Assembly (NCBI RefSeq): GCF_013394795.1
Contig: NZ_JABXYU010000001.1
Coordinates: 682,001 to 746,000 of the forward strand
Origin: Leptotrichia sp. oral taxon 223
GTDB lineage: Bacteria > Fusobacteriota > Fusobacteriia > Fusobacteriales > Leptotrichiaceae
Direction: 5' to 3'
Length of the DNA stretch: 64,000 bases
The notes beneath the pieces were generated by a model. That model was not told the DNA's origin. It saw only the letters and a program-made list of their open reading frames with translations, and searched no databases. Shown here piece after piece: positions 1 through 64,000 of this stretch; within the stretch, counting starts at the first letter, position 1, and each line of letters opens with the position of its first letter. The translations under genes were made by a program, and so were the position numbers.

Positions 1-632
1 ATGAATTTTTGAATTTTTTTCAAAGTTTTTATTTTTAAAATGTTATTTTTTAAAATATTAATCATTTTTTCAACCAAAACTTCTGTATCCTGACGTGGAA
101 TTAAAACTCCCTTGTCAACGTAAAATTTTCTTCCATAAAATTCCTGTTCGTTCAGCAAATACTGAACTGGAAATTTTTCACGTCCAATTTTTTGAATAAA
201 ATATCTGATTCTTTCGATTTTTTCATCTTCAATTTCATCCCTGTACCTTGTAAAAAGCATCATTCTATCCACATTCAAAACATGTGAAAATACAATTTCA
301 GCAATTAACTTACTCTCATCAATACTATTTTTTTCAAGATACAAAATGCTTTTATCAAGCAGTAATTTTAACTGCTTTTCAGATCTTTCCATATTTTCAA
401 AATCGTTATTGTCAGATATTTTCTTATTGTTGCTTATCACGTTGTTCAGTTTTTCTCTAATTTTTTTCAAGTCATCTTCTGATAATATACGCTCAAATTC
501 AGCATAAAGCATAATTCTTTCCATTTCCATTACTTCCGAAATTACACTTTCCGCTGTCAATCTGGCGTTTTTTATATTTTTTTTTTCCAAATAATTAACC
601 GATTTATTCAAAATATCCAGCAAATTATTCAT
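1..632 (-). CDS. prmC: PrmC, release factor glutamine methyltransferase (partial, N-terminal 210 residues)
   Basis: PrmC N5-methylates the glutamine of the GGQ motif of release factors. The gene runs off the left window edge, so only the N-terminus is present. ATG at 632 overlaps the last 8 bases of prfA, the usual prfA-prmC coupling. I translated the frame directly: residues 155-188 contain the family signature [11 protein letters not shown] followed by [12 protein letters not shown], which lies just before the SAM-binding GxGxG region that is off the window. Unusually, the helical release-factor-binding domain appears twice: residues 4-62 and 88-146 align with each other ([10 protein letters not shown] versus [21 protein letters not shown] versus [11 protein letters not shown]). 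Normal PrmC has a single copy of about 80 residues. The family call is firm; whether the methyltransferase domain is intact cannot be seen. Confidence 0.9.
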
Positions 633-1707
633 TGCTATTTCCAACTTCTTTTAATAATTCTGCCTGCTCATAAGCAATCAGGGCATCTATCATCTCGTCC
701 AAATCACCATCCAGAACGCCATCCAGCCTATGAAGCGTCAATTTAATCCTGTGATCGGTAACTCTTCCTTGAGGAAAGTTGTAAGTTCTGATTTTTTCAG
801 ATCTGTCTCCACTTCCAACTTGCGAACGTCTTTCATTTTCAACTGCGCTTCTTTGTTTCTCATATTCCATTTCATACAGTTTAGAAGCCAATACTTTCAT
901 TGCAGCTTCCTTATTTTTTATTTGTGAACGTCCATCTTGCGAAGTTACTACAAGTCCAGTTGGCAAGTGAGTAATTCTTACAGCAGAATCAGTAGTATTT
1001 ACGTGCTGTCCACCTGCTCCGCTTGATCTGTATGTATCAATTTTCAAGTCACTTGGATTAATTTCAACTGCGCTTACATCGTCTATTTCAGGTAATACTG
1101 CAACTGTAATTGTAGATGTGTGAACCCTTCCAGAAGACTCGGTAGCTGGAACTCTTTGCACACGGTGAACTCCGCTTTCAAATTTCAATCTTGAATAAGC
1201 GCCATGCCCTTTAATTAAAAATGTTACTTCCTTCAGTCCCCCAACCCCAATTTCACTTTTGTCAATGACTTCAGTTTTCCAACGGTTTCTTTCTGCATAT
1301 CTAGTAAACATTCTGAAAATATCAGCCGCAAATAATGCTGCTTCATCTCCACCCGCTCCAGCACGGATTTCCATGATAACATTTTTATCATCATTAGGAT
1401 CTTTTGGAAGCAGAAGTATTTTTAATTCTTCTTCAAGATGTGGAATTTCTTCTTCAATCGAATGAATTTCCTCATGCATCATTTCCTTCATTTCCGTATC
1501 TTTTTCAGCTTTCAGATCTTCTTTCAGGCTTTCCATTTCTTCTTTACGCTTTTTATAGTATGTATATTTTTGTACAACTTCATCAATGCTGTTTAAAGCC
1601 TTATTATACTCCATAATTTTCTTTGGATCTGAAACGACTTCAGGATCCATAAGCATTTCTGTGAGTTCCTTATGCTTTAAGACAACATCGTCCAATTTTT
1701 GAAACAT
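625..1707 (-). CDS. prfA: Peptide chain release factor 1
   Basis: RF1 recognises UAA and UAG in the ribosomal A site and triggers peptide release in the cytoplasm. The 360-residue length is standard. Visible hallmarks are the N-terminal coiled coil (about residues 1-105), the GAGGDEA motif near residue 117, the PAT anticodon tripeptide (in [13 protein letters not shown]) that marks RF1 rather than RF2, and the catalytic GGQ within [10 protein letters not shown]. It overlaps prmC, whose product would methylate this GGQ, so enzyme and substrate are translationally coupled. A good sigma70-type promoter lies 111 bases upstream of the start. Confidence 0.98.
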
Positions 1708-1817
1708 AATTTATTTTTCAACTCCTAAATTTCTATTTTATTTAAATAATTTTTGAACTTTCTACGTTAATTTTCCCAGTAAAATTATTCAAAGTTAAAT
1801 AACTTCCAACGCTAAGT

Positions 1818-1846
1818 ATTATAGCATATTTTTTAACTTTTTTCAA
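1818..1846 (-). promoter_or_regulatory. Promoter of prfA-prmC
   Basis: On the minus strand, TTGAAA (1841-1846) and TATAAT (1818-1823) are separated by exactly 17 bases. It points at prfA and lies just after the dgk-PAP2 gene. Confidence 0.65.
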
Positions 1847-1849
1847 TTT

Positions 1850-2686
1850 TTAATTATATAAAATCCCAAATTGCAGCATCACAAATAATATAATAAATGC
1901 AACTGAAAATCCAAGCAGCCCACCTGCCAGAACTTCCCTTATGCTATGAATCCCAGATTTAACACGGCTCTGAGCTACTAGTCCCGCCATAAAGAATCCT
2001 AAAATCAGTATTCTTATATCTGATGTCATAAAAAGCAGTATTCCAAAAGCCGCAAAAGCTATTGCGCTATGTCCGCTCGGCATTCCTCCTTCAAGAGGTG
2101 TCCCTTTTTGAAAAAATGACTTCAATACAATTACTAAAATTCCAACCAGAAGCAATATCAAAATCGAAATATTACCTTTCCGCCCTGCTATAATATGCAA
2201 TTTATTCGTACCGTCAAAAATATCCAGCAATTTGTCATAAAACAGTAAATATCCTACGCAAATTGCATTTATCGCAGCAATCAGAACCGCTCCGGCCGCT
2301 ACATCCTTAGCCAGTTTAGCAAGCGGATGCCTCTCAGGAGAAATCAGATCCACAAGCGCCTCAACTGCTGTATTTATAAGCTCGGTAATTATTACAAAAC
2401 ATACAGACAGTGAAATTATAAGAATTTCCACTTTGCTCGCATTTATCACAATTGCCAGAATTACAATTATAATTGCCGCAAGTATATGGACTTTCATATG
2501 TTTCTCATTCTGTAATGCCGAAATCATCCCCTCAATTGCAAAATTAAAGCTGTCTACAAGTCTTTTATCTCTTGCTCTCTCCTTCTTTATATCCCAATTA
2601 TATCTATCTTTCCTATGAAATAACCAAAATATTGATTTTTTATTTTTTTTATTTTTTTCTTCCAAAATTTTCAATCCCTTCTGCAT
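1850..2686 (-). CDS. Undecaprenol/diacylglycerol kinase fused to PAP2 phosphatase
   Basis: The protein joins two membrane enzymes of lipid-carrier metabolism. Residues about 40-155 are a DgkA-type kinase: the family signature ELINTAVEALVDLISPERH followed by KDVAAGAVL is clear. Residues about 165-278 are a PAP2 phosphatase with PSGHSA and a distal HSIREVLAGG, the two His-containing motifs of the family. In Gram-positive relatives the kinase phosphorylates undecaprenol, and PAP2 enzymes dephosphorylate undecaprenyl (pyro)phosphate, so this single protein might set the balance of the cell-wall lipid carrier. About seven hydrophobic segments are visible. It sits downstream of ybeY and the HD phosphodiesterase in the order common in Firmicutes. 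Substrate preference is inferred; the N-terminal 35 residues are lysine-rich and the exact start is uncertain. Confidence 0.9.
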   Translation of the reverse strand: MQKGLKILEEKNKKNKKSIFWLFHRKDRYNWDIKKERARDKRLVDSFNFAIEGMISALQNEKHMKVHILAAIIIVILAIVINASKVEILIISLSVCFVIITELINTAVEALVDLISPERHPLAKLAKDVAAGAVLIAAINAICVGYLLFYDKLLDIFDGTNKLHIIAGRKGNISILILLLVGILVIVLKSFFQKGTPLEGGMPSGHSAIAFAAFGILLFMTSDIRILILGFFMAGLVAQSRVKSGIHSIREVLAGGLLGFSVAFIILFVMLQFGILYN

Positions 2687-2728
2687 TCAATGATTTTTAA
2701 ACAATTCTAAATAAACAGATTTTATAAA

Positions 2729-3190
2729 TCATCTGTTATAATTAAATCTATTCAAAATTTCTTCTTCCCGTCTTCTCATAACAACTTTATCTTCCTCTTC
2801 AATGTGATCATATCCCAGCAAATGCAGCATCCCGTGACACAAGACATAATAAAATTCCCTCTCGTCAGAATGTCCGTATTCACTAGACTGCTCTTTTACC
2901 CGCTCGATTGAGATTACAATGTCGCCTAGCATATTTACTGCCCCAAAGTTTTCGGTTTCATTGTAGGCAAAGGAAATTACGTCGGTTGGAGCATCTTTTT
3001 GACGGTATTCACGGTTTATTTCCTGAATTTGCTCATTTGTTGTAATTAATAATGATAAATAGTATTCATTTTTGTCAAATTCTTCTTTATATTCATCTTT
3101 TAAAATGTAACTGACGAATTCCTTTATTTTTTCTTTATCAAAAAAATCGTCAATTTTTTCAACATCATAAGTTATATCAATATCCAGCAT
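2729..3190 (-). CDS. ybeY: YbeY, rRNA maturation endoribonuclease
   Basis: YbeY is a zinc-dependent RNase involved in 16S rRNA 3'-end maturation and ribosome quality control. The zinc motif HGMLHLLGYDH is complete near the C-terminus, and the upstream DVISFAYNE stretch is typical. I place the start at ATG 3190 (MLDIDITYD) because a GGAG lies 7 bases before it, while the ATG four codons upstream overlaps that ribosome-binding site. The length (153 residues) matches the family. It lies between the PgpH-like gene and the kinase-phosphatase fusion, an arrangement widely conserved in bacteria. Confidence 0.95.
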   Translation of the reverse strand: MLDIDITYDVEKIDDFFDKEKIKEFVSYILKDEYKEEFDKNEYYLSLLITTNEQIQEINREYRQKDAPTDVISFAYNETENFGAVNMLGDIVISIERVKEQSSEYGHSDEREFYYVLCHGMLHLLGYDHIEEEDKVVMRRREEEILNRFNYNR

Positions 3191-3209
3191 AGTTTTCTCC
3201 ATTTTATTT

Positions 3210-5264
3210 TTAATCTTTTTTCATTTTTTCATCCATCTTCGGATATTTTATTCTTTCGTGATAAACTCCCTGTAATGTGTTTATAAAGGATTGTACCACT
3301 TTTTCTATTTCTCCCAAAGTCAAGTCAGAATCACTTAACTGCTTATCATCCATTTTTGATTTTACTAAATATCTGATAAAATTTTCAATCCCTTCCTTGC
3401 TTTTATTTTCAAGAGTTCTTGTAGCCGCCTCCACCGTATCTGCCAGCAGAATTATTCCAGATTCCTTTGTTCTAGGTTTAGGCCCGCTGTATCTGAAATT
3501 GCTTTCTACAACTTCTTCTCCACTTTCCAGCGCTTTATAGTAAAAATACTGTGTCAAGGTTGTTCCGTGATGTTCCAGTATTACGTCTAGAATCTCTTTT
3601 GGCAATTTGTTTTCTTTTCCCATAATATAGCCATCTTTTGTGTGTGAAGTCAGTATTAATGCACTTAATGACGGTTTTATCTTATTATGTGGATTTACTC
3701 CATCCCGCTGATTTTCCACAAAAAATTCTGGCCGCTTCATTTTTCCAATATCGTGGTAATATGAAGCTATTCTCGCAAATGTAGCATTTGCGCCTATACT
3801 TTCAGCCGCTCCTTCCGCCAGCGCTCCAACCATTATGCTATGGTGAAAAGTTCCCGGTGCCTTTATAAGCAATTGTTTTAACAACGTGTGCGAAAAATCG
3901 CTGAGTTCCAGCAATTTCATTGTTGTTAAAATTTCAAAGTAATCTTCAAAATATGGCAATACCGCAAGTGACAGCATTCCAGTTAAAACGCCTGAAAATA
4001 CTGAAAATACTATCATTAACATCATCAATCCAAAGCTTGACTGATTAACAAGTCCATAACTAAACGACATCAAAGCCTGAAATATTCCCAAAAAGAAACT
4101 TAATTTTACAATATCACTTCTGCTCACAAGGCTCGCAGCCTTATAAATCGCAACTAGCGAAACCGCTATTGTAACTAGAAACCACGATTCTTCCCGTGAC
4201 AGAATAATCATATTTGAAAATGTCATTATAATCGCATATGCCCTGTTTCCCAAAATTGTCGATATAATTGGAAGCATTGCAAATGGAAGTAAATAAATGA
4301 AATATTGATTATTTAAAAACAGAATATAAATCGTGTTTACAAATATTATTGTAATAAGTGTCGGATAAAATGCCTTTGATTCCACAACTTTTCTTGCATT
4401 TTTTCGTAACAAATAATAAATCAATGTCATAACTAGCGTAAAAGTAGCCACAAGTCCAACAGTTTTTCTAAATTTATCCCCATTTCTTACCAGATTCAGT
4501 TTTTCCAGCTTCAAAAATGTATCTGAATCAATAATTTCACCTTTTTTTACGATAATGTCCCCTTTGTAAATCTTAATTTCCTTATCTCTCAACGACATCA
4601 TATTATCTGCAATTTTCTTTTTTGTAGCTTCTTCATTGATAACAAGGTTGGGCTTTATAAAATTTTGAAGGATTTTCATGTCAATGTTGTCTGCCTTTAT
4701 ATCTTTTTTTCGGATTATTTTGGATAAATTTTCCGTTTTATAAATTCCATCACTATAAATTTCAGATATAATATCTGATAGGTTTACAGAATATTCTACA
4801 TTTTCAGTTCTTGCCGCTATTTCCTTAATATCCGCAATTGTAAACGTGTACTTATTTTCCTTTATATACTTTTCAATTGCCGCATTGTCAGATGGGTTCA
4901 TATTCCGTATGTCACGCAGAAATCTGTTCAGTGAAATTACAGTTTGCTTGTTTACATCTTTTATTTTATCAAATTCAGGCTGTGTAGTCTTCATTATTTT
5001 TTCTTCAATGCTGTCATCCAGAATATCCACAAAATAAGATACATTTTTATACGCCACAATATCCGATTTTGCAATGCTTCCAACAACATAATTCACATTT
5101 AGCCTTGACATTTCGATAATTATGCCAAATATCATAAATGTTATCGTCAAAACAATAAATCTGAATGTAAATTTCTTTTTGCTATTATACTTTATTTCAT
5201 TGCTTTTAGTTTTTTTTTCTTTTACTTCAAAAATAAATTCCCGCCCTCGTATATTTACTCTCAT
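3210..5264 (-). CDS. PgpH-type 7TM-HD membrane phosphodiesterase
   Basis: This 684-residue protein has the layout of the YqfF/PgpH family: a short cytoplasmic N-terminus, one membrane helix (about residues 33-50), an extracytoplasmic domain to about residue 265, a block of membrane helices (about 268-440), then a cytoplasmic HD domain. The HD metal motif is visible as HSIMVGALAEGAA followed by SYYHDIGKMKRPEFF and a distal LEHHGTT. Characterised members hydrolyse cyclic di-AMP, so a role in c-di-AMP turnover is the best guess. It is probably cotranscribed with ybeY 19 bases downstream. The RBS (AAAGGGAAA) sits just before the ATG. Confidence 0.92.
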   Translation of the reverse strand: MRVNIRGREFIFEVKEKKTKSNEIKYNSKKKFTFRFIVLTITFMIFGIIIEMSRLNVNYVVGSIAKSDIVAYKNVSYFVDILDDSIEEKIMKTTQPEFDKIKDVNKQTVISLNRFLRDIRNMNPSDNAAIEKYIKENKYTFTIADIKEIAARTENVEYSVNLSDIISEIYSDGIYKTENLSKIIRKKDIKADNIDMKILQNFIKPNLVINEEATKKKIADNMMSLRDKEIKIYKGDIIVKKGEIIDSDTFLKLEKLNLVRNGDKFRKTVGLVATFTLVMTLIYYLLRKNARKVVESKAFYPTLITIIFVNTIYILFLNNQYFIYLLPFAMLPIISTILGNRAYAIIMTFSNMIILSREESWFLVTIAVSLVAIYKAASLVSRSDIVKLSFFLGIFQALMSFSYGLVNQSSFGLMMLMIVFSVFSGVLTGMLSLAVLPYFEDYFEILTTMKLLELSDFSHTLLKQLLIKAPGTFHHSIMVGALAEGAAESIGANATFARIASYYHDIGKMKRPEFFVENQRDGVNPHNKIKPSLSALILTSHTKDGYIMGKENKLPKEILDVILEHHGTTLTQYFYYKALESGEEVVESNFRYSGPKPRTKESGIILLADTVEAATRTLENKSKEGIENFIRYLVKSKMDDKQLSDSDLTLGEIEKVVQSFINTLQGVYHERIKYPKMDEKMKKD

Positions 5265-5329
5265 TTTCCCTTTCCTTTCCTAAATTTTATAAAACTCCCT
5301 TTTTATTTTTACCATATTCTAAATTTTTT

Positions 5330-7801
5330 TTACTTCATCCTTTTTAAAATATCATTTTTACTTTCCACCACCTTATTTCGTGGCAAAGCCGTCAAAAATT
5401 TCTTTCCATACATTTTTTTTATTATCCTATTATCAAGGATAACAATATTTCCGCTGTCCGTCTTGCTTCTAATAAGCCTGCCAACTCCCTGCTTAAATTT
5501 AATCACAGCTTGTGGAACCTGATAATCATTAAACGGATTTTGCCCATTTTTTCTAATATTTTCAATGATTGCCTCCGTTACAGGATCATTCGGCACTTTA
5601 AACGGCAATTTTGTAATAATTACTGATTTCAGCTGTTCTCCCTGCACATCAACACCTTCCCAAAAGCTGTCTGTCCCAAATAATATCGGATTTTTAGAGT
5701 TTTTAAATATTTCTATCATTTCGTGCCGTGGAAAGTCATTTTGCTTTATAAGCGTATATTCCTTTTCTGAAAATCGTGATTTTAACTGATTGTACAAAAA
5801 GTTCAAGGCGCTGTATGAAGTAAATAGTAAAAAACAATGCCCTTTCGTACTTTTTATCACGCCTTCAATAAATTCTTCCAAATCCCGCAGAAATTCAATA
5901 TTTGTCGGATCAAGCGCATCTTCTGGAATATAAACTTTCATTTGTTTTTCGTAATTAAATGGCGATTTTACAATTCTTTCGTCTATTTTCCTGCGATTTT
6001 CCTTCATAAGCCCAATGCTTTTTTTATAATAGTCAAACCTATTGTCAACAGCAAGTGTCGCCGAAGTAAAAATCATCCTGTCCATTTTCGTAAACAAGTT
6101 ATCATTCAGTTCATCCGAAATATCAAAAGGCGTCGCATATAATTTCACATTTGGACGGACTGTAGTAACATTAGCCCAGTAAACATATCCTTCTTCTTTC
6201 CCTTCCAGAATAAACTCAAATTTCTTATAATACTGCTTCAATCTCTCATAATATCTCGAAAATTCAAATAAAAACCCCTCTCTGTCTTCTAAATTATAAT
6301 TGCTCACAGTATTTAAAAACTTGTTGATTCTTATAACTAAATTTCCATAACTTTCCTTAAACTGACTATTAATTTCCATAACTTCACGAAAAGCCTTGTT
6401 ACTTCGCATTTTCTGCTTATCAATCTTTATCTTGATTTCCCTGTTGTCATTATTTTCTGAAAAAAGATAAATTAATTTATCAAAAATATCTATTCCCTTG
6501 TCATAAAACGTGTTCAATTCTGCAATAACATCTTCCTTCAATTCATCGGCTTTCTCATATTCTTCACTCGAAAGGCTCTCATTCAGATAAGCCATCAGTC
6601 TGACAATAGCCCCGGCATTGCTAGAATTTACCATAACACGTCTATTATAAATATGCCCCATAAGCCGTCCAAATGATATTTTCGACGTTTCAAAAGTAAA
6701 ATAATTTCGAGCCGTATCTTCTATATTGTGAGCCTCATCAAAAACAACAATATCATAATTTGGCAAAATCGAATAATTTGTATAAAATCCTGTCTGATTC
6801 CTAATTGCTAAATCTGCAAAGAACATATGATGGTTTACAATAAGAAGTGTCGCATCTGCAACATTTTTTCTAGCATTAAAAAAGTGGCATTTTGAATAAT
6901 ACGGGCATTTTACACCTTTACACATATCAACTTCACTATTGACTTTTTCCCAGATACTGTTTGAAATCTCGTATTTCAGCTCATTCCTGTCACCTGTTCT
7001 TGTAACATTTTTATCCCAGTCAATAAGATTTCTTATAATATTTTTTTCAGTCTTTTCCTCTTCCGTATCTGTTTCCTTCTCCGTAACATCTATATTGTAA
7101 AGCTTTCTCTTGCAAAGATAGTTTCCTCGTCCCTTTACAATCTGATAATTAAAGTCCTCGTCAATAATTTTCCTTAAAAGCGGAATATCCTTATTAATAA
7201 GCTGTTCCTGCAAATTAATAGTATTCGTCGAAACAATCAGCTTTAAGTTATTTTCAATGGCGTAAAGCAATGTCGGCAGTAAATAGGCAATCGTCTTCCC
7301 AGTCCCAGTCCCAGCCTCAACTATGAGCTTTTTATTCTCATTCACGCTATTTTCAATAAACTTAGCCATCTCATACTGTTCCCGCCGTACCTCAAACTTA
7401 CCAAAATTCCTATGAATAGCCCCATTCTCTCCAAAATATTCATCCACATCAATTTTTATAAATTCCTTTAAAGCCACAATCACGTAAATATCATCCACAG
7501 CGTTATTTACAATGTACGAAGCCCCTCCAACTTCCCCATATATGCTGGAAATGCTCACATCCTCATCAGACGGAATCAGCACTCCAGACGGATGATTGTG
7601 TATTATAACCTCATTTTTTCTCATCATATTTAATAATGCGGCAACAGAGCTGGAATTTCCCCGTGCTATCACTTCTACATCTGCAACAATCCCTTCCCCA
7701 TCTGGAATCCCACGAAAAAACACTTCATTTCCACCGGATTCCGCAATTTGCAGGCGCATTTTTTCTATTGTTCTCGCATTAATAAATTCAGCAACTTTCA
7801 T
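5330..7801 (-). CDS. dinG: DinG-family DNA helicase with N-terminal JAMM/RadC-like domain
   Basis: The 823-residue protein is an XPD/DinG-type superfamily 2 helicase with an extra N-terminal domain. Residues 1-120 hold a complete JAMM signature: Glu26, then HNHP (His68, His70), Ser78 and Asp81 in the spacing H-x-H-x7-S-x2-D, as in RadC and JAB metalloproteins. The helicase follows, with Walker A EAGTGTGKT (161-169), a cysteine cluster (LCKRK, then CKGVKCPYYSKC) expected to hold a 4Fe-4S cluster, a DEAH box (VVFDEAHNIED) and a C-terminal motif with QGVGRLIR. I chose ATG 7801 because AGGAGG precedes it. Related DinG proteins usually carry an exonuclease or no extra domain here, so the JAMM fusion is notable. 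A role in DNA repair or R-loop removal is inferred from the family. Confidence 0.9.
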   Translation of the reverse strand: MKVAEFINARTIEKMRLQIAESGGNEVFFRGIPDGEGIVADVEVIARGNSSSVAALLNMMRKNEVIIHNHPSGVLIPSDEDVSISSIYGEVGGASYIVNNAVDDIYVIVALKEFIKIDVDEYFGENGAIHRNFGKFEVRREQYEMAKFIENSVNENKKLIVEAGTGTGKTIAYLLPTLLYAIENNLKLIVSTNTINLQEQLINKDIPLLRKIIDEDFNYQIVKGRGNYLCKRKLYNIDVTEKETDTEEEKTEKNIIRNLIDWDKNVTRTGDRNELKYEISNSIWEKVNSEVDMCKGVKCPYYSKCHFFNARKNVADATLLIVNHHMFFADLAIRNQTGFYTNYSILPNYDIVVFDEAHNIEDTARNYFTFETSKISFGRLMGHIYNRRVMVNSSNAGAIVRLMAYLNESLSSEEYEKADELKEDVIAELNTFYDKGIDIFDKLIYLFSENNDNREIKIKIDKQKMRSNKAFREVMEINSQFKESYGNLVIRINKFLNTVSNYNLEDREGFLFEFSRYYERLKQYYKKFEFILEGKEEGYVYWANVTTVRPNVKLYATPFDISDELNDNLFTKMDRMIFTSATLAVDNRFDYYKKSIGLMKENRRKIDERIVKSPFNYEKQMKVYIPEDALDPTNIEFLRDLEEFIEGVIKSTKGHCFLLFTSYSALNFLYNQLKSRFSEKEYTLIKQNDFPRHEMIEIFKNSKNPILFGTDSFWEGVDVQGEQLKSVIITKLPFKVPNDPVTEAIIENIRKNGQNPFNDYQVPQAVIKFKQGVGRLIRSKTDSGNIVILDNRIIKKMYGKKFLTALPRNKVVESKNDILKRMK

Positions 7802-7955
7802 CTTTCCTCCTATAATAAAGATTTTACTATATAATAGGCTTTTTTTCAACTTTTCTTTTAAAAAATATAGAAAAAAGCCATTTAATATAATTCATAAAAT
7901 TATATAAACAGCTTTTTAAATTAGTTTTTAATTGTTAATTTTAATTTTTCAGGCT

Positions 7956-8576
7956 TTATTCGTTAATTGAACCATGCCCAGAATTTTGAAGGCTACAGCT
8001 TTTATCTTTTCCATTTTCTGTATAGACAGCGTCGTTTCCTTTCATGTGGATAGAAACATTTCCATTAGAATATTTTTCCCCACTTCCAGAAGTTACTGAA
8101 TTTAAAGTATAAATTCCACCATAACCGTCAGCCAGTTTTACTTTGTCTGTTGAAAGATTTTCTACTGTTACATCTTGATAACCGTCACAGCTGTATTTTC
8201 TTAGCAAATGACTGCTAGAACTTTGGCTGCTGCTTGAGTTGCCATTTCCTGTCATATAGCAGCTTTCATCGCTTCCATTTTTTGTAAATACTGCATCATT
8301 TCCCTTTATATGAATCGAAACTCCTCCACCTGTGTATTCTTCTCCACTACCAGATCTTGTTAATTTCAGATTGTAGACTTTTCCATTTCCATCTGTCAAT
8401 CTTACTCTGTCTGTTGAAAGATTTTGTACTGTCACATTTCTGCTGCTGCAGCTGAATTTTCTTGTTAAATTCGATGCTTTTTTTGAAGATTTTGCTCTCG
8501 CTGCTGAAAAACCAATAGAACTAAGAGCCAAAACTCCAACTAAAGTTGCTAAAATCATTTTTTTTGCTGATTTCAT
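7956..8576 (-). CDS. Secreted protein with two MliC-like (lysozyme inhibitor) domains
   Basis: The protein starts with a signal peptide (MKSAKKMILATLVGVLALSS, cleavage probably after the AARA region) and contains two tandem repeats of about 75 residues separated by a Ser/Asn-rich linker. Each repeat has the MliC/PliC pattern: an early Cys (RKFSCSS, RKYSCDG), a central SGSGEEY or SGSGEKY, then SIH(I/M)KGNDAV and a final Cys (ESCYM, KSCSL). MliC proteins inhibit c-type lysozymes in the envelope. Most have a single domain; the tandem form is unusual. No lipobox is evident, so it is probably periplasmic or secreted. A GTG three codons upstream is an alternative start. A putative promoter is listed separately. 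Confidence 0.75.
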   Translation of the reverse strand: MKSAKKMILATLVGVLALSSIGFSAARAKSSKKASNLTRKFSCSSRNVTVQNLSTDRVRLTDGNGKVYNLKLTRSGSGEEYTGGGVSIHIKGNDAVFTKNGSDESCYMTGNGNSSSSQSSSSHLLRKYSCDGYQDVTVENLSTDKVKLADGYGGIYTLNSVTSGSGEKYSNGNVSIHMKGNDAVYTENGKDKSCSLQNSGHGSINE

Positions 8577-8585
8577 AACATCCAC

Positions 8586-9029
8586 TCTCTTTTCTTCAAT
8601 TTATTTTATTATATGCTCAAACTCCTAAAAATGAAACATATAAAGCCTGTTTGAGTAATAGCCCAAACTTTATTCATTTTTAAAGCAATTTGGCTATAAC
8701 AATTACATTTTTGAAATTTTATAAATCTCTTCTAAAATTTCGAGATTAGTATACCACACTTTAATTTTAATTTCAATTATTTAACAAAAAATTTTTTTCA
8801 TATTTTTTAGTAAAATTTAATCTTTAAATTCTATAGTTTTACTTTTTAAGGACTTCCAAATCCAGTATTTATAATCAAAAATAACACATCATATTCTAAA
8901 GCCAAAAATATCTTCAAAATCTAGCCGATAATTAAAGGAAAAAAAAAGTAATATCATGTATAATTCTATACAAAGGGCATACGTTACCTTGTAATTAACG
9001 TAAATTTTTTATAAAGGATATTTTATTTT
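8586..9029. other. Divergent intergenic region with several dyads
   Basis: No gene is visible in this AT-rich 444-base gap between the MliC-like gene and yitT. It contains the CTCAAAC/GTTTGAG dyad (8616-8655), an ATAGCC-centred imperfect hairpin (about 8658-8698), a TATAAT at 8959-8964 that could serve yitT, and ACGTTA (8981-8986) / TAACGT (8996-9001) directly downstream of that -10 box. Confidence 0.4.
8608..8635 (-). promoter_or_regulatory. Putative promoter of the MliC-like gene
   Basis: TATAAT (8608-8613, minus strand) with a weaker TTCATT 16 bases upstream, 32 bases before the ATG. The -35 half overlaps a dyad CTCAAAC (8616-8622) / GTTTGAG (8649-8655), which could be an operator or RNA hairpin. 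Confidence 0.4.
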
Positions 9030-9887
9030 ATGAGAACAAAAACAATTTTTACATTGATTAAGGAGTATTTTTTAATTGGACTGGGAACTTTTATTCTGGC
9101 GTTTGGATTACATTTTTTCTTTTTCCAGAACAAGATAGCAAGCGGCGGTGTGACAGGGCTAGCTATTGTTGTAAACAGCATTTTTCACATTTCAACAGGG
9201 TTATTTGTCGCAGTTAGCAATTTTATCCTGTTTGCACTTGCATTTATCGTAATCAGCGGGCAATTTGGCGTAAAGAGCATTTATGCTACGGTACTTTTAT
9301 CCGTCTTTCTTTCATATTTTGAAAAATTTTATCCTAATTATGCCCTTACTCACGACTTAATTTTAGCCACAATTTTTGGAAGTGCATTATGTGCTTTGGG
9401 AGTAACGATTATTTATTTGTACGAAGCTTCGACTGGCGGCACTTCAATCATTGCGAGAATCCTTACAAAATATTGCCACATTAGCTACGGAATGTCAAGT
9501 TTCATTGTAGATGCAATTGTTACTCTTCTGGCAATTTTCGCCTTTGGAGTCGAACTGGGGCTTGTGGGACTGTTAAGTGTCTATGTAACTGGATTTATCA
9601 TTGACAAGTTTATTGAAGGATTTAATTCACGTAAGCAGATTATGATTATCACTTCAAACAAGGACATCGTGCTAAACTACATTTTAAAGGATTTTGACAG
9701 AGGCTGCACTGTACTTAAAGGAGTTGGGGGGTATTCTGGAGCTGAAAAGGACATTTTACTCACAATTATTGAAAGAAGACAGTTTATTCAGCTAAGAAAA
9801 TTCCTGAAAACCCATGATCCAACTTCCTTCGTAACAGTAACCGATACAACAAAAGTCTTTGGAGAAGGTTTCGATCAATTACATTAA
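9030..9887 (+). CDS. YitT-family membrane protein (DUF161/DUF2179)
   Basis: The 285-residue protein has five to six hydrophobic segments in residues 1-200 (GLGTFILAFGLHFFF, ASGGVTGLAIV, and so on) and a soluble C-terminal domain with KGVGGYSGAEKDIL, the hallmark of the YitT family. The C-terminal domain resembles the PII-like DUF2179 fold. The family is widespread in Firmicutes and Fusobacteria; substrates are unknown, so no transport function is assigned. It stands alone on the plus strand, with an ACGTTA/TAACGT dyad just upstream that may be an operator. No convincing SD is close to the ATG, although AAAGGATATT lies about 11 bases upstream. Confidence 0.9.
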   Translation: MRTKTIFTLIKEYFLIGLGTFILAFGLHFFFFQNKIASGGVTGLAIVVNSIFHISTGLFVAVSNFILFALAFIVISGQFGVKSIYATVLLSVFLSYFEKFYPNYALTHDLILATIFGSALCALGVTIIYLYEASTGGTSIIARILTKYCHISYGMSSFIVDAIVTLLAIFAFGVELGLVGLLSVYVTGFIIDKFIEGFNSRKQIMIITSNKDIVLNYILKDFDRGCTVLKGVGGYSGAEKDILLTIIERRQFIQLRKFLKTHDPTSFVTVTDTTKVFGEGFDQLH

Positions 9888-9970
9888 TTTTTAAATTTTT
9901 AAATTTTTAAATTTTACAAAAAAAAGAGAAAGCCAATTACAATTTTTTTATTTTATATTTCTAGACCTTT

Positions 9971-10482
9971 TTGGTTAATAAATGTTTTTTCTTATTTTAT
10001 TTAATAGCAGTTTTTTTTAACGCAAGGGCATCAAACGCCATGCCCTTGCATCCCCGCTCTCGAATTTCAATTTTACAGCAAAAGACAAAACTCGCTTTTA
10101 ACAAAAGTTATTTTAATCTCATAAAGTTATTATTAATTTAAATGAAATAGAAAAGCTCAAACAAATTGTCTTTTACTGAAAAATTAAAATCTCGGAAATT
10201 TATAATAAATGTTTTAGTTTCAATAAACCAATTTAGGTTTTTTTTTATTAGATTAACTTTTATAATTGAATTAAAATGTTGTGATTTTTTGGAAATAAAA
10301 ATTACTGTCTGAGCTTTTTCAAAATATTAAAATTGTAATTATTTGAAGAGATTAAAATAACTTTTATTAAAAAGCGAGTTTAATTTTTGTTTTCAAAAAA
10401 TGCTTAGACGAGCCAGGAGTGCAGAGGAAATGGCGATTAATTTCCTCTGCTTTAGAAAAAAGAAAAAACATTTATTAACCAA
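9971..10482. repeat. MITE-like 512-base palindromic element with paired subterminal hairpins
   Basis: The ends 9971-9993 and 10460-10482 are exact reverse complements (23 bases). Further in, 10091-10120 and 10348-10378 are also near-perfect reverse complements, and GAAAAGCTCA (about 10150) has a partner around 10310-10322, so the whole element is an imperfect palindrome. Each half has a local hairpin with an 8-base loop: GCAAGGGCAT/ATGCCCTTGC (10022-10049) and GCAGAGGAAAT/ATTTCCTCTGC (10421-10450). Their stems differ in sequence but both keep full complementarity. There is no ORF of note and no obvious target-site duplication. It looks like a nonautonomous mobile element or structured repeat. 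Confidence 0.7.
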
Positions 10483-10529
10483 TAAACCACTCAAAATTTA
10501 TGATATAATTTCTAAAATTTTAAAGATAA

Positions 10530-10557
10530 AAAAAATAACCACATTAAAGTAGTTATC
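10530..10557 (-). terminator. Rho-independent terminator after mnmA/tRNA-Cys
   Basis: On the minus strand GATAACTAC, a 6-base loop and GTGGTTAT are followed by eight T. It lies just past the tRNA-Cys gene. Confidence 0.65.
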
Positions 10558-10585
10558 AAATTAATTATTATCAGTAATCAGTTAA

Positions 10586-10660
10586 TGGAGGCGACAACCG
10601 GATTCGAACCGGTGTACAAGGTTTTGCAGACCTCTGCCTAAGCCACTCGACCATGTCGCC
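10586..10660 (-). tRNA. tRNA-Cys (GCA)
   Basis: The minus strand gives a full cloverleaf: acceptor GGCGACA pairs with TGTCGCC, the anticodon loop is CTGCAAA (anticodon GCA), and the T-arm is ACCGGTTCGAATCCGGT. The discriminator T is followed by an encoded CCA. It lies 20 bases downstream of mnmA and is probably cotranscribed with it. Confidence 0.96.
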
Positions 10661-10680
10661 ACTTGACTTTGTTAAGTTTA

Positions 10681-11787
10681 TCATATTTTTAGGGCTTTGT
10701 CAAATATTTTTATTTCGCCGCCACCAACAATTTCATTGTCCAAATAAAATACAATGTGCTGTCCTTCTGAATTTTCGTGAGTCTTTTCATCAAATTCAAA
10801 AATTATCCTATTTTCATTGCTTTCTTCACTTTTCAAAAGTTTCAATTCCCCAGCCAGTCCTTTTGAAGAAAATCTTGGACGTGCAGTTAATCTTTTTCCG
10901 ATTATTTCTTTTAAATTATAGTGAAATTTATAATTTATCACTTCTATTTTCTTTATCAGCAATTCATCAAAATCTCCCACAACAACCTCATTTGTTTCAG
11001 GGCGAAGCTCAAGCACAAAAAATGGCTTTCCTAAATTAAGCCCCAATCCACGCCGCTGCCCAACTGTGTAAAACTGATAACCTATGTGTTCTCCGATAAT
11101 TTTACCATTTTTATCCACAAAATTTCCCTTTTTTACATCATTTCCAAGCACTTTTTTCAAGAATGGAATATATCCGTTGGGAGCAAAGCAGATTCCTTGG
11201 CTGTCGGGCTTATTATGAGTGTGAATACCATTTTGTCTTGCGATTTCACGAACTTCTGATTTTTCATATTCTGAAAGTGGAAATAAAAATCTTTCTACAA
11301 CATCTTTATCCAACCGATAAAGCATATAAGTCTGATCTTTTCTGTTATTTTTATCCCATAAAAGCATATTATTCTTGCTAACTTTTGAATAATGCCCTGT
11401 CGAAATGTATTTTATTCCCATTTTATCAGCGAATTCTACGAGTTTTTTTATCTTTACCTTTTCATCGCAAATTACACAAGGTGAAGGTGTTTTTCCAGCA
11501 TTGTACATCTTTATAAAATATTCCATTACATCCTTCTTAAATTGTTCCACGACATTTAGGACATAATGGGGGATTCCCAATGTGTAACACGTGTACCTTG
11601 CATCATTTATATCATCAAGGGAACAACACGTTTTTCCAGGATTTTCTGAAAGTTCATCAGGCAAATGCTTTAACGTAACTCCTATAACTTCATAGCCTTG
11701 CTGTTTCAATAAAAGAGCAGCGACAGAACTGTCTATGCCGCCACTCATTCCAACTACTACTTTTTTATCATCTAATTTTTTGTTCAT
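10681..11787 (-). CDS. mnmA: MnmA, tRNA-specific 2-thiouridylase
   Basis: MnmA adds sulfur to U34 of tRNA-Lys, -Glu and -Gln in the cytoplasm. The 368-residue protein has the PP-loop GMSGGIDSS near its N-terminus, the CCSLDD...DARYTCYTLGIPHYVLN segment, the catalytic cysteine in PSPCVICDEKVK and the second cysteine in SQGICFAPNG, plus the KDQTYML motif. All are canonical. It is followed on the same strand by tRNA-Cys. Upstream is a polysaccharide cluster of unrelated function, with a 55-base gap. Confidence 0.97.
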   Translation of the reverse strand: MNKKLDDKKVVVGMSGGIDSSVAALLLKQQGYEVIGVTLKHLPDELSENPGKTCCSLDDINDARYTCYTLGIPHYVLNVVEQFKKDVMEYFIKMYNAGKTPSPCVICDEKVKIKKLVEFADKMGIKYISTGHYSKVSKNNMLLWDKNNRKDQTYMLYRLDKDVVERFLFPLSEYEKSEVREIARQNGIHTHNKPDSQGICFAPNGYIPFLKKVLGNDVKKGNFVDKNGKIIGEHIGYQFYTVGQRRGLGLNLGKPFFVLELRPETNEVVVGDFDELLIKKIEVINYKFHYNLKEIIGKRLTARPRFSSKGLAGELKLLKSEESNENRIIFEFDEKTHENSEGQHIVFYLDNEIVGGGEIKIFDKALKI

Positions 11788-11842
11788 TTTTTATTTTTCT
11801 CTTTCCTAAATTTCTAATTTCTACGTTTCCGAACTTAAAATC

Positions 11843-12721
11843 TTATTTTTTATTTTTTTCTTTTTGCCACATATATTCCCCAATTCCCAAAGCAAAAATT
11901 AAAAACAATTTATTTTTATTTTCTTTAAATATTTTTCCAAATTTATAGCCTGCTACCCTGCAAAATTTGTAATAAACAGCATTATTTAGGATTTTCTGCT
12001 TAAAAGACAGATTCTGGGAATTAATTTCGTTATGATAAAGTGCCTGTCCTTTCGGATTTCGCAACAGTAAATTATTGTATTTTGCTGTCAATCCATCTTC
12101 CTGATATTCCTTTATCTCAATTTTCTCATTTACATAAACCATCTTATATTTTTCACAAATTCTGTTATAGACAACAGCTTCCGTAATAAATTTTTCATCA
12201 TCAAAAACTGGAAATTTATATTTTTTTATAATTTCAGTCCGAAACATAAGCCCTTTATCGCCCTTAACTCCGTATTTATTGTAAATATCAAACTGTGTTG
12301 AAGCCATCTCTTTTTCTGGAAAACTTGAGCCAATAATTTCTCCATTTGGATAAGTTGACAAATACCCCATTCCCGCAATATTGTTATTTTTTTCATATTT
12401 TTTCCAATATTTCAAAATAGTTTCAAGACCATTTTCAACATATTCATCATCAGAATCAAGACAGATAAAAAGCTCTCCATTTGCTTTATCAGTTGCAAAA
12501 TTATACACCCGCTGTTTACCCCCATTTTCCTTAAAATAATACTTTATATCCAGCTTTTTTTCACTCAAAAATTCTTCTACTTTCTCTTTAGTTCCATCAG
12601 CAGAGCCATCATCTACAATAAGCCACTCAAAGTCCTTGAAAGTCTGTTTTTGAAGTGATTTATACAATTTTTTAAGCAGTTCCTTTCTGTTAAAAGTCGG
12701 TGTAAAAATCGTAAATTTCAT
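11843..12721 (-). CDS. Family 2 glycosyltransferase
   Basis: The 292-residue protein begins MKFTIFTPTFNRKELL and shows the GT-A fold of family GT2: VDDGSADGT near residue 38 for nucleotide binding and DSDDEY (about residue 90) as the metal-binding DxD-like motif. No membrane segment is evident, so it probably acts at the cytoplasmic face of the membrane. It follows the flippase gene by 35 bases, which points to transfer of a sugar during surface polysaccharide assembly. Donor and acceptor cannot be told. Confidence 0.9.
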   Translation of the reverse strand: MKFTIFTPTFNRKELLKKLYKSLQKQTFKDFEWLIVDDGSADGTKEKVEEFLSEKKLDIKYYFKENGGKQRVYNFATDKANGELFICLDSDDEYVENGLETILKYWKKYEKNNNIAGMGYLSTYPNGEIIGSSFPEKEMASTQFDIYNKYGVKGDKGLMFRTEIIKKYKFPVFDDEKFITEAVVYNRICEKYKMVYVNEKIEIKEYQEDGLTAKYNNLLLRNPKGQALYHNEINSQNLSFKQKILNNAVYYKFCRVAGYKFGKIFKENKNKLFLIFALGIGEYMWQKEKNKK

Positions 12722-12756
12722 TTTTTATTTCCCCTTATTTTCCAAAACTTTAAAAT

Positions 12757-14217
12757 TTATCGTTTTATAATTTTTCTTTTTATTCCATTCACAAGATTTG
12801 CAATTTTGGTGTAAACTTCCCGATTTACAAGCAATTTTGTCACTATCGCCAAATAAACTATTTTCAAGCCAAATTTCATCCACGAAAGCTGATCATTTGA
12901 TAAATAGAATATTACAGGATTTACAATAATTATGAAATATAAAAATAATTTTTTATAATTAAACGAAATCTTGTATTTTTCCCTTATAATCATCATTTCC
13001 ATTATCGCTCTAAATAAAAAGGCAAGTAACGTTGTCCACGCTGCAATAATAGGCCCAATTTCTGGAAATTTCGGTATAAAAATTATATTTCCGACTAGAT
13101 TAAATATCATTGCAAACATTGTAAAATAAAAAATATATATGCTGTCTTCGTGAAAATGGAAAAAATAATCAAGGCAAAATAATGCCTGTATTACAATTCC
13201 AGCTAGAATTAAAGGCATATAATTTATCGCCTGATGATAACTTTTTGGAAATATCAGCTTTATTCCTTCTGGAGCAAATAACTGTGCAATTACGCAGGCA
13301 AAGGAAATAATTGCAATAAAGTTTTCCACACTTCGTGTTATTCTCGGATTTGTCTTATCTTCCTTCATCGCCTCATAAAACTCTGGCGTCCAGCTGTTTA
13401 CAAAAGAACCTGTAACAACCGACAAAACCCTTCCTCCAGTAAATGCAAGCGTATATCCCCCAACTACCGCAAGAGAAACAAATTTTGCTAAAACAAGCCT
13501 ATCGCTCAAATTTACAACTTGATCTGTAAGTTCAATAAAAATCAGTGGCAATCCATTTCGCAGCGAATATTTCACATAATCAAAATTCAGCTTAAATCTA
13601 AATTTCCCAAAATAATCCTTAAAATAAAATAAAAATACTATAAGCAGTGCAATTAAATTTGCAAACTGGTTTCCAAAAACTCCCCATTTCAAGTATTTTA
13701 TAAAGTAAATTGCCAGAATATAAGTTGTGAAAAGGCTTACAACACTCCCTATTGCAACTTTCATATACATTCTCTTCATTCTGAACAAAGTTGTCGAAAG
13801 ATTGTTAAAAGCGTTCGTTGTGGCAATTAAGACGCTGACAATTATCAAAGGATAGTAACTTACCTTGCTTAAATCAACTATATAAGAAAACAACTTTTGT
13901 GCTGCCGGTGTAAATAAAAAAATATAAGTAAGTACATTAAAAACTATTATAATCAAAGTTGAAGAAAACATATAGCTTCCAAATTCATCTTCACTTTCCT
14001 TCAAATCTACATATTTCTTCATCTGAGCATTATAAAGCCCCAGCCCCAGAATCACCGTAAACAATGAAGTAATCGGAGCCAGTGTCCCCACAATCCCAAA
14101 CTCCTCCTGTGTGAGTAACCTCGTTATTATCGGCAAAAATATAAACGAACCCATCTTTGTAACCAAATTCATAAGAGAATAAACCATTGTCCCCTTCAAT
14201 AAATTCTTATTATCCAT
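12757..14217 (-). CDS. Polysaccharide flippase (Wzx-like, MOP superfamily)
   Basis: The 486-residue protein has about 12-14 hydrophobic helices and the N-terminal pattern of PST/Wzx flippases (KGTMVYSLMNLVTKMGSFIFLP, then LLTQEEFGIVG). Such proteins move undecaprenyl-linked oligosaccharides across the inner membrane. Neighbouring genes encode a GT2 transferase, a KdsD-type isomerase and a GDP-mannose pyrophosphorylase, so it most likely belongs to an O-antigen or capsule pathway. No Wzy polymerase is recognisable in the window. Confidence 0.88.
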   Translation of the reverse strand: MDNKNLLKGTMVYSLMNLVTKMGSFIFLPIITRLLTQEEFGIVGTLAPITSLFTVILGLGLYNAQMKKYVDLKESEDEFGSYMFSSTLIIIVFNVLTYIFLFTPAAQKLFSYIVDLSKVSYYPLIIVSVLIATTNAFNNLSTTLFRMKRMYMKVAIGSVVSLFTTYILAIYFIKYLKWGVFGNQFANLIALLIVFLFYFKDYFGKFRFKLNFDYVKYSLRNGLPLIFIELTDQVVNLSDRLVLAKFVSLAVVGGYTLAFTGGRVLSVVTGSFVNSWTPEFYEAMKEDKTNPRITRSVENFIAIISFACVIAQLFAPEGIKLIFPKSYHQAINYMPLILAGIVIQALFCLDYFFHFHEDSIYIFYFTMFAMIFNLVGNIIFIPKFPEIGPIIAAWTTLLAFLFRAIMEMMIIREKYKISFNYKKLFLYFIIIVNPVIFYLSNDQLSWMKFGLKIVYLAIVTKLLVNREVYTKIANLVNGIKRKIIKR

Positions 14218-14232
14218 TCAAAAAAATTCCCC

Positions 14233-15213
14233 TTATCTTAATCCTATTAAATCGTGCACTCTTATTAAGCCCACAACATTCCCATTTTCCACGACTGGCA
14301 ATACGTTAATCTGGCTTTTTCTATTTTCCATCAGATGAAGCGCATCGAGAGCCATCGCATCCTTTTCAATCGTTACTGGCGTGGAAATCATAATATCAGA
14401 AGCCACATAATCAAAAAATTTCTCCTTATGCTTCAATGCACGCCGAATATCCCCTTCTGTTATAATTCCAAGCAGTTTACCATTTTCAAGCCCTGTATCC
14501 GAAATACATACAGCTCCTAATTTTTTCTTTGTAAGAACCATTAATACATTCTCAATTTTTTCATTTTCCTTCACAACTGGCAATTCATCTCCAATGTGCA
14601 TTAAATCCGAAACGTGTAATAATAGCCGTTTCCCAAGACTTCCTCCTGGATGATATCTGGCAAAGTCATTTTCTGTAAAATTCTTTAATTTCATAAGGCA
14701 TACGGCAAGTGCATCTCCTGTCACAAGTGTTGCTGTAGTTGAACTCATCGGAGCTTGCCCCAGCGGACATGCTTCCTTTTCCACCCCGACATTAATCGTC
14801 AGTTCCGCATATTTCCCTAATGTAGAATTAGGATTTCCAGTAAATGCAACAATTTTTCCTCCAATTTTCCTTATTGGTGCCAAAATGCTTAATACCTCAT
14901 CTGAATTTCCGCTGTTTGAGATTGCAATTACAACATCTCCATCGCTAATCATTCCCAAATCACCGTGAAGTGCCTCTGCTGCATTTATAAATACTGCTGT
15001 TGTACCAGTCGAAGCAAGTGTCGCTGTAATTTTTTTCCCAATTATTCCAGACTTTCCAATTCCTGTCACAACAACTTTATTATTATTTTTCAATTCCAAA
15101 ATCATTTGAACTAACTTTTGAAAATTATCTCCCAGCTTATTTTTTAATTTTTCCAGTTCCGCAATTTCAATGTCAAATACATTTTTAGTTTCCTTTATAA
15201 TATCTATTTCCAT
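14233..15213 (-). CDS. kdsD: D-arabinose-5-phosphate isomerase (KdsD/KpsF family)
   Basis: The enzyme interconverts ribulose-5-phosphate and arabinose-5-phosphate, the first step to Kdo. The 326-residue protein has an N-terminal SIS domain (VVVTGIGKSGIIGKK, then INAAEALHGDLGMI and SNSGNSDEVL) and two C-terminal CBS repeats (from about residue 210). Its position next to manC and a flippase suggests either Kdo for LPS or a capsule-linked paralogue; the symbol kpsF would fit equally. Other Kdo genes are not in the window. Confidence 0.93.
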   Translation of the reverse strand: MEIDIIKETKNVFDIEIAELEKLKNKLGDNFQKLVQMILELKNNNKVVVTGIGKSGIIGKKITATLASTGTTAVFINAAEALHGDLGMISDGDVVIAISNSGNSDEVLSILAPIRKIGGKIVAFTGNPNSTLGKYAELTINVGVEKEACPLGQAPMSSTTATLVTGDALAVCLMKLKNFTENDFARYHPGGSLGKRLLLHVSDLMHIGDELPVVKENEKIENVLMVLTKKKLGAVCISDTGLENGKLLGIITEGDIRRALKHKEKFFDYVASDIMISTPVTIEKDAMALDALHLMENRKSQINVLPVVENGNVVGLIRVHDLIGLR

Positions 15214-15339
15214 TTTTAGTTCCGCTCCCTTTATTCAAACAATATTTTTACATTGATATTTTTTTTATTATGGCTAAATCAAATTATTAGTCTTAAATAA
15301 TACTAAAATCCAAGTAAAATAGTCAAATATTATTTTTAG

Positions 15340-16470
15340 CTACTTCTTTTTCATCTCAATTTTATTCAATATTTTCTTAACTTCCTGACTTTTATCCTTA
15401 TGACAGACAAGCAAGGCATCCTTTGTATTTACAATAACAATATTCTCTACCCCGATTGTAGCGATAATTTTGTCATTTTCCTTATTAATTACGATATTTC
15501 CTTCCGATTCAATCTGCTCAAAGTGATCAGCCTGCACAACGTTGCTGTCTCTGTCCTTTAGGAAAATATCCTCAAGCGACTTGAAATTTCCAACATCGTT
15601 CCAGTCAATGTCAACGGGAATTACGCTCACAGATTTAGTATACTCCATCACTCCAAAATCTATTGAAATTTTTTCAAATTTTTCAAATTCATCTTTTACA
15701 AAATCACTTAACTTTTCGCCATAAAACTCATTCAAATCCACATTTTCCAGCATTTCTTCAATCTTTTCCAAAACAGCCTTATGCGTTTCCATATGTTTTT
15801 TTATTTCATGCAAAATAAATTCCGTTTTCCAAAGGAACATTCCGCTATTCCAAAGATAATTTCCCTGCTCAATATATTTTTCAGCCAGTTCCTTATTAGG
15901 CTTTTCCCTAAACTTTTTCACTTTATACGACTTGAATATTTCCTTAATTTCTTTATTTTTGCAATTATTTTTATCATCTTTTGATTTTTTTCTATCCACA
16001 TACTCAATATATCCGTACCCAGTTTCTGCATAAGTCGGTTTGACTCCCAGCGTAACAATCTTATTTTTTTCCGCCTCATAAAATGCAAACTCCAAGCTGT
16101 CTAAAAATTCCTTTTCCTTCTTGATTAAATGATCTGACGGCAAAACGGCCATAATGCTGTTCTTATAAATTTTTCTGATAATACAGGCCGCATATCCGAT
16201 ACAGGCCGCCGTATCCCTTGCCATCGGCTCAAAAATTATATTCCTGTCAGCAATCTCGGGCAATTCCTTTTTTATTATATCAAAATATTTAATATTCGTG
16301 GAAATAAAAATCCTCTCTATCGGAACAAGTTTTTTTATCCTGTCAATTGTTTCCTTTATCATAGTTTTTTCTGACACAAGATCCAAAAACTGCTTCGGCT
16401 TCTCGTTCGTAGACAGCGGCCAGAATCTCGTCCCGCTTCCTCCCGCCATAATTAAAGCTATCTTATCCAT
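15340..16470 (-). CDS. manC: Mannose-1-phosphate guanylyltransferase
   Basis: The protein makes GDP-mannose from GTP and mannose-1-phosphate. It starts MDKIALIMAGGSGTRFWPLS, the pyrophosphorylase signature, followed by KPKQFLDL, and has VLPSDHLI and WNSGMFLWK further on. At 376 residues it is the single-domain form, without the C-terminal mannose-6-phosphate isomerase domain found in about 470-residue ManC/AlgA proteins. A lysine-rich insert (residues about 155-180) lies before the FREKP motif. It heads the minus-strand polysaccharide cluster and would provide its sugar donor. Confidence 0.94.
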   Translation of the reverse strand: MDKIALIMAGGSGTRFWPLSTNEKPKQFLDLVSEKTMIKETIDRIKKLVPIERIFISTNIKYFDIIKKELPEIADRNIIFEPMARDTAACIGYAACIIRKIYKNSIMAVLPSDHLIKKEKEFLDSLEFAFYEAEKNKIVTLGVKPTYAETGYGYIEYVDRKKSKDDKNNCKNKEIKEIFKSYKVKKFREKPNKELAEKYIEQGNYLWNSGMFLWKTEFILHEIKKHMETHKAVLEKIEEMLENVDLNEFYGEKLSDFVKDEFEKFEKISIDFGVMEYTKSVSVIPVDIDWNDVGNFKSLEDIFLKDRDSNVVQADHFEQIESEGNIVINKENDKIIATIGVENIVIVNTKDALLVCHKDKSQEVKKILNKIEMKKK

Positions 16471-16601
16471 AACTTTCTCCTGTTCTCCAATTTATTTTTA
16501 TTTATCATCCTATTTTTTATCTATTCTTTTTTGATTGTTTTTCAGTTAAAAGTATAACATAATTTACTTGTTTTATCAATTTATGAAAACATTTATTCAC
16601 C

Positions 16602-16639
16602 AAAAAATGGAGTTCACCATTACAGTTTTACTCCATTTC
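16602..16639 (-). terminator. Terminator of the glgC-glgA operon
   Basis: Minus strand AATGGAGT and ACTCCATT form the stem around a loop of about 18 bases, followed by TTTTTTG. It lies 29 bases beyond the glgA stop. Confidence 0.7.
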
Positions 16640-16667
16640 ATTTACAAAATTTATTTTTTTAAATACA

Positions 16668-18056
16668 TTAATAAGATTTAGCTAATTCGTAAAGTTTTTC
16701 ATATTCTTTTGCTGATCTGTCCCAAGAAAAATCAAGTTCCATGTTTCTTTTTACTAATTTTTCCCAAATATCAGGCCTGTCATAATAAATTCCTTCTGCA
16801 ACTTTTATTGTGAAAAGCATATCGTCTGCATTGAAGTTTGTGAATGAGAATCCGTTTCCTTCATCAGTAAAGATGTTGTAAGGCTGTACAGAATCTTTTA
16901 GCCCTCCAGTTTCCCTTACGATTGGAATAGTTCCAAATCTCATTGCTATCATTTGGCTAAGTCCGCAAGGCTCATATCTTGACGGCATCAGGAACATGTC
17001 ACTTCCTGCATAGATTTCATTTGCAAGCTGTCCATTGTATCCAAGATAAACTTTGAACTTATCAGGATATTTCCATGCCAAATGGTTGTAGTAGTCTTCG
17101 TAGAATCTATCTCCGCTTCCTAAAATCACTATTTGAACAGCATCATATTGTAGCAAGTTTTCAAGTGCCGCCGATACCAAGTCCAGCCCTTTTCCTTCCA
17201 CAAGTCTTGAAACTATTGAAATTAAGGCAACATCTGATTTTGGCAGTCCCAATTTTTCTTGCAGCAAATATTTATTTTCTTTCTTTTTATCCAAAGAGTC
17301 TTTATTGAAATGCACTATTCCCTTTGTTGTTTCAGGATTAAATTCATCCACGTCTATTCCGTTTAAAATACCGTGAATATATTTTCTATTTGTAATCCAT
17401 TCCAGCCCTTCAGCAAAATATGAGTATTTTATTTCTTGAGCATAAGTCGGACTCACTGTATTTACTACATCTCCATATCCAATTCCAATTTCCATAAAGT
17501 TCAAGTCATGTCTGTCATCCATGTAGTAGCCCATTCTTTCAAATGAGTATTTAGAGAATTTTCCTTGATACATCAAATTATGAATCGAATAAACGGTTCT
17601 CATATCCCAGTAAAACGGATCATAGTTATATCTGACATTTAAGAAATATGGAACTGGACCAGTTTGCCAGTCGTTACAATGCAAAATGTCCGCCTGCAAG
17701 TTAATTTCCTTCAAAAATCTAAGTGCCAATTCTGAAAACATAGCATATTGAACATCCTGATCAAAATCTCCGTAAACATGTCCCCTTTCGTATAACGCTT
17801 TATTTTCAATAAAGTAATAATTTATCTTATCATCTGGGTACCTTACTAAATTAAATATATCTCCGTGACTTTCAAGCCTTGCAACCCATTCCAATTTTTC
17901 AAGATATTTTAATGGTATTATATCGTATTTAGGCATTATTATAGAAACTTCATGTCCTAACTCCTGCATTTTTTTAGGCAATGCACCCAGAACATCAGCC
18001 AGTCCGCCAGATTTATAAAACGGAGCCACTTCAGATGCCAAATATACTATTTTCAA
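16668..18056 (-). CDS. glgA: Glycogen synthase (ADP-glucose type)
   Basis: GlgA extends alpha-1,4-glucan using ADP-glucose. The protein starts KIVYLASEVAPFYKSGGLADVLGALP, whose KxGGLADV is the ADP-glucose-binding signature of GT5 enzymes, and later has SRYEPCGLSQMIAMRFG and RETGGLKDSV. Length (462 residues) fits. I prefer TTG 18056 as start: AGGAG lies 8 bases before it, whereas the GTG at 18065 overlaps the ribosome-binding site. It follows glgC in the same direction with a 200-base gap. No branching enzyme or phosphorylase is nearby. Confidence 0.95.
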   Translation of the reverse strand: MKIVYLASEVAPFYKSGGLADVLGALPKKMQELGHEVSIIMPKYDIIPLKYLEKLEWVARLESHGDIFNLVRYPDDKINYYFIENKALYERGHVYGDFDQDVQYAMFSELALRFLKEINLQADILHCNDWQTGPVPYFLNVRYNYDPFYWDMRTVYSIHNLMYQGKFSKYSFERMGYYMDDRHDLNFMEIGIGYGDVVNTVSPTYAQEIKYSYFAEGLEWITNRKYIHGILNGIDVDEFNPETTKGIVHFNKDSLDKKKENKYLLQEKLGLPKSDVALISIVSRLVEGKGLDLVSAALENLLQYDAVQIVILGSGDRFYEDYYNHLAWKYPDKFKVYLGYNGQLANEIYAGSDMFLMPSRYEPCGLSQMIAMRFGTIPIVRETGGLKDSVQPYNIFTDEGNGFSFTNFNADDMLFTIKVAEGIYYDRPDIWEKLVKRNMELDFSWDRSAKEYEKLYELAKSY

Positions 18057-18256
18057 ATTAATCACTCCTATTCTTAAAATATTATAGTAAAATATTCAAG
18101 TTACCAAGGTACGCACCATCTAAAAACATGCTTAATCCTTAATAACTTGAACTTTTTCTTAAATTTTAGACAATTTTAAGATTTACTAAATTAATAATTC
18201 AAAATTGTTCAAAAACATAATCTTTAATTTTTTATGCCAAATTTTAGCCATTCAGA

Positions 18257-19510
18257 CTACCATTTTACAGTTTCTCCAGTTTCAATTAATCTGTTATGTT
18301 CATCAAGTTTAACTCCAGATAAAATTCTTACATTTTTACCGATGATTGAACCATCAGGGATAATTACACCCTTACCGATAACTGTTATTCCTGAAGACAG
18401 TAAGTCTGGACGTTCTTTATTTGGAATACTTGCATTTCCGTTTCCAATAAACGAATTTTTACCGATATATATTTTTTTATCAGCAATAACTGTGTCCAAG
18501 TGAGAATTTTCATCTACATAAGTTCCAGAGAAAATAATACAGTTTCTGACAGTTGCTCCCTTTCTGACTGTAACTCCTGGCCCTAATACTGAATTTTCCA
18601 CGCTTCCTTCAATTTTACATCCATTACAGATTAATGAATTTTGAACACTTCCTGTAACTCCTATTCTAACTGGTGCCAAGTCTTCACTTCTTGTATAAAT
18701 TTTCCATCCTTCATCATACAGGTTAATTCCAACTTCTTCAGATTTCTTGATTAAATCCAAATTTGCTTCCAAGTATGAATCATAAGTTCCCACATCTTTC
18801 CAGTAGCTTCCATAAGTATGAACATAAACTTTTCTTCCTTCCTGAATCATCGCAGGAATAACATGGTTTCCAAAGTCTAAATCGTGGTTTTCCAATTTTT
18901 CAAGGTATTCTAATAATACATCTGTATTAAAAATATAAATTCCCATTGAAGCTAAATTACTTTTTGGTTCAGCAGGTTTTTCTTCAAAGTTTAGTATTTT
19001 TTTATTCTGGTCAACTTCAAAAATACCAAATCTGCTTGCTTCTTCAATAGGCACAGGCTGTACGGCTATTGTCAATTCAGCATCATTTTCCTCATGTTCT
19101 TTTAACATCCATCTGTAATCCATTTTATAAATATGATCTCCAGATAAAATTAGTACATATTTAGGATTTTTATTTTTAATAAACTCAATATTTTGTCTAA
19201 TTGCGTCGGCAGTTCCTTGATACCAGGAATTTCCACCAAGTTTTTCATGCGGCTGCAACATTGTAATGCTAGTATCTCTTCTGTCAAAATCCCACGGCTT
19301 TCCAGATCCGATGTGTTCATTTAGTGATAGCGGCAAATATTGAGTCAATAATGCAACGTCATAGATACCTGAATTTGAACAGTTACTAAGCGCAAAATCA
19401 ATTATTCTGAATTTTCCAGCAAAAGGAACACTTGGTTTAACTCTTTTTTCTGATAGAATATCAAGTCTTGAACCTCTTCCACCAGCCAAAATCATAGCTA
19501 AAACTTTCAT
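18257..19510 (-). CDS. glgC: Glucose-1-phosphate adenylyltransferase
   Basis: GlgC makes ADP-glucose for GlgA, the committed and usually allosterically controlled step of glycogen synthesis. The 417-residue protein has MILAGGRGSRL with the following KRVKPSVPFAGKFRIIDF, the substrate segment GTADAIRQN, SGDHIYKMDY and the C-terminal left-handed beta-helix with repeated hexapeptides (from about residue 290). A canonical AxGGRG(S/T)RL pyrophosphorylase loop is intact. AGGTATT precedes the ATG. Confidence 0.96.
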   Translation of the reverse strand: MKVLAMILAGGRGSRLDILSEKRVKPSVPFAGKFRIIDFALSNCSNSGIYDVALLTQYLPLSLNEHIGSGKPWDFDRRDTSITMLQPHEKLGGNSWYQGTADAIRQNIEFIKNKNPKYVLILSGDHIYKMDYRWMLKEHEENDAELTIAVQPVPIEEASRFGIFEVDQNKKILNFEEKPAEPKSNLASMGIYIFNTDVLLEYLEKLENHDLDFGNHVIPAMIQEGRKVYVHTYGSYWKDVGTYDSYLEANLDLIKKSEEVGINLYDEGWKIYTRSEDLAPVRIGVTGSVQNSLICNGCKIEGSVENSVLGPGVTVRKGATVRNCIIFSGTYVDENSHLDTVIADKKIYIGKNSFIGNGNASIPNKERPDLLSSGITVIGKGVIIPDGSIIGKNVRILSGVKLDEHNRLIETGETVKW

Positions 19511-19543
19511 ATAAATACCTCCATTTTATTTCTTTACATTAAA

Positions 19544-19571
19544 AGTATACCTCTATTTTTCAAAAAATCAA
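19544..19571 (-). promoter_or_regulatory. Putative promoter of glgC-glgA
   Basis: Minus strand TTGATT (19566-19571), a 16-base spacer and TATACT (19544-19549), 34 bases before the glgC start. Confidence 0.5.
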
Positions 19572-19686
19572 ATTATTTTTCAAAAAAATTTATTTTAATA
19601 GCAAAGCATTTTAAAACTGAAATCCCAAAATTATAACTGTATTCCTCACGCTCCAGAACTATTTGATTCCTGAGCATTACTTAAAA

Positions 19687-20064
19687 CTATAAGTTTATAT
19701 CCTTTATTTTAATAATTTCCAATATTTTTTCAATCAATTCCTCAAAAATTACATTTCTATCTTTTTCTTCCTTATGCATTATAAGAAAATATAAATCTGT
19801 ATAAAACTCCTTCTTTATTCCATTTATAAAAAAATGTCCACATTTTATCTTCTTTTTATTCTTTAAAACTAATATTCTTTCCTTATTTTCTTTCGATTTA
19901 GAAAAATAAATCCCAAATTTCAAATTATCAAACTGAACTTTTTCAATATTTTCATCTTGAATTTCATCTCTTTGCAATAAAAAATTTCCTCGTATTTCAT
20001 GATTTAATTTATCAATATTTTCTTTATCTGTAAAAAAAATAAAGTCTTTAATATTTTTGTTCAT
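19687..20064 (-). CDS. Hypothetical protein, 125 residues
   Basis: I do not recognise this protein. It is acidic/lysine-rich, cytoplasmic-looking, without signal peptide or membrane segment, and has alternating charged helices at the C-terminus (EELIEKILEIIKIKDINL). The start has a strong RBS (AGAGGAGAG, 6 bases before ATG), and a TATAAT-like box lies about 30 bases upstream, so it is probably a real gene rather than a chance ORF. It stands alone between the glycogen operon and glmM. The surrounding sequence is more AT-rich than its neighbours. Confidence 0.6.
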   Translation of the reverse strand: MNKNIKDFIFFTDKENIDKLNHEIRGNFLLQRDEIQDENIEKVQFDNLKFGIYFSKSKENKERILVLKNKKKIKCGHFFINGIKKEFYTDLYFLIMHKEEKDRNVIFEELIEKILEIIKIKDINL

Positions 20065-20204
20065 AAAACTCTCCTCTTTTTAAATAAATTTTAATTATAA
20101 TTCAATATAAAAATTTGATGTTTTAATAAAAAAACTCTTTATGTAGGCATTATAATGTTTTAATTTTATATTTTTCATTATATTTTATATTAATTTTAAC
20201 ATAT

Positions 20205-20252
20205 TTAAAAAACATATTTTTTTATATTGATATAACTTATATTTTTTAACAT
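20205..20252 (-). CDS. Possible 15-residue peptide ORF with a perfect ribosome-binding site
   Basis: Minus strand ATG at 20252 encodes MLKNISYINIKKYVF and is preceded by AGGAGGTG at ideal distance, the best SD in the neighbourhood. It starts inside another tiny ORF (20246-20281). It may be a leader peptide, a short secreted or toxin-like peptide, or chance. Confidence 0.25.
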   Translation of the reverse strand: MLKNISYINIKKYVF

Positions 20253-20281
20253 TTTTCACCTCCTATATTATATTTATTCAT
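20246..20281 (-). CDS. Possible 11-residue leader ORF
   Basis: Minus strand ATG at 20281 encodes MNKYNIGGEKC, with AGGGAG directly upstream, and its stop overlaps the start of the 15-residue ORF, as in translational coupling. A TTGACA (20329-20334, minus strand) lies upstream, but no good -10 box follows. Weak evidence. Confidence 0.15.
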   Translation of the reverse strand: MNKYNIGGEKC

Positions 20282-20617
20282 CTCCCTATATCTTTGTTTA
20301 AATCGTTTAATTTATTAAAAAAATAAATTGTCAATATAAATTATATCACAATAATTCTTAAATTTTTAGAGTACATTTTAGTTTTTGTTAATTACATTGG
20401 AACTATCTAAAATAAAGCATTTTTTAGATTTTAAAGTATTAAATTTAAATTAATTTAAAAAACAAGTTTTATAATATAACCGCTAAAATAAAGAATAAAT
20501 TGAACAATTACATTTTAAAATATTAAAATTTAATAATATGAAAAATATATTAATATTCATAATTCAATATTAATGAGGGTTCAGGCATATGTTTTTTAGA
20601 AATTAAAATTTTTTCCT

Positions 20618-20661
20618 AAAAAAAGAAACTGTTTCATAAAATCACTTTACAAAACAGTTCC
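20618..20661 (-). terminator. Terminator of the regulator-glmM operon
   Basis: Minus strand GGAACTGTTT and AAACAGTTTC form a 10-base stem followed by TTTTTTT. It sits 22 bases after the glmM stop. Confidence 0.8.
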
Positions 20662-20682
20662 TTATATAAACAAAAATTTTTA

Positions 20683-22044
20683 TTAGCAGAGAATCTCTTC
20701 TACTTTTTTGCTTAATTCTTTTATATATTTATCCACAATTTTTTGACTTTCCGCTTCAACCATTACCCTTATTAAAGACTCTGTTCCAGAAGCTCTTACC
20801 AGGATTCTTCCTTTTCCAGCAATTTCTTTCTCTTTTTCCTTAATAAAGCTGATTAATTCCTTATTTGTTTCCCAAGCCGCTTTTTTCTCTTTCGCAACAA
20901 AGATATTTTTAGAATCTTGAGGCCATAACTTAATCCCATCTACAAGCTCATGTAATGTTTTTCCACTTTCCAAAATGGCTGCAACAAGCTGAATTGACGA
21001 TAAGACCCCATCTCCAGTCGTGTTGTAGTCAAGCATTAAAATATGCCCAGACTGCTCTCCACCAATGTTTAGTCCATATTCCTTCATTTTCTCAAGAACA
21101 TATCTATCTCCAACATTTGCACGGATTAATCCAATCCCCTTTTCATCCAGATATTTTTCAAATCCCATATTGCTAAGAACAGTAGTAACCACTTTATTAT
21201 CGTTTAAAAGTCCTCTTTTTTGCATATATTCTGCAATAATCGCAATAATCAGATCTCCATTTATAATTGCTCCAGTATTGTCAACAGCAATCAGCCTGTC
21301 TGCATCTCCATCATAAGCAAGCCCTAAATCAGCCTTATAAACCTTGACAACTTCCTGAAGCAGCTCCGGATGTGTAGATCCGCAATTTACATTAATATTT
21401 TTCCCATTTGGAATATTATTAATTACAATAACATCTGCCCCTAAAGACTGAAAAACTTTTGAAGCAACTCTGTAAGCCGCTCCATTTGCTGTATCAATTA
21501 CAATCCGCAATTTTGAAAAATTAGTTTTCACAGTAGAAGTTAGATAATCCAAATAAATTCTCATATCATCTTCCACATATTTAAATCTTCCCAGATCATC
21601 TCCTGGAACTTGATGTTTCAAAAGTTCATCTTTTTTTTCCATCAGCCCTTCAAGTTTCTCCTCAACTGCATCAGGTAACTTATAGCCATTTTGACTGAAG
21701 ATTTTTATTCCGTTGTCTTTTACAGGATTATGTGAAGCCGAAATCATGATTCCTGCATCAGCCTTTAATTTCCTAGTTAAGTAACAAACTCCTGGAGTAG
21801 GCAATACTCCTACAAAATCAATATTTACTCCCATAGAATTTAATCCAGCTGTAAGCGCTGAACGAATCATATAACCCGAAATTCTTGTATCAGTTCCAAG
21901 AATGATTTTTGGCTTTCCGGCTTTTTTTCTATGTTTTTTTAAATAATATCCAAGGGCAAGCCCTAGACGTGTTACTAAGTCGATTGTCAGGTCCTTGTTG
22001 GCTTCCCCTCTCATTCCGTCAGTTCCAAAATATTTTCTAGCCAT
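20683..22044 (-). CDS. glmM: Phosphoglucosamine mutase
   Basis: GlmM converts glucosamine-6-phosphate to glucosamine-1-phosphate for peptidoglycan and LPS precursors. The 453-residue protein has KYFGTDGMRGEAN at its start, the phosphoserine loop MISASHNPVKDNG, the metal loop DGDADR and the C-terminal phosphate-binding VRASGTESLIRVM. All four catalytic regions are intact. Its ATG overlaps the end of the histidine kinase gene by 8 bases, so the two-component system and glmM are one transcription and translation unit, ending at a strong terminator. Confidence 0.97.
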   Translation of the reverse strand: MARKYFGTDGMRGEANKDLTIDLVTRLGLALGYYLKKHRKKAGKPKIILGTDTRISGYMIRSALTAGLNSMGVNIDFVGVLPTPGVCYLTRKLKADAGIMISASHNPVKDNGIKIFSQNGYKLPDAVEEKLEGLMEKKDELLKHQVPGDDLGRFKYVEDDMRIYLDYLTSTVKTNFSKLRIVIDTANGAAYRVASKVFQSLGADVIVINNIPNGKNINVNCGSTHPELLQEVVKVYKADLGLAYDGDADRLIAVDNTGAIINGDLIIAIIAEYMQKRGLLNDNKVVTTVLSNMGFEKYLDEKGIGLIRANVGDRYVLEKMKEYGLNIGGEQSGHILMLDYNTTGDGVLSSIQLVAAILESGKTLHELVDGIKLWPQDSKNIFVAKEKKAAWETNKELISFIKEKEKEIAGKGRILVRASGTESLIRVMVEAESQKIVDKYIKELSKKVEEILC

Positions 22045-23647
22045 TATATTTCCTTCCTATTTTTTTCTTTTTTCTTTTATTTTCTTTTTCCCGTTCCTTT
22101 TTTAAAAAATTGAAAACGGCTTTTTTTTCTGATTTATCTTTTTTAGCAGTTTTCGCTGTTTCTTCCGGTGCAGTTGCAGCGGTATTTCCAATTGGCAGTA
22201 CAATTGAAATTTCTGTCCCTTCATTCATTTTAGAGTCAATTTCAATTTTTCCATTGTGAATTTCCACAATTCGTTTTACAATTGCAAGTCCAAGTCCAGT
22301 TCCGCCAGTTGCCTTCGTTCTCGACAAATCAACCCTGTAAAATCTGTCAAATATTCTTTTTGCATCCTCTTCAGAAATTCCGACACCTTCATCCCGAATG
22401 GAAATTCTTCCAAAGCCATCTTTAATAAATGACTTAATATAAATATTTGTATGCGGTTCAGAATATTTTGCAGCATTTTCTATTAAAGCTCTAATTGCTT
22501 GCTGTAACAGCGTTTCGTCCCCTTTAATCTTATAATCTTCTCCCATTTCCAGATGAAAGTTATGTGTTTTAGTAGAAACTACAGTGTCAGAATGAATTTG
22601 ATGAACCATTTCATTTGCGTCAATATCTATAAACTTTGTATTAATTTTGGTAATTTCGCCTTTAGCCAAAAATAAAAGTTTTTGTATTAAGTTGCGCATA
22701 TTGTCTGTTTCACTGATTATCGAATCAATTGATTCCACAAAGATGTCAATGTCCGTAGTTCCACGTTTTCGTATAATTTCCGCATAACCTTTTATTATTG
22801 CAAGCGGCGTACGTAATTCATGCGAAGCGTCTGATACGAATTTTGTCTGATTTTCAAATGAAGTTTCCAACCTATCCAGCATTTCATTTATAATAAGCGT
22901 CAAATTCTGTAATTCATCTTCCTCTTTTGGAATTTCTATTCTTTTGCTCAAATCATCTGTTGAAATGCTTTTTGCCGTTTTTATCACGTTGTTAATCGGC
23001 TTTAAAATTCTTCTGCTCATTATCTTTGATACAATAATCGTTATAACAACACCAATTATTGTAAACAAAATAACAAGATATTCCAGCCTTTTATAAATCT
23101 GATTTTCCTGCGTCACATTTTTTAAAGTATAAATATTAAATTTGTAATTTTTAATTTCTCTGCTCACTTTAAAAACAAAATATTTATTTTTTTCAATATT
23201 TATTATCTTTCCTTCTGAATCATTGTCTTCCAAATGAAAGCTTTCAAGCAAGTTTACCATTTTTTCATTAGTCATGGAGGCTTCTTCCGTGTCAGTGTCT
23301 CCAAGCGTGTTAATTGGAATTACAGAATCTTTATTTTGTTTTATTTCCAGAACATATAGATAGTTATCCTCTCCTGGATTAAATGGCTTTACGTGAATAA
23401 CTTTTTTCCCTTCAATAATTTCAGGATTAAAATCAAGTGTAAGAACATTTGTTTTATCAGAAAAAATCCCAACTTTATCCAAAAAGCTGTTTATTTCATC
23501 CATTTTATTACTGGCTGAAAGTTCACGCACCTTATTGGACTGCCTTTGCAGTGAATAAACAAGAATAATATTAGAAACTAATATTAATACCAAAAATAGA
23601 AGAGCGTAATTTGCTGAAATACGATCTTCTAATTTTAAATTTTTCAT
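22037..23647 (-). CDS. Membrane sensor histidine kinase
   Basis: The 536-residue protein has a membrane helix at about 13-33, an extracytoplasmic sensor region to about 183, a second helix (about 185-207), a HAMP linker (RRILKPINNVIKTAKSI), a HisKA box SDASHELRTPLAIIKGYAE with the phospho-accepting His, and an HATPase domain with IENAAKYS (N box), DEGVGIS (G1) and GGTGLGLAIV (G2). The C-terminus ends in about 40 lysine-rich residues, an odd extension. It follows the response regulator gene by 10 bases and overlaps glmM. The signal is unknown; glmM coupling hints at cell-wall status. Confidence 0.95.
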   Translation of the reverse strand: MKNLKLEDRISANYALLFLVLILVSNIILVYSLQRQSNKVRELSASNKMDEINSFLDKVGIFSDKTNVLTLDFNPEIIEGKKVIHVKPFNPGEDNYLYVLEIKQNKDSVIPINTLGDTDTEEASMTNEKMVNLLESFHLEDNDSEGKIINIEKNKYFVFKVSREIKNYKFNIYTLKNVTQENQIYKRLEYLVILFTIIGVVITIIVSKIMSRRILKPINNVIKTAKSISTDDLSKRIEIPKEEDELQNLTLIINEMLDRLETSFENQTKFVSDASHELRTPLAIIKGYAEIIRKRGTTDIDIFVESIDSIISETDNMRNLIQKLLFLAKGEITKINTKFIDIDANEMVHQIHSDTVVSTKTHNFHLEMGEDYKIKGDETLLQQAIRALIENAAKYSEPHTNIYIKSFIKDGFGRISIRDEGVGISEEDAKRIFDRFYRVDLSRTKATGGTGLGLAIVKRIVEIHNGKIEIDSKMNEGTEISIVLPIGNTAATAPEETAKTAKKDKSEKKAVFNFLKKEREKENKRKKKKIGRKYNG

Positions 23648-23657
23648 CCTTTACTCC

Positions 23658-24338
23658 TTATTTAAAAATAAATCCAATTCCTCTTACAGTCTGAATAAAT
23701 TTTCTTTCATAAGGTCTGTCAATTTTATCCCTCAAATATTTAATATACAAATCAAGGATATTGTCATTTCCGATATAATCAAATCCCCAAACTTCTTCTA
23801 AAATTTTATCTCTTGACAACACAATCCCTTTATTTAACACTAAAAAGTCAAGAAGTTCAAATTCTCTTTTTGATAATTGAATCAAATTTTTTCCGTAATC
23901 CCTGAATACTTCATAAGTTGAATAATTGATTGTCAAATCTTCAAATTCAAATACACCTTTGTGAACAACAGATTTTTTAGTTCTTCTAAGAAGAGCCTTT
24001 ATTCTTGCAAGCAATTCTTCATTTGAGAACGGTTTTGTCATATAGTCATCCGCTCCATAGTCAAATCCTACTACCTTGTCGCTAATTTCATCTTTTGCAG
24101 TAAGCATAATAATAGGTACTTGCGAAGTTTCCCGTATTCTTTTGCAGACTTCCATTCCGCTCATTTTTGGAAGCATCACATCTAGAAGGATAATATCGTA
24201 TGAACCGTATTTAGCCATATTTAATCCTTCTTTACCGTCATATGCAAAAAACACATCAAACCCTTCAAATTTTAATTCAATTTCTAATAATCTTGAAATT
24301 TTAGGATCATCTTCAATTACTAATATTTTTTCTCTCAT
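23658..24338 (-). CDS. OmpR/PhoB-family response regulator
   Basis: The 226-residue protein has a receiver domain (EDDPKISRLLEIELK, phospho-acceptor Asp in ILLDVMLPKMSG, the LTAKDE motif and the conserved Lys in DYMTKPF) and a C-terminal winged helix (QLSKREFELLDFLV, then DNILDLYIKYLRDKI and RGIGF). ATG 24338 is preferred because GGAG lies 7 bases upstream; a TTG four codons earlier is less likely. It is the partner of the histidine kinase next to it. Confidence 0.96.
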   Translation of the reverse strand: MREKILVIEDDPKISRLLEIELKFEGFDVFFAYDGKEGLNMAKYGSYDIILLDVMLPKMSGMEVCKRIRETSQVPIIMLTAKDEISDKVVGFDYGADDYMTKPFSNEELLARIKALLRRTKKSVVHKGVFEFEDLTINYSTYEVFRDYGKNLIQLSKREFELLDFLVLNKGIVLSRDKILEEVWGFDYIGNDNILDLYIKYLRDKIDRPYERKFIQTVRGIGFIFK

Positions 24339-24585
24339 AATTATCTCCAATTCTATTTTTGATTTTTAGGTTTATAGTTTTTCAAACTTCTTATTTTTAA
24401 AAAATAAAAAGTGACTAAACATATAGATAATTATAACCTATTTTTTGGGATTTGTATAGTATTTTATCTTTCTTTTTTAATAATTTTTAATAAACAAATG
24501 ATTTATTTAACATTAAAAAATGCTGGTTTTTATTTGGAACACTTTTTATTGGTTAAAGTTTAAGTTAAATTATTATTTATATTTA

Positions 24586-25854
24586 TTAAAATTCAGTGGT
24601 ATCCATATCACTGTCAGACTGTCCTTCAGGCAGTTTTATTCTGATCAGATCCATTGGCCCCATTTCTACATCCGTTTCGATAATAGCGATTGTATTTGGA
24701 TTTACATATTCCTGAAATTCGTCATTTTTTGTATTTAAAAAATTTTCTACTTTGAATTTGACAGCATCTCCAATTGGACGTACCAGCTCCAAAGTTTCTG
24801 TTGCGTAAACTTTATTTCTTATTTGAATTTTGTATTTATTCGTGTCAACTTTTTCAAGCACATTTGCGACAAGTCTGTAAGTCTGGCTGTAGGAAAGTCC
24901 AGTTTCGTAATTCTGATCCTTTTCAGAAGTCGGCCCTAGATAAAATCCGTTTGAATATTGTCTGTGGCTAATAGTTTTAAGCTCTTTCAGCCAGTCTGGA
25001 TTATATTCATAATTTCCAGAATAATAATTATCCAATGCTCTTTTATACTGTTTTACGACAGTTGAGTTATAGTAGATGCTTTTCATTCTTCCTTCTATTT
25101 TCAACGAGTCTACACCTGTTTCAAGCACTTTGTCAATAAATTCGATAGAACATAAGTCTTTGGCGTTAAACATATATGTTCCTTCCTCATTTTCCACAAT
25201 GTCGTGAGCCCCAGTTTCCTCATGCCCTTCTGCAATTACTTTATAGTTCCAGCGGCAATCCTGTGCACAGATTCCACGATTTGCATCACGGTTTGTAAAG
25301 TAATTGCTTAACAGACATCTTCCTGAATAAGCCATGCACATCGCTCCATGAATAAATACTTCAATTTCCACATCCGGTACTTTTTCACGGATAGTTTTTA
25401 TTTCTTTCAGTGACATTTCTCTAGCCAGAATAACCCTCTTTGCACCCATATCCTTCCAAGTTTTCACGCTCATCCAGTTTGTGTTGTTTGCCTGCGTACT
25501 TACGTGAATTTTAAGATTTGGAGCGTACTGCCTAACCATCTGAAAAACTCCCAGATCAGCTACAATTACTGCATCCACGCCAAATTCATCCAATTTTTTT
25601 ATAAATCTTGGCATATATTCAATTTCTGTATTATGTGCAAAAATATTTAATGTAACATATATTTTTTTGCCCAAACTGTGAACATAGTCCACAGCTTCCT
25701 TTAATTCCTTATTTTTAAAATTTGAAGACATTCCTCGCAAGTTAAAGGCGCTCCCTCCAACAAAACAAGCATCAGCTCCAAAATGAAAAGCTGTTTTCAG
25801 CTTTTCCATATTTCCAGCCGGTGCCAATAATTCTACTCTTTTTTTTATTTCCAT
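24586..25854 (-). CDS. trhP: U32 peptidase family protein, TrhP/YegQ-like tRNA hydroxylation enzyme
   Basis: The 422-residue protein starts VELLAPAGNMEKLKTAF and contains the U32 signature HGAMCMAYSGRCLLSNY, followed by NRGICAQDCRWNY. These cysteines match the YegQ/TrhP subgroup, now known to make 5-hydroxyuridine at tRNA position 34 from prephenate, rather than true collagenases. Length fits the short TrhP form. The C-terminus ends in an acidic tail (SDSDMDTTEF). It follows dnaB by 44 bases and probably shares the dnaX-rplI-dnaB transcript. The exact substrate is inferred from family. Confidence 0.85.
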   Translation of the reverse strand: MEIKKRVELLAPAGNMEKLKTAFHFGADACFVGGSAFNLRGMSSNFKNKELKEAVDYVHSLGKKIYVTLNIFAHNTEIEYMPRFIKKLDEFGVDAVIVADLGVFQMVRQYAPNLKIHVSTQANNTNWMSVKTWKDMGAKRVILAREMSLKEIKTIREKVPDVEIEVFIHGAMCMAYSGRCLLSNYFTNRDANRGICAQDCRWNYKVIAEGHEETGAHDIVENEEGTYMFNAKDLCSIEFIDKVLETGVDSLKIEGRMKSIYYNSTVVKQYKRALDNYYSGNYEYNPDWLKELKTISHRQYSNGFYLGPTSEKDQNYETGLSYSQTYRLVANVLEKVDTNKYKIQIRNKVYATETLELVRPIGDAVKFKVENFLNTKNDEFQEYVNPNTIAIIETDVEMGPMDLIRIKLPEGQSDSDMDTTEF

Positions 25855-25898
25855 TTCTGAATTTTCTCTCCTTCATTTTTCTTTTCCTTTATTTCTTA

Positions 25899-27335
25899 TT
25901 ATTCAGCAGGCGGGGCAAATTCATCGTCTACAACGTTTACAAACTGCTGATAGCTTGGCCTGAATCCTAATTCTATCGTTCCAGTAGGCCCGCTTCTATG
26001 TTTTCCAATTATGAGCTCTACTTTTTCAAGCTCCTTTTCATTATCTTTTGGCGCTTCCTGTGGCGTACTTACATATTTTTGCGGAACATTCATATTATCA
26101 ACTTCAGGAGCAGTATCCTTGTGATAGTATTTCTCACGGTATAAAAACATTACCATATCAGCATCCTGCTCAATTGCTCCAGATTCCCGCAAGTCTGACA
26201 GAATTGGCCTTTTATCCACTCTCTGCTCCACTCCACGTGACAACTGTGAAAGTGTTACAATTGGGATATTCAGCTCTTTTGCCAATATTTTTAATGAACG
26301 TGAAATTTCTGATATTTCCTGTTCCCGGCTTTTTCTTGAATTTTCTGACGGACTGATTAACTGCAGATAGTCAATTAGCATAAAATCAAGCCTCCCTTCA
26401 GCCCTTAGCCGCCGTGCAGTAGCCTTTATTTCCAGCATTGTTACACTCGAGGAATCTGAAATATAAATTGGCATTTCAGAAAGCCGTCCCAGCCCATTTC
26501 CTAGATTTACAAGTTCCTCCGGTGACATTGTGCTGTCTTTTAAAGCCTTTAACCGTATTTTTGCCTCACTTGCCACAAGCCTGTCAAACAGTTGTTCATT
26601 TCCCATTTCCAGACTGTATACAAGCACACCTTTCCCCTGCCGTGCCACATTAATTGCGAGATTTAGGGCAAAGGCGGTTTTCCCCATGGCTGGACGCGCC
26701 GCCAGAATTATCAGATCCGAACCGTGAAATCCACTCGTTATGCTGTCATATCTGTCAAATCCAGAAGAAATTCCAGTTATTTCCCCTTTACCCTCACTAT
26801 AGTTGTCCATTTGCGTAACTTTACGCTGAACCAGTTCAAATAAAGGAACAATATCCTTTTTCTGCTTGGATTCGGCAACTTTAAAAATCATGCTTTCTGA
26901 CTTATCCAGCATTGTATCGACTTCTTCGTAACCACGCATAGCCATTTTGACGATTTTTTCCCCAATGCCTATTAATTGCCGCTGGATAGACTTATCCTTT
27001 ACAATTTGAGCATAATTCATTGCGTTTGCAGCGGTTGGCACAACTTCCGTCAAGTCATAAATGACATCCTCGCCTCCAACTTCTTCCATAAGTTCCTTCT
27101 TTTTCAGCGATTCAATGATTAAAAGCACATCAATTATTTTCCCAAGATTATAAGCCTTTACCATTTCAGAAAAAATCAGCTTATAGTTATTCCTGTAAAA
27201 GTCTTCAGATGTTACAATATCAACAATATCCCCAATAACATTAGGATTTATAAAGATAGAGCCAAGAAGCGCCTCTTCAGCTTCGATACTAAACGGCTTA
27301 CTATTCTTCTCCTCTTCCAAATCATATAATCCCAT
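25899..27335 (-). CDS. dnaB: Replicative DNA helicase DnaB
   Basis: DnaB is the hexameric 5'-3' helicase of the replication fork. The 478-residue protein has an N-terminal primase-interacting domain (EAEEALLGSIFINPNVIGDIV), the RecA-like motor with Walker A AARPAMGKTAFALN, Walker B MLIDYLQLI, and SREQEISEISRSLKILAKEL. The C-terminal segment with GKHRSGPTGTIELGF is standard. No intein is present. It sits in the common rplI-dnaB order, with dnaX upstream. Confidence 0.97.
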   Translation of the reverse strand: MGLYDLEEEKNSKPFSIEAEEALLGSIFINPNVIGDIVDIVTSEDFYRNNYKLIFSEMVKAYNLGKIIDVLLIIESLKKKELMEEVGGEDVIYDLTEVVPTAANAMNYAQIVKDKSIQRQLIGIGEKIVKMAMRGYEEVDTMLDKSESMIFKVAESKQKKDIVPLFELVQRKVTQMDNYSEGKGEITGISSGFDRYDSITSGFHGSDLIILAARPAMGKTAFALNLAINVARQGKGVLVYSLEMGNEQLFDRLVASEAKIRLKALKDSTMSPEELVNLGNGLGRLSEMPIYISDSSSVTMLEIKATARRLRAEGRLDFMLIDYLQLISPSENSRKSREQEISEISRSLKILAKELNIPIVTLSQLSRGVEQRVDKRPILSDLRESGAIEQDADMVMFLYREKYYHKDTAPEVDNMNVPQKYVSTPQEAPKDNEKELEKVELIIGKHRSGPTGTIELGFRPSYQQFVNVVDDEFAPPAE

Positions 27336-27377
27336 TTTTTAAATTTCTCACTTTCTATATTTAAATATATTTTTAAA

Positions 27378-27830
27378 TTATTTAGCCTCAACTTTAACTT
27401 TCAAATTTGCCTTAACTTCAGAATGAAGTTTTAATTCTACATTATGCAGTCCGATTTCTTTCACTTTTGCATTAGCAGAAACCTTCTTTTTATCAATATC
27501 CACATTCAATTGCTCTTTTAAAGCCTCCACAATTTCCTTTGCCCCGATTGAGCCAAACACTTTGTTATTTTCCCCGGCCTTCACTTTTAACACAATTTCC
27601 TTTCCAGCCAAAAATTCTTTTAGTTCATTTGCATTTTTTACATCTTTATCATGATTTTTTTGTATCTTTTCATTTTTTGCCTTCAATTTATTAATATTTT
27701 CAGGAGTTGCAAGTATTGCCTTATTTTTATTTAATAAGAAGTTATTTGCATATCCGTCTTTTACTTCCACAATTTCATCTTTTTTCCCAACACCTTTTAT
27801 AGTTTCCTTCAAAATTACTTTAATTTTCAT
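27378..27830 (-). CDS. rplI: 50S ribosomal protein L9
   Basis: L9 binds 23S rRNA near the L1 stalk. The protein begins MKIKVILKETIKGVGKKDEI and has DGYANNFLLNKNKA, the N-terminal rRNA-binding domain, a long central helix and a C-terminal domain with AGENNKVFGSIGAKEI. I chose ATG 27830 because L9 proteins start at this point and AAGGGAT lies upstream; an ATG three codons earlier overlaps the RBS. It is 150 residues, as usual. Confidence 0.97.
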   Translation of the reverse strand: MKIKVILKETIKGVGKKDEIVEVKDGYANNFLLNKNKAILATPENINKLKAKNEKIQKNHDKDVKNANELKEFLAGKEIVLKVKAGENNKVFGSIGAKEIVEALKEQLNVDIDKKKVSANAKVKEIGLHNVELKLHSEVKANLKVKVEAK

Positions 27831-27877
27831 ATTTATCATCCCTTCTTTAATTAGTAAGTTTACTTAATATTTTAACA

Positions 27878-29455
27878 TTATTTTCTTTCCAAAATCTCTC
27901 CATCAAAAAACTTGACTGCATTTTGCAAAAATTTATCCTCTTCATTCTGTGAATCTTCGCTTTCGAGAAAAGTTTGTATCATAATATCTGAATTACAAAT
28001 CTGATTAATAATTTTTTCAATTTTCGGCTTTTTCTCCGGTAGTAAAATTTGCTCGCTGTGAAATTTGTGATCTTTTGGAAACTTTATATAAAGAACACCA
28101 TTTTCCACCCTGTCTGGACGACTTTCAATCGCCAATGCCCCCAGCATAACGCTTTCCTTTTTTATCCCAGCCAAAACTTTTTTCCAGTTTTCAGAAAAAA
28201 TTGAAATATCATAATCTTTTGCAATTTTTTCAGTTTTCTCACTATTCTCAGGTTCAATATTTTTTGTAACACTGGCTTTTGGACTTACAATGTTAGCATT
28301 TTTTGTAATCTCATTTAATACTTTTTCATAAATGCTGTTTGACATGTCTTTCATATAATTTTTGTCAATAGCAGCCATATTTCCAATAGAACCTGTATTT
28401 TCTGAAATTTTATTTTTACTTGAACTTTTCCCCTGATTTTTGTAAAGTTCGTGAATAAGCACATAACCGAGCAGCCTTTTATCCTCTTCATATTTAAATT
28501 CATTTAAAGTAAAAAAAATCGCACTTATCGTATCCAGCAAAAAATTTACCGGCAAATCAGCCTTTTTCTTGAATTGCTCTTTCAGATAATAGGAAAAATC
28601 CTTTAAAAATGTTTCGATAATAAGCCCATCTTCCCAGATTTTATCAATAAATTCAACTAATTTTTTCTTATTGCTTTCCTTTACCAGATTTAAAAATTCT
28701 TCCAAAATAACGTCAGGCACAACTCCCAAAGCCTTTTGAGCCTTTGTAATATCAATTTCCTCATTGTTGAAGTTTGACACAACCTGCTCAAAGATGGAAA
28801 AGCTGTCCCTTGCACTTCCTTCTGACTTTCTATAAATCAAGTCCAGACTTGCGTCATCAATCGTAATGCTTTCCTTTTCAGCCACATTTTTCAGCAATTT
28901 TTTTATATCTTTCTTATCAATTGGCAAAAAATCATACCGCTGACATCTGGAAATAACTGTATCCGGAATTTTGTCAATTTCGGTAGTCGCAAGAATAAAT
29001 ATCACGTGTGCAGGCGGTTCTTCCAGTGTTTTCAAAAGTGCATTAAAGGCCTCTTTTGTAAGCATATGAACCTCGTCAATTATGTATATTTTTTTTCTTC
29101 CCTTTACAGGCTGATAATTTATTTTCTCTTTCAACTCACGAATTTCATCAATTCCACGATTGGAAGCCGCATCAATTTCAATCATATCCATAGAAATCCC
29201 TTGAGAAATTTCACGACAGTTTTCACATTCTCCGCAGGGATTATCTGTCACATCCTTACTGTTCAGACAGTTTACGCCTTTTGCAATCAGTCTAGCAATA
29301 GTTGTTTTACCAACTCCACGTGGCCCTGTGAACAAATACGCATGCGACAGCTTATTTTCCCTCAAGGAGTTTTTTATCGCCCGTAGCACAAATTCCTGTC
29401 CAGCAATTTCATCAAAATTCTGAGGCCGATATTTTCTATATAAAGTAATATTCAA
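27878..29455 (-). CDS. dnaX: DNA polymerase III subunit gamma/tau
   Basis: DnaX is the clamp-loader ATPase. The protein begins LYRKYRPQNFDEIAGQEFV and has Walker A GPRGVGKTTIARLI, a zinc module (four Cys ending GECENC), Walker B IIDEVHMLTKEAFNALLKTLEEPP and the SRC motif ISRCQRYDF. At 525 residues it is tau-like; I did not identify a clear slippery heptamer for gamma. TTG 29455 is the likely start, since AAGG lies 10 bases before it and the GTG at 29464 overlaps that RBS. A promoter lies 31 bases upstream. Confidence 0.96.
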   Translation of the reverse strand: MNITLYRKYRPQNFDEIAGQEFVLRAIKNSLRENKLSHAYLFTGPRGVGKTTIARLIAKGVNCLNSKDVTDNPCGECENCREISQGISMDMIEIDAASNRGIDEIRELKEKINYQPVKGRKKIYIIDEVHMLTKEAFNALLKTLEEPPAHVIFILATTEIDKIPDTVISRCQRYDFLPIDKKDIKKLLKNVAEKESITIDDASLDLIYRKSEGSARDSFSIFEQVVSNFNNEEIDITKAQKALGVVPDVILEEFLNLVKESNKKKLVEFIDKIWEDGLIIETFLKDFSYYLKEQFKKKADLPVNFLLDTISAIFFTLNEFKYEEDKRLLGYVLIHELYKNQGKSSSKNKISENTGSIGNMAAIDKNYMKDMSNSIYEKVLNEITKNANIVSPKASVTKNIEPENSEKTEKIAKDYDISIFSENWKKVLAGIKKESVMLGALAIESRPDRVENGVLYIKFPKDHKFHSEQILLPEKKPKIEKIINQICNSDIMIQTFLESEDSQNEEDKFLQNAVKFFDGEILERK

Positions 29456-29485
29456 TGTTCTCACCCTTTTTCATTACTGTTTGAT

Positions 29486-29514
29486 ATTATAACATTTTTA
29501 CTATGATTTGTGAA
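29486..29514 (-). promoter_or_regulatory. Promoter of dnaX-rplI-dnaB-trhP
   Basis: Minus strand TTCACA (29509-29514), exactly 17 bases, TATAAT (29486-29491). Confidence 0.6.
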
Positions 29515-29611
29515 CTACTGAAAATGCAACGGCAAAATAAAAATAAAATATTTGACTAATAAAAAAATATATGATTAAATCTTGTATAGTAAAATTGCTT
29601 TAACAAAAAGA

Positions 29612-30963
29612 CATCCCCTACAAGTGGGAGATGAATTGCTTTTTTTGTAAAAAAATTGAAAAAAGGATACGTCTATGATACAATTTTGTATAAAATATGG
29701 AAGAGAAATAATTAAAAATAATATTCAAAATCAAAAGGAGGTGTAATTTTATGAAATATAATTTAGCATTCAAATACAGAATTTATCCAAATAAAGAGCA
29801 GGAATTATTGATAAACAAGACTTTTGGATGTGTTCGTTTTGTCTACAATACGATTTTGTATACTGCAAATAAATTTTATGAAGAAACTGGAAAAAATAAA
29901 ATAATTACACCTGCCAGTTTGAAAAGTGAAAATCAATTTTTAAAAGAAGTGGACAGTCTGGCACTTTCAAATGCTCAATTGAATGTAAAACGATCGTTTA
30001 CGAATTTCTTTCAAAAGAGAGCGAAGTTTCCAAAGTTCAAATCTAAAAAGAATAATGTTAAAAGTTATACGACAAATTGTGTGAACAATTCGATACGAAT
30101 TGAAGAAAACAAATATTTGGTTTTGCCGAAATTGAAAAAAGTCAAATTGAAATATCATAGAGAAATACCAAAGGATTATAAAATAAAGTCGGTAACATTG
30201 ACAAACAGTAATGGAAATTATTATGTTTCTGTTTTGGCGGAATTTGAAAAAGAAATTCAAAAGGTAGCTAGTAAAGATAAAGTGATTGGACTTGATTTTT
30301 CAATGTCTGAATTATTTGTCAGTTCTGAAAACCAAAGGGCTGATTATCCAAAATATTTTAAGATGTTGGAGAAAAAATTGAAAAAATTACAAAAGTCATT
30401 GTCGAGAAAAGTGAAATTTTCTAAAAATTGGTATAAACAAAAAGAAAAAATATCAAAATTACATGAGTATATTAAAAATTGTCGAAGAGATTTTTTACAT
30501 AAATTATCAAAAAAATTATCTGAAATGTATAATGCTGTGATTGTCGAGGATTTGAATATGAAAGGGATGAGTCAGGCATTAAATTTTGGGAAAAGTGTAG
30601 GAGATAATGGATGGGGAATGTTTTTGAGAATGATTGAGTATAAACTGATGTTTTTAGGGAAACAATTTTTGAAGATAGATAAGTGGTTTCCATCGTCGAA
30701 AACTTGTAGTAAATGTGGAAACGTTAAAGAGGAGCTGAAATTATCAGAAAGAAGTTATAAATGTGAGTGCTGTGGAATTGAAATTGACAGAGATTACAAT
30801 GCGGCATTGAATATAAGAGACATTGGAAAAGCGATGTTGAAATATTAGGGAAATAAAAGGAAGCAGGGTAGGAACTGCCCGAAGAGCTTGGTAAATATAT
30901 TTGGCTAGTCATACGCAGATACTTCCCAAGAAGCTCCCGCTTCTAAAAGCGGGAGTAGTTCAC
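29612..30963 (+). mobile_element. IS200/IS605-type element carrying tnpB only
   Basis: A left-end imperfect hairpin (29612-29633, CATCCCCTA and TGGGAGATG around a short loop) precedes tnpB, and a right-end hairpin CTCCCGCTT/AAGCGGGAG (about 30933-30954) is followed by AGTTCAC, a typical right terminus of IS605-like elements. There is no tnpA (Y1 transposase), so the element is the IS1341-like nonautonomous type. Exact ends are inferred from the hairpins, not from an empty site. Confidence 0.75.
29751..30848 (+). CDS. tnpB: TnpB, RNA-guided RuvC nuclease of IS200/IS605 elements
   Basis: TnpB is an RNA-guided DNA endonuclease ancestral to Cas12 that helps the element persist. The 365-residue protein starts with LAFKYRIYPNKEQE, typical of OrfB. 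The RuvC catalytic acids are all present: Asp in GLDFSMSELFV, Glu in VIVEDLNMKGM, and Asp in DRDYNAALNIRD. The zinc finger (CSKCGN followed by CECCG) is complete. AAAGGAGGTG precedes the ATG. The ORF is undamaged, so the protein may be active even without TnpA. Its 3' end should overlap the guide RNA. Confidence 0.93.
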   Translation: MKYNLAFKYRIYPNKEQELLINKTFGCVRFVYNTILYTANKFYEETGKNKIITPASLKSENQFLKEVDSLALSNAQLNVKRSFTNFFQKRAKFPKFKSKKNNVKSYTTNCVNNSIRIEENKYLVLPKLKKVKLKYHREIPKDYKIKSVTLTNSNGNYYVSVLAEFEKEIQKVASKDKVIGLDFSMSELFVSSENQRADYPKYFKMLEKKLKKLQKSLSRKVKFSKNWYKQKEKISKLHEYIKNCRRDFLHKLSKKLSEMYNAVIVEDLNMKGMSQALNFGKSVGDNGWGMFLRMIEYKLMFLGKQFLKIDKWFPSSKTCSKCGNVKEELKLSERSYKCECCGIEIDRDYNAALNIRDIGKAMLKY

Positions 30964-30980
30964 TCTTGTCAATCTGATAT
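30780..30980 (+). ncRNA. Predicted omega RNA (reRNA) with guide
   Basis: In known TnpB systems the scaffold RNA runs from the tnpB 3' end to the right end of the element and the guide is the flanking chromosomal sequence. Here the scaffold would include a GCAG/CTGC hairpin (about 30865-30880) and the terminal CCCGCTT/AAGCGGG hairpin. The guide would begin at 30964 (TCTTGTCAATCTG). Position is predicted from the family rule; start is approximate. Confidence 0.45.
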
Positions 30981-31028
30981 TAAAGCAATCGAGTGCAATA
31001 TATAAATTTTTTTAAATTGGAGGATAAT

Positions 31029-31772
31029 ATGAAAAAACCTGTTATTGGGATTTCGAGTAATGTATTAGAATTGGAAAAAGGGCTATTTGCAGGCTATAAA
31101 AGGGCTTATGTGGATACTTCATATATAAATGCTGTAATAAATGCTGGAGGTGTGCCGCATCTGCTGCCTTTAAACGAACATGAGGAAATTATTGAGGAAT
31201 TTGTAAAAAATGTTGACGGAATTGTTCTGACAGGGGGAAATGATGTATTTCCGCTGCTATACGGGGAAGAGCCGAAGGAAAAACTGGGAGAAGTATTTCC
31301 TGAAAGGGATAAATTTGATTCATTATTAATCCGTTTTGCAATGGCTTATAAAAAGCCTATCCTCGGAGTTTGCCGCGGGATGCAGATAATAAATGTCGAA
31401 TGCGGCGGATCGCTTTATCAGGATTTGTCCTACAATGAAAATATCGCAATTAAGCATTTTCAGAAAGCCAGATCTCATACGCCTACTCATTCAATTAATG
31501 TCGCAACCAACAGTTTCTTGACTGATATTTACCCTGAAGGCATAGGATTCATAAACAGTTACCATCATCAAATTATAAACCAGTTGGCACCAGGATTTGT
31601 CATAACAGCTAAAAGTGCAGATGGGGCAATTGAAGCAATTGAAAATATTTCAGGCGATACATTTGTTATCGGCGTGCAGTGGCATCCTGAAATGATGGCA
31701 GTAAATGATGAAGCAGCTCAGAAATTATTTAAAAAGTTTGTAAATGAAGTAAATTCAAGAAAAAAATATTAA
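31029..31772 (+). CDS. Class I glutamine amidotransferase-like hydrolase (PuuD/gamma-glutamyl-GABA hydrolase family)
   Basis: The 247-residue protein has VDGIVLTGGNDVFP, the nucleophile Cys in GVCRGMQIINV, and the His-Glu pair in GVQWHPE. Family members hydrolyse gamma-glutamyl amides, such as gamma-glutamyl-GABA. ATG 31029 is preferred: TTGGAGGATAAT precedes it, whereas the upstream ATG at 30993 has no RBS. The IS end lies 65 bases upstream, so the insertion may have replaced the original promoter region. It ends at a clear terminator. No putrescine genes are nearby, so the substrate is open. Confidence 0.9.
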   Translation: MKKPVIGISSNVLELEKGLFAGYKRAYVDTSYINAVINAGGVPHLLPLNEHEEIIEEFVKNVDGIVLTGGNDVFPLLYGEEPKEKLGEVFPERDKFDSLLIRFAMAYKKPILGVCRGMQIINVECGGSLYQDLSYNENIAIKHFQKARSHTPTHSINVATNSFLTDIYPEGIGFINSYHHQIINQLAPGFVITAKSADGAIEAIENISGDTFVIGVQWHPEMMAVNDEAAQKLFKKFVNEVNSRKKY

Positions 31773-31792
31773 AATTTTAAATATACTAAAAA

Positions 31793-31829
31793 AAGCTGTT
31801 TCGTATAAATGATACAGCTTGATTTTTTT
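31793..31829 (+). terminator. Terminator after the amidotransferase gene
   Basis: AAGCTGT pairs with ACAGCTT with an inner GTAT/ATAC pair, followed by GATTTTTTT. It also touches the 3' end of the converging gene, so it may act in both directions. Confidence 0.7.
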
Positions 31830-33198
31830 ATAATATTAAAACATTCCAGTTTTTTCTTAAGTCAATTTCGAAATTGCCGAATTTATCTTTTATTTTATAT
31901 GAAATCTTGGCAGCAAATTCATTTAAAATATTAAATCCAAAGTTAAAATCGTTATCAAATCTATCTTTTGAATCATTTTCTGAATTGCTTTTGTCATAAT
32001 TATCTAAAAGTTTCCATAAATCAATACTTGAAATATATAAATTTCCTGAAATACTGTATTTTTGAAATGAATTAAACTGATAAGAGTCAGTTTTATTATT
32101 TTCCATTATACTCCCTGACAATATGGATGCCTTCAAATCAGGAATTTCTGTTTCTGGCATTTCCGGCTCAAGTTTTGAGTTCCTGTTCAAATTATCATTA
32201 ACATTTGAAAGAACGTGTGAGGCTGAACTATTATTTATTGATAATATCAGATTTTCAAAATTTTGCGGCAAATCCTCGTAGGGAACGTTCGGCACGTCTG
32301 TCGTTATCATTAAAAAACCTGCATTACGCTCCTTTGACAGCCTTAAAAGAGTTTCATACTGAGCAGGATCTGCAGAATGAATAACATGGACGATACGGTT
32401 TGCATTTTCAGGATTGTTCTCAAAGTTATAACTTCTTGGTGTCCAGTGGTTAATATAATTGTCTGCAGATAACTCGCTTGTCAGCCATAAATCAGAATAT
32501 TTTGACATTTCATCTGTGACGGTTCCGCCAGGGTTGGCAACAACCATTGAATCTGGATACTTTGTCTTGACATAATTATATAGCTGTGCCATATATTCGA
32601 CTTCTAAGGGATTTTTCCCCGATGAGACTTCATCAAAAAAAATGCCCGAAATATTGTCTGAACCATAAAACTGTATGTACTTGTCAATTTCAGAGTACAC
32701 TTGCTTTATGCTTTTTGTATACTCGTCTGTCGTCACATATCCAAGATTTTTAATTCCCAGCTCCTTATTTTTCTTAATTTGAACAATATAGCTGTAATCG
32801 GCTTTATCAGATGGACCGTTTGCAGGGTTGATTATAACGTAGGGAATTGTCGCTTTGGAGCAAGAATCTTCTGAATCAGGCATACTAACAACATTCTGGC
32901 TGTAAAGATTGTCATTAATCCTGCTTTTATGAAATCCGTCAGTGTAGCCAAAATCAACTTTAAAGTCTGTTTCATTTTTTAAATTATTTTTTATAATATC
33001 AAAAATCTCATCATTTTTAGAAAAACTAAACTTTTTTTCTGAATTTAATTTCTTTATATTTTTAGAATCTGTAAAACTTGAAGCTTGAACTGATGAATCA
33101 TTGTTTGTAGAATGTATGGCTTTTCCATAACCTAATCCTGTTACTCCCGCTAAAAAAGATGGAATTAAAAAACTGTTATTTTTTAACTTTTTCTTCAT
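31828..33198 (-). CDS. Secreted spherulation-specific family 4 protein (GH135-like)
   Basis: The 456-residue protein has an N-terminal hydrophobic segment (SFLIPSFLAGVTGLGYG), consistent with export. Residues about 115-320 match the spherulin-4 pattern: PYVIINPANGPSDKADYSY, NLGYVTTDEY and GSDNISGIFFDEVSSG, then ANPGGTV. Spherulin-4 domain proteins include the fungal Sph3 glycosidases (family GH135) that cut galactosaminogalactan; the acidic FFDE would be in the active site. The remaining C-terminal ~130 residues are Asn/Asp/Ser-rich with no domain I recognise. A bacterial matrix-polysaccharide hydrolase is plausible but inferred. Confidence 0.75.
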   Translation of the reverse strand: MKKKLKNNSFLIPSFLAGVTGLGYGKAIHSTNNDSSVQASSFTDSKNIKKLNSEKKFSFSKNDEIFDIIKNNLKNETDFKVDFGYTDGFHKSRINDNLYSQNVVSMPDSEDSCSKATIPYVIINPANGPSDKADYSYIVQIKKNKELGIKNLGYVTTDEYTKSIKQVYSEIDKYIQFYGSDNISGIFFDEVSSGKNPLEVEYMAQLYNYVKTKYPDSMVVANPGGTVTDEMSKYSDLWLTSELSADNYINHWTPRSYNFENNPENANRIVHVIHSADPAQYETLLRLSKERNAGFLMITTDVPNVPYEDLPQNFENLILSINNSSASHVLSNVNDNLNRNSKLEPEMPETEIPDLKASILSGSIMENNKTDSYQFNSFQKYSISGNLYISSIDLWKLLDNYDKSNSENDSKDRFDNDFNFGFNILNEFAAKISYKIKDKFGNFEIDLRKNWNVLIL

Positions 33199-33536
33199 TT
33201 ACTACCTCCTTTCAGCATATATTTATACTGCTCAAAAAATTATCTTGCAGTTTTCTTATACACTATAAACAGCTTTCAAATCATAAATTATTGTAATTTC
33301 ACAAGTTGTATTTTGATTTTCTTTAAAGCGGTTAATTGTATTGACCAATAAAAATTTTAATTCTGGAATTTTCCAAATCTATTTTAGCAATATATATTAT
33401 CATTTTTTTTTATAATTTCAAGAACTTTTTTATAAAGCATTCTAAAATTCTACTGAAAATTAGTTTTTCTGAATAAACAAAAAATAGCAGCCATTAAATA
33501 ACATTGACTGCTTTTTCATAATTTTAAGTTGGATAA
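33199..33536. other. Gap upstream of the spherulin-4 gene
   Basis: 338 AT-rich bases with no gene; the spherulin-4 RBS (AGGAGG, minus strand) lies at its left end and the terminator 33479-33516 at its right. Confidence 0.4.
33479..33516 (-). terminator. Terminator of the small basic protein gene
   Basis: GCAGTCA and TGGCTGC form an imperfect stem on the minus strand, followed by a T-rich tract; the plus strand also ends in TTTTT, so it may be bidirectional. Confidence 0.5.
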
Positions 33537-33767
33537 TTAACGTCTTCTGCTTTTTTTCATGCCAGGCCTTCTAGTATTTCTTCTTCCTTGAGGATTCATA
33601 GATTGTCTTTTTGCCGGCTTTTTGTTTATCGTTTTTCTTTTTGGCTGAACAACCATCGCTTTTGGTTTTGGCTTTGGATGTTTAGGTGGTTCTGCAAAGG
33701 ATACCACTGAAACTCCAATAATTCCTAAAATTGCAACTATTTTCTTAAAAGTATTTTTTATATTCAT
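33537..33767 (-). CDS. Small exported, strongly basic protein (76 residues)
   Basis: The protein has a signal peptide (MNIKNTFKKIVAILGIIGVS, cleavage after SFA), then a mature part of about 50 residues that is almost entirely Pro, Lys, Arg, Gln and Asn (PPKHPKPKPKAMV, then an Arg-rich tail ending KKSRRR). I do not recognise a family. ATG 33767 is preferred: GGAG lies 9 bases upstream, and the upstream in-frame ATGs lack a clear RBS. Its own promoter fires divergently from the phospho-signalling operon, so the two may be co-controlled. The composition suggests binding to anionic polymers such as LPS, capsule or DNA, which is a guess. Confidence 0.65.
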   Translation of the reverse strand: MNIKNTFKKIVAILGIIGVSVVSFAEPPKHPKPKPKAMVVQPKRKTINKKPAKRQSMNPQGRRNTRRPGMKKSRRR

Positions 33768-33811
33768 ATTAACCATCTCCGTTTCAATTTTTTTCTCTTC
33801 TTCTCTTGACA

Positions 33812-33839
33812 AGTATATAGTATCATTTAATTTTGACAA
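33812..33839 (-). promoter_or_regulatory. Promoter of the small basic protein gene
   Basis: Minus strand TTGTCA (33834-33839), 16 bases, TATACT (33812-33817). Confidence 0.55.
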
Positions 33840-33919
33840 AATTATGTAAATTTTATGTCTTTTTTGTGAAATTTAAGTTTTATTTTTATAAAAATTTTTA
33901 AAATAAAATTAAAAAAAGG

Positions 33920-33948
33920 TTGACAAAAATATAAAAATATAGTATTAT
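33920..33948 (+). promoter_or_regulatory. Strong promoter of the J-domain/FHA/kinase operon
   Basis: A consensus TTGACA (33920-33925), exactly 17 bases, and TATTAT (33943-33948), about 40 bases before the J-protein start. Confidence 0.75.
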
Positions 33949-33987
33949 AAATAAAAATTAAAATAAGATTAATAAAGAGGAAGGAAA

Positions 33988-34422
33988 ATGGACTATTACA
34001 AAATATTAGAAGTGTCTGAAAATGCTGATATTTCCGAAATAAAAAAGAAATATAGAAAATTGGCAATGAAATATCATCCTGACAAAAATGCAGGGGACGA
34101 AAAAGCTGCAAAAAAGTTTCGGGAAATAACAGAAGCTTATGAAGTTCTTGGAAACGGGAAAAAGCGGAAAGAATACGATTATAAAAGGAAAAATGATAAT
34201 AATCAGAAACAAGATAAAAATAAGTCAAAGAATGTTAAAAATAAATTTTCTAGTAATAATTTTACTTTTGGAAAAGAATTCTTTAAAAGTACAGCTGAAA
34301 TGAAAGGAATGTTTGAAAATAGTTTTGGGCTAGATAAAATGACAAAGAATAAAGCAAAAGCTGAGAAGGAAAATATGAAAAGCAGGTTCGAGAGTTTTTT
34401 TGATATGAAAGAAAAAAAATAA
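33988..34422 (+). CDS. Short J-domain co-chaperone
   Basis: Residues 2-67 form a J domain: [18 protein letters not shown], the HPD tripeptide in [10 protein letters not shown] and the helix IV region YEVLGN. J domains stimulate Hsp70 ATPases. The remaining ~75 residues are Lys/Asn-rich with no zinc finger or G/F domain, so it is a class C (type III) J-protein, 144 residues in all. It is the first gene after the strong promoter and lies 16 bases before the FHA gene. The Hsp70-like protein encoded 7 kb downstream in the same direction is the obvious candidate partner, rather than the general DnaK. Confidence 0.92.
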
Positions 34423-34438
34423 GAAAGGGGAATTAGAA

Positions 34439-35266
34439 ATGCTGTGGGGAATCAGAAGAAGTTTTGCAAATTGGAGAAATATCTTTAGACGTCCGCTTGG
34501 GCGTGGAAGCATTTACAGGCTGGAAAGACTTAGAAGCGTGGCACGACTTGGAAAAAATAAAGAAAATGGGAAAATTAACGATGAAAAAAATAAAATTAGT
34601 GTGGATAAGGGAATAAAAAAATATGAAAAACGGAAATTAAATGCAAAAAATCAGAAAAGCTACAAATTTTTAAATATAAAAAATATTTTGATAATGACTG
34701 TTTTGATATTTACATTTATTTTTGTCCATCTTTTAGGATATTCTACAAAAAGCCTTTATTTTTCGATTTTTATTTATATCGGAGTTACACTTTACCTGCT
34801 CATTGTGGAAAGATTTTTTGAAAAGGTGGAAGTTGAGGAGGAAATCAAAAATATAAAGTATGAGAGGGAAAGGGAGCATAACGTATTTTTAGAAAGGGTA
34901 AAGGAAATTGAGGATTTGGAGAAAAAGCAGATTGAGCATATATTTTTGAAGGATTCAGAAGATTATGATATGAAAATTTGGAAAATTGGGAGGGCAACAT
35001 CGCTTCTTATTGGTAAGCAATCGCCAAGAAACAGGGTGGATATAGATGTAAGTGAAGGGATTTATTCAAATTTAGTCAGCAGGGCTCATGGAATATTAAA
35101 TCGTGTCAATGGAATCTGGTATTATGAGGATTTAGGTTCACAAAATGGAAGTGGAATAGAAAGAAGTTTAGATAAGCGGAAAATAAAACTTAAAAAAAAT
35201 ATACCAGTAAAAGTGGAATCAGGGGACATAATTTATTTGGCGACTACAAAAATATTATTAAAATAA
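34439..35266 (+). CDS. Membrane-anchored FHA-domain protein
   Basis: The 275-residue protein has an Arg/Lys-rich N-terminus (1-75), two hydrophobic segments (about 79-97 and 101-123), a charged helix (about 128-170), and a C-terminal FHA domain (about 183-275) with the key IGK...SNLVSRAHG...DLGSQNGSG motif. FHA domains bind phosphothreonine. The Ser and Arg/His of the SRAH motif and the Asn of QNGS are intact, so binding is plausible. It follows the J-protein by 16 bases with RBS GAAAGGGG. It may dock the phosphorylated members of this operon at the inner membrane. Confidence 0.88.
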   Translation: MLWGIRRSFANWRNIFRRPLGRGSIYRLERLRSVARLGKNKENGKINDEKNKISVDKGIKKYEKRKLNAKNQKSYKFLNIKNILIMTVLIFTFIFVHLLGYSTKSLYFSIFIYIGVTLYLLIVERFFEKVEVEEEIKNIKYEREREHNVFLERVKEIEDLEKKQIEHIFLKDSEDYDMKIWKIGRATSLLIGKQSPRNRVDIDVSEGIYSNLVSRAHGILNRVNGIWYYEDLGSQNGSGIERSLDKRKIKLKKNIPVKVESGDIIYLATTKILLK

Positions 35267-35309
35267 ATCTATAAATTTATAAAATGAAAAAAGAAAGGAA
35301 AATTTTAAA

Positions 35310-35954
35310 ATGAAATTGGATAGATGTAAAAATGGGCATATATACGATGTTTCAAGATACAGCTTATGCCCCTACTGTAAATCTGAAGGACTGGAAACGG
35401 AAAACTTGGATGATAAAATTAATCTAGTTGAAGAAATGAAGGATGAAGACAGAACAACGGCCTACTGGTCTAAAGACAGCACCGTAGATCCAGTCGTGGG
35501 TTGGCTTACGTGCATTGAGGGGCATGATAAGGGAAAAGACTACAGAATTGTGAGCGAACGAAACTTTGTTGGGCGTGGAGAAAATATGGATATACAAATT
35601 TTAGGAGATACTATGATTTCCAGAAAAAACCATTGCTCAATAAGCTATAATCCCAAACAGCGAAAATTTATGCTAACTCCCGGAGATTCCAACGGACTAA
35701 TCTATCTGAATGGAGAAGCAGTCTATAACACAGTAGAACTAAGGGCTTATTCAGTAGTTGAAATGGGAGAAAGCAAATTTGTATTTGTAAATCTGTGCGG
35801 AGATTATTTTGACTGGGAAAAGGAAAAGTCGAGAGAGGAAAGTGTGAAAAGGAAATATGAAAATTTAAATGATGAAAAAATTGTGAAAAATACGAATTTT
35901 CAGAATAAAAATACTGATTTGGAAGTAAAAATCGAAGATTATGAACAGATTTAA
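35310..35954 (+). CDS. Zinc-ribbon FHA-domain protein
   Basis: The 214-residue protein starts with a small zinc ribbon (CKNGHIYD then LCPYCKSEG) as in many cytosolic bacterial FHA adaptors. An FHA domain follows (about residues 62-155) with NFVGRGE, MISRKNHCSI and PGDSNGLIYLNG, matching GR-x-S-R-x-H-x-NG in degenerate form. The C-terminal 55 residues are charged and Asn/Lys-rich. Residues TTAYW in the linker could be kinase target threonines, a guess. No membrane segment is seen, so it is a soluble phosphothreonine reader. It is separated from the PP2C gene by a 500-base repeat-rich gap. Confidence 0.88.
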   Translation: MKLDRCKNGHIYDVSRYSLCPYCKSEGLETENLDDKINLVEEMKDEDRTTAYWSKDSTVDPVVGWLTCIEGHDKGKDYRIVSERNFVGRGENMDIQILGDTMISRKNHCSISYNPKQRKFMLTPGDSNGLIYLNGEAVYNTVELRAYSVVEMGESKFVFVNLCGDYFDWEKEKSREESVKRKYENLNDEKIVKNTNFQNKNTDLEVKIEDYEQI

Positions 35955-35956
35955 TA

Positions 35957-36083
35957 AATTTATACTAAACCCAATTTAAATGAAGAATTTATTACAAATT
36001 TTTCTAATAAAAGATATAAACCTAATGTTTTCAATTAATTTAAGATATAATTCTCATTTTTTAAACAGAGTTTAGTATAAATT
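35957..36083. repeat. MITE-like 127-base palindromic repeat
   Basis: AATTTATACTAAAC (35957-35970) and its exact reverse complement (36070-36083) bound an imperfect palindrome: inside, AATTTAAATGAAGAATT has a diverged partner near 36045-36065. A similar TATACTAAACTC occurs at about 56408. No coding potential. Confidence 0.5.
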
Positions 36084-36457
36084 AATCCGTCGGAGCATTT
36101 TTATGTGTTGGCAAAACTGTTTGAGCATAGTGAGTTTTTGTCAGTGCAGAAAAATGTCGTAGACTAGCCATAGGTTATTGCGTAGCAATCTTGCCACAAT
36201 TTTAATTATTAGGACTAACCTTTACTGCAAGATAAAGTTTTGCAGCAATGAGCAATCCTACGAAAATAAAAGAAAAAATATAATATAAAATAGTAAAAAT
36301 TGTTATTAAACAAAATAATCTAATACTAAATCTTATTAGAAAATAGAATACAATTCAAAATTTATTAGATACCAACCTTTTTAATGGGGAATAGTAATAG
36401 TATAAAAATATATTTTATAAAGTTGAATTAATAAAAAATAGAGGGAGAAATGGGAAA
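36084..36457. other. Noncoding region with multiple hairpins upstream of the PP2C gene
   Basis: No ORF. Hairpins include ATTGC-GTA-GCAAT (about 36180), an imperfect pair around CTGCAA/TTGCAG (about 36229-36255, with flanking AGGA/TCCT), and an arrangement at 36086-36165 in which the left half (GCATTTTTATG...GGCAAAACTG) mirrors the right half (TTTTTGTCAGTGCAGAAAAATGTC). It resembles a dispersed repeat rather than a promoter, and it splits the operon. Confidence 0.4.
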
Positions 36458-38827
36458 ATGAGGAAAGATGAGGCAAAATTTATTACGGAATTTTTGAGCG
36501 AGGCTGGGACGAAGGCTGAAAATAACGATTATTTTGGGTATGTTTTGCTGGATAATTATGCGATTTGGGCTGTGGCGGATGGATTTGATGAGGAGGAAGG
36601 GGCAAAAGTTGCGGCAAGAATTGCTGTGGAATCCGTGATTGAATATTTTATGCTACGTCCACGATTTAACTATGATGTAATAAAGGAAATGATGGATTAT
36701 GCCAATCTGAAAGTTAAGGAAAAACAGGAAGAAACTCAGAAATATTGTCTTATGCACACTTCTCTTTTAATCATTATAAGTAATTATAATTCAATTTTAT
36801 ATGGAAATATCGGAAATACAAGGTTTTATCATATTAGAGGCGGATACATCATTTCTCAAAGCAGAGATGACACGATAGCACAGCTTTTGGTGGACGAAGA
36901 GGCATTGAATATATCGGATATGAGATTTCACAGGCAAAGAAATGATTTGCTGCAGGCAATTGGGGATTTTGGGAAAATTAAGCCAAATATTATAAAAAAA
37001 CCTGTAGAACTTATAGAAAAAGATGTTTTTTGCTTGACGACTGTAGGATTCTGGGAAAATATTGATGAGCATGATATGGAAAATGATTTATCCATATTTG
37101 AGGATAAGAAGCAATGGTTAAATTCATTGGAAAAACGGATACTTGCTTCGCTTAGGGATAATATTGAAAATTATACGATTGCACAGGTAGAAGTGGGTGC
37201 TGTAGCAAGTCCAGAGCCGATGGAAAAGGATAAAAGGAAACTTATTAAAAAAATAATACTTGTAATGCTCATTATTGCTGTAATTATTTTGTTTGTTGTA
37301 ATTTGGAATGTAAAAAGGCGAAATGGTATTCTGCAGGCGGCAACGCAGTATGAAAAATTGGCGGATGAGGAGATTTTAAAGAAAAATTTTAATAACTCAA
37401 TTGATAATTTGAAGCTTGAAATTGGAGAGTACGAAAAATTAAAGTCAAAAAGCAGGGGAATAATAGGATTTCTTACGAATGCTGAGAAAAAGAGAGCTGA
37501 TGCAAATAAGAAAATTGATGAGATAAATAAGAAAATTGGAGAAACTGAGAAGATTAAAAAGGCATTTTTGGATATTAATGAGGGAAATGAGATGTTTAAC
37601 AGCGGGAATTATGACGAGGCGAACGTAAAATATCAGCAGGCTAAGTATAACCTGAATGACAACAGTTATAAACGGGATGAACTGAACACGGAAGAGATTT
37701 TAACTACATTGGATTCACGGATAAATTCAACTGTGAAATTAAAGGAAGCTAAGGCTTTGGAAACGGCTGGAGATACGGCGGTTAATGAAGGAAGCTACAA
37801 TTTAGCAAAGGTTAGTTATAAAAATGCGGCTGATATGTATTTGGCAAATGGAAGGGCAGATTATGTTTCGCAAGTTGAGAAAAAGCTGGAGGAAATAACG
37901 GATAAGGAAAAAACAGCATATAATGGGGCAATACTTGCTGAAAATAAAGGGGATTCGCTAGCACAAAGCAATATTAATTCTTCAAAAGAGGCGTATTATC
38001 AGGCACGACAGATGTATCAGACACTTGGAGATACTGTGAAAGTAGGAGAAATTGACAATAAGATACAGGAACTCAATTCCCAGCAAAATGCTGATTTACA
38101 GACTGCCAACAATCTCGTTCAGGAAGGGCTTTCGCAAATAACTGCTAATAATCCAGCACAAGCAATAAATATTCTAACGCAGGCTAAAAATATTTATCAG
38201 AAAATGAAGGATACGAATAATGCAAATGTTGTAAGTAAATACATAAATCAGGCACAGGAATTTATTAAATTTGAAAGCCAGAATGCTGAAAAATTAAAAA
38301 CGCAGGAAATGGAATATTCGGAAAGGTTAAGGCAGCAGGAAATTCAAATGCAACAGCAACTGCAGATAAAAGAAGCTGAAATCAAGGCACAGCAGGAAGA
38401 AATGGAGCGGGAACGGCAAAGACGTGAAGAAATAACAAGGAAAATGGAAAATGCGTCAAATCTGGAAATGCAGGCAGACCAGTTGGCTATAAATGAAAGA
38501 TTTGAAGAGAGCATTTCAAAATATGAGGAAACGAAGAAAATTCTGGAAGAAGTGAATGCTGATGGAAATTTTGGAAATCAGATGTCCAAAATTGAGGATT
38601 TGAATAAAAAAATTGAAAAAAGTGAGGGGTATTTGCTAAAGAAAAAAGGAGATGATGATTTTAAGAATAAAAAATGGAAGGAAGCTGTGGAAAAATTTAC
38701 GCAGGCGAAGGAAAAATTGGAAAAAAGCGGCACAAAACAAAATGAAATAGCCGAAATTGAGAAAAAGCTGAAAAAGGCTGAGAAAAAGGCGAATAAAAAA
38801 TGGTGGCAGTTTTGGAAGATTTTTTAA
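36458..38827 (+). CDS. Membrane PP2C-like protein with TPR-like/coiled-coil tail
   Basis: Residues 1-247 are a PP2C-type phosphatase domain: NND (22-24), AVADG (38-42), GNIGNTRFY (116-124, where GDSR is usual) and LTTVGFWENI (193-202, where SDGL is usual), ending ENYTIAQVEV (237-246, normally DN). Two of four metal-ligand positions are thus substituted, so activity is uncertain. A single helix follows (265-285), then about 500 residues with repeated short helical pairs (NFNNSIDNLKLEI, NYDEANVKYQQA, SYNLAKVSYKNA) resembling TPRs, a Gln/Glu-rich coiled coil (about 610-670) and an aromatic end (KKWWQFWKIF). It is 15 bases before the pseudophosphatase gene and has a GGGAG RBS. Confidence 0.82.
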   Translation: MRKDEAKFITEFLSEAGTKAENNDYFGYVLLDNYAIWAVADGFDEEEGAKVAARIAVESVIEYFMLRPRFNYDVIKEMMDYANLKVKEKQEETQKYCLMHTSLLIIISNYNSILYGNIGNTRFYHIRGGYIISQSRDDTIAQLLVDEEALNISDMRFHRQRNDLLQAIGDFGKIKPNIIKKPVELIEKDVFCLTTVGFWENIDEHDMENDLSIFEDKKQWLNSLEKRILASLRDNIENYTIAQVEVGAVASPEPMEKDKRKLIKKIILVMLIIAVIILFVVIWNVKRRNGILQAATQYEKLADEEILKKNFNNSIDNLKLEIGEYEKLKSKSRGIIGFLTNAEKKRADANKKIDEINKKIGETEKIKKAFLDINEGNEMFNSGNYDEANVKYQQAKYNLNDNSYKRDELNTEEILTTLDSRINSTVKLKEAKALETAGDTAVNEGSYNLAKVSYKNAADMYLANGRADYVSQVEKKLEEITDKEKTAYNGAILAENKGDSLAQSNINSSKEAYYQARQMYQTLGDTVKVGEIDNKIQELNSQQNADLQTANNLVQEGLSQITANNPAQAINILTQAKNIYQKMKDTNNANVVSKYINQAQEFIKFESQNAEKLKTQEMEYSERLRQQEIQMQQQLQIKEAEIKAQQEEMERERQRREEITRKMENASNLEMQADQLAINERFEESISKYEETKKILEEVNADGNFGNQMSKIEDLNKKIEKSEGYLLKKKGDDDFKNKKWKEAVEKFTQAKEKLEKSGTKQNEIAEIEKKLKKAEKKANKKWWQFWKIF

Positions 38828-38842
38828 AAGGGAGAAGGGAAA

Positions 38843-40258
38843 ATGGTAAAAAATATAAAATTAAATACTTTCTTTTTTAAGGAATATGCACAAATTGCTG
38901 AAAAAAACACTTATTCGGCATATATTCCAAATGGAAGCAAAGGAATATGGTGTATTGCTGACCTTGACGAAAAGACAGATGAAAAAATGCAGGAAAAGTT
39001 AGAAATATCTGAAAAAATTGAAAATAGTAATGTTGAAAATAAGAAAGTTGATAAGATAAATTTAGCAAAAATTGGAGTTCACAAAATTATTGAAAAATAT
39101 TTGGAAAATAATGAATTTTCGCTAGAAAATATAAAACAGATGATACAATCTTCCATTGATAAAGTGATTTTTGAGAAAACAAAATTATATAAATTTTATA
39201 AGGCTGAAAATAATCTTGACTTAAAAAATTTTTATTCACAAATTGTTATTATTATTGAAAAAAATAATATGATTGTTGGAAATATGGGGAAAACTGAACT
39301 TGTTTTATATAGGGAAAATAGAATTGCGGAAAAGGTAAGTGGAGAAGAGAGCAAAAAAATAAGGCTGAAAAAAGATGATTATTTGCTGGCTGGGAGTCCT
39401 GAATTCTGGAAGATTATTAATGAGAGTGAAATTGAGGAAGTATATGTTGACAAGAAAAGTAAAGAAAATATTGAGCAAAGTTTAAGCGAACAGATAAAAC
39501 TTGCTGAGAAAAAATTGGGTAAAGTGATACCATTTTTGTCGATTTTTGTTGAAGATATTGAACTGGAAAAAAATTATGAATTGTTAGAAAAAGAAATTAA
39601 TGAGAAAAATCAAAAACAGGAAAAAGTTGTAAAATATATATTTTTGGCTGTAATATTTGTGTTTATGTTTGTTTCTGTAGGGAAAAATATTCAAAAGGGT
39701 AACTTGAAAGGTGAAAGAAAAGAAAAAGTAAAAAATATAATGGCTGAGAAAATTATAGAAAAAGCAAATTTGATGAAAAATAATTTAAATAAACAATCAG
39801 AGATAGAAAGAAATAAAGTTAAACAGAAAAATATTGAAGATGAAGTTGAAAAAACTTTGGAGAATAGTGATCTGGTTGAAAATGAGGAAGTAAAAAATAA
39901 AAAGATAGAAAATGAAGAAATAGAAAAAAACTATGCAAAAAATTTGGAAATTACTCAAAATATTATAAAAATTAAAGAGAAAGGGGCTGTAAAATTAACT
40001 AATTCAAGAATAAAAAAGAAAGTTTCTAAAAATAAAAAATATAATAGAAAAAATTTGAATGCAGATAATAGAAATTTTAAGAAAAATTATAAGGTAAAAA
40101 GTAATGGGATTTCACAACTTGAAAAGGAAATTGAGAAAAATTGGGAAGTTCTTGGGCGTGATAGAAATGGGAATAATTTTGTGAAAAATAGAGAATTTAA
40201 AAGGGAAAAGAAGAATGGATTTTTTATCAAAGGGAACAATATTGAATGGGAAGTATAA
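38843..40258 (+). CDS. Membrane PP2C-like pseudophosphatase
   Basis: The 471-residue protein follows the PP2C-like gene and has the same layout on a smaller scale. Residues 10-240 are a degenerate PP2C fold: EKNTY (20-24) in place of NED, CIADLDEKTDE (37-47) in place of ADGMGG, VGNMGKTELVLY (145-156) in place of VGDSRAYL, and LLAGSPEFWKII (181-192) in place of SDGLW. Of the metal-binding aspartates only Asp40 may remain, so it should be catalytically dead. A membrane helix (about 263-279) precedes a Lys/Glu/Asn-rich tail of nearly 190 residues. Its end overlaps the kinase start by 44 bases. It may hold phosphoproteins or sense a ligand; this is inference. Confidence 0.72.
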   Translation: MVKNIKLNTFFFKEYAQIAEKNTYSAYIPNGSKGIWCIADLDEKTDEKMQEKLEISEKIENSNVENKKVDKINLAKIGVHKIIEKYLENNEFSLENIKQMIQSSIDKVIFEKTKLYKFYKAENNLDLKNFYSQIVIIIEKNNMIVGNMGKTELVLYRENRIAEKVSGEESKKIRLKKDDYLLAGSPEFWKIINESEIEEVYVDKKSKENIEQSLSEQIKLAEKKLGKVIPFLSIFVEDIELEKNYELLEKEINEKNQKQEKVVKYIFLAVIFVFMFVSVGKNIQKGNLKGERKEKVKNIMAEKIIEKANLMKNNLNKQSEIERNKVKQKNIEDEVEKTLENSDLVENEEVKNKKIENEEIEKNYAKNLEITQNIIKIKEKGAVKLTNSRIKKKVSKNKKYNRKNLNADNRNFKKNYKVKSNGISQLEKEIEKNWEVLGRDRNGNNFVKNREFKREKKNGFFIKGNNIEWEV

Positions 40259-41114
40259 AATTTTAAATTATGTAGCTAAAAGTGATTTTTCCAATATTTA
40301 TATGTGTGAAGACAGACAAGGGGAAAAAGTAATTATTAAGGAATGTTATCCTTCAGAAATTGTTATGAGAAATGGAAAAGAGGTTTTTACTGAAAAGTAC
40401 AAGAAGGATTTTGAAAATTTGAAAGAAAGTTTTTGGAAAGAAAAATGTATTTTGGAGAAATTTTTGAAAAAATCTAAAAGGAGGAAATGGAAATTTACGG
40501 ATGACGTTGTTAAACTTGTGGACTTTTTTATTGAAAATGGGACAAATTATATTGTTACTGAATATTTTTGTGGAGTTACTTTGAAAAAATATATTTTGGA
40601 AAATCGGATAAAAAATGGAAAAATGAGGATAAATCATATTTTGGAAATATTTTTTAAAATTGCAGAAGTAGTTTGTAAAATTCATAAAAAGGGAATTATT
40701 CATTGTGATTTGAAGCCTTCAAATATTTTGATTGATATTAGGGGAAATATCAGGATTATTGATTTTGGAGCGAGCTTGAAAAAGAAGGAAAAGATTGAGT
40801 TTGTTAAGGTTTCAGATGGGTATTCGCCAATTGAGATTTATTCAGAAAAAGTAGAGATTGATGAAAGGGCGGATGTTTATTCACTTGCGGCACTTTTATA
40901 TTTTATGCTTTGTGGCGTGAAAGTGGATGGGGCAATTAAGAGATTTTATAAGGCAGAACTAGAGTTTGATAGAGAAGTTATTTTGGGATTTGAGAAGATT
41001 GAGAAATTTAAGGAAGTGGAAGAAGTTATAAAAAAGGGGCTGGAGTTTGACAGGCAGAAAAGGTTTGGAAGTATTAGGGAAATGATTGATAAATTGAGAA
41101 AAATTTTTGCTTAA
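40215..41114 (+). CDS. Serine/threonine protein kinase
   Basis: The 299-residue protein is a Hanks-type kinase without a membrane segment. Lys42 (VIIKECYP) is the ATP-binding lysine; the catalytic loop is HCDLKPSN (163-170, Cys replacing the Arg of HRD), DFG is intact at 183-185, and the activation segment runs to SPIE (204-207) in place of APE. The glycine-rich loop is degraded (VAKSDFSNIY). The catalytic Asp, Lys and DFG Asp remain, so it is likely active. Its GGGAAAAGAAG RBS and ATG lie inside the end of the pseudophosphatase gene, showing translational coupling. FHA proteins upstream are likely to read its phosphorylated threonines. Confidence 0.93.
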   Translation: MDFLSKGTILNGKYKILNYVAKSDFSNIYMCEDRQGEKVIIKECYPSEIVMRNGKEVFTEKYKKDFENLKESFWKEKCILEKFLKKSKRRKWKFTDDVVKLVDFFIENGTNYIVTEYFCGVTLKKYILENRIKNGKMRINHILEIFFKIAEVVCKIHKKGIIHCDLKPSNILIDIRGNIRIIDFGASLKKKEKIEFVKVSDGYSPIEIYSEKVEIDERADVYSLAALLYFMLCGVKVDGAIKRFYKAELEFDREVILGFEKIEKFKEVEEVIKKGLEFDRQKRFGSIREMIDKLRKIFA

Positions 41115-41263
41115 AATAAAAGTTTTTAAATAGATTTGATTTTATAATGATGAACTGAAATAGTTTTTATAAAATCTATGTTTATAGCTTTTTATTTGGA
41201 TTTTAAATTAATAAAATCAAGACTTGAATGTAATCAAAAATGACTAAAGGGGACAAGGTAAAA

Positions 41264-43927
41264 ATGAGATTATTTTATGAAGAGGAATTGCGAAGAAAAT
41301 CTTATTATGAGATGTATCAAATTGCAATCGAGGAACATTTGGTAAATGTACATGTGGAAACGCCCACGAGAGAGGAGCTTATTGCGCTTTTGATGAAATA
41401 CAGGGGAGTCAAGGCAAGTTACTGTATTGACAAGTATAATAAAAATGGACTTGTGAATGTTCAGGAACTTTTTGATAATAAACTTGGCGAGAGGATTCAT
41501 CATGAGAATAAGATACGGGTACCTCACAAGATTATTTTGTATAAGGAACTTAATTTGATGAGGGAGGACAATTATAAAATTGAGATTCCTGAAAATGTGA
41601 GCAGTGCAAATGTTTTTCTTATAAATGCTAATAACTACCTGTGTGGGATTTTCCAGCTGGAAAAGGATTTAAATAGCAGGAATAAGTATTTTCTGATTAG
41701 TAAAAAGGAATTTTTTAGAGTTGAAACGCTGAAAAATAATAAATTTTCATTTTTGTTCTTTAAGGAAAATGATTTAAAATTTATTCATAAGTTTTATAAT
41801 TTGAAGGAAGATGAAATGACACCACTTTATCCGTACCAGATGGATTATTACAAAGTTGAAATTGAAAATTTTATTGTGAAAAATCTGGAAACTACGAATA
41901 CACCGCTTTGTATTGATTTTGGGACAGTAAATACGGCTCTTGGAGCATATCTGGATAGAAATTATGTGAAGGATTTGCCAACAAATGATATTCTGAATGG
42001 AAATGTCGTGATTGATGCGATAAATTATGTAAAATTTGATGACGGGGAGAGGCATTACCGTGAGATTTTTCCGACGTTGGTTTATGTTGATGATTGCAGT
42101 GATGCTAATAATATTAAGTATTCATTTGGGTATGATGTGGTAAGAAAGCTGGAGAGAAATGACTATATTGTCAATGGCTCGATTTTTTATAGCTTGAAAA
42201 GGTGGGTGCATGAACATAATAAACTTGAGAAAATTAATGATGAGTTTGGAAATATTCTGTATGTAAAAAGAAAGGATATAATAAAGGCGTACTTAAAATA
42301 TGTTGTGAATCGTGCAGAATATATGTTTAAATGCAAATTTAAAAAAATTCACGCTTCAAGTCCTGTAAAATTAAAGGAGCAGTTTTTGACGATGTTTCAG
42401 GAAATTTTCATGGTGGAAAATAAATTTAATAAAAATCAGAATTCTGAAATTTCTGAAAAAAATATAATTTCAAGTGAGAAAAATTATGAATATGAAATTA
42501 TTCGTGAAAATGCGATGGATGAGGCGATTGCGGTGCTATATAACACAATTGAGATACAGATAAGGAAGGGAAAATATAAGGAAAATGAGGAATATAGTGC
42601 CTTAATTATTGACTGTGGTGGTGGAACGACAGATTTGGCGGCTTGCAAGTATGTGATTAGCAAGGACAGGATTTCATATTATCTAGATATAAGGACAAGT
42701 TTTGAAAATGGGGATGAGAATTTTGGTGGAAATGACTTGACTTACAGGATTATGCAGTTCTTGAAAATTGTGCTTGGGGCAAGATATTCTGAAAATAGGG
42801 TTGTTTCTATTAATGATTTAATAAAATATGATAATGATATGATTTACAAGATAATTGACGAGAGTGGTGTTGAGAAGATTTTTGAAAATATGAATTTGGA
42901 ATATGAAAAGTATGAAAATGTAATTCCCACAAAATATTCACAGTTTGAGAATAAAATGAGTGAAGAATATCAGAAAATACGGAATAACTTTTATATGCTA
43001 TGGGAAGCGGCTGAAAATCTTAAAAAGGAATTTTTTACATCCGATGGAAGACTACGAACACGTTTTGATGTGCCTAGAAATTATGAAAAACGTAATGATA
43101 TTCACATAACGCAGTTAAAAAGCTGGAAAATTCACACTTATGAAAATAACATATTTAAAACAATAACAGATTATCCAAGACATATTTTCACAATAAAAGA
43201 AATTGAAAAAATCGTAAAAGCTGATATTTATGGAATGCTTAGAAAATTCTTGAATACGTATTACAAGGAAGGGCTGCTTTTTGAGTATTCATTAATAAAA
43301 TTAAGTGGACAGTCAACGAAAATTAGTACATTTCAGGAAGTTCTAAAGGAATTTGTTCCAGGAAAAATGATTGAATACAAGGAACTGAGCCATCGTGATG
43401 ATTACGAACTGAAATTGAACTGTCTGGACGGAGCTATAAAATATCTAGATTATAAGCGATTTGGGCATATAGATGTGGAAATTGTGAATGAAGTTCCGCT
43501 TGTGCCGTATTCTGTGTGGGTGGAAAAATACGATGGGGAAAAAGTGGAAATGATACAGACTTCACGAAAGACTGATATTCTGATTGGACAAATTGACAAA
43601 AAGATTTCTGCTGAAGAACTAAAAATTTATGTTTATACTGCAGAAGGTGAATTGAAAAAAGAGATGATTTATAAAAATGAAGATAACTATGAAGAAATGG
43701 ATGCACAGGAAATTTTGCCTGAATTTACAAATATAATTTCTCAAAATGATACCGATACAATTCAAAACGGCACAATAAGATTTTTTATTTATACTGATTT
43801 GAACAACTGGGGATTTTTTGTCGTTCCAATCCAAAGAAAATCAGATCAGCTTTATCTTGGACGAAAGGAATATTTCCCTTATGAAGATAATTTAAGTGAA
43901 AATTCCTATTTTGACGGAAACCACTAA
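41264..43927 (+). CDS. Large Hsp70/actin-fold ATPase with N-terminal SAP-like segment
   Basis: The 887-residue protein has a two-part nucleotide-binding fold typical of the Hsp70/actin superfamily: phosphate-1 loop CIDFGTVNTALG (216-227), phosphate-2 ALIIDCGGGTTDLA (446-459), and an adenosine-like KLSGQSTK (near 706). A beta-rich C-terminal part follows, but the canonical Hsp70 substrate-binding domain and lid are absent. The first 50 residues (YYEMYQIAIEEHLV, then TREELIALLMKYRG) resemble a SAP/Rho-N helix-extended-loop-helix. I prefer ATG 41264, which has AAGG 6 bases upstream. Some relatives are annotated as virulence factor SrfB-like. The J-protein in the same operon suggests a dedicated chaperone pair. 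Confidence 0.8.
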   Translation: MRLFYEEELRRKSYYEMYQIAIEEHLVNVHVETPTREELIALLMKYRGVKASYCIDKYNKNGLVNVQELFDNKLGERIHHENKIRVPHKIILYKELNLMREDNYKIEIPENVSSANVFLINANNYLCGIFQLEKDLNSRNKYFLISKKEFFRVETLKNNKFSFLFFKENDLKFIHKFYNLKEDEMTPLYPYQMDYYKVEIENFIVKNLETTNTPLCIDFGTVNTALGAYLDRNYVKDLPTNDILNGNVVIDAINYVKFDDGERHYREIFPTLVYVDDCSDANNIKYSFGYDVVRKLERNDYIVNGSIFYSLKRWVHEHNKLEKINDEFGNILYVKRKDIIKAYLKYVVNRAEYMFKCKFKKIHASSPVKLKEQFLTMFQEIFMVENKFNKNQNSEISEKNIISSEKNYEYEIIRENAMDEAIAVLYNTIEIQIRKGKYKENEEYSALIIDCGGGTTDLAACKYVISKDRISYYLDIRTSFENGDENFGGNDLTYRIMQFLKIVLGARYSENRVVSINDLIKYDNDMIYKIIDESGVEKIFENMNLEYEKYENVIPTKYSQFENKMSEEYQKIRNNFYMLWEAAENLKKEFFTSDGRLRTRFDVPRNYEKRNDIHITQLKSWKIHTYENNIFKTITDYPRHIFTIKEIEKIVKADIYGMLRKFLNTYYKEGLLFEYSLIKLSGQSTKISTFQEVLKEFVPGKMIEYKELSHRDDYELKLNCLDGAIKYLDYKRFGHIDVEIVNEVPLVPYSVWVEKYDGEKVEMIQTSRKTDILIGQIDKKISAEELKIYVYTAEGELKKEMIYKNEDNYEEMDAQEILPEFTNIISQNDTDTIQNGTIRFFIYTDLNNWGFFVVPIQRKSDQLYLGRKEYFPYEDNLSENSYFDGNH

Positions 43928-43942
43928 AAAAGGAAGAGAATA

Positions 43943-45202
43943 TTGAGAAAAAAAGATGAAATAATTTGGATAATGCCCGCAATTTTTATTTTTATTATTC
44001 TTTTTATGATAAAATTCTGTACTCCAAAAATTAATCAGAAATATGCTATTGAAAAAATAACACGTGAAAATCTTGAACTTTTTGTGAATATAAAAGGAAC
44101 TGTTGTTGCACATAATGTTACTAAAATTGGACTAGATGTGAATTTATCCGTTGATGATGTTTATTACAAGGCTGGAGATTTTGTAAAAAAGGGCGATGTA
44201 ATAGTAAAATTTAGTGATTATCAGAAAAATGGATTGAATGAAAAACGTACGTTATTAGTGATTAAAAATCGGGAATTACGAAATTTGGAAAAACAAAAGG
44301 AATTGGGATCTGATGTTAGTCAGAAAATTCAGGAATTACGTGGAGAAATATCAGGGTTGGAAATTGAAATTAAAGATGAAATGGGAAATACAAGATTGGT
44401 TCAGAGAAGTGTAAGAAGTCCATTTGATGCTTACATTGTGAAAATTAATACTGTGAAAGGTGGAATTACAAATAAAAATGAGCCTATTTTGATTCTTGCC
44501 AAAAGGAAAGATTTAAAAATAGTTAGTGAAAGTGTGAAAAGTGATAAAGTTAAAAATCTGAATATTGGAAATGTTGCTGAAATTAGTATTTTCAGGAAGG
44601 AAAGTAAAAAAATTGGAGAAGAAAAAACACTTGAAGAATTAATTAAAATTAAAAATGATAAAAATAAGGAAATTTTGCGAGATGAGGATAAAACAAAAGT
44701 AAATTCAGATTTATTTTCTGAAAAAAAGGTTATTGAAGCAGAATTATTTAAGATTAATAAAATTGGGGATATGAATGTATTTGAGTTTTTGCCAATTTTA
44801 TTTAAGGATTTGTTTTTAAATGAGCAAGCGGATATTCGTGTGATTTATAAGAAAAAAGAGAATGTTCTAGCTGTTCCAAAAAAGGCTGTTATTTTTAAAA
44901 ATCAGAAAAGCTATATTTATTTGATTGATAAAAATAATTTGGTTAAAGAAAAGGAAGTTTTTGTTGGGATGGAGAACGGAAAGAAGATTGAAATTTTTGG
45001 AATGAATATTGAAGAAGGAATGGAAATTATTGGAAATCCTGATAATAAAATTGTAAATAACGTGATTGTGGAGCGAAGGAATATTAGGGATGAGGAAATT
45101 GAAAAGAGAAAAAAATTGGAAAGGTTAGAGCGGGAAAATGAGAAACTGGGGAATAGAATGGATGAAAATGAGAGGGAAATTATTAGACTAAAAAGAAAGT
45201 AA
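43943..45202 (+). CDS. HlyD/MacA-type membrane fusion (adaptor) protein
   Basis: The 419-residue protein has one N-terminal membrane helix (about 9-26), a lipoyl-like half (IKGTVVAHNVTKIGLDVN, YYKAGDFVKKGDVIVKF), a coiled coil (about 90-140) and the second half (SPFDAYIVKINTVKGG, then VLAVPKKAVIF). This is the periplasmic adaptor of tripartite export systems. The expected ABC or RND partner and outer-membrane channel are not adjacent. Translation probably starts at TTG 43943 with AAGGAAGAG upstream, 15 bases after the ATPase stop, so it is cotranscribed. The C-terminus is a charged coiled coil. Confidence 0.83.
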   Translation: MRKKDEIIWIMPAIFIFIILFMIKFCTPKINQKYAIEKITRENLELFVNIKGTVVAHNVTKIGLDVNLSVDDVYYKAGDFVKKGDVIVKFSDYQKNGLNEKRTLLVIKNRELRNLEKQKELGSDVSQKIQELRGEISGLEIEIKDEMGNTRLVQRSVRSPFDAYIVKINTVKGGITNKNEPILILAKRKDLKIVSESVKSDKVKNLNIGNVAEISIFRKESKKIGEEKTLEELIKIKNDKNKEILRDEDKTKVNSDLFSEKKVIEAELFKINKIGDMNVFEFLPILFKDLFLNEQADIRVIYKKKENVLAVPKKAVIFKNQKSYIYLIDKNNLVKEKEVFVGMENGKKIEIFGMNIEEGMEIIGNPDNKIVNNVIVERRNIRDEEIEKRKKLERLERENEKLGNRMDENEREIIRLKRK

Positions 45203-45227
45203 AATCAGGATGCTTTTATCCTGATTT
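45203..45227. terminator. Bidirectional hairpin between the operon and capA
   Basis: AATCAGGAT and ATCCTGATT pair around GCTTTT, directly at the end of the adaptor gene. There is no long T tract on the plus side, so efficiency is uncertain. Confidence 0.5.
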
Positions 45228-45271
45228 CTAGCTATATTCTTTAAATTTGTGAAAAATAAAATAAAAAATTT

Positions 45272-46429
45272 TTAATTTAGATTATTAATCTTGGTAATTT
45301 TTCCATCAGCAGTGATAGAAAGTCCATTTCCATTTGGAAAATCAGATTTATTCAAGGAAATTATCTTTTTGATGACTGACTTTTCTGAATCTATAAAAGG
45401 GCCTAAACTTTCATAAGTCTGTCTTATAGGGATAATTTCTCCAGATATAAAATTTCCATTGCTGTCTATTTTAATCTTAAAAATTGGAGCAAGTCCCATA
45501 GATCCTGAAATATTAATCTTTCCAAAAGTTGCAAAATTTCCTCCGCTATACGAAATAAATTTATTTTTGTAAAGTTCGACTGCTCTTGTAACATGAGGGC
45601 CTTGCCCAAAGATTATATCGGCTCCATTGTCTATGGCAAAATGGGCAAATTCATAAACATTTCCTCTATCTTCGCCATGAAAAATTTCATTTTTTCTTGT
45701 AATATGTTCGGCTCCAGCACCTTCGGCTCCACCGTGAAACATAACAATTACAATATCAACTTTTAATTTTAATTCAGAAATAAGTTTTTTTGCATAATTA
45801 TAATCATTTAGTTTTACAGTAGCTGAATTTGGAGAAAATGAAATAAATCCAAATTTTTTTCCATCTTTTTCTAAAATCGCACTTTCAGCGATATCTTTAA
45901 TTCCAGAATATTTTATGCCTAAATTATCAAGATTTTTCATGGTTTTCTTAATTCCAATTTCTCCAAAATCATTGCTATGGTTATTGGCAATACTTAAATA
46001 GTCAAATCCAGCCTGTTTTAGATATGCTCCATATCTTGAAGGCATACGAAAAACATAGCATACATTTTGATTATTACAGGTTTTGGGAGTCCCGCCATTA
46101 TCAAATAGAGTTCCTTCCAAATTTCCCACTGTTATATCAGCATTTTTCAGTATATTTTGTGTATTTTCAAGAATATTGGCATTATTTTCAGGAAGCAGAT
46201 GTTCAAAAGGGTAATTTGAACCAAGCATTATATCTCCCACACCAATAATTGTAAATTCTGATTTTTCATCAGGCTTATCATTTTTAGAAGTACTTGATTT
46301 TTTAGTTTCTGGCATTTTTTTCAAATTAATAAATTTATTTGTAAAACCTTTAAAATTAGGATTTACAGCAATTATGGCAAGTAAAAAAATTAAAATAGCA
46401 CATAAAATTAACAATATATTTTTTTTCAT
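45272..46429 (-). CDS. CapA-family metallophosphoesterase-like protein
   Basis: The 385-residue protein has an N-terminal membrane anchor (about 4-22) and the CapA/PgsA fold: GVGDIMLGSNYPFEH, GNLEGTLFDNGG, ANNHSNDFG, and VMFHGGAEGAG with GQGPHVTRAVE near the end, forming the metal site of the calcineurin-like family. CapA proteins take part in poly-gamma-glutamate or capsule formation in Firmicutes. No capBC partners are nearby, so its role here is unknown. It is the last gene before a divergent Crp/Fnr gene. Confidence 0.9.
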   Translation of the reverse strand: MKKNILLILCAILIFLLAIIAVNPNFKGFTNKFINLKKMPETKKSSTSKNDKPDEKSEFTIIGVGDIMLGSNYPFEHLLPENNANILENTQNILKNADITVGNLEGTLFDNGGTPKTCNNQNVCYVFRMPSRYGAYLKQAGFDYLSIANNHSNDFGEIGIKKTMKNLDNLGIKYSGIKDIAESAILEKDGKKFGFISFSPNSATVKLNDYNYAKKLISELKLKVDIVIVMFHGGAEGAGAEHITRKNEIFHGEDRGNVYEFAHFAIDNGADIIFGQGPHVTRAVELYKNKFISYSGGNFATFGKINISGSMGLAPIFKIKIDSNGNFISGEIIPIRQTYESLGPFIDSEKSVIKKIISLNKSDFPNGNGLSITADGKITKINNLN

Positions 46430-46569
46430 AAAATCCTCTCATAAATGGTTATTTTAAACATATTTTACACACCTTTAATTTAAAATTTTTATATTTAAAA
46501 ATAAATAATTTTTCATTTGTTATTGAAATTAAAATTCAAAAATGGTAATATAAAACTTAGGTAGTATTT

Positions 46570-46583
46570 ACAAAATATTTTGT
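46570..46583. promoter_or_regulatory. Perfect 14-base palindrome upstream of the Crp/Fnr-type gene
   Basis: ACAAAATATTTTGT, followed 10 bases later by TATAAT (46594-46599). Position and symmetry fit an operator, possibly an autoregulatory Crp/Fnr site or a repressor site. Confidence 0.35.
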
Positions 46584-46724
46584 CATCAAAATATATAATG
46601 TCGAACTATTAAAATTAGATATTTTTTAATTAAGTAAAATAATTATAACTTTTGAATTCGATTTTAAAGCGATTTTACCGTATTTTGATTTAAATTAAAA
46701 TTATTTATAGAGAGAAGAAATATT

Positions 46725-47402
46725 ATGAAAATAAAAGATCTATCAATTTTTTTGACAAAAGTTTCGTTATTTCAAGGATTAACTATTGAAGAAATTTCAG
46801 AATGTCTGGAAAAAATTAATTTTAAAATAGAAAAATATAAGAAAAATGAAACTGTATTTTTTCGTGGAGATACTTTAGAAAAAGTAATTATTATTATAAA
46901 AGGTTCCACTTATGGGGAAATGCAGAAATTTAACGGAGATACAATTGTTATTGGTGAGATGAAGGCGGGGGAAGTTCTGGCTTCTGCATTTTTATTTGGA
47001 GAAAATAATATTTTTCCTGTTGATTTAATAACTTTGGAAAATTCTAAATTACTGTTTTTTGATAAAGAAAAATATTTGGATGCAATTTATTCGGATAAGA
47101 GGCTCTTACTTAATTTCATAACTGAAATTTCAAATAAAAGTCAACTTCTTTCAAAGCGGATATGGTTTAATTTTACAAATAAGACAATTGAAGAAAAAAT
47201 ATTAAGCTATATAAAGGAAAATACTAAAAATGGCAAAATCAAGTTTTTACCCAGCATTTCAGCTTTGGCAAAGCGGTTTGAGGTAACAAGGCCCGCCTTG
47301 TCAAGAGAAATTTCAAATCTATGTAAAAAGAATATTTTAATGAAATTAGAAAACAATGCCTATTTGGTAAATTTTTCAAATTTTTCTGAAAAGAATGTTT
47401 GA
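46725..47402 (+). CDS. Crp/Fnr-family transcriptional regulator
   Basis: The 225-residue protein has a cyclic-nucleotide-binding-like N-terminal beta-barrel (FFRGDTLEKVIIIIKGSTYGEMQ, VLASAFLFGE) and a C-terminal helix-turn-helix (SISALAKRFEVTRPALSREISNLCK). No cysteine cluster for an Fe-S centre is visible at the N-terminus, so it is not a classical Fnr; the effector is unknown. A strong RBS (AGAGAGAAG) precedes the ATG. It is divergent to the capA-like gene, and a 14-base palindrome lies in the shared intergenic region. Confidence 0.92.
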   Translation: MKIKDLSIFLTKVSLFQGLTIEEISECLEKINFKIEKYKKNETVFFRGDTLEKVIIIIKGSTYGEMQKFNGDTIVIGEMKAGEVLASAFLFGENNIFPVDLITLENSKLLFFDKEKYLDAIYSDKRLLLNFITEISNKSQLLSKRIWFNFTNKTIEEKILSYIKENTKNGKIKFLPSISALAKRFEVTRPALSREISNLCKKNILMKLENNAYLVNFSNFSEKNV

Positions 47403-47813
47403 CATTTTTTCATATAACAGTTATAATAATTAAGTAATGAAACTCAATTAAATAATAAATAAAATTTCTGATCTATTCGATACTAACAACGAATTTTTAG
47501 GCTTTACTCTATTTTAATGGGGTTATCCCTTTATAAATTGTTTCAGGAAAATCACGACGGCTCACGCTTTGTACGGATTCTGTACAGTTTATAAATATGA
47601 CTACCACCTGTAACATCCTACAGGCTACTAAAAATTACGTTAGAACGGTAGATCGGATTTTTTATTTCTTTAAATTCTGTGTTTGATGCATAAAAAAAGA
47701 ACAGCAAAACCTCAGTTCCACTGTCCTTAATTTTTATCCTTTTTTAGTTCTTTACTCAAACATCTGTTACATTTTCAGTTGTTAAAGTTCTTCGCTTTTC
47801 CCAATTCTTCATT
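47403..47813. other. Noncoding gap with inverted repeats upstream of the autotransporter end
   Basis: No gene. It contains TTTATAAATTGT/ACAGTTTATAAA (about 47530-47600), TGTAC/GTACA with a short spacer within it, and CCTGTA/TACAGG (about 47606-47623), so a structured repeat may be present. A possible weak minus-strand terminator (AAAGAAC/GTTCTTT) is near 47695-47755. Confidence 0.35.
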
Positions 47814-50800
47814 CTAGTAAATAGCTCTAAATCCTATTCCTGCCCTTACATTATTTCCTTTAGTGTCATATCCTCCATTTACTGTCACTCCGAATCTTGT
47901 GTTGTCAACTCCAATGTTCAAGTCAAACTTACCATTTCCTCTTCTGTCTTCCTTTTCCCCTCTTATTCCGAACCAGTCTGCGCTTGTGTATCTTACTCTT
48001 CCTTCGTTGTTCTTGCTTGCCATCTTGCCTAATTCGTTTTCATAGGCGGCTGACAATCCCACTGTCAGGTTTGTTCTTACTGCAAGTGGCTGTACGTATC
48101 TGAATTCCATTCCGACTTCCGGCTTAACTGAGAAGTAGTCGTTCCCTTTTACTTCCAGTCTCATTTCCCCTCTGTCTTCCTTGATGTCATTGAATCTTCC
48201 GTATTCCATCTTCAATGCTCCGTATGGACGTAAATGTGTTCTTTCACTCATTCTTATGTCATATCCCAAGTCTGTCTTTAATGCCGCTCCATAAGAATGA
48301 TAGTCAGATTTTGCCTGGAATACGTCATCTACAACCAGGTATCTACGTTTCATGTCATTGATACCTACGAATACATCTCCTCCGATTGTCCATTGCAATG
48401 CTCCATTGTAATCTTTCTTAGGTGACATTGTCTTAAAGATTCCTGCTTTAAGCTGAGTTTGATTTTCTCTTGAATGTCCTATATCCTTAAACTTGAATCT
48501 GTTTGTTACAGCTCCTGCATACCATCCGCTTGAGTTACCCATCTTGATTTTTTCATCTTCGTGAACGTAAGCCACACCGTAGGCATTACTTGTATAGTCA
48601 ATGATTCCAGCAGTGTCAGTGTTGTACTCATCTCTTGCACCAAACACTTTAATCTTGTTGTTTTGCTTAGACGGATTTCTCCAGTCGTGTTTCAGGTATC
48701 TGAATTCCTTGTCCAATATGTTTCCAGTTGCATTGATTCTTTGTTGAAGATTTCCATATTGATGTCCCATAATTTCGTCAGTTGCCTGATAAAATAAGAT
48801 TTCTTCATTGTTCCCTATTCCGCTTATCTTGTCAAATAACAATTTTTCTCTAGTTCCTAAACCTTCAACTCCATATCTTTGTTCCAGACCATCCAGGAAA
48901 TTGTATGTATCTGTGCTGTTTACAGGAGAATCTTTTCTTCCTGCCCATCTAGTATATGGAATTTTTGCCAGATAAGCGTTCTGTATTGTTCCATCTGTCT
49001 GATTTTGCGCCACGCTTGCCATCCATGTAAGTGAACCTGAATAAATGTTCCACTTGTTAATTTGTGGATTGTTTAAAATCATCTTGTTGTATGGTTCAAG
49101 AATTTTTTGGCTTACCTGAATGTATTTACCTGTCGTGTTCTGTGCAGCTTCAGCTCCTATTATCAAATCTGCATTTGTTAGCGTGCTCAACTTGCTTAAC
49201 CCAGTTACTGGCGTTGTAAATCGTCTGTTTGAAGTGTCTATATACATTCCTATTGTTGAAACTTCCATAGGCTTGTATTCTTCTGCTGTCGTTGTCGCTA
49301 ATTCAGGCACTACTGGAACTCCGTTTACTGTTATTGTTGCTGTTGATGAACCTGCTGGCGCATGTATCTTGACTCCTGACATATCTTTAGATATTTCCTG
49401 TCCCTCTTCTGGAACTTGTGAATCCTGTGCTCCGCTTCCTGTTATTCTTAAAGTTCCGTAATTCTTTATTTTCCCTATATTATGTCCTGCCGCATTTCCT
49501 TTAGCAAGCAAACCTACTGCTTCTTCTGCATTAATTTCTATTGTCCCGTTATTTTCTATTGTCGAGCCATTCTTGACTACCATTCCCACAACTTTTTTCA
49601 AGCCTGCTCCATTTGACTTGATTACTCCATTATTTATTCCATATGCTCCGTTGTCAAGATACATTCCTGTTGTATTGCTTGCGTTAAGGTTGATTGTTCC
49701 ATCATTTGTAACTGTCGTTCCTATTTCTGTTCCATACATTCCTATACCATATTCGCCATTTACATTTATTGTCCCCTTATTTACTACGTTTCCTGTATAC
49801 GCTGGCGTTGAGGCATCTCCAAAATATCCTGCCGCCATTCCTATTGCATATTGATTAGCTGTCGGATCCGGGTTTGAAGCTCCTACTGTTATTGTTTTAT
49901 TATTTACTGCATTTCCGCCATTTGTACTGTAAACTCCTACGTTTCCTATTCCTGAACCGTAGTTAATATCTGCATTATTTACTACATTTCCTGCTGAATA
50001 AAGTCCATAGTTTAGTGACCCTGTTGAAGTTAACGGTGTATTGTTTATCACTGTTCCTGATGTATCCCTTGAAAATACGAAGACTGTATTATCTCCAACT
50101 GTCTGTGAAGTCATGTTACTTGTTATTGTGTTTCCTGTTCCTTCATTGATAAATCCATATGAACCGTTACCAATTGCCATTGTAGAGCCTGCATCCGCTG
50201 TTACGTTGTTTCCAGTTCCTTTTGTATACACCCCAATCGCTTCATCTTCTCCCAGATTAATTACAGAACTGCTTGTCAATGTGACATCTCCATTTGTACT
50301 GAGTATTCCCTTACCTTTGTTTCCAATAGTCAATGTTCCGCTGTTTATTACGTTTGCGCCTTCAGAATAGATTCCATAGGCTTTTCCGCTTTTATCTGTT
50401 ATTGCAGCTGTATTTGTTAAGGTTCCTTTTGTCGCATAGACTCCAACGATTCCTTTGTCACTGCTTGTATTTACTATATTTATATCAGTCACATTTGTTG
50501 CTGTATTGTCATAGAAAATACCAGCTCCAGAAGCATTTGCAGAACCTGTGTATTTTATTTCAAAAGTTTTTCCATTAGGATTTACAATTGAACCGTTTGA
50601 AACAGAGATTCCTACACCTTTGTCCTTTATTTCCACTCCTGTATCCGATGTAAAGTTTACGACACTTTTTGTTCCACTTGCATAAACTCCAATTCCGTTA
50701 GTTCCTACTGCAATGTCTGAACTTCCTGTTCCTCCTAGATTAATCGTGTTTCCTTTTCCTTCAGACACTATTCCAACGCCACTATCTCCAGTCATTACTA

Positions 50801-53800
50801 TTTTACCATTATTTGTAATAACTCCATTTGAAGTTGAAACTAATCCTGTTCCTGCAACGTCATTTGTATTTCCATACAACCCAATTGAACCATTTCCTGC
50901 AACTGTTATTGTACCATTATTAGTTACTTCTAACACTTTATCAGCCGCTGTCAATGTTCCTTTTGAAATTTTATCATCCGTTCCATAAGTTTTTAATGTG
51001 GAAGCTGAGGCAAATCCTGCCATACCTACTCCGCTTGAAGTAATATTTATGGCGCTGTTATTTGTAAGGCTGCTTCCATTTATTCCATACGCTCCAATTC
51101 CGTTATCTACATTAATAGTTCCTTTATTATCAACATATCCAAAACTTGTAGACAATGCTGTTGTATTTGAAGGCGTACCTCCTGTTATATTAATTGTTCC
51201 GTTATTTGTGTATCCTGTAGTTGTGTTAGTTGTAACACCATCATGAGAAGCCATTGACAAACCTTTTCCAGTTGCAGAACTTACAGTAACTCCACTTGCT
51301 ATTGTAAATTTTTCATTTGAAAGTCCTACTTTTGTATTAAATTCATCTGTCGGATCATCTAAATTTTGATTGTTGTTAAGATTAAATATGCCATCTATGT
51401 AATATATTTTATATTTTTTATTATTTGTATTCAATGCAGCAAGCTGCATATCATTTTTTATATTATTTGAACCTGTAGTTCCGCCTGTCCAGTTGGTAGT
51501 ATCTCCTGTATAAGTACGCAATACCACGTTATCTCCGGTAAGGTTTACAGTTACATTTTGCATTCCGTGATATTTTGCTGTTGCAACAGCAGTATTTCCT
51601 TCATAATCAGCTGCCGTAGTTCCCGGCATTAATATACCGTCTGACATATTTATTGTTGTAGCTCCCTTGAAGTTTATTGCGGACGCATTAGTATCAGCAT
51701 AAAATGGCGTAGATTTAGAATGGTCCACAGTATCAGTTCCGCCTGCTACCACATTGCTTGATGTTGCTTTATTTTCATGATAAATGGCTCCACCACTAAA
51801 GTTTACAGTTCCTCCATCTGTCGCAACCAACGCACCATTTTTACCAGTCTGAATTTTATTACCCGTTCCATTGTCAATATTTACAACAGAACCAGTTCCT
51901 GAAGCAAATCCAGCCATACCGCTTATTTTAATGTTTCCTTCCTTTATAGTAACTGTTCCACCTTTTGAACCTGCTGCTGTTTTTGTAGCTAATGCTGCAA
52001 TATTTTCAAATTTATCAGTTGCAGCCATTGCATCTGCTGCTGTAATATCTCCAAAAATATTAACTTCTCCTTCATCCCGTGCAAATCCAATTATTGATTT
52101 ATGATTCACTGCTGTTGTAGTTATAGGTTTTCCTGTTTCTCCAGCATTTACAACACCTTTGTTATCACCCATATAGGCGATTCCTTCTTTTGAAGCCAAA
52201 GTTAATGGTATGTATATATTTACTTCAGAAGGTTGATCTTCTAATGCAGATGTGCTATTATCTCCTTCAGTTCTAGAACCTAACTTATGATCAGTTTGTT
52301 TCCATACACCTTCTGCATAGGCTACTATAGTTCCTTTTGAAGCATCGCTTTCTGAGGTAGAAGCACCATTTACACCATCTGAAAAACTTTTGCTCATATC
52401 ACTTGTAGATATATAATCATGCGTCGTTTGTTTTCCTATATCAACAGCACTCCCTTTTTTAGCTATTATCATAAATCCATCTTTTGAATATTTTCCAAAT
52501 TTTATGTCTATTTTACCAATCTCTAAGTTATGAATCTTATCATTATCCAATGAAGAAAGTTTTCCTCCATTTATAGTTGTAGCTGGAGTACTTCCATATG
52601 GGTTCCCAGTTGCATTACTGATTTTAGTTACAGTTACAGGAACTCCTAAATGTTTTGTAGGTATAATGTTTTTTCTTTGTCCAGATTCAACAAATACTCC
52701 CACAGCACCATCAACTGTAGTCGACGTATAACCAGTAGAACCCAATTGTCCATCACTTGTCTGTGCTGTTTTGTTGTCTGATGTTAATTGAGAACCGATA
52801 TTCGCTTTTACATCTATTTCCCCTTGATATATTCCTATGGAAGAACCTTTTGCATAATATTCATTTCTTTCTGGATAAGCATCTGCACGTTCCCAAGATT
52901 TCGGAACTGTTCCTTTCATTTTACTTCCAAAAAATAAAACTATATTCTCATCACCATAAAGATTTACATCACTTGTTTTTATAAGAGAATTCATACTGTC
53001 ATAAGGTTTACCAGATTTTCCCGAATAAGTTTTCCAATCAGTTTTATTCCAGTTAGGTATGTAACTAAAACTTGAATATACTATATTTGAAGCTCCATCT
53101 GATTGAATTTTACCCTCATTTGCAATTATTCTTGGAGCAGAAATTCCAGTTGTTAAATAAGCTGTATTTCCTTTACCATACATATTTATGTCTGTCTTCC
53201 CATAAATAGCGCCTGTATGAAAATCATTATCAAAATACTTTGTAATAGTTCTATACGCTGCTGGCATTATATAAAAAGCTGAATTTTCGGTACCAAACAT
53301 ATTTATTTTATTACCGCTAACCATATTTACTTGTCCATGTCTCCATGTTTCAGATGTTAAAAAACCTGCACGTCCATATAAATTGGCTGTTACATTACTT
53401 ACATTCATGTCTTTTAACGTATGAATAGCTATAGTCCCGTCAGTTGGCACTACTGGCCCACCTGAAATTCCATTCGTTGGATCAACTCCTCCTGAGGCAC
53501 CCGAACCTTGATCTGTATAAGTATCTGAATTCATATGTCCTCTAACATAAAAAGTAACATTTGATAAAGAGGTTCCAATTCTATAAAATATATTTGTAGG
53601 CCGATTTGATGTCTTGGTTGCCGTTCCTGCTTGTCCAGTTGCTGCAGCTCCAGTTACTGCATCATTTACACCATCTCCATCTGTATCATGCCAACTATTT
53701 TCTTGAATCCCTCCATAATACGTTCCACCTGTAATTGGGTCAGTAGTAGTTGTTGTACCTATTTCAGAAGTCGTTCCATTAAAAAAGAATCCTGTAAATG

Positions 53801-54566
53801 GGTTTGCATTCGGCTCAACAATATGTACTTCCTTCGTAGGTGTATCTGGTTTGGGCACTGTTATTGCTGGCGGTTCTGTTCCATTTACTGTCAGTGCTTG
53901 TAATCGTGGTGCTCTTATTCCCAAATCTGGAATATCTATGTTTACTGTTTTAGGCCTGATTGACGCTTCCACGTTCATTTCCACGATTGGTTCTTGAGCC
54001 GGATCATTACTTGCCAGTCCATACGATGACAAAGGAAGATTTTTTCTTTCATTTGATGAAGCTGAACGTCTATTTGCCCCTAAAGGTAATTCACCATAAT
54101 GCTTACTTAGAGGCGAAGTATATCTGTCAAATGAATTTGAACTTCTTTGAAATACTCCTTCATATGGATATTTCGTTTTCTTATCTCCACGTCCTTTATA
54201 AGTCCCGTTCCAGTTATTATTAAAATAATTTAAACCATATTGCCAGCTGCTCCATGGCGCTTTTACAACATGATCCCCCTGCTCCATTAATTGAATAAGT
54301 TCAAGATTTGTATTTTTTAGTAATTTGTCGTTTTCTTTCCGTGTCGCTTTAACTTGCTGATGTATTGTCTTAATTGATGTAGAAATTGCCTGTTTTTGAC
54401 TTTCAATACCTTTATTTGCCGAAGCTGAAAATAAATTACTTGTAACTGTTGTTACCAGTCCAGTCATTAAAAACTTTATCAACAAGCTGTCTGTATAGTG
54501 TACCTCCTTGCATCGCTTTGCAAATGCACATAAATCCCGTTTCACATTTTGCAAATTATTCGTCAT
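47814..54566 (-). CDS. Giant type V autotransporter adhesin (2250 residues)
   Basis: The protein begins NNLQNVKRDLCAFAKRCKEVHYTDS, the N-terminal segment that precedes fusobacterial autotransporters, followed by a hydrophobic stretch (LLIKFLMTGLVTTVTSNLF) and a coiled region. The passenger (about 150-1900) is Gly/Asn/Thr-rich with repeated short beta-strand units (NNGTINITGG, NKGTINVNGEYGIGMYG), predicting a beta-helix. The last ~300 residues form the autotransporter beta-domain, ending in a terminal aromatic (GIGFRAIY). Such proteins present adhesins on the cell surface. The RBS AAAGGAG lies 10 bases upstream. A single uninterrupted ORF shows it is intact. Passenger repeats may vary between strains. 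Confidence 0.92.
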   Translation of the reverse strand: MTNNLQNVKRDLCAFAKRCKEVHYTDSLLIKFLMTGLVTTVTSNLFSASANKGIESQKQAISTSIKTIHQQVKATRKENDKLLKNTNLELIQLMEQGDHVVKAPWSSWQYGLNYFNNNWNGTYKGRGDKKTKYPYEGVFQRSSNSFDRYTSPLSKHYGELPLGANRRSASSNERKNLPLSSYGLASNDPAQEPIVEMNVEASIRPKTVNIDIPDLGIRAPRLQALTVNGTEPPAITVPKPDTPTKEVHIVEPNANPFTGFFFNGTTSEIGTTTTTDPITGGTYYGGIQENSWHDTDGDGVNDAVTGAAATGQAGTATKTSNRPTNIFYRIGTSLSNVTFYVRGHMNSDTYTDQGSGASGGVDPTNGISGGPVVPTDGTIAIHTLKDMNVSNVTANLYGRAGFLTSETWRHGQVNMVSGNKINMFGTENSAFYIMPAAYRTITKYFDNDFHTGAIYGKTDINMYGKGNTAYLTTGISAPRIIANEGKIQSDGASNIVYSSFSYIPNWNKTDWKTYSGKSGKPYDSMNSLIKTSDVNLYGDENIVLFFGSKMKGTVPKSWERADAYPERNEYYAKGSSIGIYQGEIDVKANIGSQLTSDNKTAQTSDGQLGSTGYTSTTVDGAVGVFVESGQRKNIIPTKHLGVPVTVTKISNATGNPYGSTPATTINGGKLSSLDNDKIHNLEIGKIDIKFGKYSKDGFMIIAKKGSAVDIGKQTTHDYISTSDMSKSFSDGVNGASTSESDASKGTIVAYAEGVWKQTDHKLGSRTEGDNSTSALEDQPSEVNIYIPLTLASKEGIAYMGDNKGVVNAGETGKPITTTAVNHKSIIGFARDEGEVNIFGDITAADAMAATDKFENIAALATKTAAGSKGGTVTIKEGNIKISGMAGFASGTGSVVNIDNGTGNKIQTGKNGALVATDGGTVNFSGGAIYHENKATSSNVVAGGTDTVDHSKSTPFYADTNASAINFKGATTINMSDGILMPGTTAADYEGNTAVATAKYHGMQNVTVNLTGDNVVLRTYTGDTTNWTGGTTGSNNIKNDMQLAALNTNNKKYKIYYIDGIFNLNNNQNLDDPTDEFNTKVGLSNEKFTIASGVTVSSATGKGLSMASHDGVTTNTTTGYTNNGTINITGGTPSNTTALSTSFGYVDNKGTINVDNGIGAYGINGSSLTNNSAINITSSGVGMAGFASASTLKTYGTDDKISKGTLTAADKVLEVTNNGTITVAGNGSIGLYGNTNDVAGTGLVSTSNGVITNNGKIVMTGDSGVGIVSEGKGNTINLGGTGSSDIAVGTNGIGVYASGTKSVVNFTSDTGVEIKDKGVGISVSNGSIVNPNGKTFEIKYTGSANASGAGIFYDNTATNVTDINIVNTSSDKGIVGVYATKGTLTNTAAITDKSGKAYGIYSEGANVINSGTLTIGNKGKGILSTNGDVTLTSSSVINLGEDEAIGVYTKGTGNNVTADAGSTMAIGNGSYGFINEGTGNTITSNMTSQTVGDNTVFVFSRDTSGTVINNTPLTSTGSLNYGLYSAGNVVNNADINYGSGIGNVGVYSTNGGNAVNNKTITVGASNPDPTANQYAIGMAAGYFGDASTPAYTGNVVNKGTINVNGEYGIGMYGTEIGTTVTNDGTINLNASNTTGMYLDNGAYGINNGVIKSNGAGLKKVVGMVVKNGSTIENNGTIEINAEEAVGLLAKGNAAGHNIGKIKNYGTLRITGSGAQDSQVPEEGQEISKDMSGVKIHAPAGSSTATITVNGVPVVPELATTTAEEYKPMEVSTIGMYIDTSNRRFTTPVTGLSKLSTLTNADLIIGAEAAQNTTGKYIQVSQKILEPYNKMILNNPQINKWNIYSGSLTWMASVAQNQTDGTIQNAYLAKIPYTRWAGRKDSPVNSTDTYNFLDGLEQRYGVEGLGTREKLLFDKISGIGNNEEILFYQATDEIMGHQYGNLQQRINATGNILDKEFRYLKHDWRNPSKQNNKIKVFGARDEYNTDTAGIIDYTSNAYGVAYVHEDEKIKMGNSSGWYAGAVTNRFKFKDIGHSRENQTQLKAGIFKTMSPKKDYNGALQWTIGGDVFVGINDMKRRYLVVDDVFQAKSDYHSYGAALKTDLGYDIRMSERTHLRPYGALKMEYGRFNDIKEDRGEMRLEVKGNDYFSVKPEVGMEFRYVQPLAVRTNLTVGLSAAYENELGKMASKNNEGRVRYTSADWFGIRGEKEDRRGNGKFDLNIGVDNTRFGVTVNGGYDTKGNNVRAGIGFRAIY

Positions 54567-54946
54567 TTTAACACATCTCCTTTTCTAAAATCTTTATAAC
54601 TATTTTTCTATGCAGACTATATTTATTTAAAAAAATTATTCTATTCCAATTCAAGCTTGCCGCACTTGACTTGACAATACACCGAATAATATAATTTAAA
54701 ATTTCAAGTCAATTATTTATAAAAAAATCAAAGTCTATTCTCTTTCAAAATTAAAGTTTAAATATTTTATGAAATAAAAAACTAAAATTTTAATTTTCTG
54801 TTCAAATTTAAAAATAGTTTTACTAGGCGTTTTATTTTATTATAAATTAACAAAACCTTTAAAAAAAACATAGCTACACTATATTTTACCAAATTAATTA
54901 GAATTGTCAATTATTTTTTTAATTAAATTTAAAATTTCTAATAATT
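54567..54946. other. Gap upstream of the autotransporter
   Basis: 380 AT-rich bases with no gene; the autotransporter RBS and probable promoter lie at the left end (minus strand). No hairpin of note was seen. Confidence 0.4.
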
Positions 54947-55528
54947 TTATTCAAAAACCTGATTTTCATTCACAACAAAATCTACGATTATATCGTGCTC
55001 TTCTCTTGGAATCTTGTCAACAACCTGAAAATCATAGCACACACCAATAAATATAGCTTTTTTATTCCCCCTTCGAACTTTTTTCAGAAATGTATCATAA
55101 TATCCGCCTCCAAATCCAATCCGATTTTTTTCCAAATCAAAGACAGCCGCAGGAACAATTACGATGTCCAAAATGTTTTCGTTGTAAAAGTCACTGGAAG
55201 AAGATTCATAATATCCAAATTTATGTAATACAAGCTCATTTTCCTCATATTTATTAATTTTCATTTCTCTATTTTTACTATCTGTAATTTTTGGAATAAA
55301 AAAACTTTTCTCAGGATAAAGTTCCATCAATTTTGTGATTCTCACTTCATTTTTCATATCCATAAAAATCATTATATTTTCAGCATTTTTTATAAATTTT
55401 TCCAAATTTTGAATAATTAAATTACTTTTTTTTTCTACTTCTTCAGTGGATAAATTATTTCTTGTTTTCAAAATTTCTTGTCTAATTTTATTCTTTTCTA
55501 GCTGTAAATTTAACTTTTCATTTTTCAT
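54947..55528 (-). CDS. 5-formyltetrahydrofolate cyclo-ligase
   Basis: The enzyme converts 5-formyl-THF to 5,10-methenyl-THF using ATP. The 193-residue protein has NKIRQEILKTRNNLS at the N-terminus, KNEVRI, and the signature RIGFGGGYYDTFL, ending with GVCYDFQVVDKIPREEHD. It is 28 bases downstream of cobU, so the two may be cotranscribed, although their pathways are separate. Confidence 0.93.
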   Translation of the reverse strand: MKNEKLNLQLEKNKIRQEILKTRNNLSTEEVEKKSNLIIQNLEKFIKNAENIMIFMDMKNEVRITKLMELYPEKSFFIPKITDSKNREMKINKYEENELVLHKFGYYESSSSDFYNENILDIVIVPAAVFDLEKNRIGFGGGYYDTFLKKVRRGNKKAIFIGVCYDFQVVDKIPREEHDIIVDFVVNENQVFE

Positions 55529-55556
55529 ATAAAAATTTCCCCTTTTATAAAAAATA

Positions 55557-56147
55557 TTATTTAATTTTCATTGGAATGCCAGACACCACAAAATAAACTT
55601 CATCAGCCCTTTTTGCCACAGCCTGATTCATTTTTCCTGCAATTTCACGAAAATAACGTCCCAATGGATAACTTGGCACAAGCCCCAATCCCAACTCATT
55701 TGACACAATTATCGTATTTTCAAATTGATTTGTTATATTCAGCAGTTCATTTACTGTATTTTCCACATTTTTATCCAATTTTTCCACAATTTTTACATAA
55801 GACTTTTTATCAAAATTATCCCAGTCAACATCCTTTTCCTCAAAAATTATATTAGTAATCATATTTGTTAGGCAATCCACAAGCATATTATTTTTAATTC
55901 CATTTTTTGTTTTAGGAAAATATTTATTTAATTTATTTTCAAAATTTTTATAAGTTTCCACAGTTCCCCAATCGTTTTTCCGTCTTTCCTTATGCAACCT
56001 CACCTTTTCCTTCATTTCCTCATCAAACACAAGCGATGTTGCCAAATACACATTTTCCTGCTTCCCATTATTCAAATTTAAAATTAACTCTTCAGCAAAT
56101 TTACTTTTCCCACTTTTCGCCCCGCCAGTAACAAAAATTAACGCCAT
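55557..56147 (-). CDS. cobU: Adenosylcobinamide kinase/guanylyltransferase
   Basis: CobU phosphorylates adenosylcobinamide and attaches GMP, a late step of cobalamin nucleotide-loop assembly. The 196-residue protein starts MALIFVTGGAKSGKSKFAEE with the P-loop, and has RRKNDWGTVET (the expected loop, Asn in place of the usual phospho-His neighbour), LVDCLTNM and VSNELGLGLVP. ATG 56147 has AAGGAG upstream; an upstream in-frame ATG adds 12 residues. No other cobalamin genes occur in the window, so it might act in salvage with genes elsewhere. Confidence 0.9.
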   Translation of the reverse strand: MALIFVTGGAKSGKSKFAEELILNLNNGKQENVYLATSLVFDEEMKEKVRLHKERRKNDWGTVETYKNFENKLNKYFPKTKNGIKNNMLVDCLTNMITNIIFEEKDVDWDNFDKKSYVKIVEKLDKNVENTVNELLNITNQFENTIIVSNELGLGLVPSYPLGRYFREIAGKMNQAVAKRADEVYFVVSGIPMKIK

Positions 56148-56186
56148 TCCTTTCACTCCTTTTTCACAATTTTTTATAAACAAAAA

Positions 56187-56215
56187 AACAACCTCATATA
56201 AAAGTTGTTGCTTTT
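56187..56215. terminator. Hairpin in the cobU leader, bidirectional terminator-like
   Basis: AACAAC (56187-56192) and GTTGTT (56204-56209) pair; T tracts follow on both strands. On the cobU strand it lies 40 bases before the start, as a terminator in an attenuated leader would. Confidence 0.45.
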
Positions 56216-56345
56216 TAATTTTTTTATTCCAATCATTATTTTAATGAATTTACTATTCTTACGTACGTTTGAGGAACCCCTTTATTTATCAGTATCACAA
56301 AATTTTTTCAGACTTAGTAGTGGTAGGAATTTTTTCTACAAAATT

Positions 56346-56373
56346 ATTGTACCATATTTTTTTGATTTCTCAA
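56346..56373 (-). promoter_or_regulatory. Putative cobU promoter with long leader
   Basis: Minus strand TTGAGA (56368-56373), 16 bases, TACAAT (56346-56351). The predicted transcript has a leader of about 190 bases before cobU. Confidence 0.45.
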
Positions 56374-56766
56374 AGTTTTTTATAAAGATTTTCCCATCCA
56401 AATATTTTATACTAAACTCCATAAAAAAATATTTATTAATAATAAGCAGTTTTTCAAAATCTAAATAAAAATCCCTTATATGGATACTTAATGATAAATT
56501 TAAGTAAAGGATATTTTAATAGTTACATAGGTTATATAATAGCATAATCATGTAAAAAAATGACTTTAATTTCATAACTTTTTTGATTTTCTACTCTTTA
56601 AATGGGAAATAGCATTATATTTAATTCTCACATTTATTGATTAATTTTAGATGTATTTTTAATAAAAATTTACCTTATTTTCCTAAAAAATAGAAAAATC
56701 AAAGAAAATATGATATACTATTATAGATAAATTATAATAGAAATAAAATCAAGGAGGAAATTTATT

Positions 56767-57171
56767 ATGAAAAAGAGTATGTTTGTATTGTTTATTATGT
56801 CTATGATGGCTTTTGCAGAAGGTACAGAAGTAAAAAAGGTGCATACTAAAACTGCGAAACTAGAAAAAGATTCATATTGTAATATTCCGAAAGAGTATAG
56901 TGATTTTAAGAAAATTAATGAAAAAGATTATCGAGTTGATGTAGATTTTGACAAATGTGTGTTCGACGGTGAAACTTATGAGAATGTAAAAGTGGGCGTA
57001 TTAATTCAAAATGTTGAAAAAACTGAAAAATATTTGAAAAAATACAAATACATGCATTTAAAAGCAGGTAAAAATCTAGTTTATAATTCAAATGACAATA
57101 GCTACTATTACAATGGTTCTTGGGCATTTAATAATGATAAAGCTTATCCAACAGTATTCGATGGTAAATAA
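56767..57171 (+). CDS. Small secreted protein, unknown function
   Basis: The 134-residue protein has a clear signal peptide (MKKSMFVLFIMSMMAFAEG, cleavage after AFA) and a mature part with two cysteines (Cys in DSYCNIP and DKCVFDG) that may form a disulfide, and tyrosine-rich beta-strand-like segments (KYKYMHLKAGKNLVY, NSYYYNGSW). I do not recognise a family. A strong AAGGAGG RBS and its own terminator indicate a single-gene transcript. It is probably periplasmic. Confidence 0.7.
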   Translation: MKKSMFVLFIMSMMAFAEGTEVKKVHTKTAKLEKDSYCNIPKEYSDFKKINEKDYRVDVDFDKCVFDGETYENVKVGVLIQNVEKTEKYLKKYKYMHLKAGKNLVYNSNDNSYYYNGSWAFNNDKAYPTVFDGK

Positions 57172-57189
57172 TTTATAAATAAATTTAGG

Positions 57190-57223
57190 ACGGCAGTTTT
57201 ATTAAATTGCCGTTTTACTTTTT
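57190..57223 (+). terminator. Terminator of the secreted protein gene
   Basis: ACGGCAG pairs with TTGCCGT around an A/T loop, followed by TTTACTTTTT. Confidence 0.7.
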
Positions 57224-57562
57224 GAGCATGTATAATTTTGTACGTTTTAATTTATAAGAAAGCAATGTCTATTAAACAAAATTTTTAGAATACATAGCAA
57301 TTCTAGTTTAATATGAAAGTAAAAAGTTATTTACATAATTTTTGCTCCAATTTTTAACTGGATTAACTATAATACCAGAAATACAATGCTTTTAAATAAT
57401 TTTAAAATTATATTCAAAAATCTTTCACAATATGATAGAATGTATCTGGACTTATTTAAATAAACTTAAATAAAAATAGAAATTTTAACTATTTGAATAA
57501 CAGGTTTTACTTTAAAATAAAGTTCCTTAAAACAAATCAAATATTGAAATGAAAGGAGATGT
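57224..57562. other. Gap upstream of the cyclophilin gene
   Basis: About 340 AT-rich bases with no gene and no clear structured element; the cyclophilin RBS (GAAAGGAGAT) is at its end. Confidence 0.4.
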
Positions 57563-58162
57563 ATGATTAAAAGAGTATCGTTACTGATGTTATCGATTTT
57601 AATGATGATGACTGTTGCTGTGCAATCATACAGTAAAGAGTATAAGATGAAAGCGAAAATTATTACTGCAAAAGGTGATATTAATATTAATTTATTACCT
57701 GACAAATCGCCTGTAACTGTTGCTAATTTTGTAAATTTGGCAAAAAAAGGATATTACAACGGATTAAAATTTCATAGGGTTATTGAAAACTTTATGGCTC
57801 AAGGCGGAGATCCAACTGGAACAGGAGCAGGAGGACCAGGATACCAATTTGAAGATGAAGTTAATAATGGACTGAACTTTTCTAAAGCTGGTAAACTGGC
57901 TATGGCGAATGCTGGGCCAGGAACAAATGGAAGCCAGTTTTTCATTACGACTGTGCCGACAGAATGGTTAAATGGAAATCATACTATTTTTGGAGAAGTT
58001 GTATCAGATACTGATTTGGCTGTTGTTAAAAAACTATCTAATGGAGATGTGATGACAAAAGTTATAGTTGAAGGTGACGTTGACGCTTTCTTAAAAACTC
58101 AGAAAGGTAGAGTTGACAACTGGAATAAGACATTGAAGCAAAATTTTCCAAATAAATTTTAA
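57563..58162 (+). CDS. Exported cyclophilin-type peptidyl-prolyl isomerase
   Basis: The 199-residue protein has a hydrophobic N-terminal signal (about residues 1-22) and a compact cyclophilin domain: VANFVNLAKKGYYNGLKFHRVI, the active Arg in FHRVIENFMAQGGDP, GTNGSQFFIT, and the final HTIFGEVV. A periplasmic role in protein folding is likely. It runs directly into argG (19 bases apart), so the two may share a transcript despite unrelated functions. Confidence 0.93.
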   Translation: MIKRVSLLMLSILMMMTVAVQSYSKEYKMKAKIITAKGDININLLPDKSPVTVANFVNLAKKGYYNGLKFHRVIENFMAQGGDPTGTGAGGPGYQFEDEVNNGLNFSKAGKLAMANAGPGTNGSQFFITTVPTEWLNGNHTIFGEVVSDTDLAVVKKLSNGDVMTKVIVEGDVDAFLKTQKGRVDNWNKTLKQNFPNKF

Positions 58163-58180
58163 TTGAAGGGAAACAGGAAA

Positions 58181-59383
58181 ATGACAAAAGAAAAAGTAGT
58201 TTTAGCGTATTCAGGCGGGCTTGATACATCAATTATCATACCTTGGCTAAAGGAACATTATGATTTAGAGGTAATTGCGTGCTGTGTGGATGTTGGACAA
58301 AACGAAGATATGGAAGCCGTGAAAGTGAAAGCCATAGAATCTGGCGCTTCCAAAGTTTATGTAGAAGATAAAAAAGATGAATTTGTAAGAGATTATGCTT
58401 TCCGTGCTTTAAGAGCGGGAGCAGTTTATGAAAATAAATATTTACTGGGAACTTCATTTGCACGTCCGTTAATTTCCAAAACATTGGTAGATGTTGCCCA
58501 TAAGGAAGGTGCGACATATATTTGTCACGGATGTACTGGGAAGGGGAATGATCAGGTTAGATTTGAAACTGGAGTATTTTCATTGGATCCAACATTAAAA
58601 ATAATTGCTCCTTGGAGAATCTGGGATATTTCCTCAAGAGAAGATGCGATTGACTACGCACAAAAAAAAGGTATAAAAATAAGTGTAACAAAAGAAAAAA
58701 TTTATTCAAGAGATCAAAACTTATGGCATATTTCCCACGAAGGAGGAGATATTGAAGGGCTTGAGAATGAACATAAGGAAGATATTGTCTATATGATGAC
58801 AACTCCTCCTGAAAAAGCGCCAGATAAGCCAACTTATGTGGATATTACATTTGAGCAGGGCTGGCCTGTAAAAGTTGACGGCAAAGCATTGGAGCCAGTG
58901 GAATTATTAAGAAAATTAAATAAAATCGCTGGAGAAAATGGTGTCGGTGTAATTGACATTGTGGAAAACAGGCTGGTTGGAATGAAGTCAAGAGGAATTT
59001 ATGAAACGCCGGGCGGAACACTGTTAATGGAAGCACTAAAGGAACTGGAAACTTTAATTTTTGATAAGGACACTTTTGAATTTAAAAAACTTGTTTCACA
59101 AAAATATGCAGGCATAACTTATTCAGGACAATGGTTTACACCACTTCGTGAAGGGCTTGACGCATTTGTAGACGAAACTTCAAAAAATGTGAATGGTACA
59201 ATAAAATTGAAATTGTATAAGGGAAGCATAAAAATCGCTGGAAGATTCACTGATTTTGCCTTGTATGATGAAAAAATCTCTTCATTTGGCGCAAGTGAGC
59301 TTTACAGCCATAAAGATGCAGAAGGATTTATAAAATTGTTCTCACTTCCAAACAGAATTAGAGCTTATAAAAAACATAAATAA
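58181..59383 (+). CDS. argG: Argininosuccinate synthase
   Basis: ArgG condenses citrulline and aspartate. The 400-residue protein has the ATP pyrophosphatase P-loop [23 protein letters not shown] and WHISHEGGD, all typical. ATG 58181 (MTKEKVV) is preferred; AGGAAA precedes it. It ends at a strong terminator. argH and other arginine genes are absent from the window. Confidence 0.97.
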
Positions 59384-59416
59384 AATTTTAATTCTTAGAA
59401 AAAAAAATATATTACG

Positions 59417-59457
59417 GCAGGAACTTTGTTTTAAATTGAAGTTTTCCTGCTTTTTTT
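59417..59457 (+). terminator. Strong terminator of argG
   Basis: GCAGGAA and TTCCTGC pair around an AT-rich loop that itself has CTT/AAG pairing, followed by seven T. Confidence 0.85.
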
Positions 59458-59747
59458 ATGTTCATTTTTTTTAAAAAGAGAAAAAACTTGCATTATTTTT
59501 TAAAAAGGTATAAAATTAGTTTGGCAATTAAAATATTCGGTTTTCATAGTATATGTTACATTTTTGAAATGATTTTAAAATATATTTCAAATTATTCTAA
59601 GTATGTATTAGAATTCCTTAATCTAAAACTTATGAAATTAAACAATATTAAGTTTAATTCTAAAATAGTTTTCATATAAGTATAAATACGCTTTTGGAAA
59701 TCGAAAAATCAATAAACATTACAGAAAAAGAGAGGAGATGATCCGAG
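59458..59747. other. Gap upstream of feoA
   Basis: About 290 AT-rich bases, no gene and no Fur-like box that I can see. Confidence 0.35.
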
Positions 59748-59966
59748 ATGACGTTAGTAGAAGGAAAAGTCGGAGAAAAATTTTTATTAAAAGATATTGA
59801 TGAGAGGAAATTGGACACACGGTTATTGAGTCTGGGAGTATGCAGAGGAGATGCCTGCACAATTGAAAATATCGCAAATGGAAATATTCTCATAAAAACA
59901 GTGGAAACTAAAATCGTAATCAGCACAAATTTAGCAAATCACATTCAGATTGAGGTGGTAAAATGA
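59748..59966 (+). CDS. feoA: FeoA, ferrous iron transport accessory protein
   Basis: FeoA is a small SH3-like protein that supports FeoB. The 72-residue protein has GEKFLLKDIDER, LLSLGVCRGD and a final VISTNLANHIQIEV, matching the FeoA pattern. GAGGAGATG precedes the ATG at about 11 bases. It overlaps feoB by 4 bases (ATGA). Confidence 0.92.
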   Translation: MTLVEGKVGEKFLLKDIDERKLDTRLLSLGVCRGDACTIENIANGNILIKTVETKIVISTNLANHIQIEVVK

Positions 59967-62155
59967 TAAACGTAGCATTTGTCGGGAATCCCAACGTAGG
60001 AAAAACTGCCCTAATTAACCAAATCTCGCATGCAAGTTTAAAGATAGGAAACTGGCCGGGCGTAACAATTGAAAAAAAGGAAGTTTCTTTTAAGATAGGC
60101 AATGAAGATATAAAACTTATTGATTTGCCAGGAATTTACAATTTGTCAATAAATACTCCTGAAGAACGTGTTTCAAGGGATTTTTTGCTAAATGAAAAAG
60201 TTGATGTGGTAATCAATGTTATGGATTCAACATCGCTTGAGAAAAATATTTACTTAACTGCACTATTAAAGGAACTTGGCATTCCAATCGTCATGGCGCT
60301 TAACTTTGAGGATGAATTTAAAAGAATTGGCTATGAGCTGAATGTGGACAGATTTCAAAAGCAGCTTGGCATCCCAGTAGTCTTTACAAGCGGAAAATCT
60401 GGGCATGGTGTAGACAAGCTTATGGAAAAGGCAGTTGAAATTTCAAAACAAACTTCATCAGAACATAAACAGCACAGACTTCTGTTTGACAAAGAAATTG
60501 AAAGTAATATTGAAATTTTGAAAAATAAACTGAAAAATGAGAAATCCTATGAAAAAGTGTTGGAAAAATACCCTGTTGACTGGCTTGTAATCAAAATTTT
60601 AGAAAATGATACAAATATACTGGCAATAGTGAAAAATGAATTCGGGATTGACTTATCAAGCATCGGAAACACTGAAAAAAAGAGTCTTGAAGACCATTAT
60701 GGAATTGTACCCGAAGATGTACTGGCAAGAGCAAGATATGGAATTGTGCGTGGAATTATTTCAGCCAACTTAAAAAGAGGTACCGGAGATAAATTTGCAC
60801 TGACAGACAAAATTGACAAAATACTTTTGAATAAATTTTTTGGTGGACTTGCATTTCTCGCCATAATTTATGCAGTATTTGTTATTGTATTTGACGGAAG
60901 TTCTCCGTTTATCGACTGGATTGACGGTTTTTTTAGCGACTTTGTAATAAAATATGTGGGACACGCTATTGAAGGGGTGCCTGACTGGCTTAGCAGCTTT
61001 GTGCTGGAAGGGATTCTTGCTGGAGTAGGTTCAGTCTTGACATTTGTTCCGCTTATGTTCTTTATATACTTTTTCATGGCGATTCTTGAAGAAAGTGGAT
61101 ATATGGCACGTGTAGCATTTATTCTGAACAAGATGATGACAAAGGTTGGGCTTTCTGGAAAAGCCTTTATCCCAATGCTAATCGGATTTGGATGTACAGT
61201 TCCAGCCATTTATTCGACAAGAACGTTGGAAGATGAAAAAACGAGAAGGCTGACAGGGGTTATTGCCACATTTATGTCGTGCGGTGCAAGACTTCCAGTT
61301 TATTCCCTGCTTGCAGCAGCATTTTTTAGCAAACATGCAGCCTTAGTTGTTGTTTCAATTTATCTTTTTGGAGTATTTATGGCTCTTTTCGTAGCATTCA
61401 TACTAAAAAGATTCAATTATTTTAAAGGAAATAACACGGAACTGCTGATAGAACTTCCTCCATACAGACTGCCAAGTGCCAAAGTTGTATGGAACAATAT
61501 GAAATCTAAAACTTTCGCTTATATTAAAAGAGCAACTACAATAATTTTGGGAATCTTGCTAATTATCTGGTTTTTCCAATATTTCCCAAATAAAGGGGAT
61601 GCTGAAAATTCCTACTTAGGACAGGCAGCAAAAGTCGTACAGCCTGTATTCAAGCCAACCGGTTTTGGTGACAGATGGGAACCTGTGGCTTCCATTGTGC
61701 CAAGTATCATAGCAAAGGAAACTGTTGTAGGATTTTTAGGACAAATTTTGTTGTCGCAGGAAGAAGATGAGAAGCAAGAATATAATTTCATGGCTGATTT
61801 AAAGGATCAAGGAATCGCGTTGGGAGGTGCCGTAGTTGATTCGCTAAAATCACTGGGACACGTTGCAACATTCAAAATTTCAACATTAGAAATGAAAAAT
61901 CAGGAAGAGCTTGATGAAGATGCAGGAGGAAATATTGTTCCAGCAATCAGAAATCTATGGAATGACAAATACGGTCCAATAAGAGCCTATTCATTTATGC
62001 TGTACGTCCTTCTTGTAGTACCATGTGCTGTAGCAATGGGAGCGTTAAAACAGGAGTTTGGATGGAAATTATTGGCATTCCAAGTATCAATGCTGTTAAT
62101 TTTACCTTATGTTGTATCAATACTGTTCTTTAATGTCGCCCGATTATTTGTATAA
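59963..62155 (+). CDS. feoB: FeoB, ferrous iron transporter
   Basis: The 730-residue protein has the N-terminal G domain: G1 GNPNVGKTAL, G2 GVTIEKKE, G3 DLPGIYNL and G4-like ALNFED, then a GDI-like linker and a membrane part from about residue 290, including the two Gate motifs (first: YFFMAILEESGYMARVAFILN; second near VASIVPSIIAKETVVG). Gate-associated cysteine occurs in GFGCTVPA. It imports Fe2+ at the inner membrane, under the FeoA overlap. Confidence 0.97.
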   Translation: MINVAFVGNPNVGKTALINQISHASLKIGNWPGVTIEKKEVSFKIGNEDIKLIDLPGIYNLSINTPEERVSRDFLLNEKVDVVINVMDSTSLEKNIYLTALLKELGIPIVMALNFEDEFKRIGYELNVDRFQKQLGIPVVFTSGKSGHGVDKLMEKAVEISKQTSSEHKQHRLLFDKEIESNIEILKNKLKNEKSYEKVLEKYPVDWLVIKILENDTNILAIVKNEFGIDLSSIGNTEKKSLEDHYGIVPEDVLARARYGIVRGIISANLKRGTGDKFALTDKIDKILLNKFFGGLAFLAIIYAVFVIVFDGSSPFIDWIDGFFSDFVIKYVGHAIEGVPDWLSSFVLEGILAGVGSVLTFVPLMFFIYFFMAILEESGYMARVAFILNKMMTKVGLSGKAFIPMLIGFGCTVPAIYSTRTLEDEKTRRLTGVIATFMSCGARLPVYSLLAAAFFSKHAALVVVSIYLFGVFMALFVAFILKRFNYFKGNNTELLIELPPYRLPSAKVVWNNMKSKTFAYIKRATTIILGILLIIWFFQYFPNKGDAENSYLGQAAKVVQPVFKPTGFGDRWEPVASIVPSIIAKETVVGFLGQILLSQEEDEKQEYNFMADLKDQGIALGGAVVDSLKSLGHVATFKISTLEMKNQEELDEDAGGNIVPAIRNLWNDKYGPIRAYSFMLYVLLVVPCAVAMGALKQEFGWKLLAFQVSMLLILPYVVSILFFNVARLFV

Positions 62156-62274
62156 TTTTAGAATCATTGAATTACTGTGATTTAAATATATTTTTAGATT
62201 AACATATAATTTTAAAATAATTTTGCTAAATAAAATTTACTATTAGCCATACAATCTTGAAAGGAAGTGCAAAC

Positions 62275-62448
62275 ATGGAAAAAACAATCATTGTTGCTGT
62301 AATTGCAGCCATAGTTGTAATCGCAGTTTTTAGAAAAATATACAAAGATTATAAGAAAAATAAAAATTTTTGTGGAACAGACTGCTGCAGTTGTTCAGGT
62401 GTTTCGGTCTGTAATTTGCAAAAAAAATCAGAAAATCATAATAAATAA
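62275..62448 (+). CDS. FeoB-associated Cys-rich membrane protein
   Basis: The 57-residue protein has an N-terminal membrane helix (IIVAVIAAIVVIAVF), a lysine-rich cytoplasmic stretch, and a cysteine-rich end (CGTDCCSCSGVSVC), the pattern of small proteins encoded after feoB in Firmicutes and Fusobacteria. ATG 62275 has AAGGAAG upstream. Function is presumed accessory to FeoB. Confidence 0.85.
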   Translation: MEKTIIVAVIAAIVVIAVFRKIYKDYKKNKNFCGTDCCSCSGVSVCNLQKKSENHNK

Positions 62449-62580
62449 TATAATTCAAATATATTTCTTTAACAAATTAAAAACAAAGAAAATAAAAATT
62501 TTATTATAAGAATTATCCTGTATAATTACATCTGACCAATAGAAAAAGTGAAAACTTTTTTCTTCAAAACTCCTTTTTAA

Positions 62581-62612
62581 ATATGCTATCACAAGGGTAG
62601 CATATTTTTTTT
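62581..62612 (+). terminator. Terminator of the feo operon
   Basis: ATATGCTA (62581-62588) and TAGCATAT (62598-62605) form the stem, followed by TTTTTTT. Confidence 0.8.
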
Positions 62613-62631
62613 GCCAATTTTTTACAAAGCA

Positions 62632-62728
62632 AGGTAATACAGTACCAAAAAGGTATTCAGTTACCTTTTTCATTTTTTAATATTTTTTATTTATTTGTGA
62701 TTTTTCTAAAAAAGGTACTCATTTACCT
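62632..62728. repeat. Three GGTA-N6-TACC dyads downstream of the integrase gene
   Basis: AGGTA-N6-TACC at 62632-62646, AGGTA-N6-TACCT at 62651-62666 and AGGTA-N6-TACCT at 62713-62728, the last two 14/16 identical. Constant spacing and symmetry suggest a DNA-binding protein array, either integrase arm sites or repressor operators. Confidence 0.55.
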
Positions 62729-62732
62729 TGCC

Positions 62733-62754
62733 GGTTGGTCCCCCGTTGGTCCCC
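62733..62754. repeat. Tandem GTTGGTCCCC repeats, possible attachment core
   Basis: GTTGGTCCCC at 62734-62743 and 62745-62754, 11 bases apart, 49 bases from the integrase stop. GC-rich relative to the surroundings. Confidence 0.4.
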
Positions 62755-62802
62755 AAATTCATTGCCTACAAATTATCAGTTTTATTGATTCAATTAATGG
62801 TT

Positions 62803-63861
62803 TTAATTTACATCATTCAAAAATTTGATGTTATCCATTGATACAGTCAATTCCTCGATGTCTGATTGAATATAATATTCATTTGTAGTGCTTATGTCCT
62901 CGTGTCCTAGTATATCGGTTATTACAACGCTATTTATTTTTTGATTGTTCATAAAGGTTGCCAATGTCTTTCGGCAATCGTGTGGCTTATGATTCATTTT
63001 TAACTCTTCCAGCGTCTTATAAAACTTTTCCCTGAAATAATTTGTACGTATCGGCTTATTTTCTTTTTTCTTTTTCTCAAATACCCATTTTTTATTATAT
63101 AACAAATATTCAGTTGGACTGCTCTCATATAGTCCTTTCACTAACTGAAATATATCCTTGTGTATCGGTATTTGTCTATGTCTCCCTTTTTCCGTCTTGT
63201 TTCCGCCGTTTATAATTCTACGCAGCAAGTCAACGTTTTCTTTTTTCAGTTCTGTAATTTCACCTATTCTCATACCTGTGTAAATCATAATTAAAATATA
63301 GTCTACCCACTGTATGCCAATATTATTCCACAGCTTTTGAATTTCATAGCCTGTAAACACGTTCTTTTGCCTTTTGCTGCTTTCCTTTGGCAACCTTATA
63401 AACTTCGCTCTGTTCACTGTCATTATCTCAAGTTCCATAGCATAATTGGATAATACTGTCAAAAAGTTCTTTGTGATCTTCTTTGTTGCTACACTGCAAT
63501 TAAGACTGTTTACTGTATCTTGCATTTGCGGTCCTTTTATTTCCCTGAATACTAGACTATGTAACGGCTTACATCTCTTAAAGCTGTTCTCGTAGCCTTT
63601 TATCGTGCCAACTGCAACCAGTCCTTTCTGATTCTCAATAAATAATCTATACAACCCCTTAAATGTCATTGTGCTGTTTTCTACGTCATAGGGATTGTAT
63701 AAATATTCATTCAGCACTTCCATTGCCTGTTTCCTTGTTTCATAATAGCCCAGCGATACCCTTTTCTTTGTTCTCCAGTCCGTAACCCTTACCCTGTACG
63801 GCTTTCTCTTTGTGGTTTTTGTTACACTTCCAGTACCATTTGCATTTTTTATTCTTTTCAT
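62803..63861 (-). CDS. Tyrosine-type site-specific integrase
   Basis: The 352-residue protein has an N-terminal arm-binding domain (GTGSVTKTTKRKPYRVRVTD), a SAM-like core-binding domain and the catalytic domain with Arg in TGMRIGEITEL, HDCRKTLAT (His-x-x-Arg), GHEDISTTNEYY containing the conserved His and the nucleophile Tyr. All catalytic residues are present. ATG 63861 is preferred (GGTGGAAGAA before it); a GTG/TTG upstream is possible. It lies at the right end of the window, beside the feo operon and the operator-like dyads, so it likely marks the boundary of a prophage or ICE that continues beyond the window. Confidence 0.93.
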   Translation of the reverse strand: MKRIKNANGTGSVTKTTKRKPYRVRVTDWRTKKRVSLGYYETRKQAMEVLNEYLYNPYDVENSTMTFKGLYRLFIENQKGLVAVGTIKGYENSFKRCKPLHSLVFREIKGPQMQDTVNSLNCSVATKKITKNFLTVLSNYAMELEIMTVNRAKFIRLPKESSKRQKNVFTGYEIQKLWNNIGIQWVDYILIMIYTGMRIGEITELKKENVDLLRRIINGGNKTEKGRHRQIPIHKDIFQLVKGLYESSPTEYLLYNKKWVFEKKKKENKPIRTNYFREKFYKTLEELKMNHKPHDCRKTLATFMNNQKINSVVITDILGHEDISTTNEYYIQSDIEELTVSMDNIKFLNDVN

Positions 63862-64000
63862 TTCTTCCACCAATCCAAAAATCTAGCTAATAGGCACTAC
63901 TCTACCCTATAATTTTAATACCGTTTTTTACAATAGTCAAAAAAATATTTTAATCAGTTCATTGTCCGTTAGTTCTAATAACTCTTTTATCCTGTATATT

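Follow-up and report, generated by a model that had tools for sequence, protein, structure and literature searches.

A conserved locus headed by JAMM-dinG

We analyzed a 64,000-nt stretch of DNA from Leptotrichia sp. oral taxon 223, referred to here as the window. The features considered are listed below, with the evidence for each in brackets.

1850..2686, minus strand: DagK and PAP2 protein, conserved neighbour (synteny; domain matches)
2729..3202, minus strand: ybeY-like gene, conserved neighbour (synteny; presumed ybeY family)
3210..5264, minus strand: pgpH-like 7TMR-HD protein, conserved downstream neighbour (Pfam 7TMR-HDED, 7TM-7TMR_HD and HD; synteny)
5330..7801, minus strand: JAMM-DinG ("RadC-like DinG"), 823 aa (open frame with ribosome-binding site; Pfam and NCBIfam; orthologues phylum-wide)
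5333..7420, minus strand: YoaA/DinG-type Fe-S helicase region, residues about 128-823 (Pfam, NCBIfam and structure matches)
6887..7114, minus strand: stretch with four Fe-S cysteines, C230, C294, C299 and C305 (sequence and alignment)
7427..7801, minus strand: RadC-like JAMM domain, residues about 1-125 (Pfam RadC, AF2, Foldseek)
7559..7600, minus strand: JAMM core HNHPSGVLIPSDED, with His68, His70, Ser78 and Asp81 (sequence and alignments)
7724..7726, minus strand: Glu26 codon, the JAMM Glu (conserved in Fusobacteriota and across phyla)

The 5330-7801 frame (minus strand) gives a stop-free translation of 823 aa. Because an AGGAGG sequence lies 6 nt ahead of the ATG at 7801, this ATG was taken as the correct start; an upstream TTG at 7849 was rejected, as the ribosome-binding site belongs to the ATG. 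In most of the Fusobacteriota loci examined, JAMM-dinG stands at the head of a dinG-pgpH-ybeY-dgkA cluster. We considered the operon partners as a clue to function and rejected them, since all three (pgpH, ybeY and dgkA) are housekeeping genes of a general kind.

Directly upstream of JAMM-dinG, the protein encoded at 7956-8585 (minus strand) contains two MliC (lysozyme inhibitor) stretches. Elsewhere in the window, a 2250-aa frame at 47814-54566 (minus strand) gave no Pfam match at E 0.001, and a phage-type integrase gene at 62803-63873 (minus strand) adjoins feoB near the window end, possibly marking a mobile element boundary. In genus g27 (L094, L114, L115), a stand-alone radC lies two genes upstream of JAMM-dinG on the same strand, and the gene adjoining dinG resembles a methyltransferase.

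A complete helicase of the YoaA/DinG type

The first-pass annotation had described an XPD-like helicase with Fe-S cysteines, and the analysis bore this out: the helicase, of YoaA/DinG type, is complete, and its motifs include Walker A (GTGKT, at 166) and DEAH (at 355) besides the four cysteines listed above. Pfam identified Helicase_C_2 (E 6.5e-50), DEAD_2 (E 1.4e-7) and DEAD. The best NCBIfam model was YoaA (NF053712; E 3e-179), and the helicase region is nearest to E. coli YoaA, an XPD/Rad3 helicase that partners HolC (chi); JAMM-DinG differs from YoaA in scoring 597.7 bits against a curated cut-off of 680, in carrying the JAMM domain, and in belonging to a phylum without HolC. HolC was found in 0 of 98 Fusobacteriota genomes, that of oral taxon 223 included, and the positive control was found in E. 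coli. A full-length structural model (pLDDT 87.2, pTM 0.81) matched E. coli DinG best (6fwr, E 1.8e-41), followed by S. aureus DinG, CasDinG and XPD.

Several helicase regions showed departures of their own. Judging from the alignments, among L013, L016, L018, L019, L035, L038, L085 and L086 a single Fe-S cysteine is replaced by Ser or Thr in several orthologues, and the Walker A stretch EAGTGT reads EAETGS in genus g5. In L015 and L017, two dead-JAMM proteins from the window's genus, the helicase region has a net charge near +20; the median for intact Fusobacteriota proteins is +1.

The N-terminal domain is a RadC-like JAMM domain

JAMM-DinG has E26, H68, H70, S78 and D81 in the JAMM/MPN+ spacing E-x(n)-HxH-x7-S-xx-D, so that the JAMM signature proposed in the first-pass annotation was recovered in full. 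Pfam RadC scored only 19.1 bits on the full 823-aa protein, under its curated cut-off of 22.1, the one result that would speak for a fortuitous motif or misjoined frames. The isolated domain, however, exceeded this cut-off (23.1 bits), as did the match in a genome search (23.4), and the RadC profile matched 25 of 25 cross-phylum fused domains (best E 1e-8), 19 of which also matched Prok-JAB. When the domain was modelled (AlphaFold2, 25 sequences), the mean pLDDT was 90.8 and the top PDB match in Foldseek was Chlorobium tepidum RadC (2qlc, E 2.8e-5). JAMM proteins of the proteasome, the signalosome, BRISC and archaea came next, and the best 50 matches comprised only RadC and JAMM/MPN-type proteins. 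TM-scores by query length were mostly 0.38-0.53, a moderate range that is expected because the 149-residue query includes the linker. On the basis of this model, we confidently predict that the N-terminal domain adopts a JAMM fold with RadC as its nearest structure. Given the conserved residues, the confident fold and a fusion that occurs in a single frame in dozens of independent genomes, a chance motif was ruled out, and there is next to no likelihood of a misjoined frame.

The fused domain shares with RadC (PF04002) the JAMM fold and the HNHPSG...PSxxD core (profile-profile E 1.5e-13), but the aligned fusion domains lack the D/S/Y/R loop, the downstream invariant His and the SFLEEG motif. 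By its sequence, therefore, it is a RadC-like side branch and not RadC proper. A separate RadC gene coexists with the fusion in most genomes. We rejected the idea that the fused domain replaces RadC, since RadC is also present where the fused domain is dead or missing.

JAMM-DinG is widespread in Fusobacteriota and beyond

A search across Fusobacteriota found a helicase-borne JAMM domain in 82 of 98 genomes (a hand count from the genome table), six of these with a dead active site. One scan yielded at least 23 fusions outside this phylum, and the matches listed came from Desulfuromonadales/Geobacteraceae, other Deltaproteobacteria, Spirochaetota, Gemmatimonadota, Sumerlaeota and Dadabacteria. 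Among the genomes sampled, the fusion was present in 64 of 149 from Spirochaetota, 14 of 148 from the phylum that includes Geobacter argillaceus and about 75 of 101 from Gemmatimonadota. These are hand counts of long frames with a strong match.

Orthologues conserve the JAMM residues. All five were kept in 63 of 68 aligned domain-bearing Fusobacteriota proteins, and the exceptions are lineages that lost them together. The catalytic set was present in every other-phylum sequence of alignment A4, although the Glu cannot be read in L132, which is truncated. It was also present in 39 of another 40 proteins, a sample picked to include the weakest scorers. The RadC-type HNHP motif was invariant in the cross-phylum alignment and in the further sample, dead lineages apart. 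JAMM-DinG is almost certainly a RadC-like DinG, chromosomal and vertically inherited. In one genome (G074, L069), JAMM-dinG is spread over three frames; it is whole in near relatives.

The active site has been lost repeatedly while the helicase was kept

At least three lineages have lost the catalytic residues as a set, and on two or more occasions the entire JAMM domain was deleted; the helicase was retained each time. In three species of the window's genus (G005, G012, G007), RVYP or RIYP replaces HNHP; both histidines are gone in all three species of genus g19; and L230, from the Geobacter phylum, also has a dead active site. The domain is absent from genus g16 and from a clade of small-genome genera in the window's family. 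The g16 and g5 helicases are true orthologues, because the same gene cluster is kept. The dead-JAMM dinG of G007 (L045:4967-7485) is split by a frameshift in two overlapping frames, which may reflect a pseudogene or an assembly error.

In a tree of the helicase region, the fusions separated from JAMM-less helicases with an SH-aLRT of 92. Within Fusobacteriota the tree requires two domain losses and two active-site losses, the polarity of change being inferred from midpoint rooting. The dead g19 is sister to the deleted g16, which suggests that inactivation of the site preceded deletion of the domain on this branch.

Divergence of the domain depended on the state of its active site. In intact lineages, the domain is about as divergent as the helicase (76.8% vs. 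75.7%, respectively, for the window and G022), whereas in dead lineages it diverges far faster (49.2% vs. 73.2% for the window and G012), with mean residuals of -3.5 to -6.3 SD. E26, H68, N69, H70, S72 and G73 vanish together in dead lineages; P77 and S78 remain. Because divergence speeds up once the ligands are lost, catalysis normally appears to constrain the domain. Dead domains still gave dN/dS values of 0.13 (G012/G005) and 0.15 (G070/G071), calculated by NG86 on two pairs with high dS; these low values suggest that the domain likely has a secondary structural or binding role. The active site is dispensable in several lineages and, since the helicase persists in them after loss of the site or of the whole domain, the domain is an optional catalytic accessory. 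We also considered SprT-like proteases as a complementary partner, and rejected the idea because their presence followed no pattern against JAMM state in Fusobacteriota.

Relation to known DinG proteins

The architecture itself is already known. A RadC-DinG fusion was noted in 2017, and in Cheng 2025 (PMC11981726), "RadC-like DinG" is one of ten DinG subgroups, for which the authors model the RadC-like domain, name the Glu/His/His/Asp site, list JAMM proteases as fold neighbours and record the absence of HolC. That paper defines the subgroup without experiments and states that there is no research on RadC-like DinG; our literature search did not find an experimental paper on one. JAMM-DinG has the same features, namely the fused domain, Glu/His/His/Asp, the motor motifs with the CCCC Fe-S set, and no HolC. 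The type protein, from Desulfuromonas soudanensis, is described there as likewise having Glu, two His and Asp in a RadC-like domain at its N-terminus, a YoaA-like helicase with Fe-S cysteines, and a genome lacking HolC, and we saw no difference in kind from the fusobacterial protein. What the fusobacterial branch adds to this account is natural orthologues with a dead active site or a deleted domain. New here are the prevalence of the fusion, its conserved locus and the repeated natural loss of site or domain.

Two further comparisons are useful. ExoDinG (e.g., S. aureus DinG, among the top structural matches of JAMM-DinG) and EndoDinG likewise join a DinG helicase to an N-terminal hydrolase domain, but the added domain in each is a nuclease whose fold is unrelated. 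FANCJ and SPRTN likewise bring together an XPD-family 5'-to-3' helicase and a metalloprotease-like activity; they are eukaryotic and made as separate proteins, SPRTN does not belong to the JAMMs, and the likeness is an analogy of mechanism only.

A proposed role in helicase-coupled hydrolysis

XPD-family helicases move 5' to 3' on ssDNA. As in E. coli YoaA-chi, the helicase part of JAMM-DinG would, by family, unwind in this direction on ssDNA using ATP. YoaA-chi was reported to run 5' to 3' on ssDNA and to unwind damaged DNA (PMC9826845). We propose that the helicase would load at stalled or gapped DNA and then translocate, and that the tethered JAMM domain would hydrolyze an amide or peptide bond in a protein met or stuck on the strand. 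From family knowledge, H68, H70 and D81 would hold Zn, Glu26 would act as the general base and Ser78 would assist the intermediate. Such helicase-coupled clearing would follow a logic like that of FANCJ, an XPD-family helicase that unfolds protein adducts in a step likely to precede degradation by SPRTN (PMC10175854), and which provides a precedent for unfolding followed by cleavage.

A catalytic role in cis is probable, and we tentatively put the probability that the JAMM domain is an amide/peptide hydrolase acting on proteins that the helicase meets on DNA at roughly 0.4, narrowly favouring it over the published nuclease proposal. Characterized JAMMs cut peptide or isopeptide bonds with this catalytic set (PMC300881, PMC11981726), and the full mononuclear-Zn set, Glu and Ser included, is kept across phyla in our alignments. 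The nuclease proposal, in which the domain is a nuclease or a nucleic-acid/nucleotide hydrolase that cuts the strand unwound by the helicase, is a real but lesser possibility. On the basis of domain context, Aravind and colleagues made the case for RadC-clade JAMMs as nucleases (PMC3482391, PMC5512222), and ExoDinG and EndoDinG have nucleases in their N-terminal slot (PMC11981726). The invariant RadC-type HNHP motif is also in line with a nuclease. Counting against a peptidase are this use of the slot, the ubiquitin-tail tunnel residues that RadC-clade domains are reported to lack (PMC3482391, PMC5512222) and the patternless distribution of SprT-like proteins. We know of no JAMM nuclease, however, which counts against the nuclease reading, and amide chemistry is the better match for a single-Zn site with Glu and Ser. 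In each phylum the fused domain is markedly acidic (net charge -4 to -12, and -10 in the window protein, vs. +2 to -6 for stand-alone RadC domains), which, as weak evidence drawn from sequence composition, may fit a nucleic-acid substrate poorly. Nucleases were likewise missing from our best 50 Foldseek matches and from a published DALI search with a related domain, which gave metalloproteases (PMC11981726).

It is improbable that the domain serves mainly as a non-catalytic binding or regulatory module, for partner docking or autoinhibition, with catalysis secondary. The purifying selection on dead-site domains would fit this, and the absent HolC anchor could call for another docking module, but across several phyla nearly every lineage retains the complete catalytic set, and sequence constraint drops sharply once it is lost. 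That the domain strips ubiquitin-like or other small-protein tags from proteins bound to DNA is very unlikely, even though Rpn11, CSN5, BRCC36, archaeal JAMMs and BubCD are among the structural neighbours: the tail tunnel is reported absent from RadC-clade domains and most bacteria with related toxin JAB domains are reported to lack ubiquitin-like conjugation (PMC3482391), and no conjugation genes were recognized in the dinG neighbourhood of the loci examined. Amide or peptide hydrolysis coupled to the helicase is, narrowly, our preferred reading. A bolder form of it, which we consider rather unlikely, would make JAMM-DinG a one-polypeptide machine for DNA-protein crosslinks or roadblocks, in which the helicase unfolds the adduct and the tethered JAMM metalloprotease receives it.

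RadC-type JAMM domains are common in bacteria, and it is disputed whether they are linked to DNA repair. Here a RadC-like JAMM is tied to a helicase of well understood biochemistry. The suggestion that the fusion offers a handle on RadC function is reasonable, with the reservation that the domain belongs to a RadC-like side branch and its active site can be dispensed with. Intact, site-dead and domain-deleted versions exist, and for some of them the surrounding gene cluster is shared between related genera; therefore the substrate question is directly testable with matched pairs. If the crosslink machine were real, it would be the first defined role of a RadC-clade JAMM, and its natural pseudoenzyme relatives would act as built-in controls.
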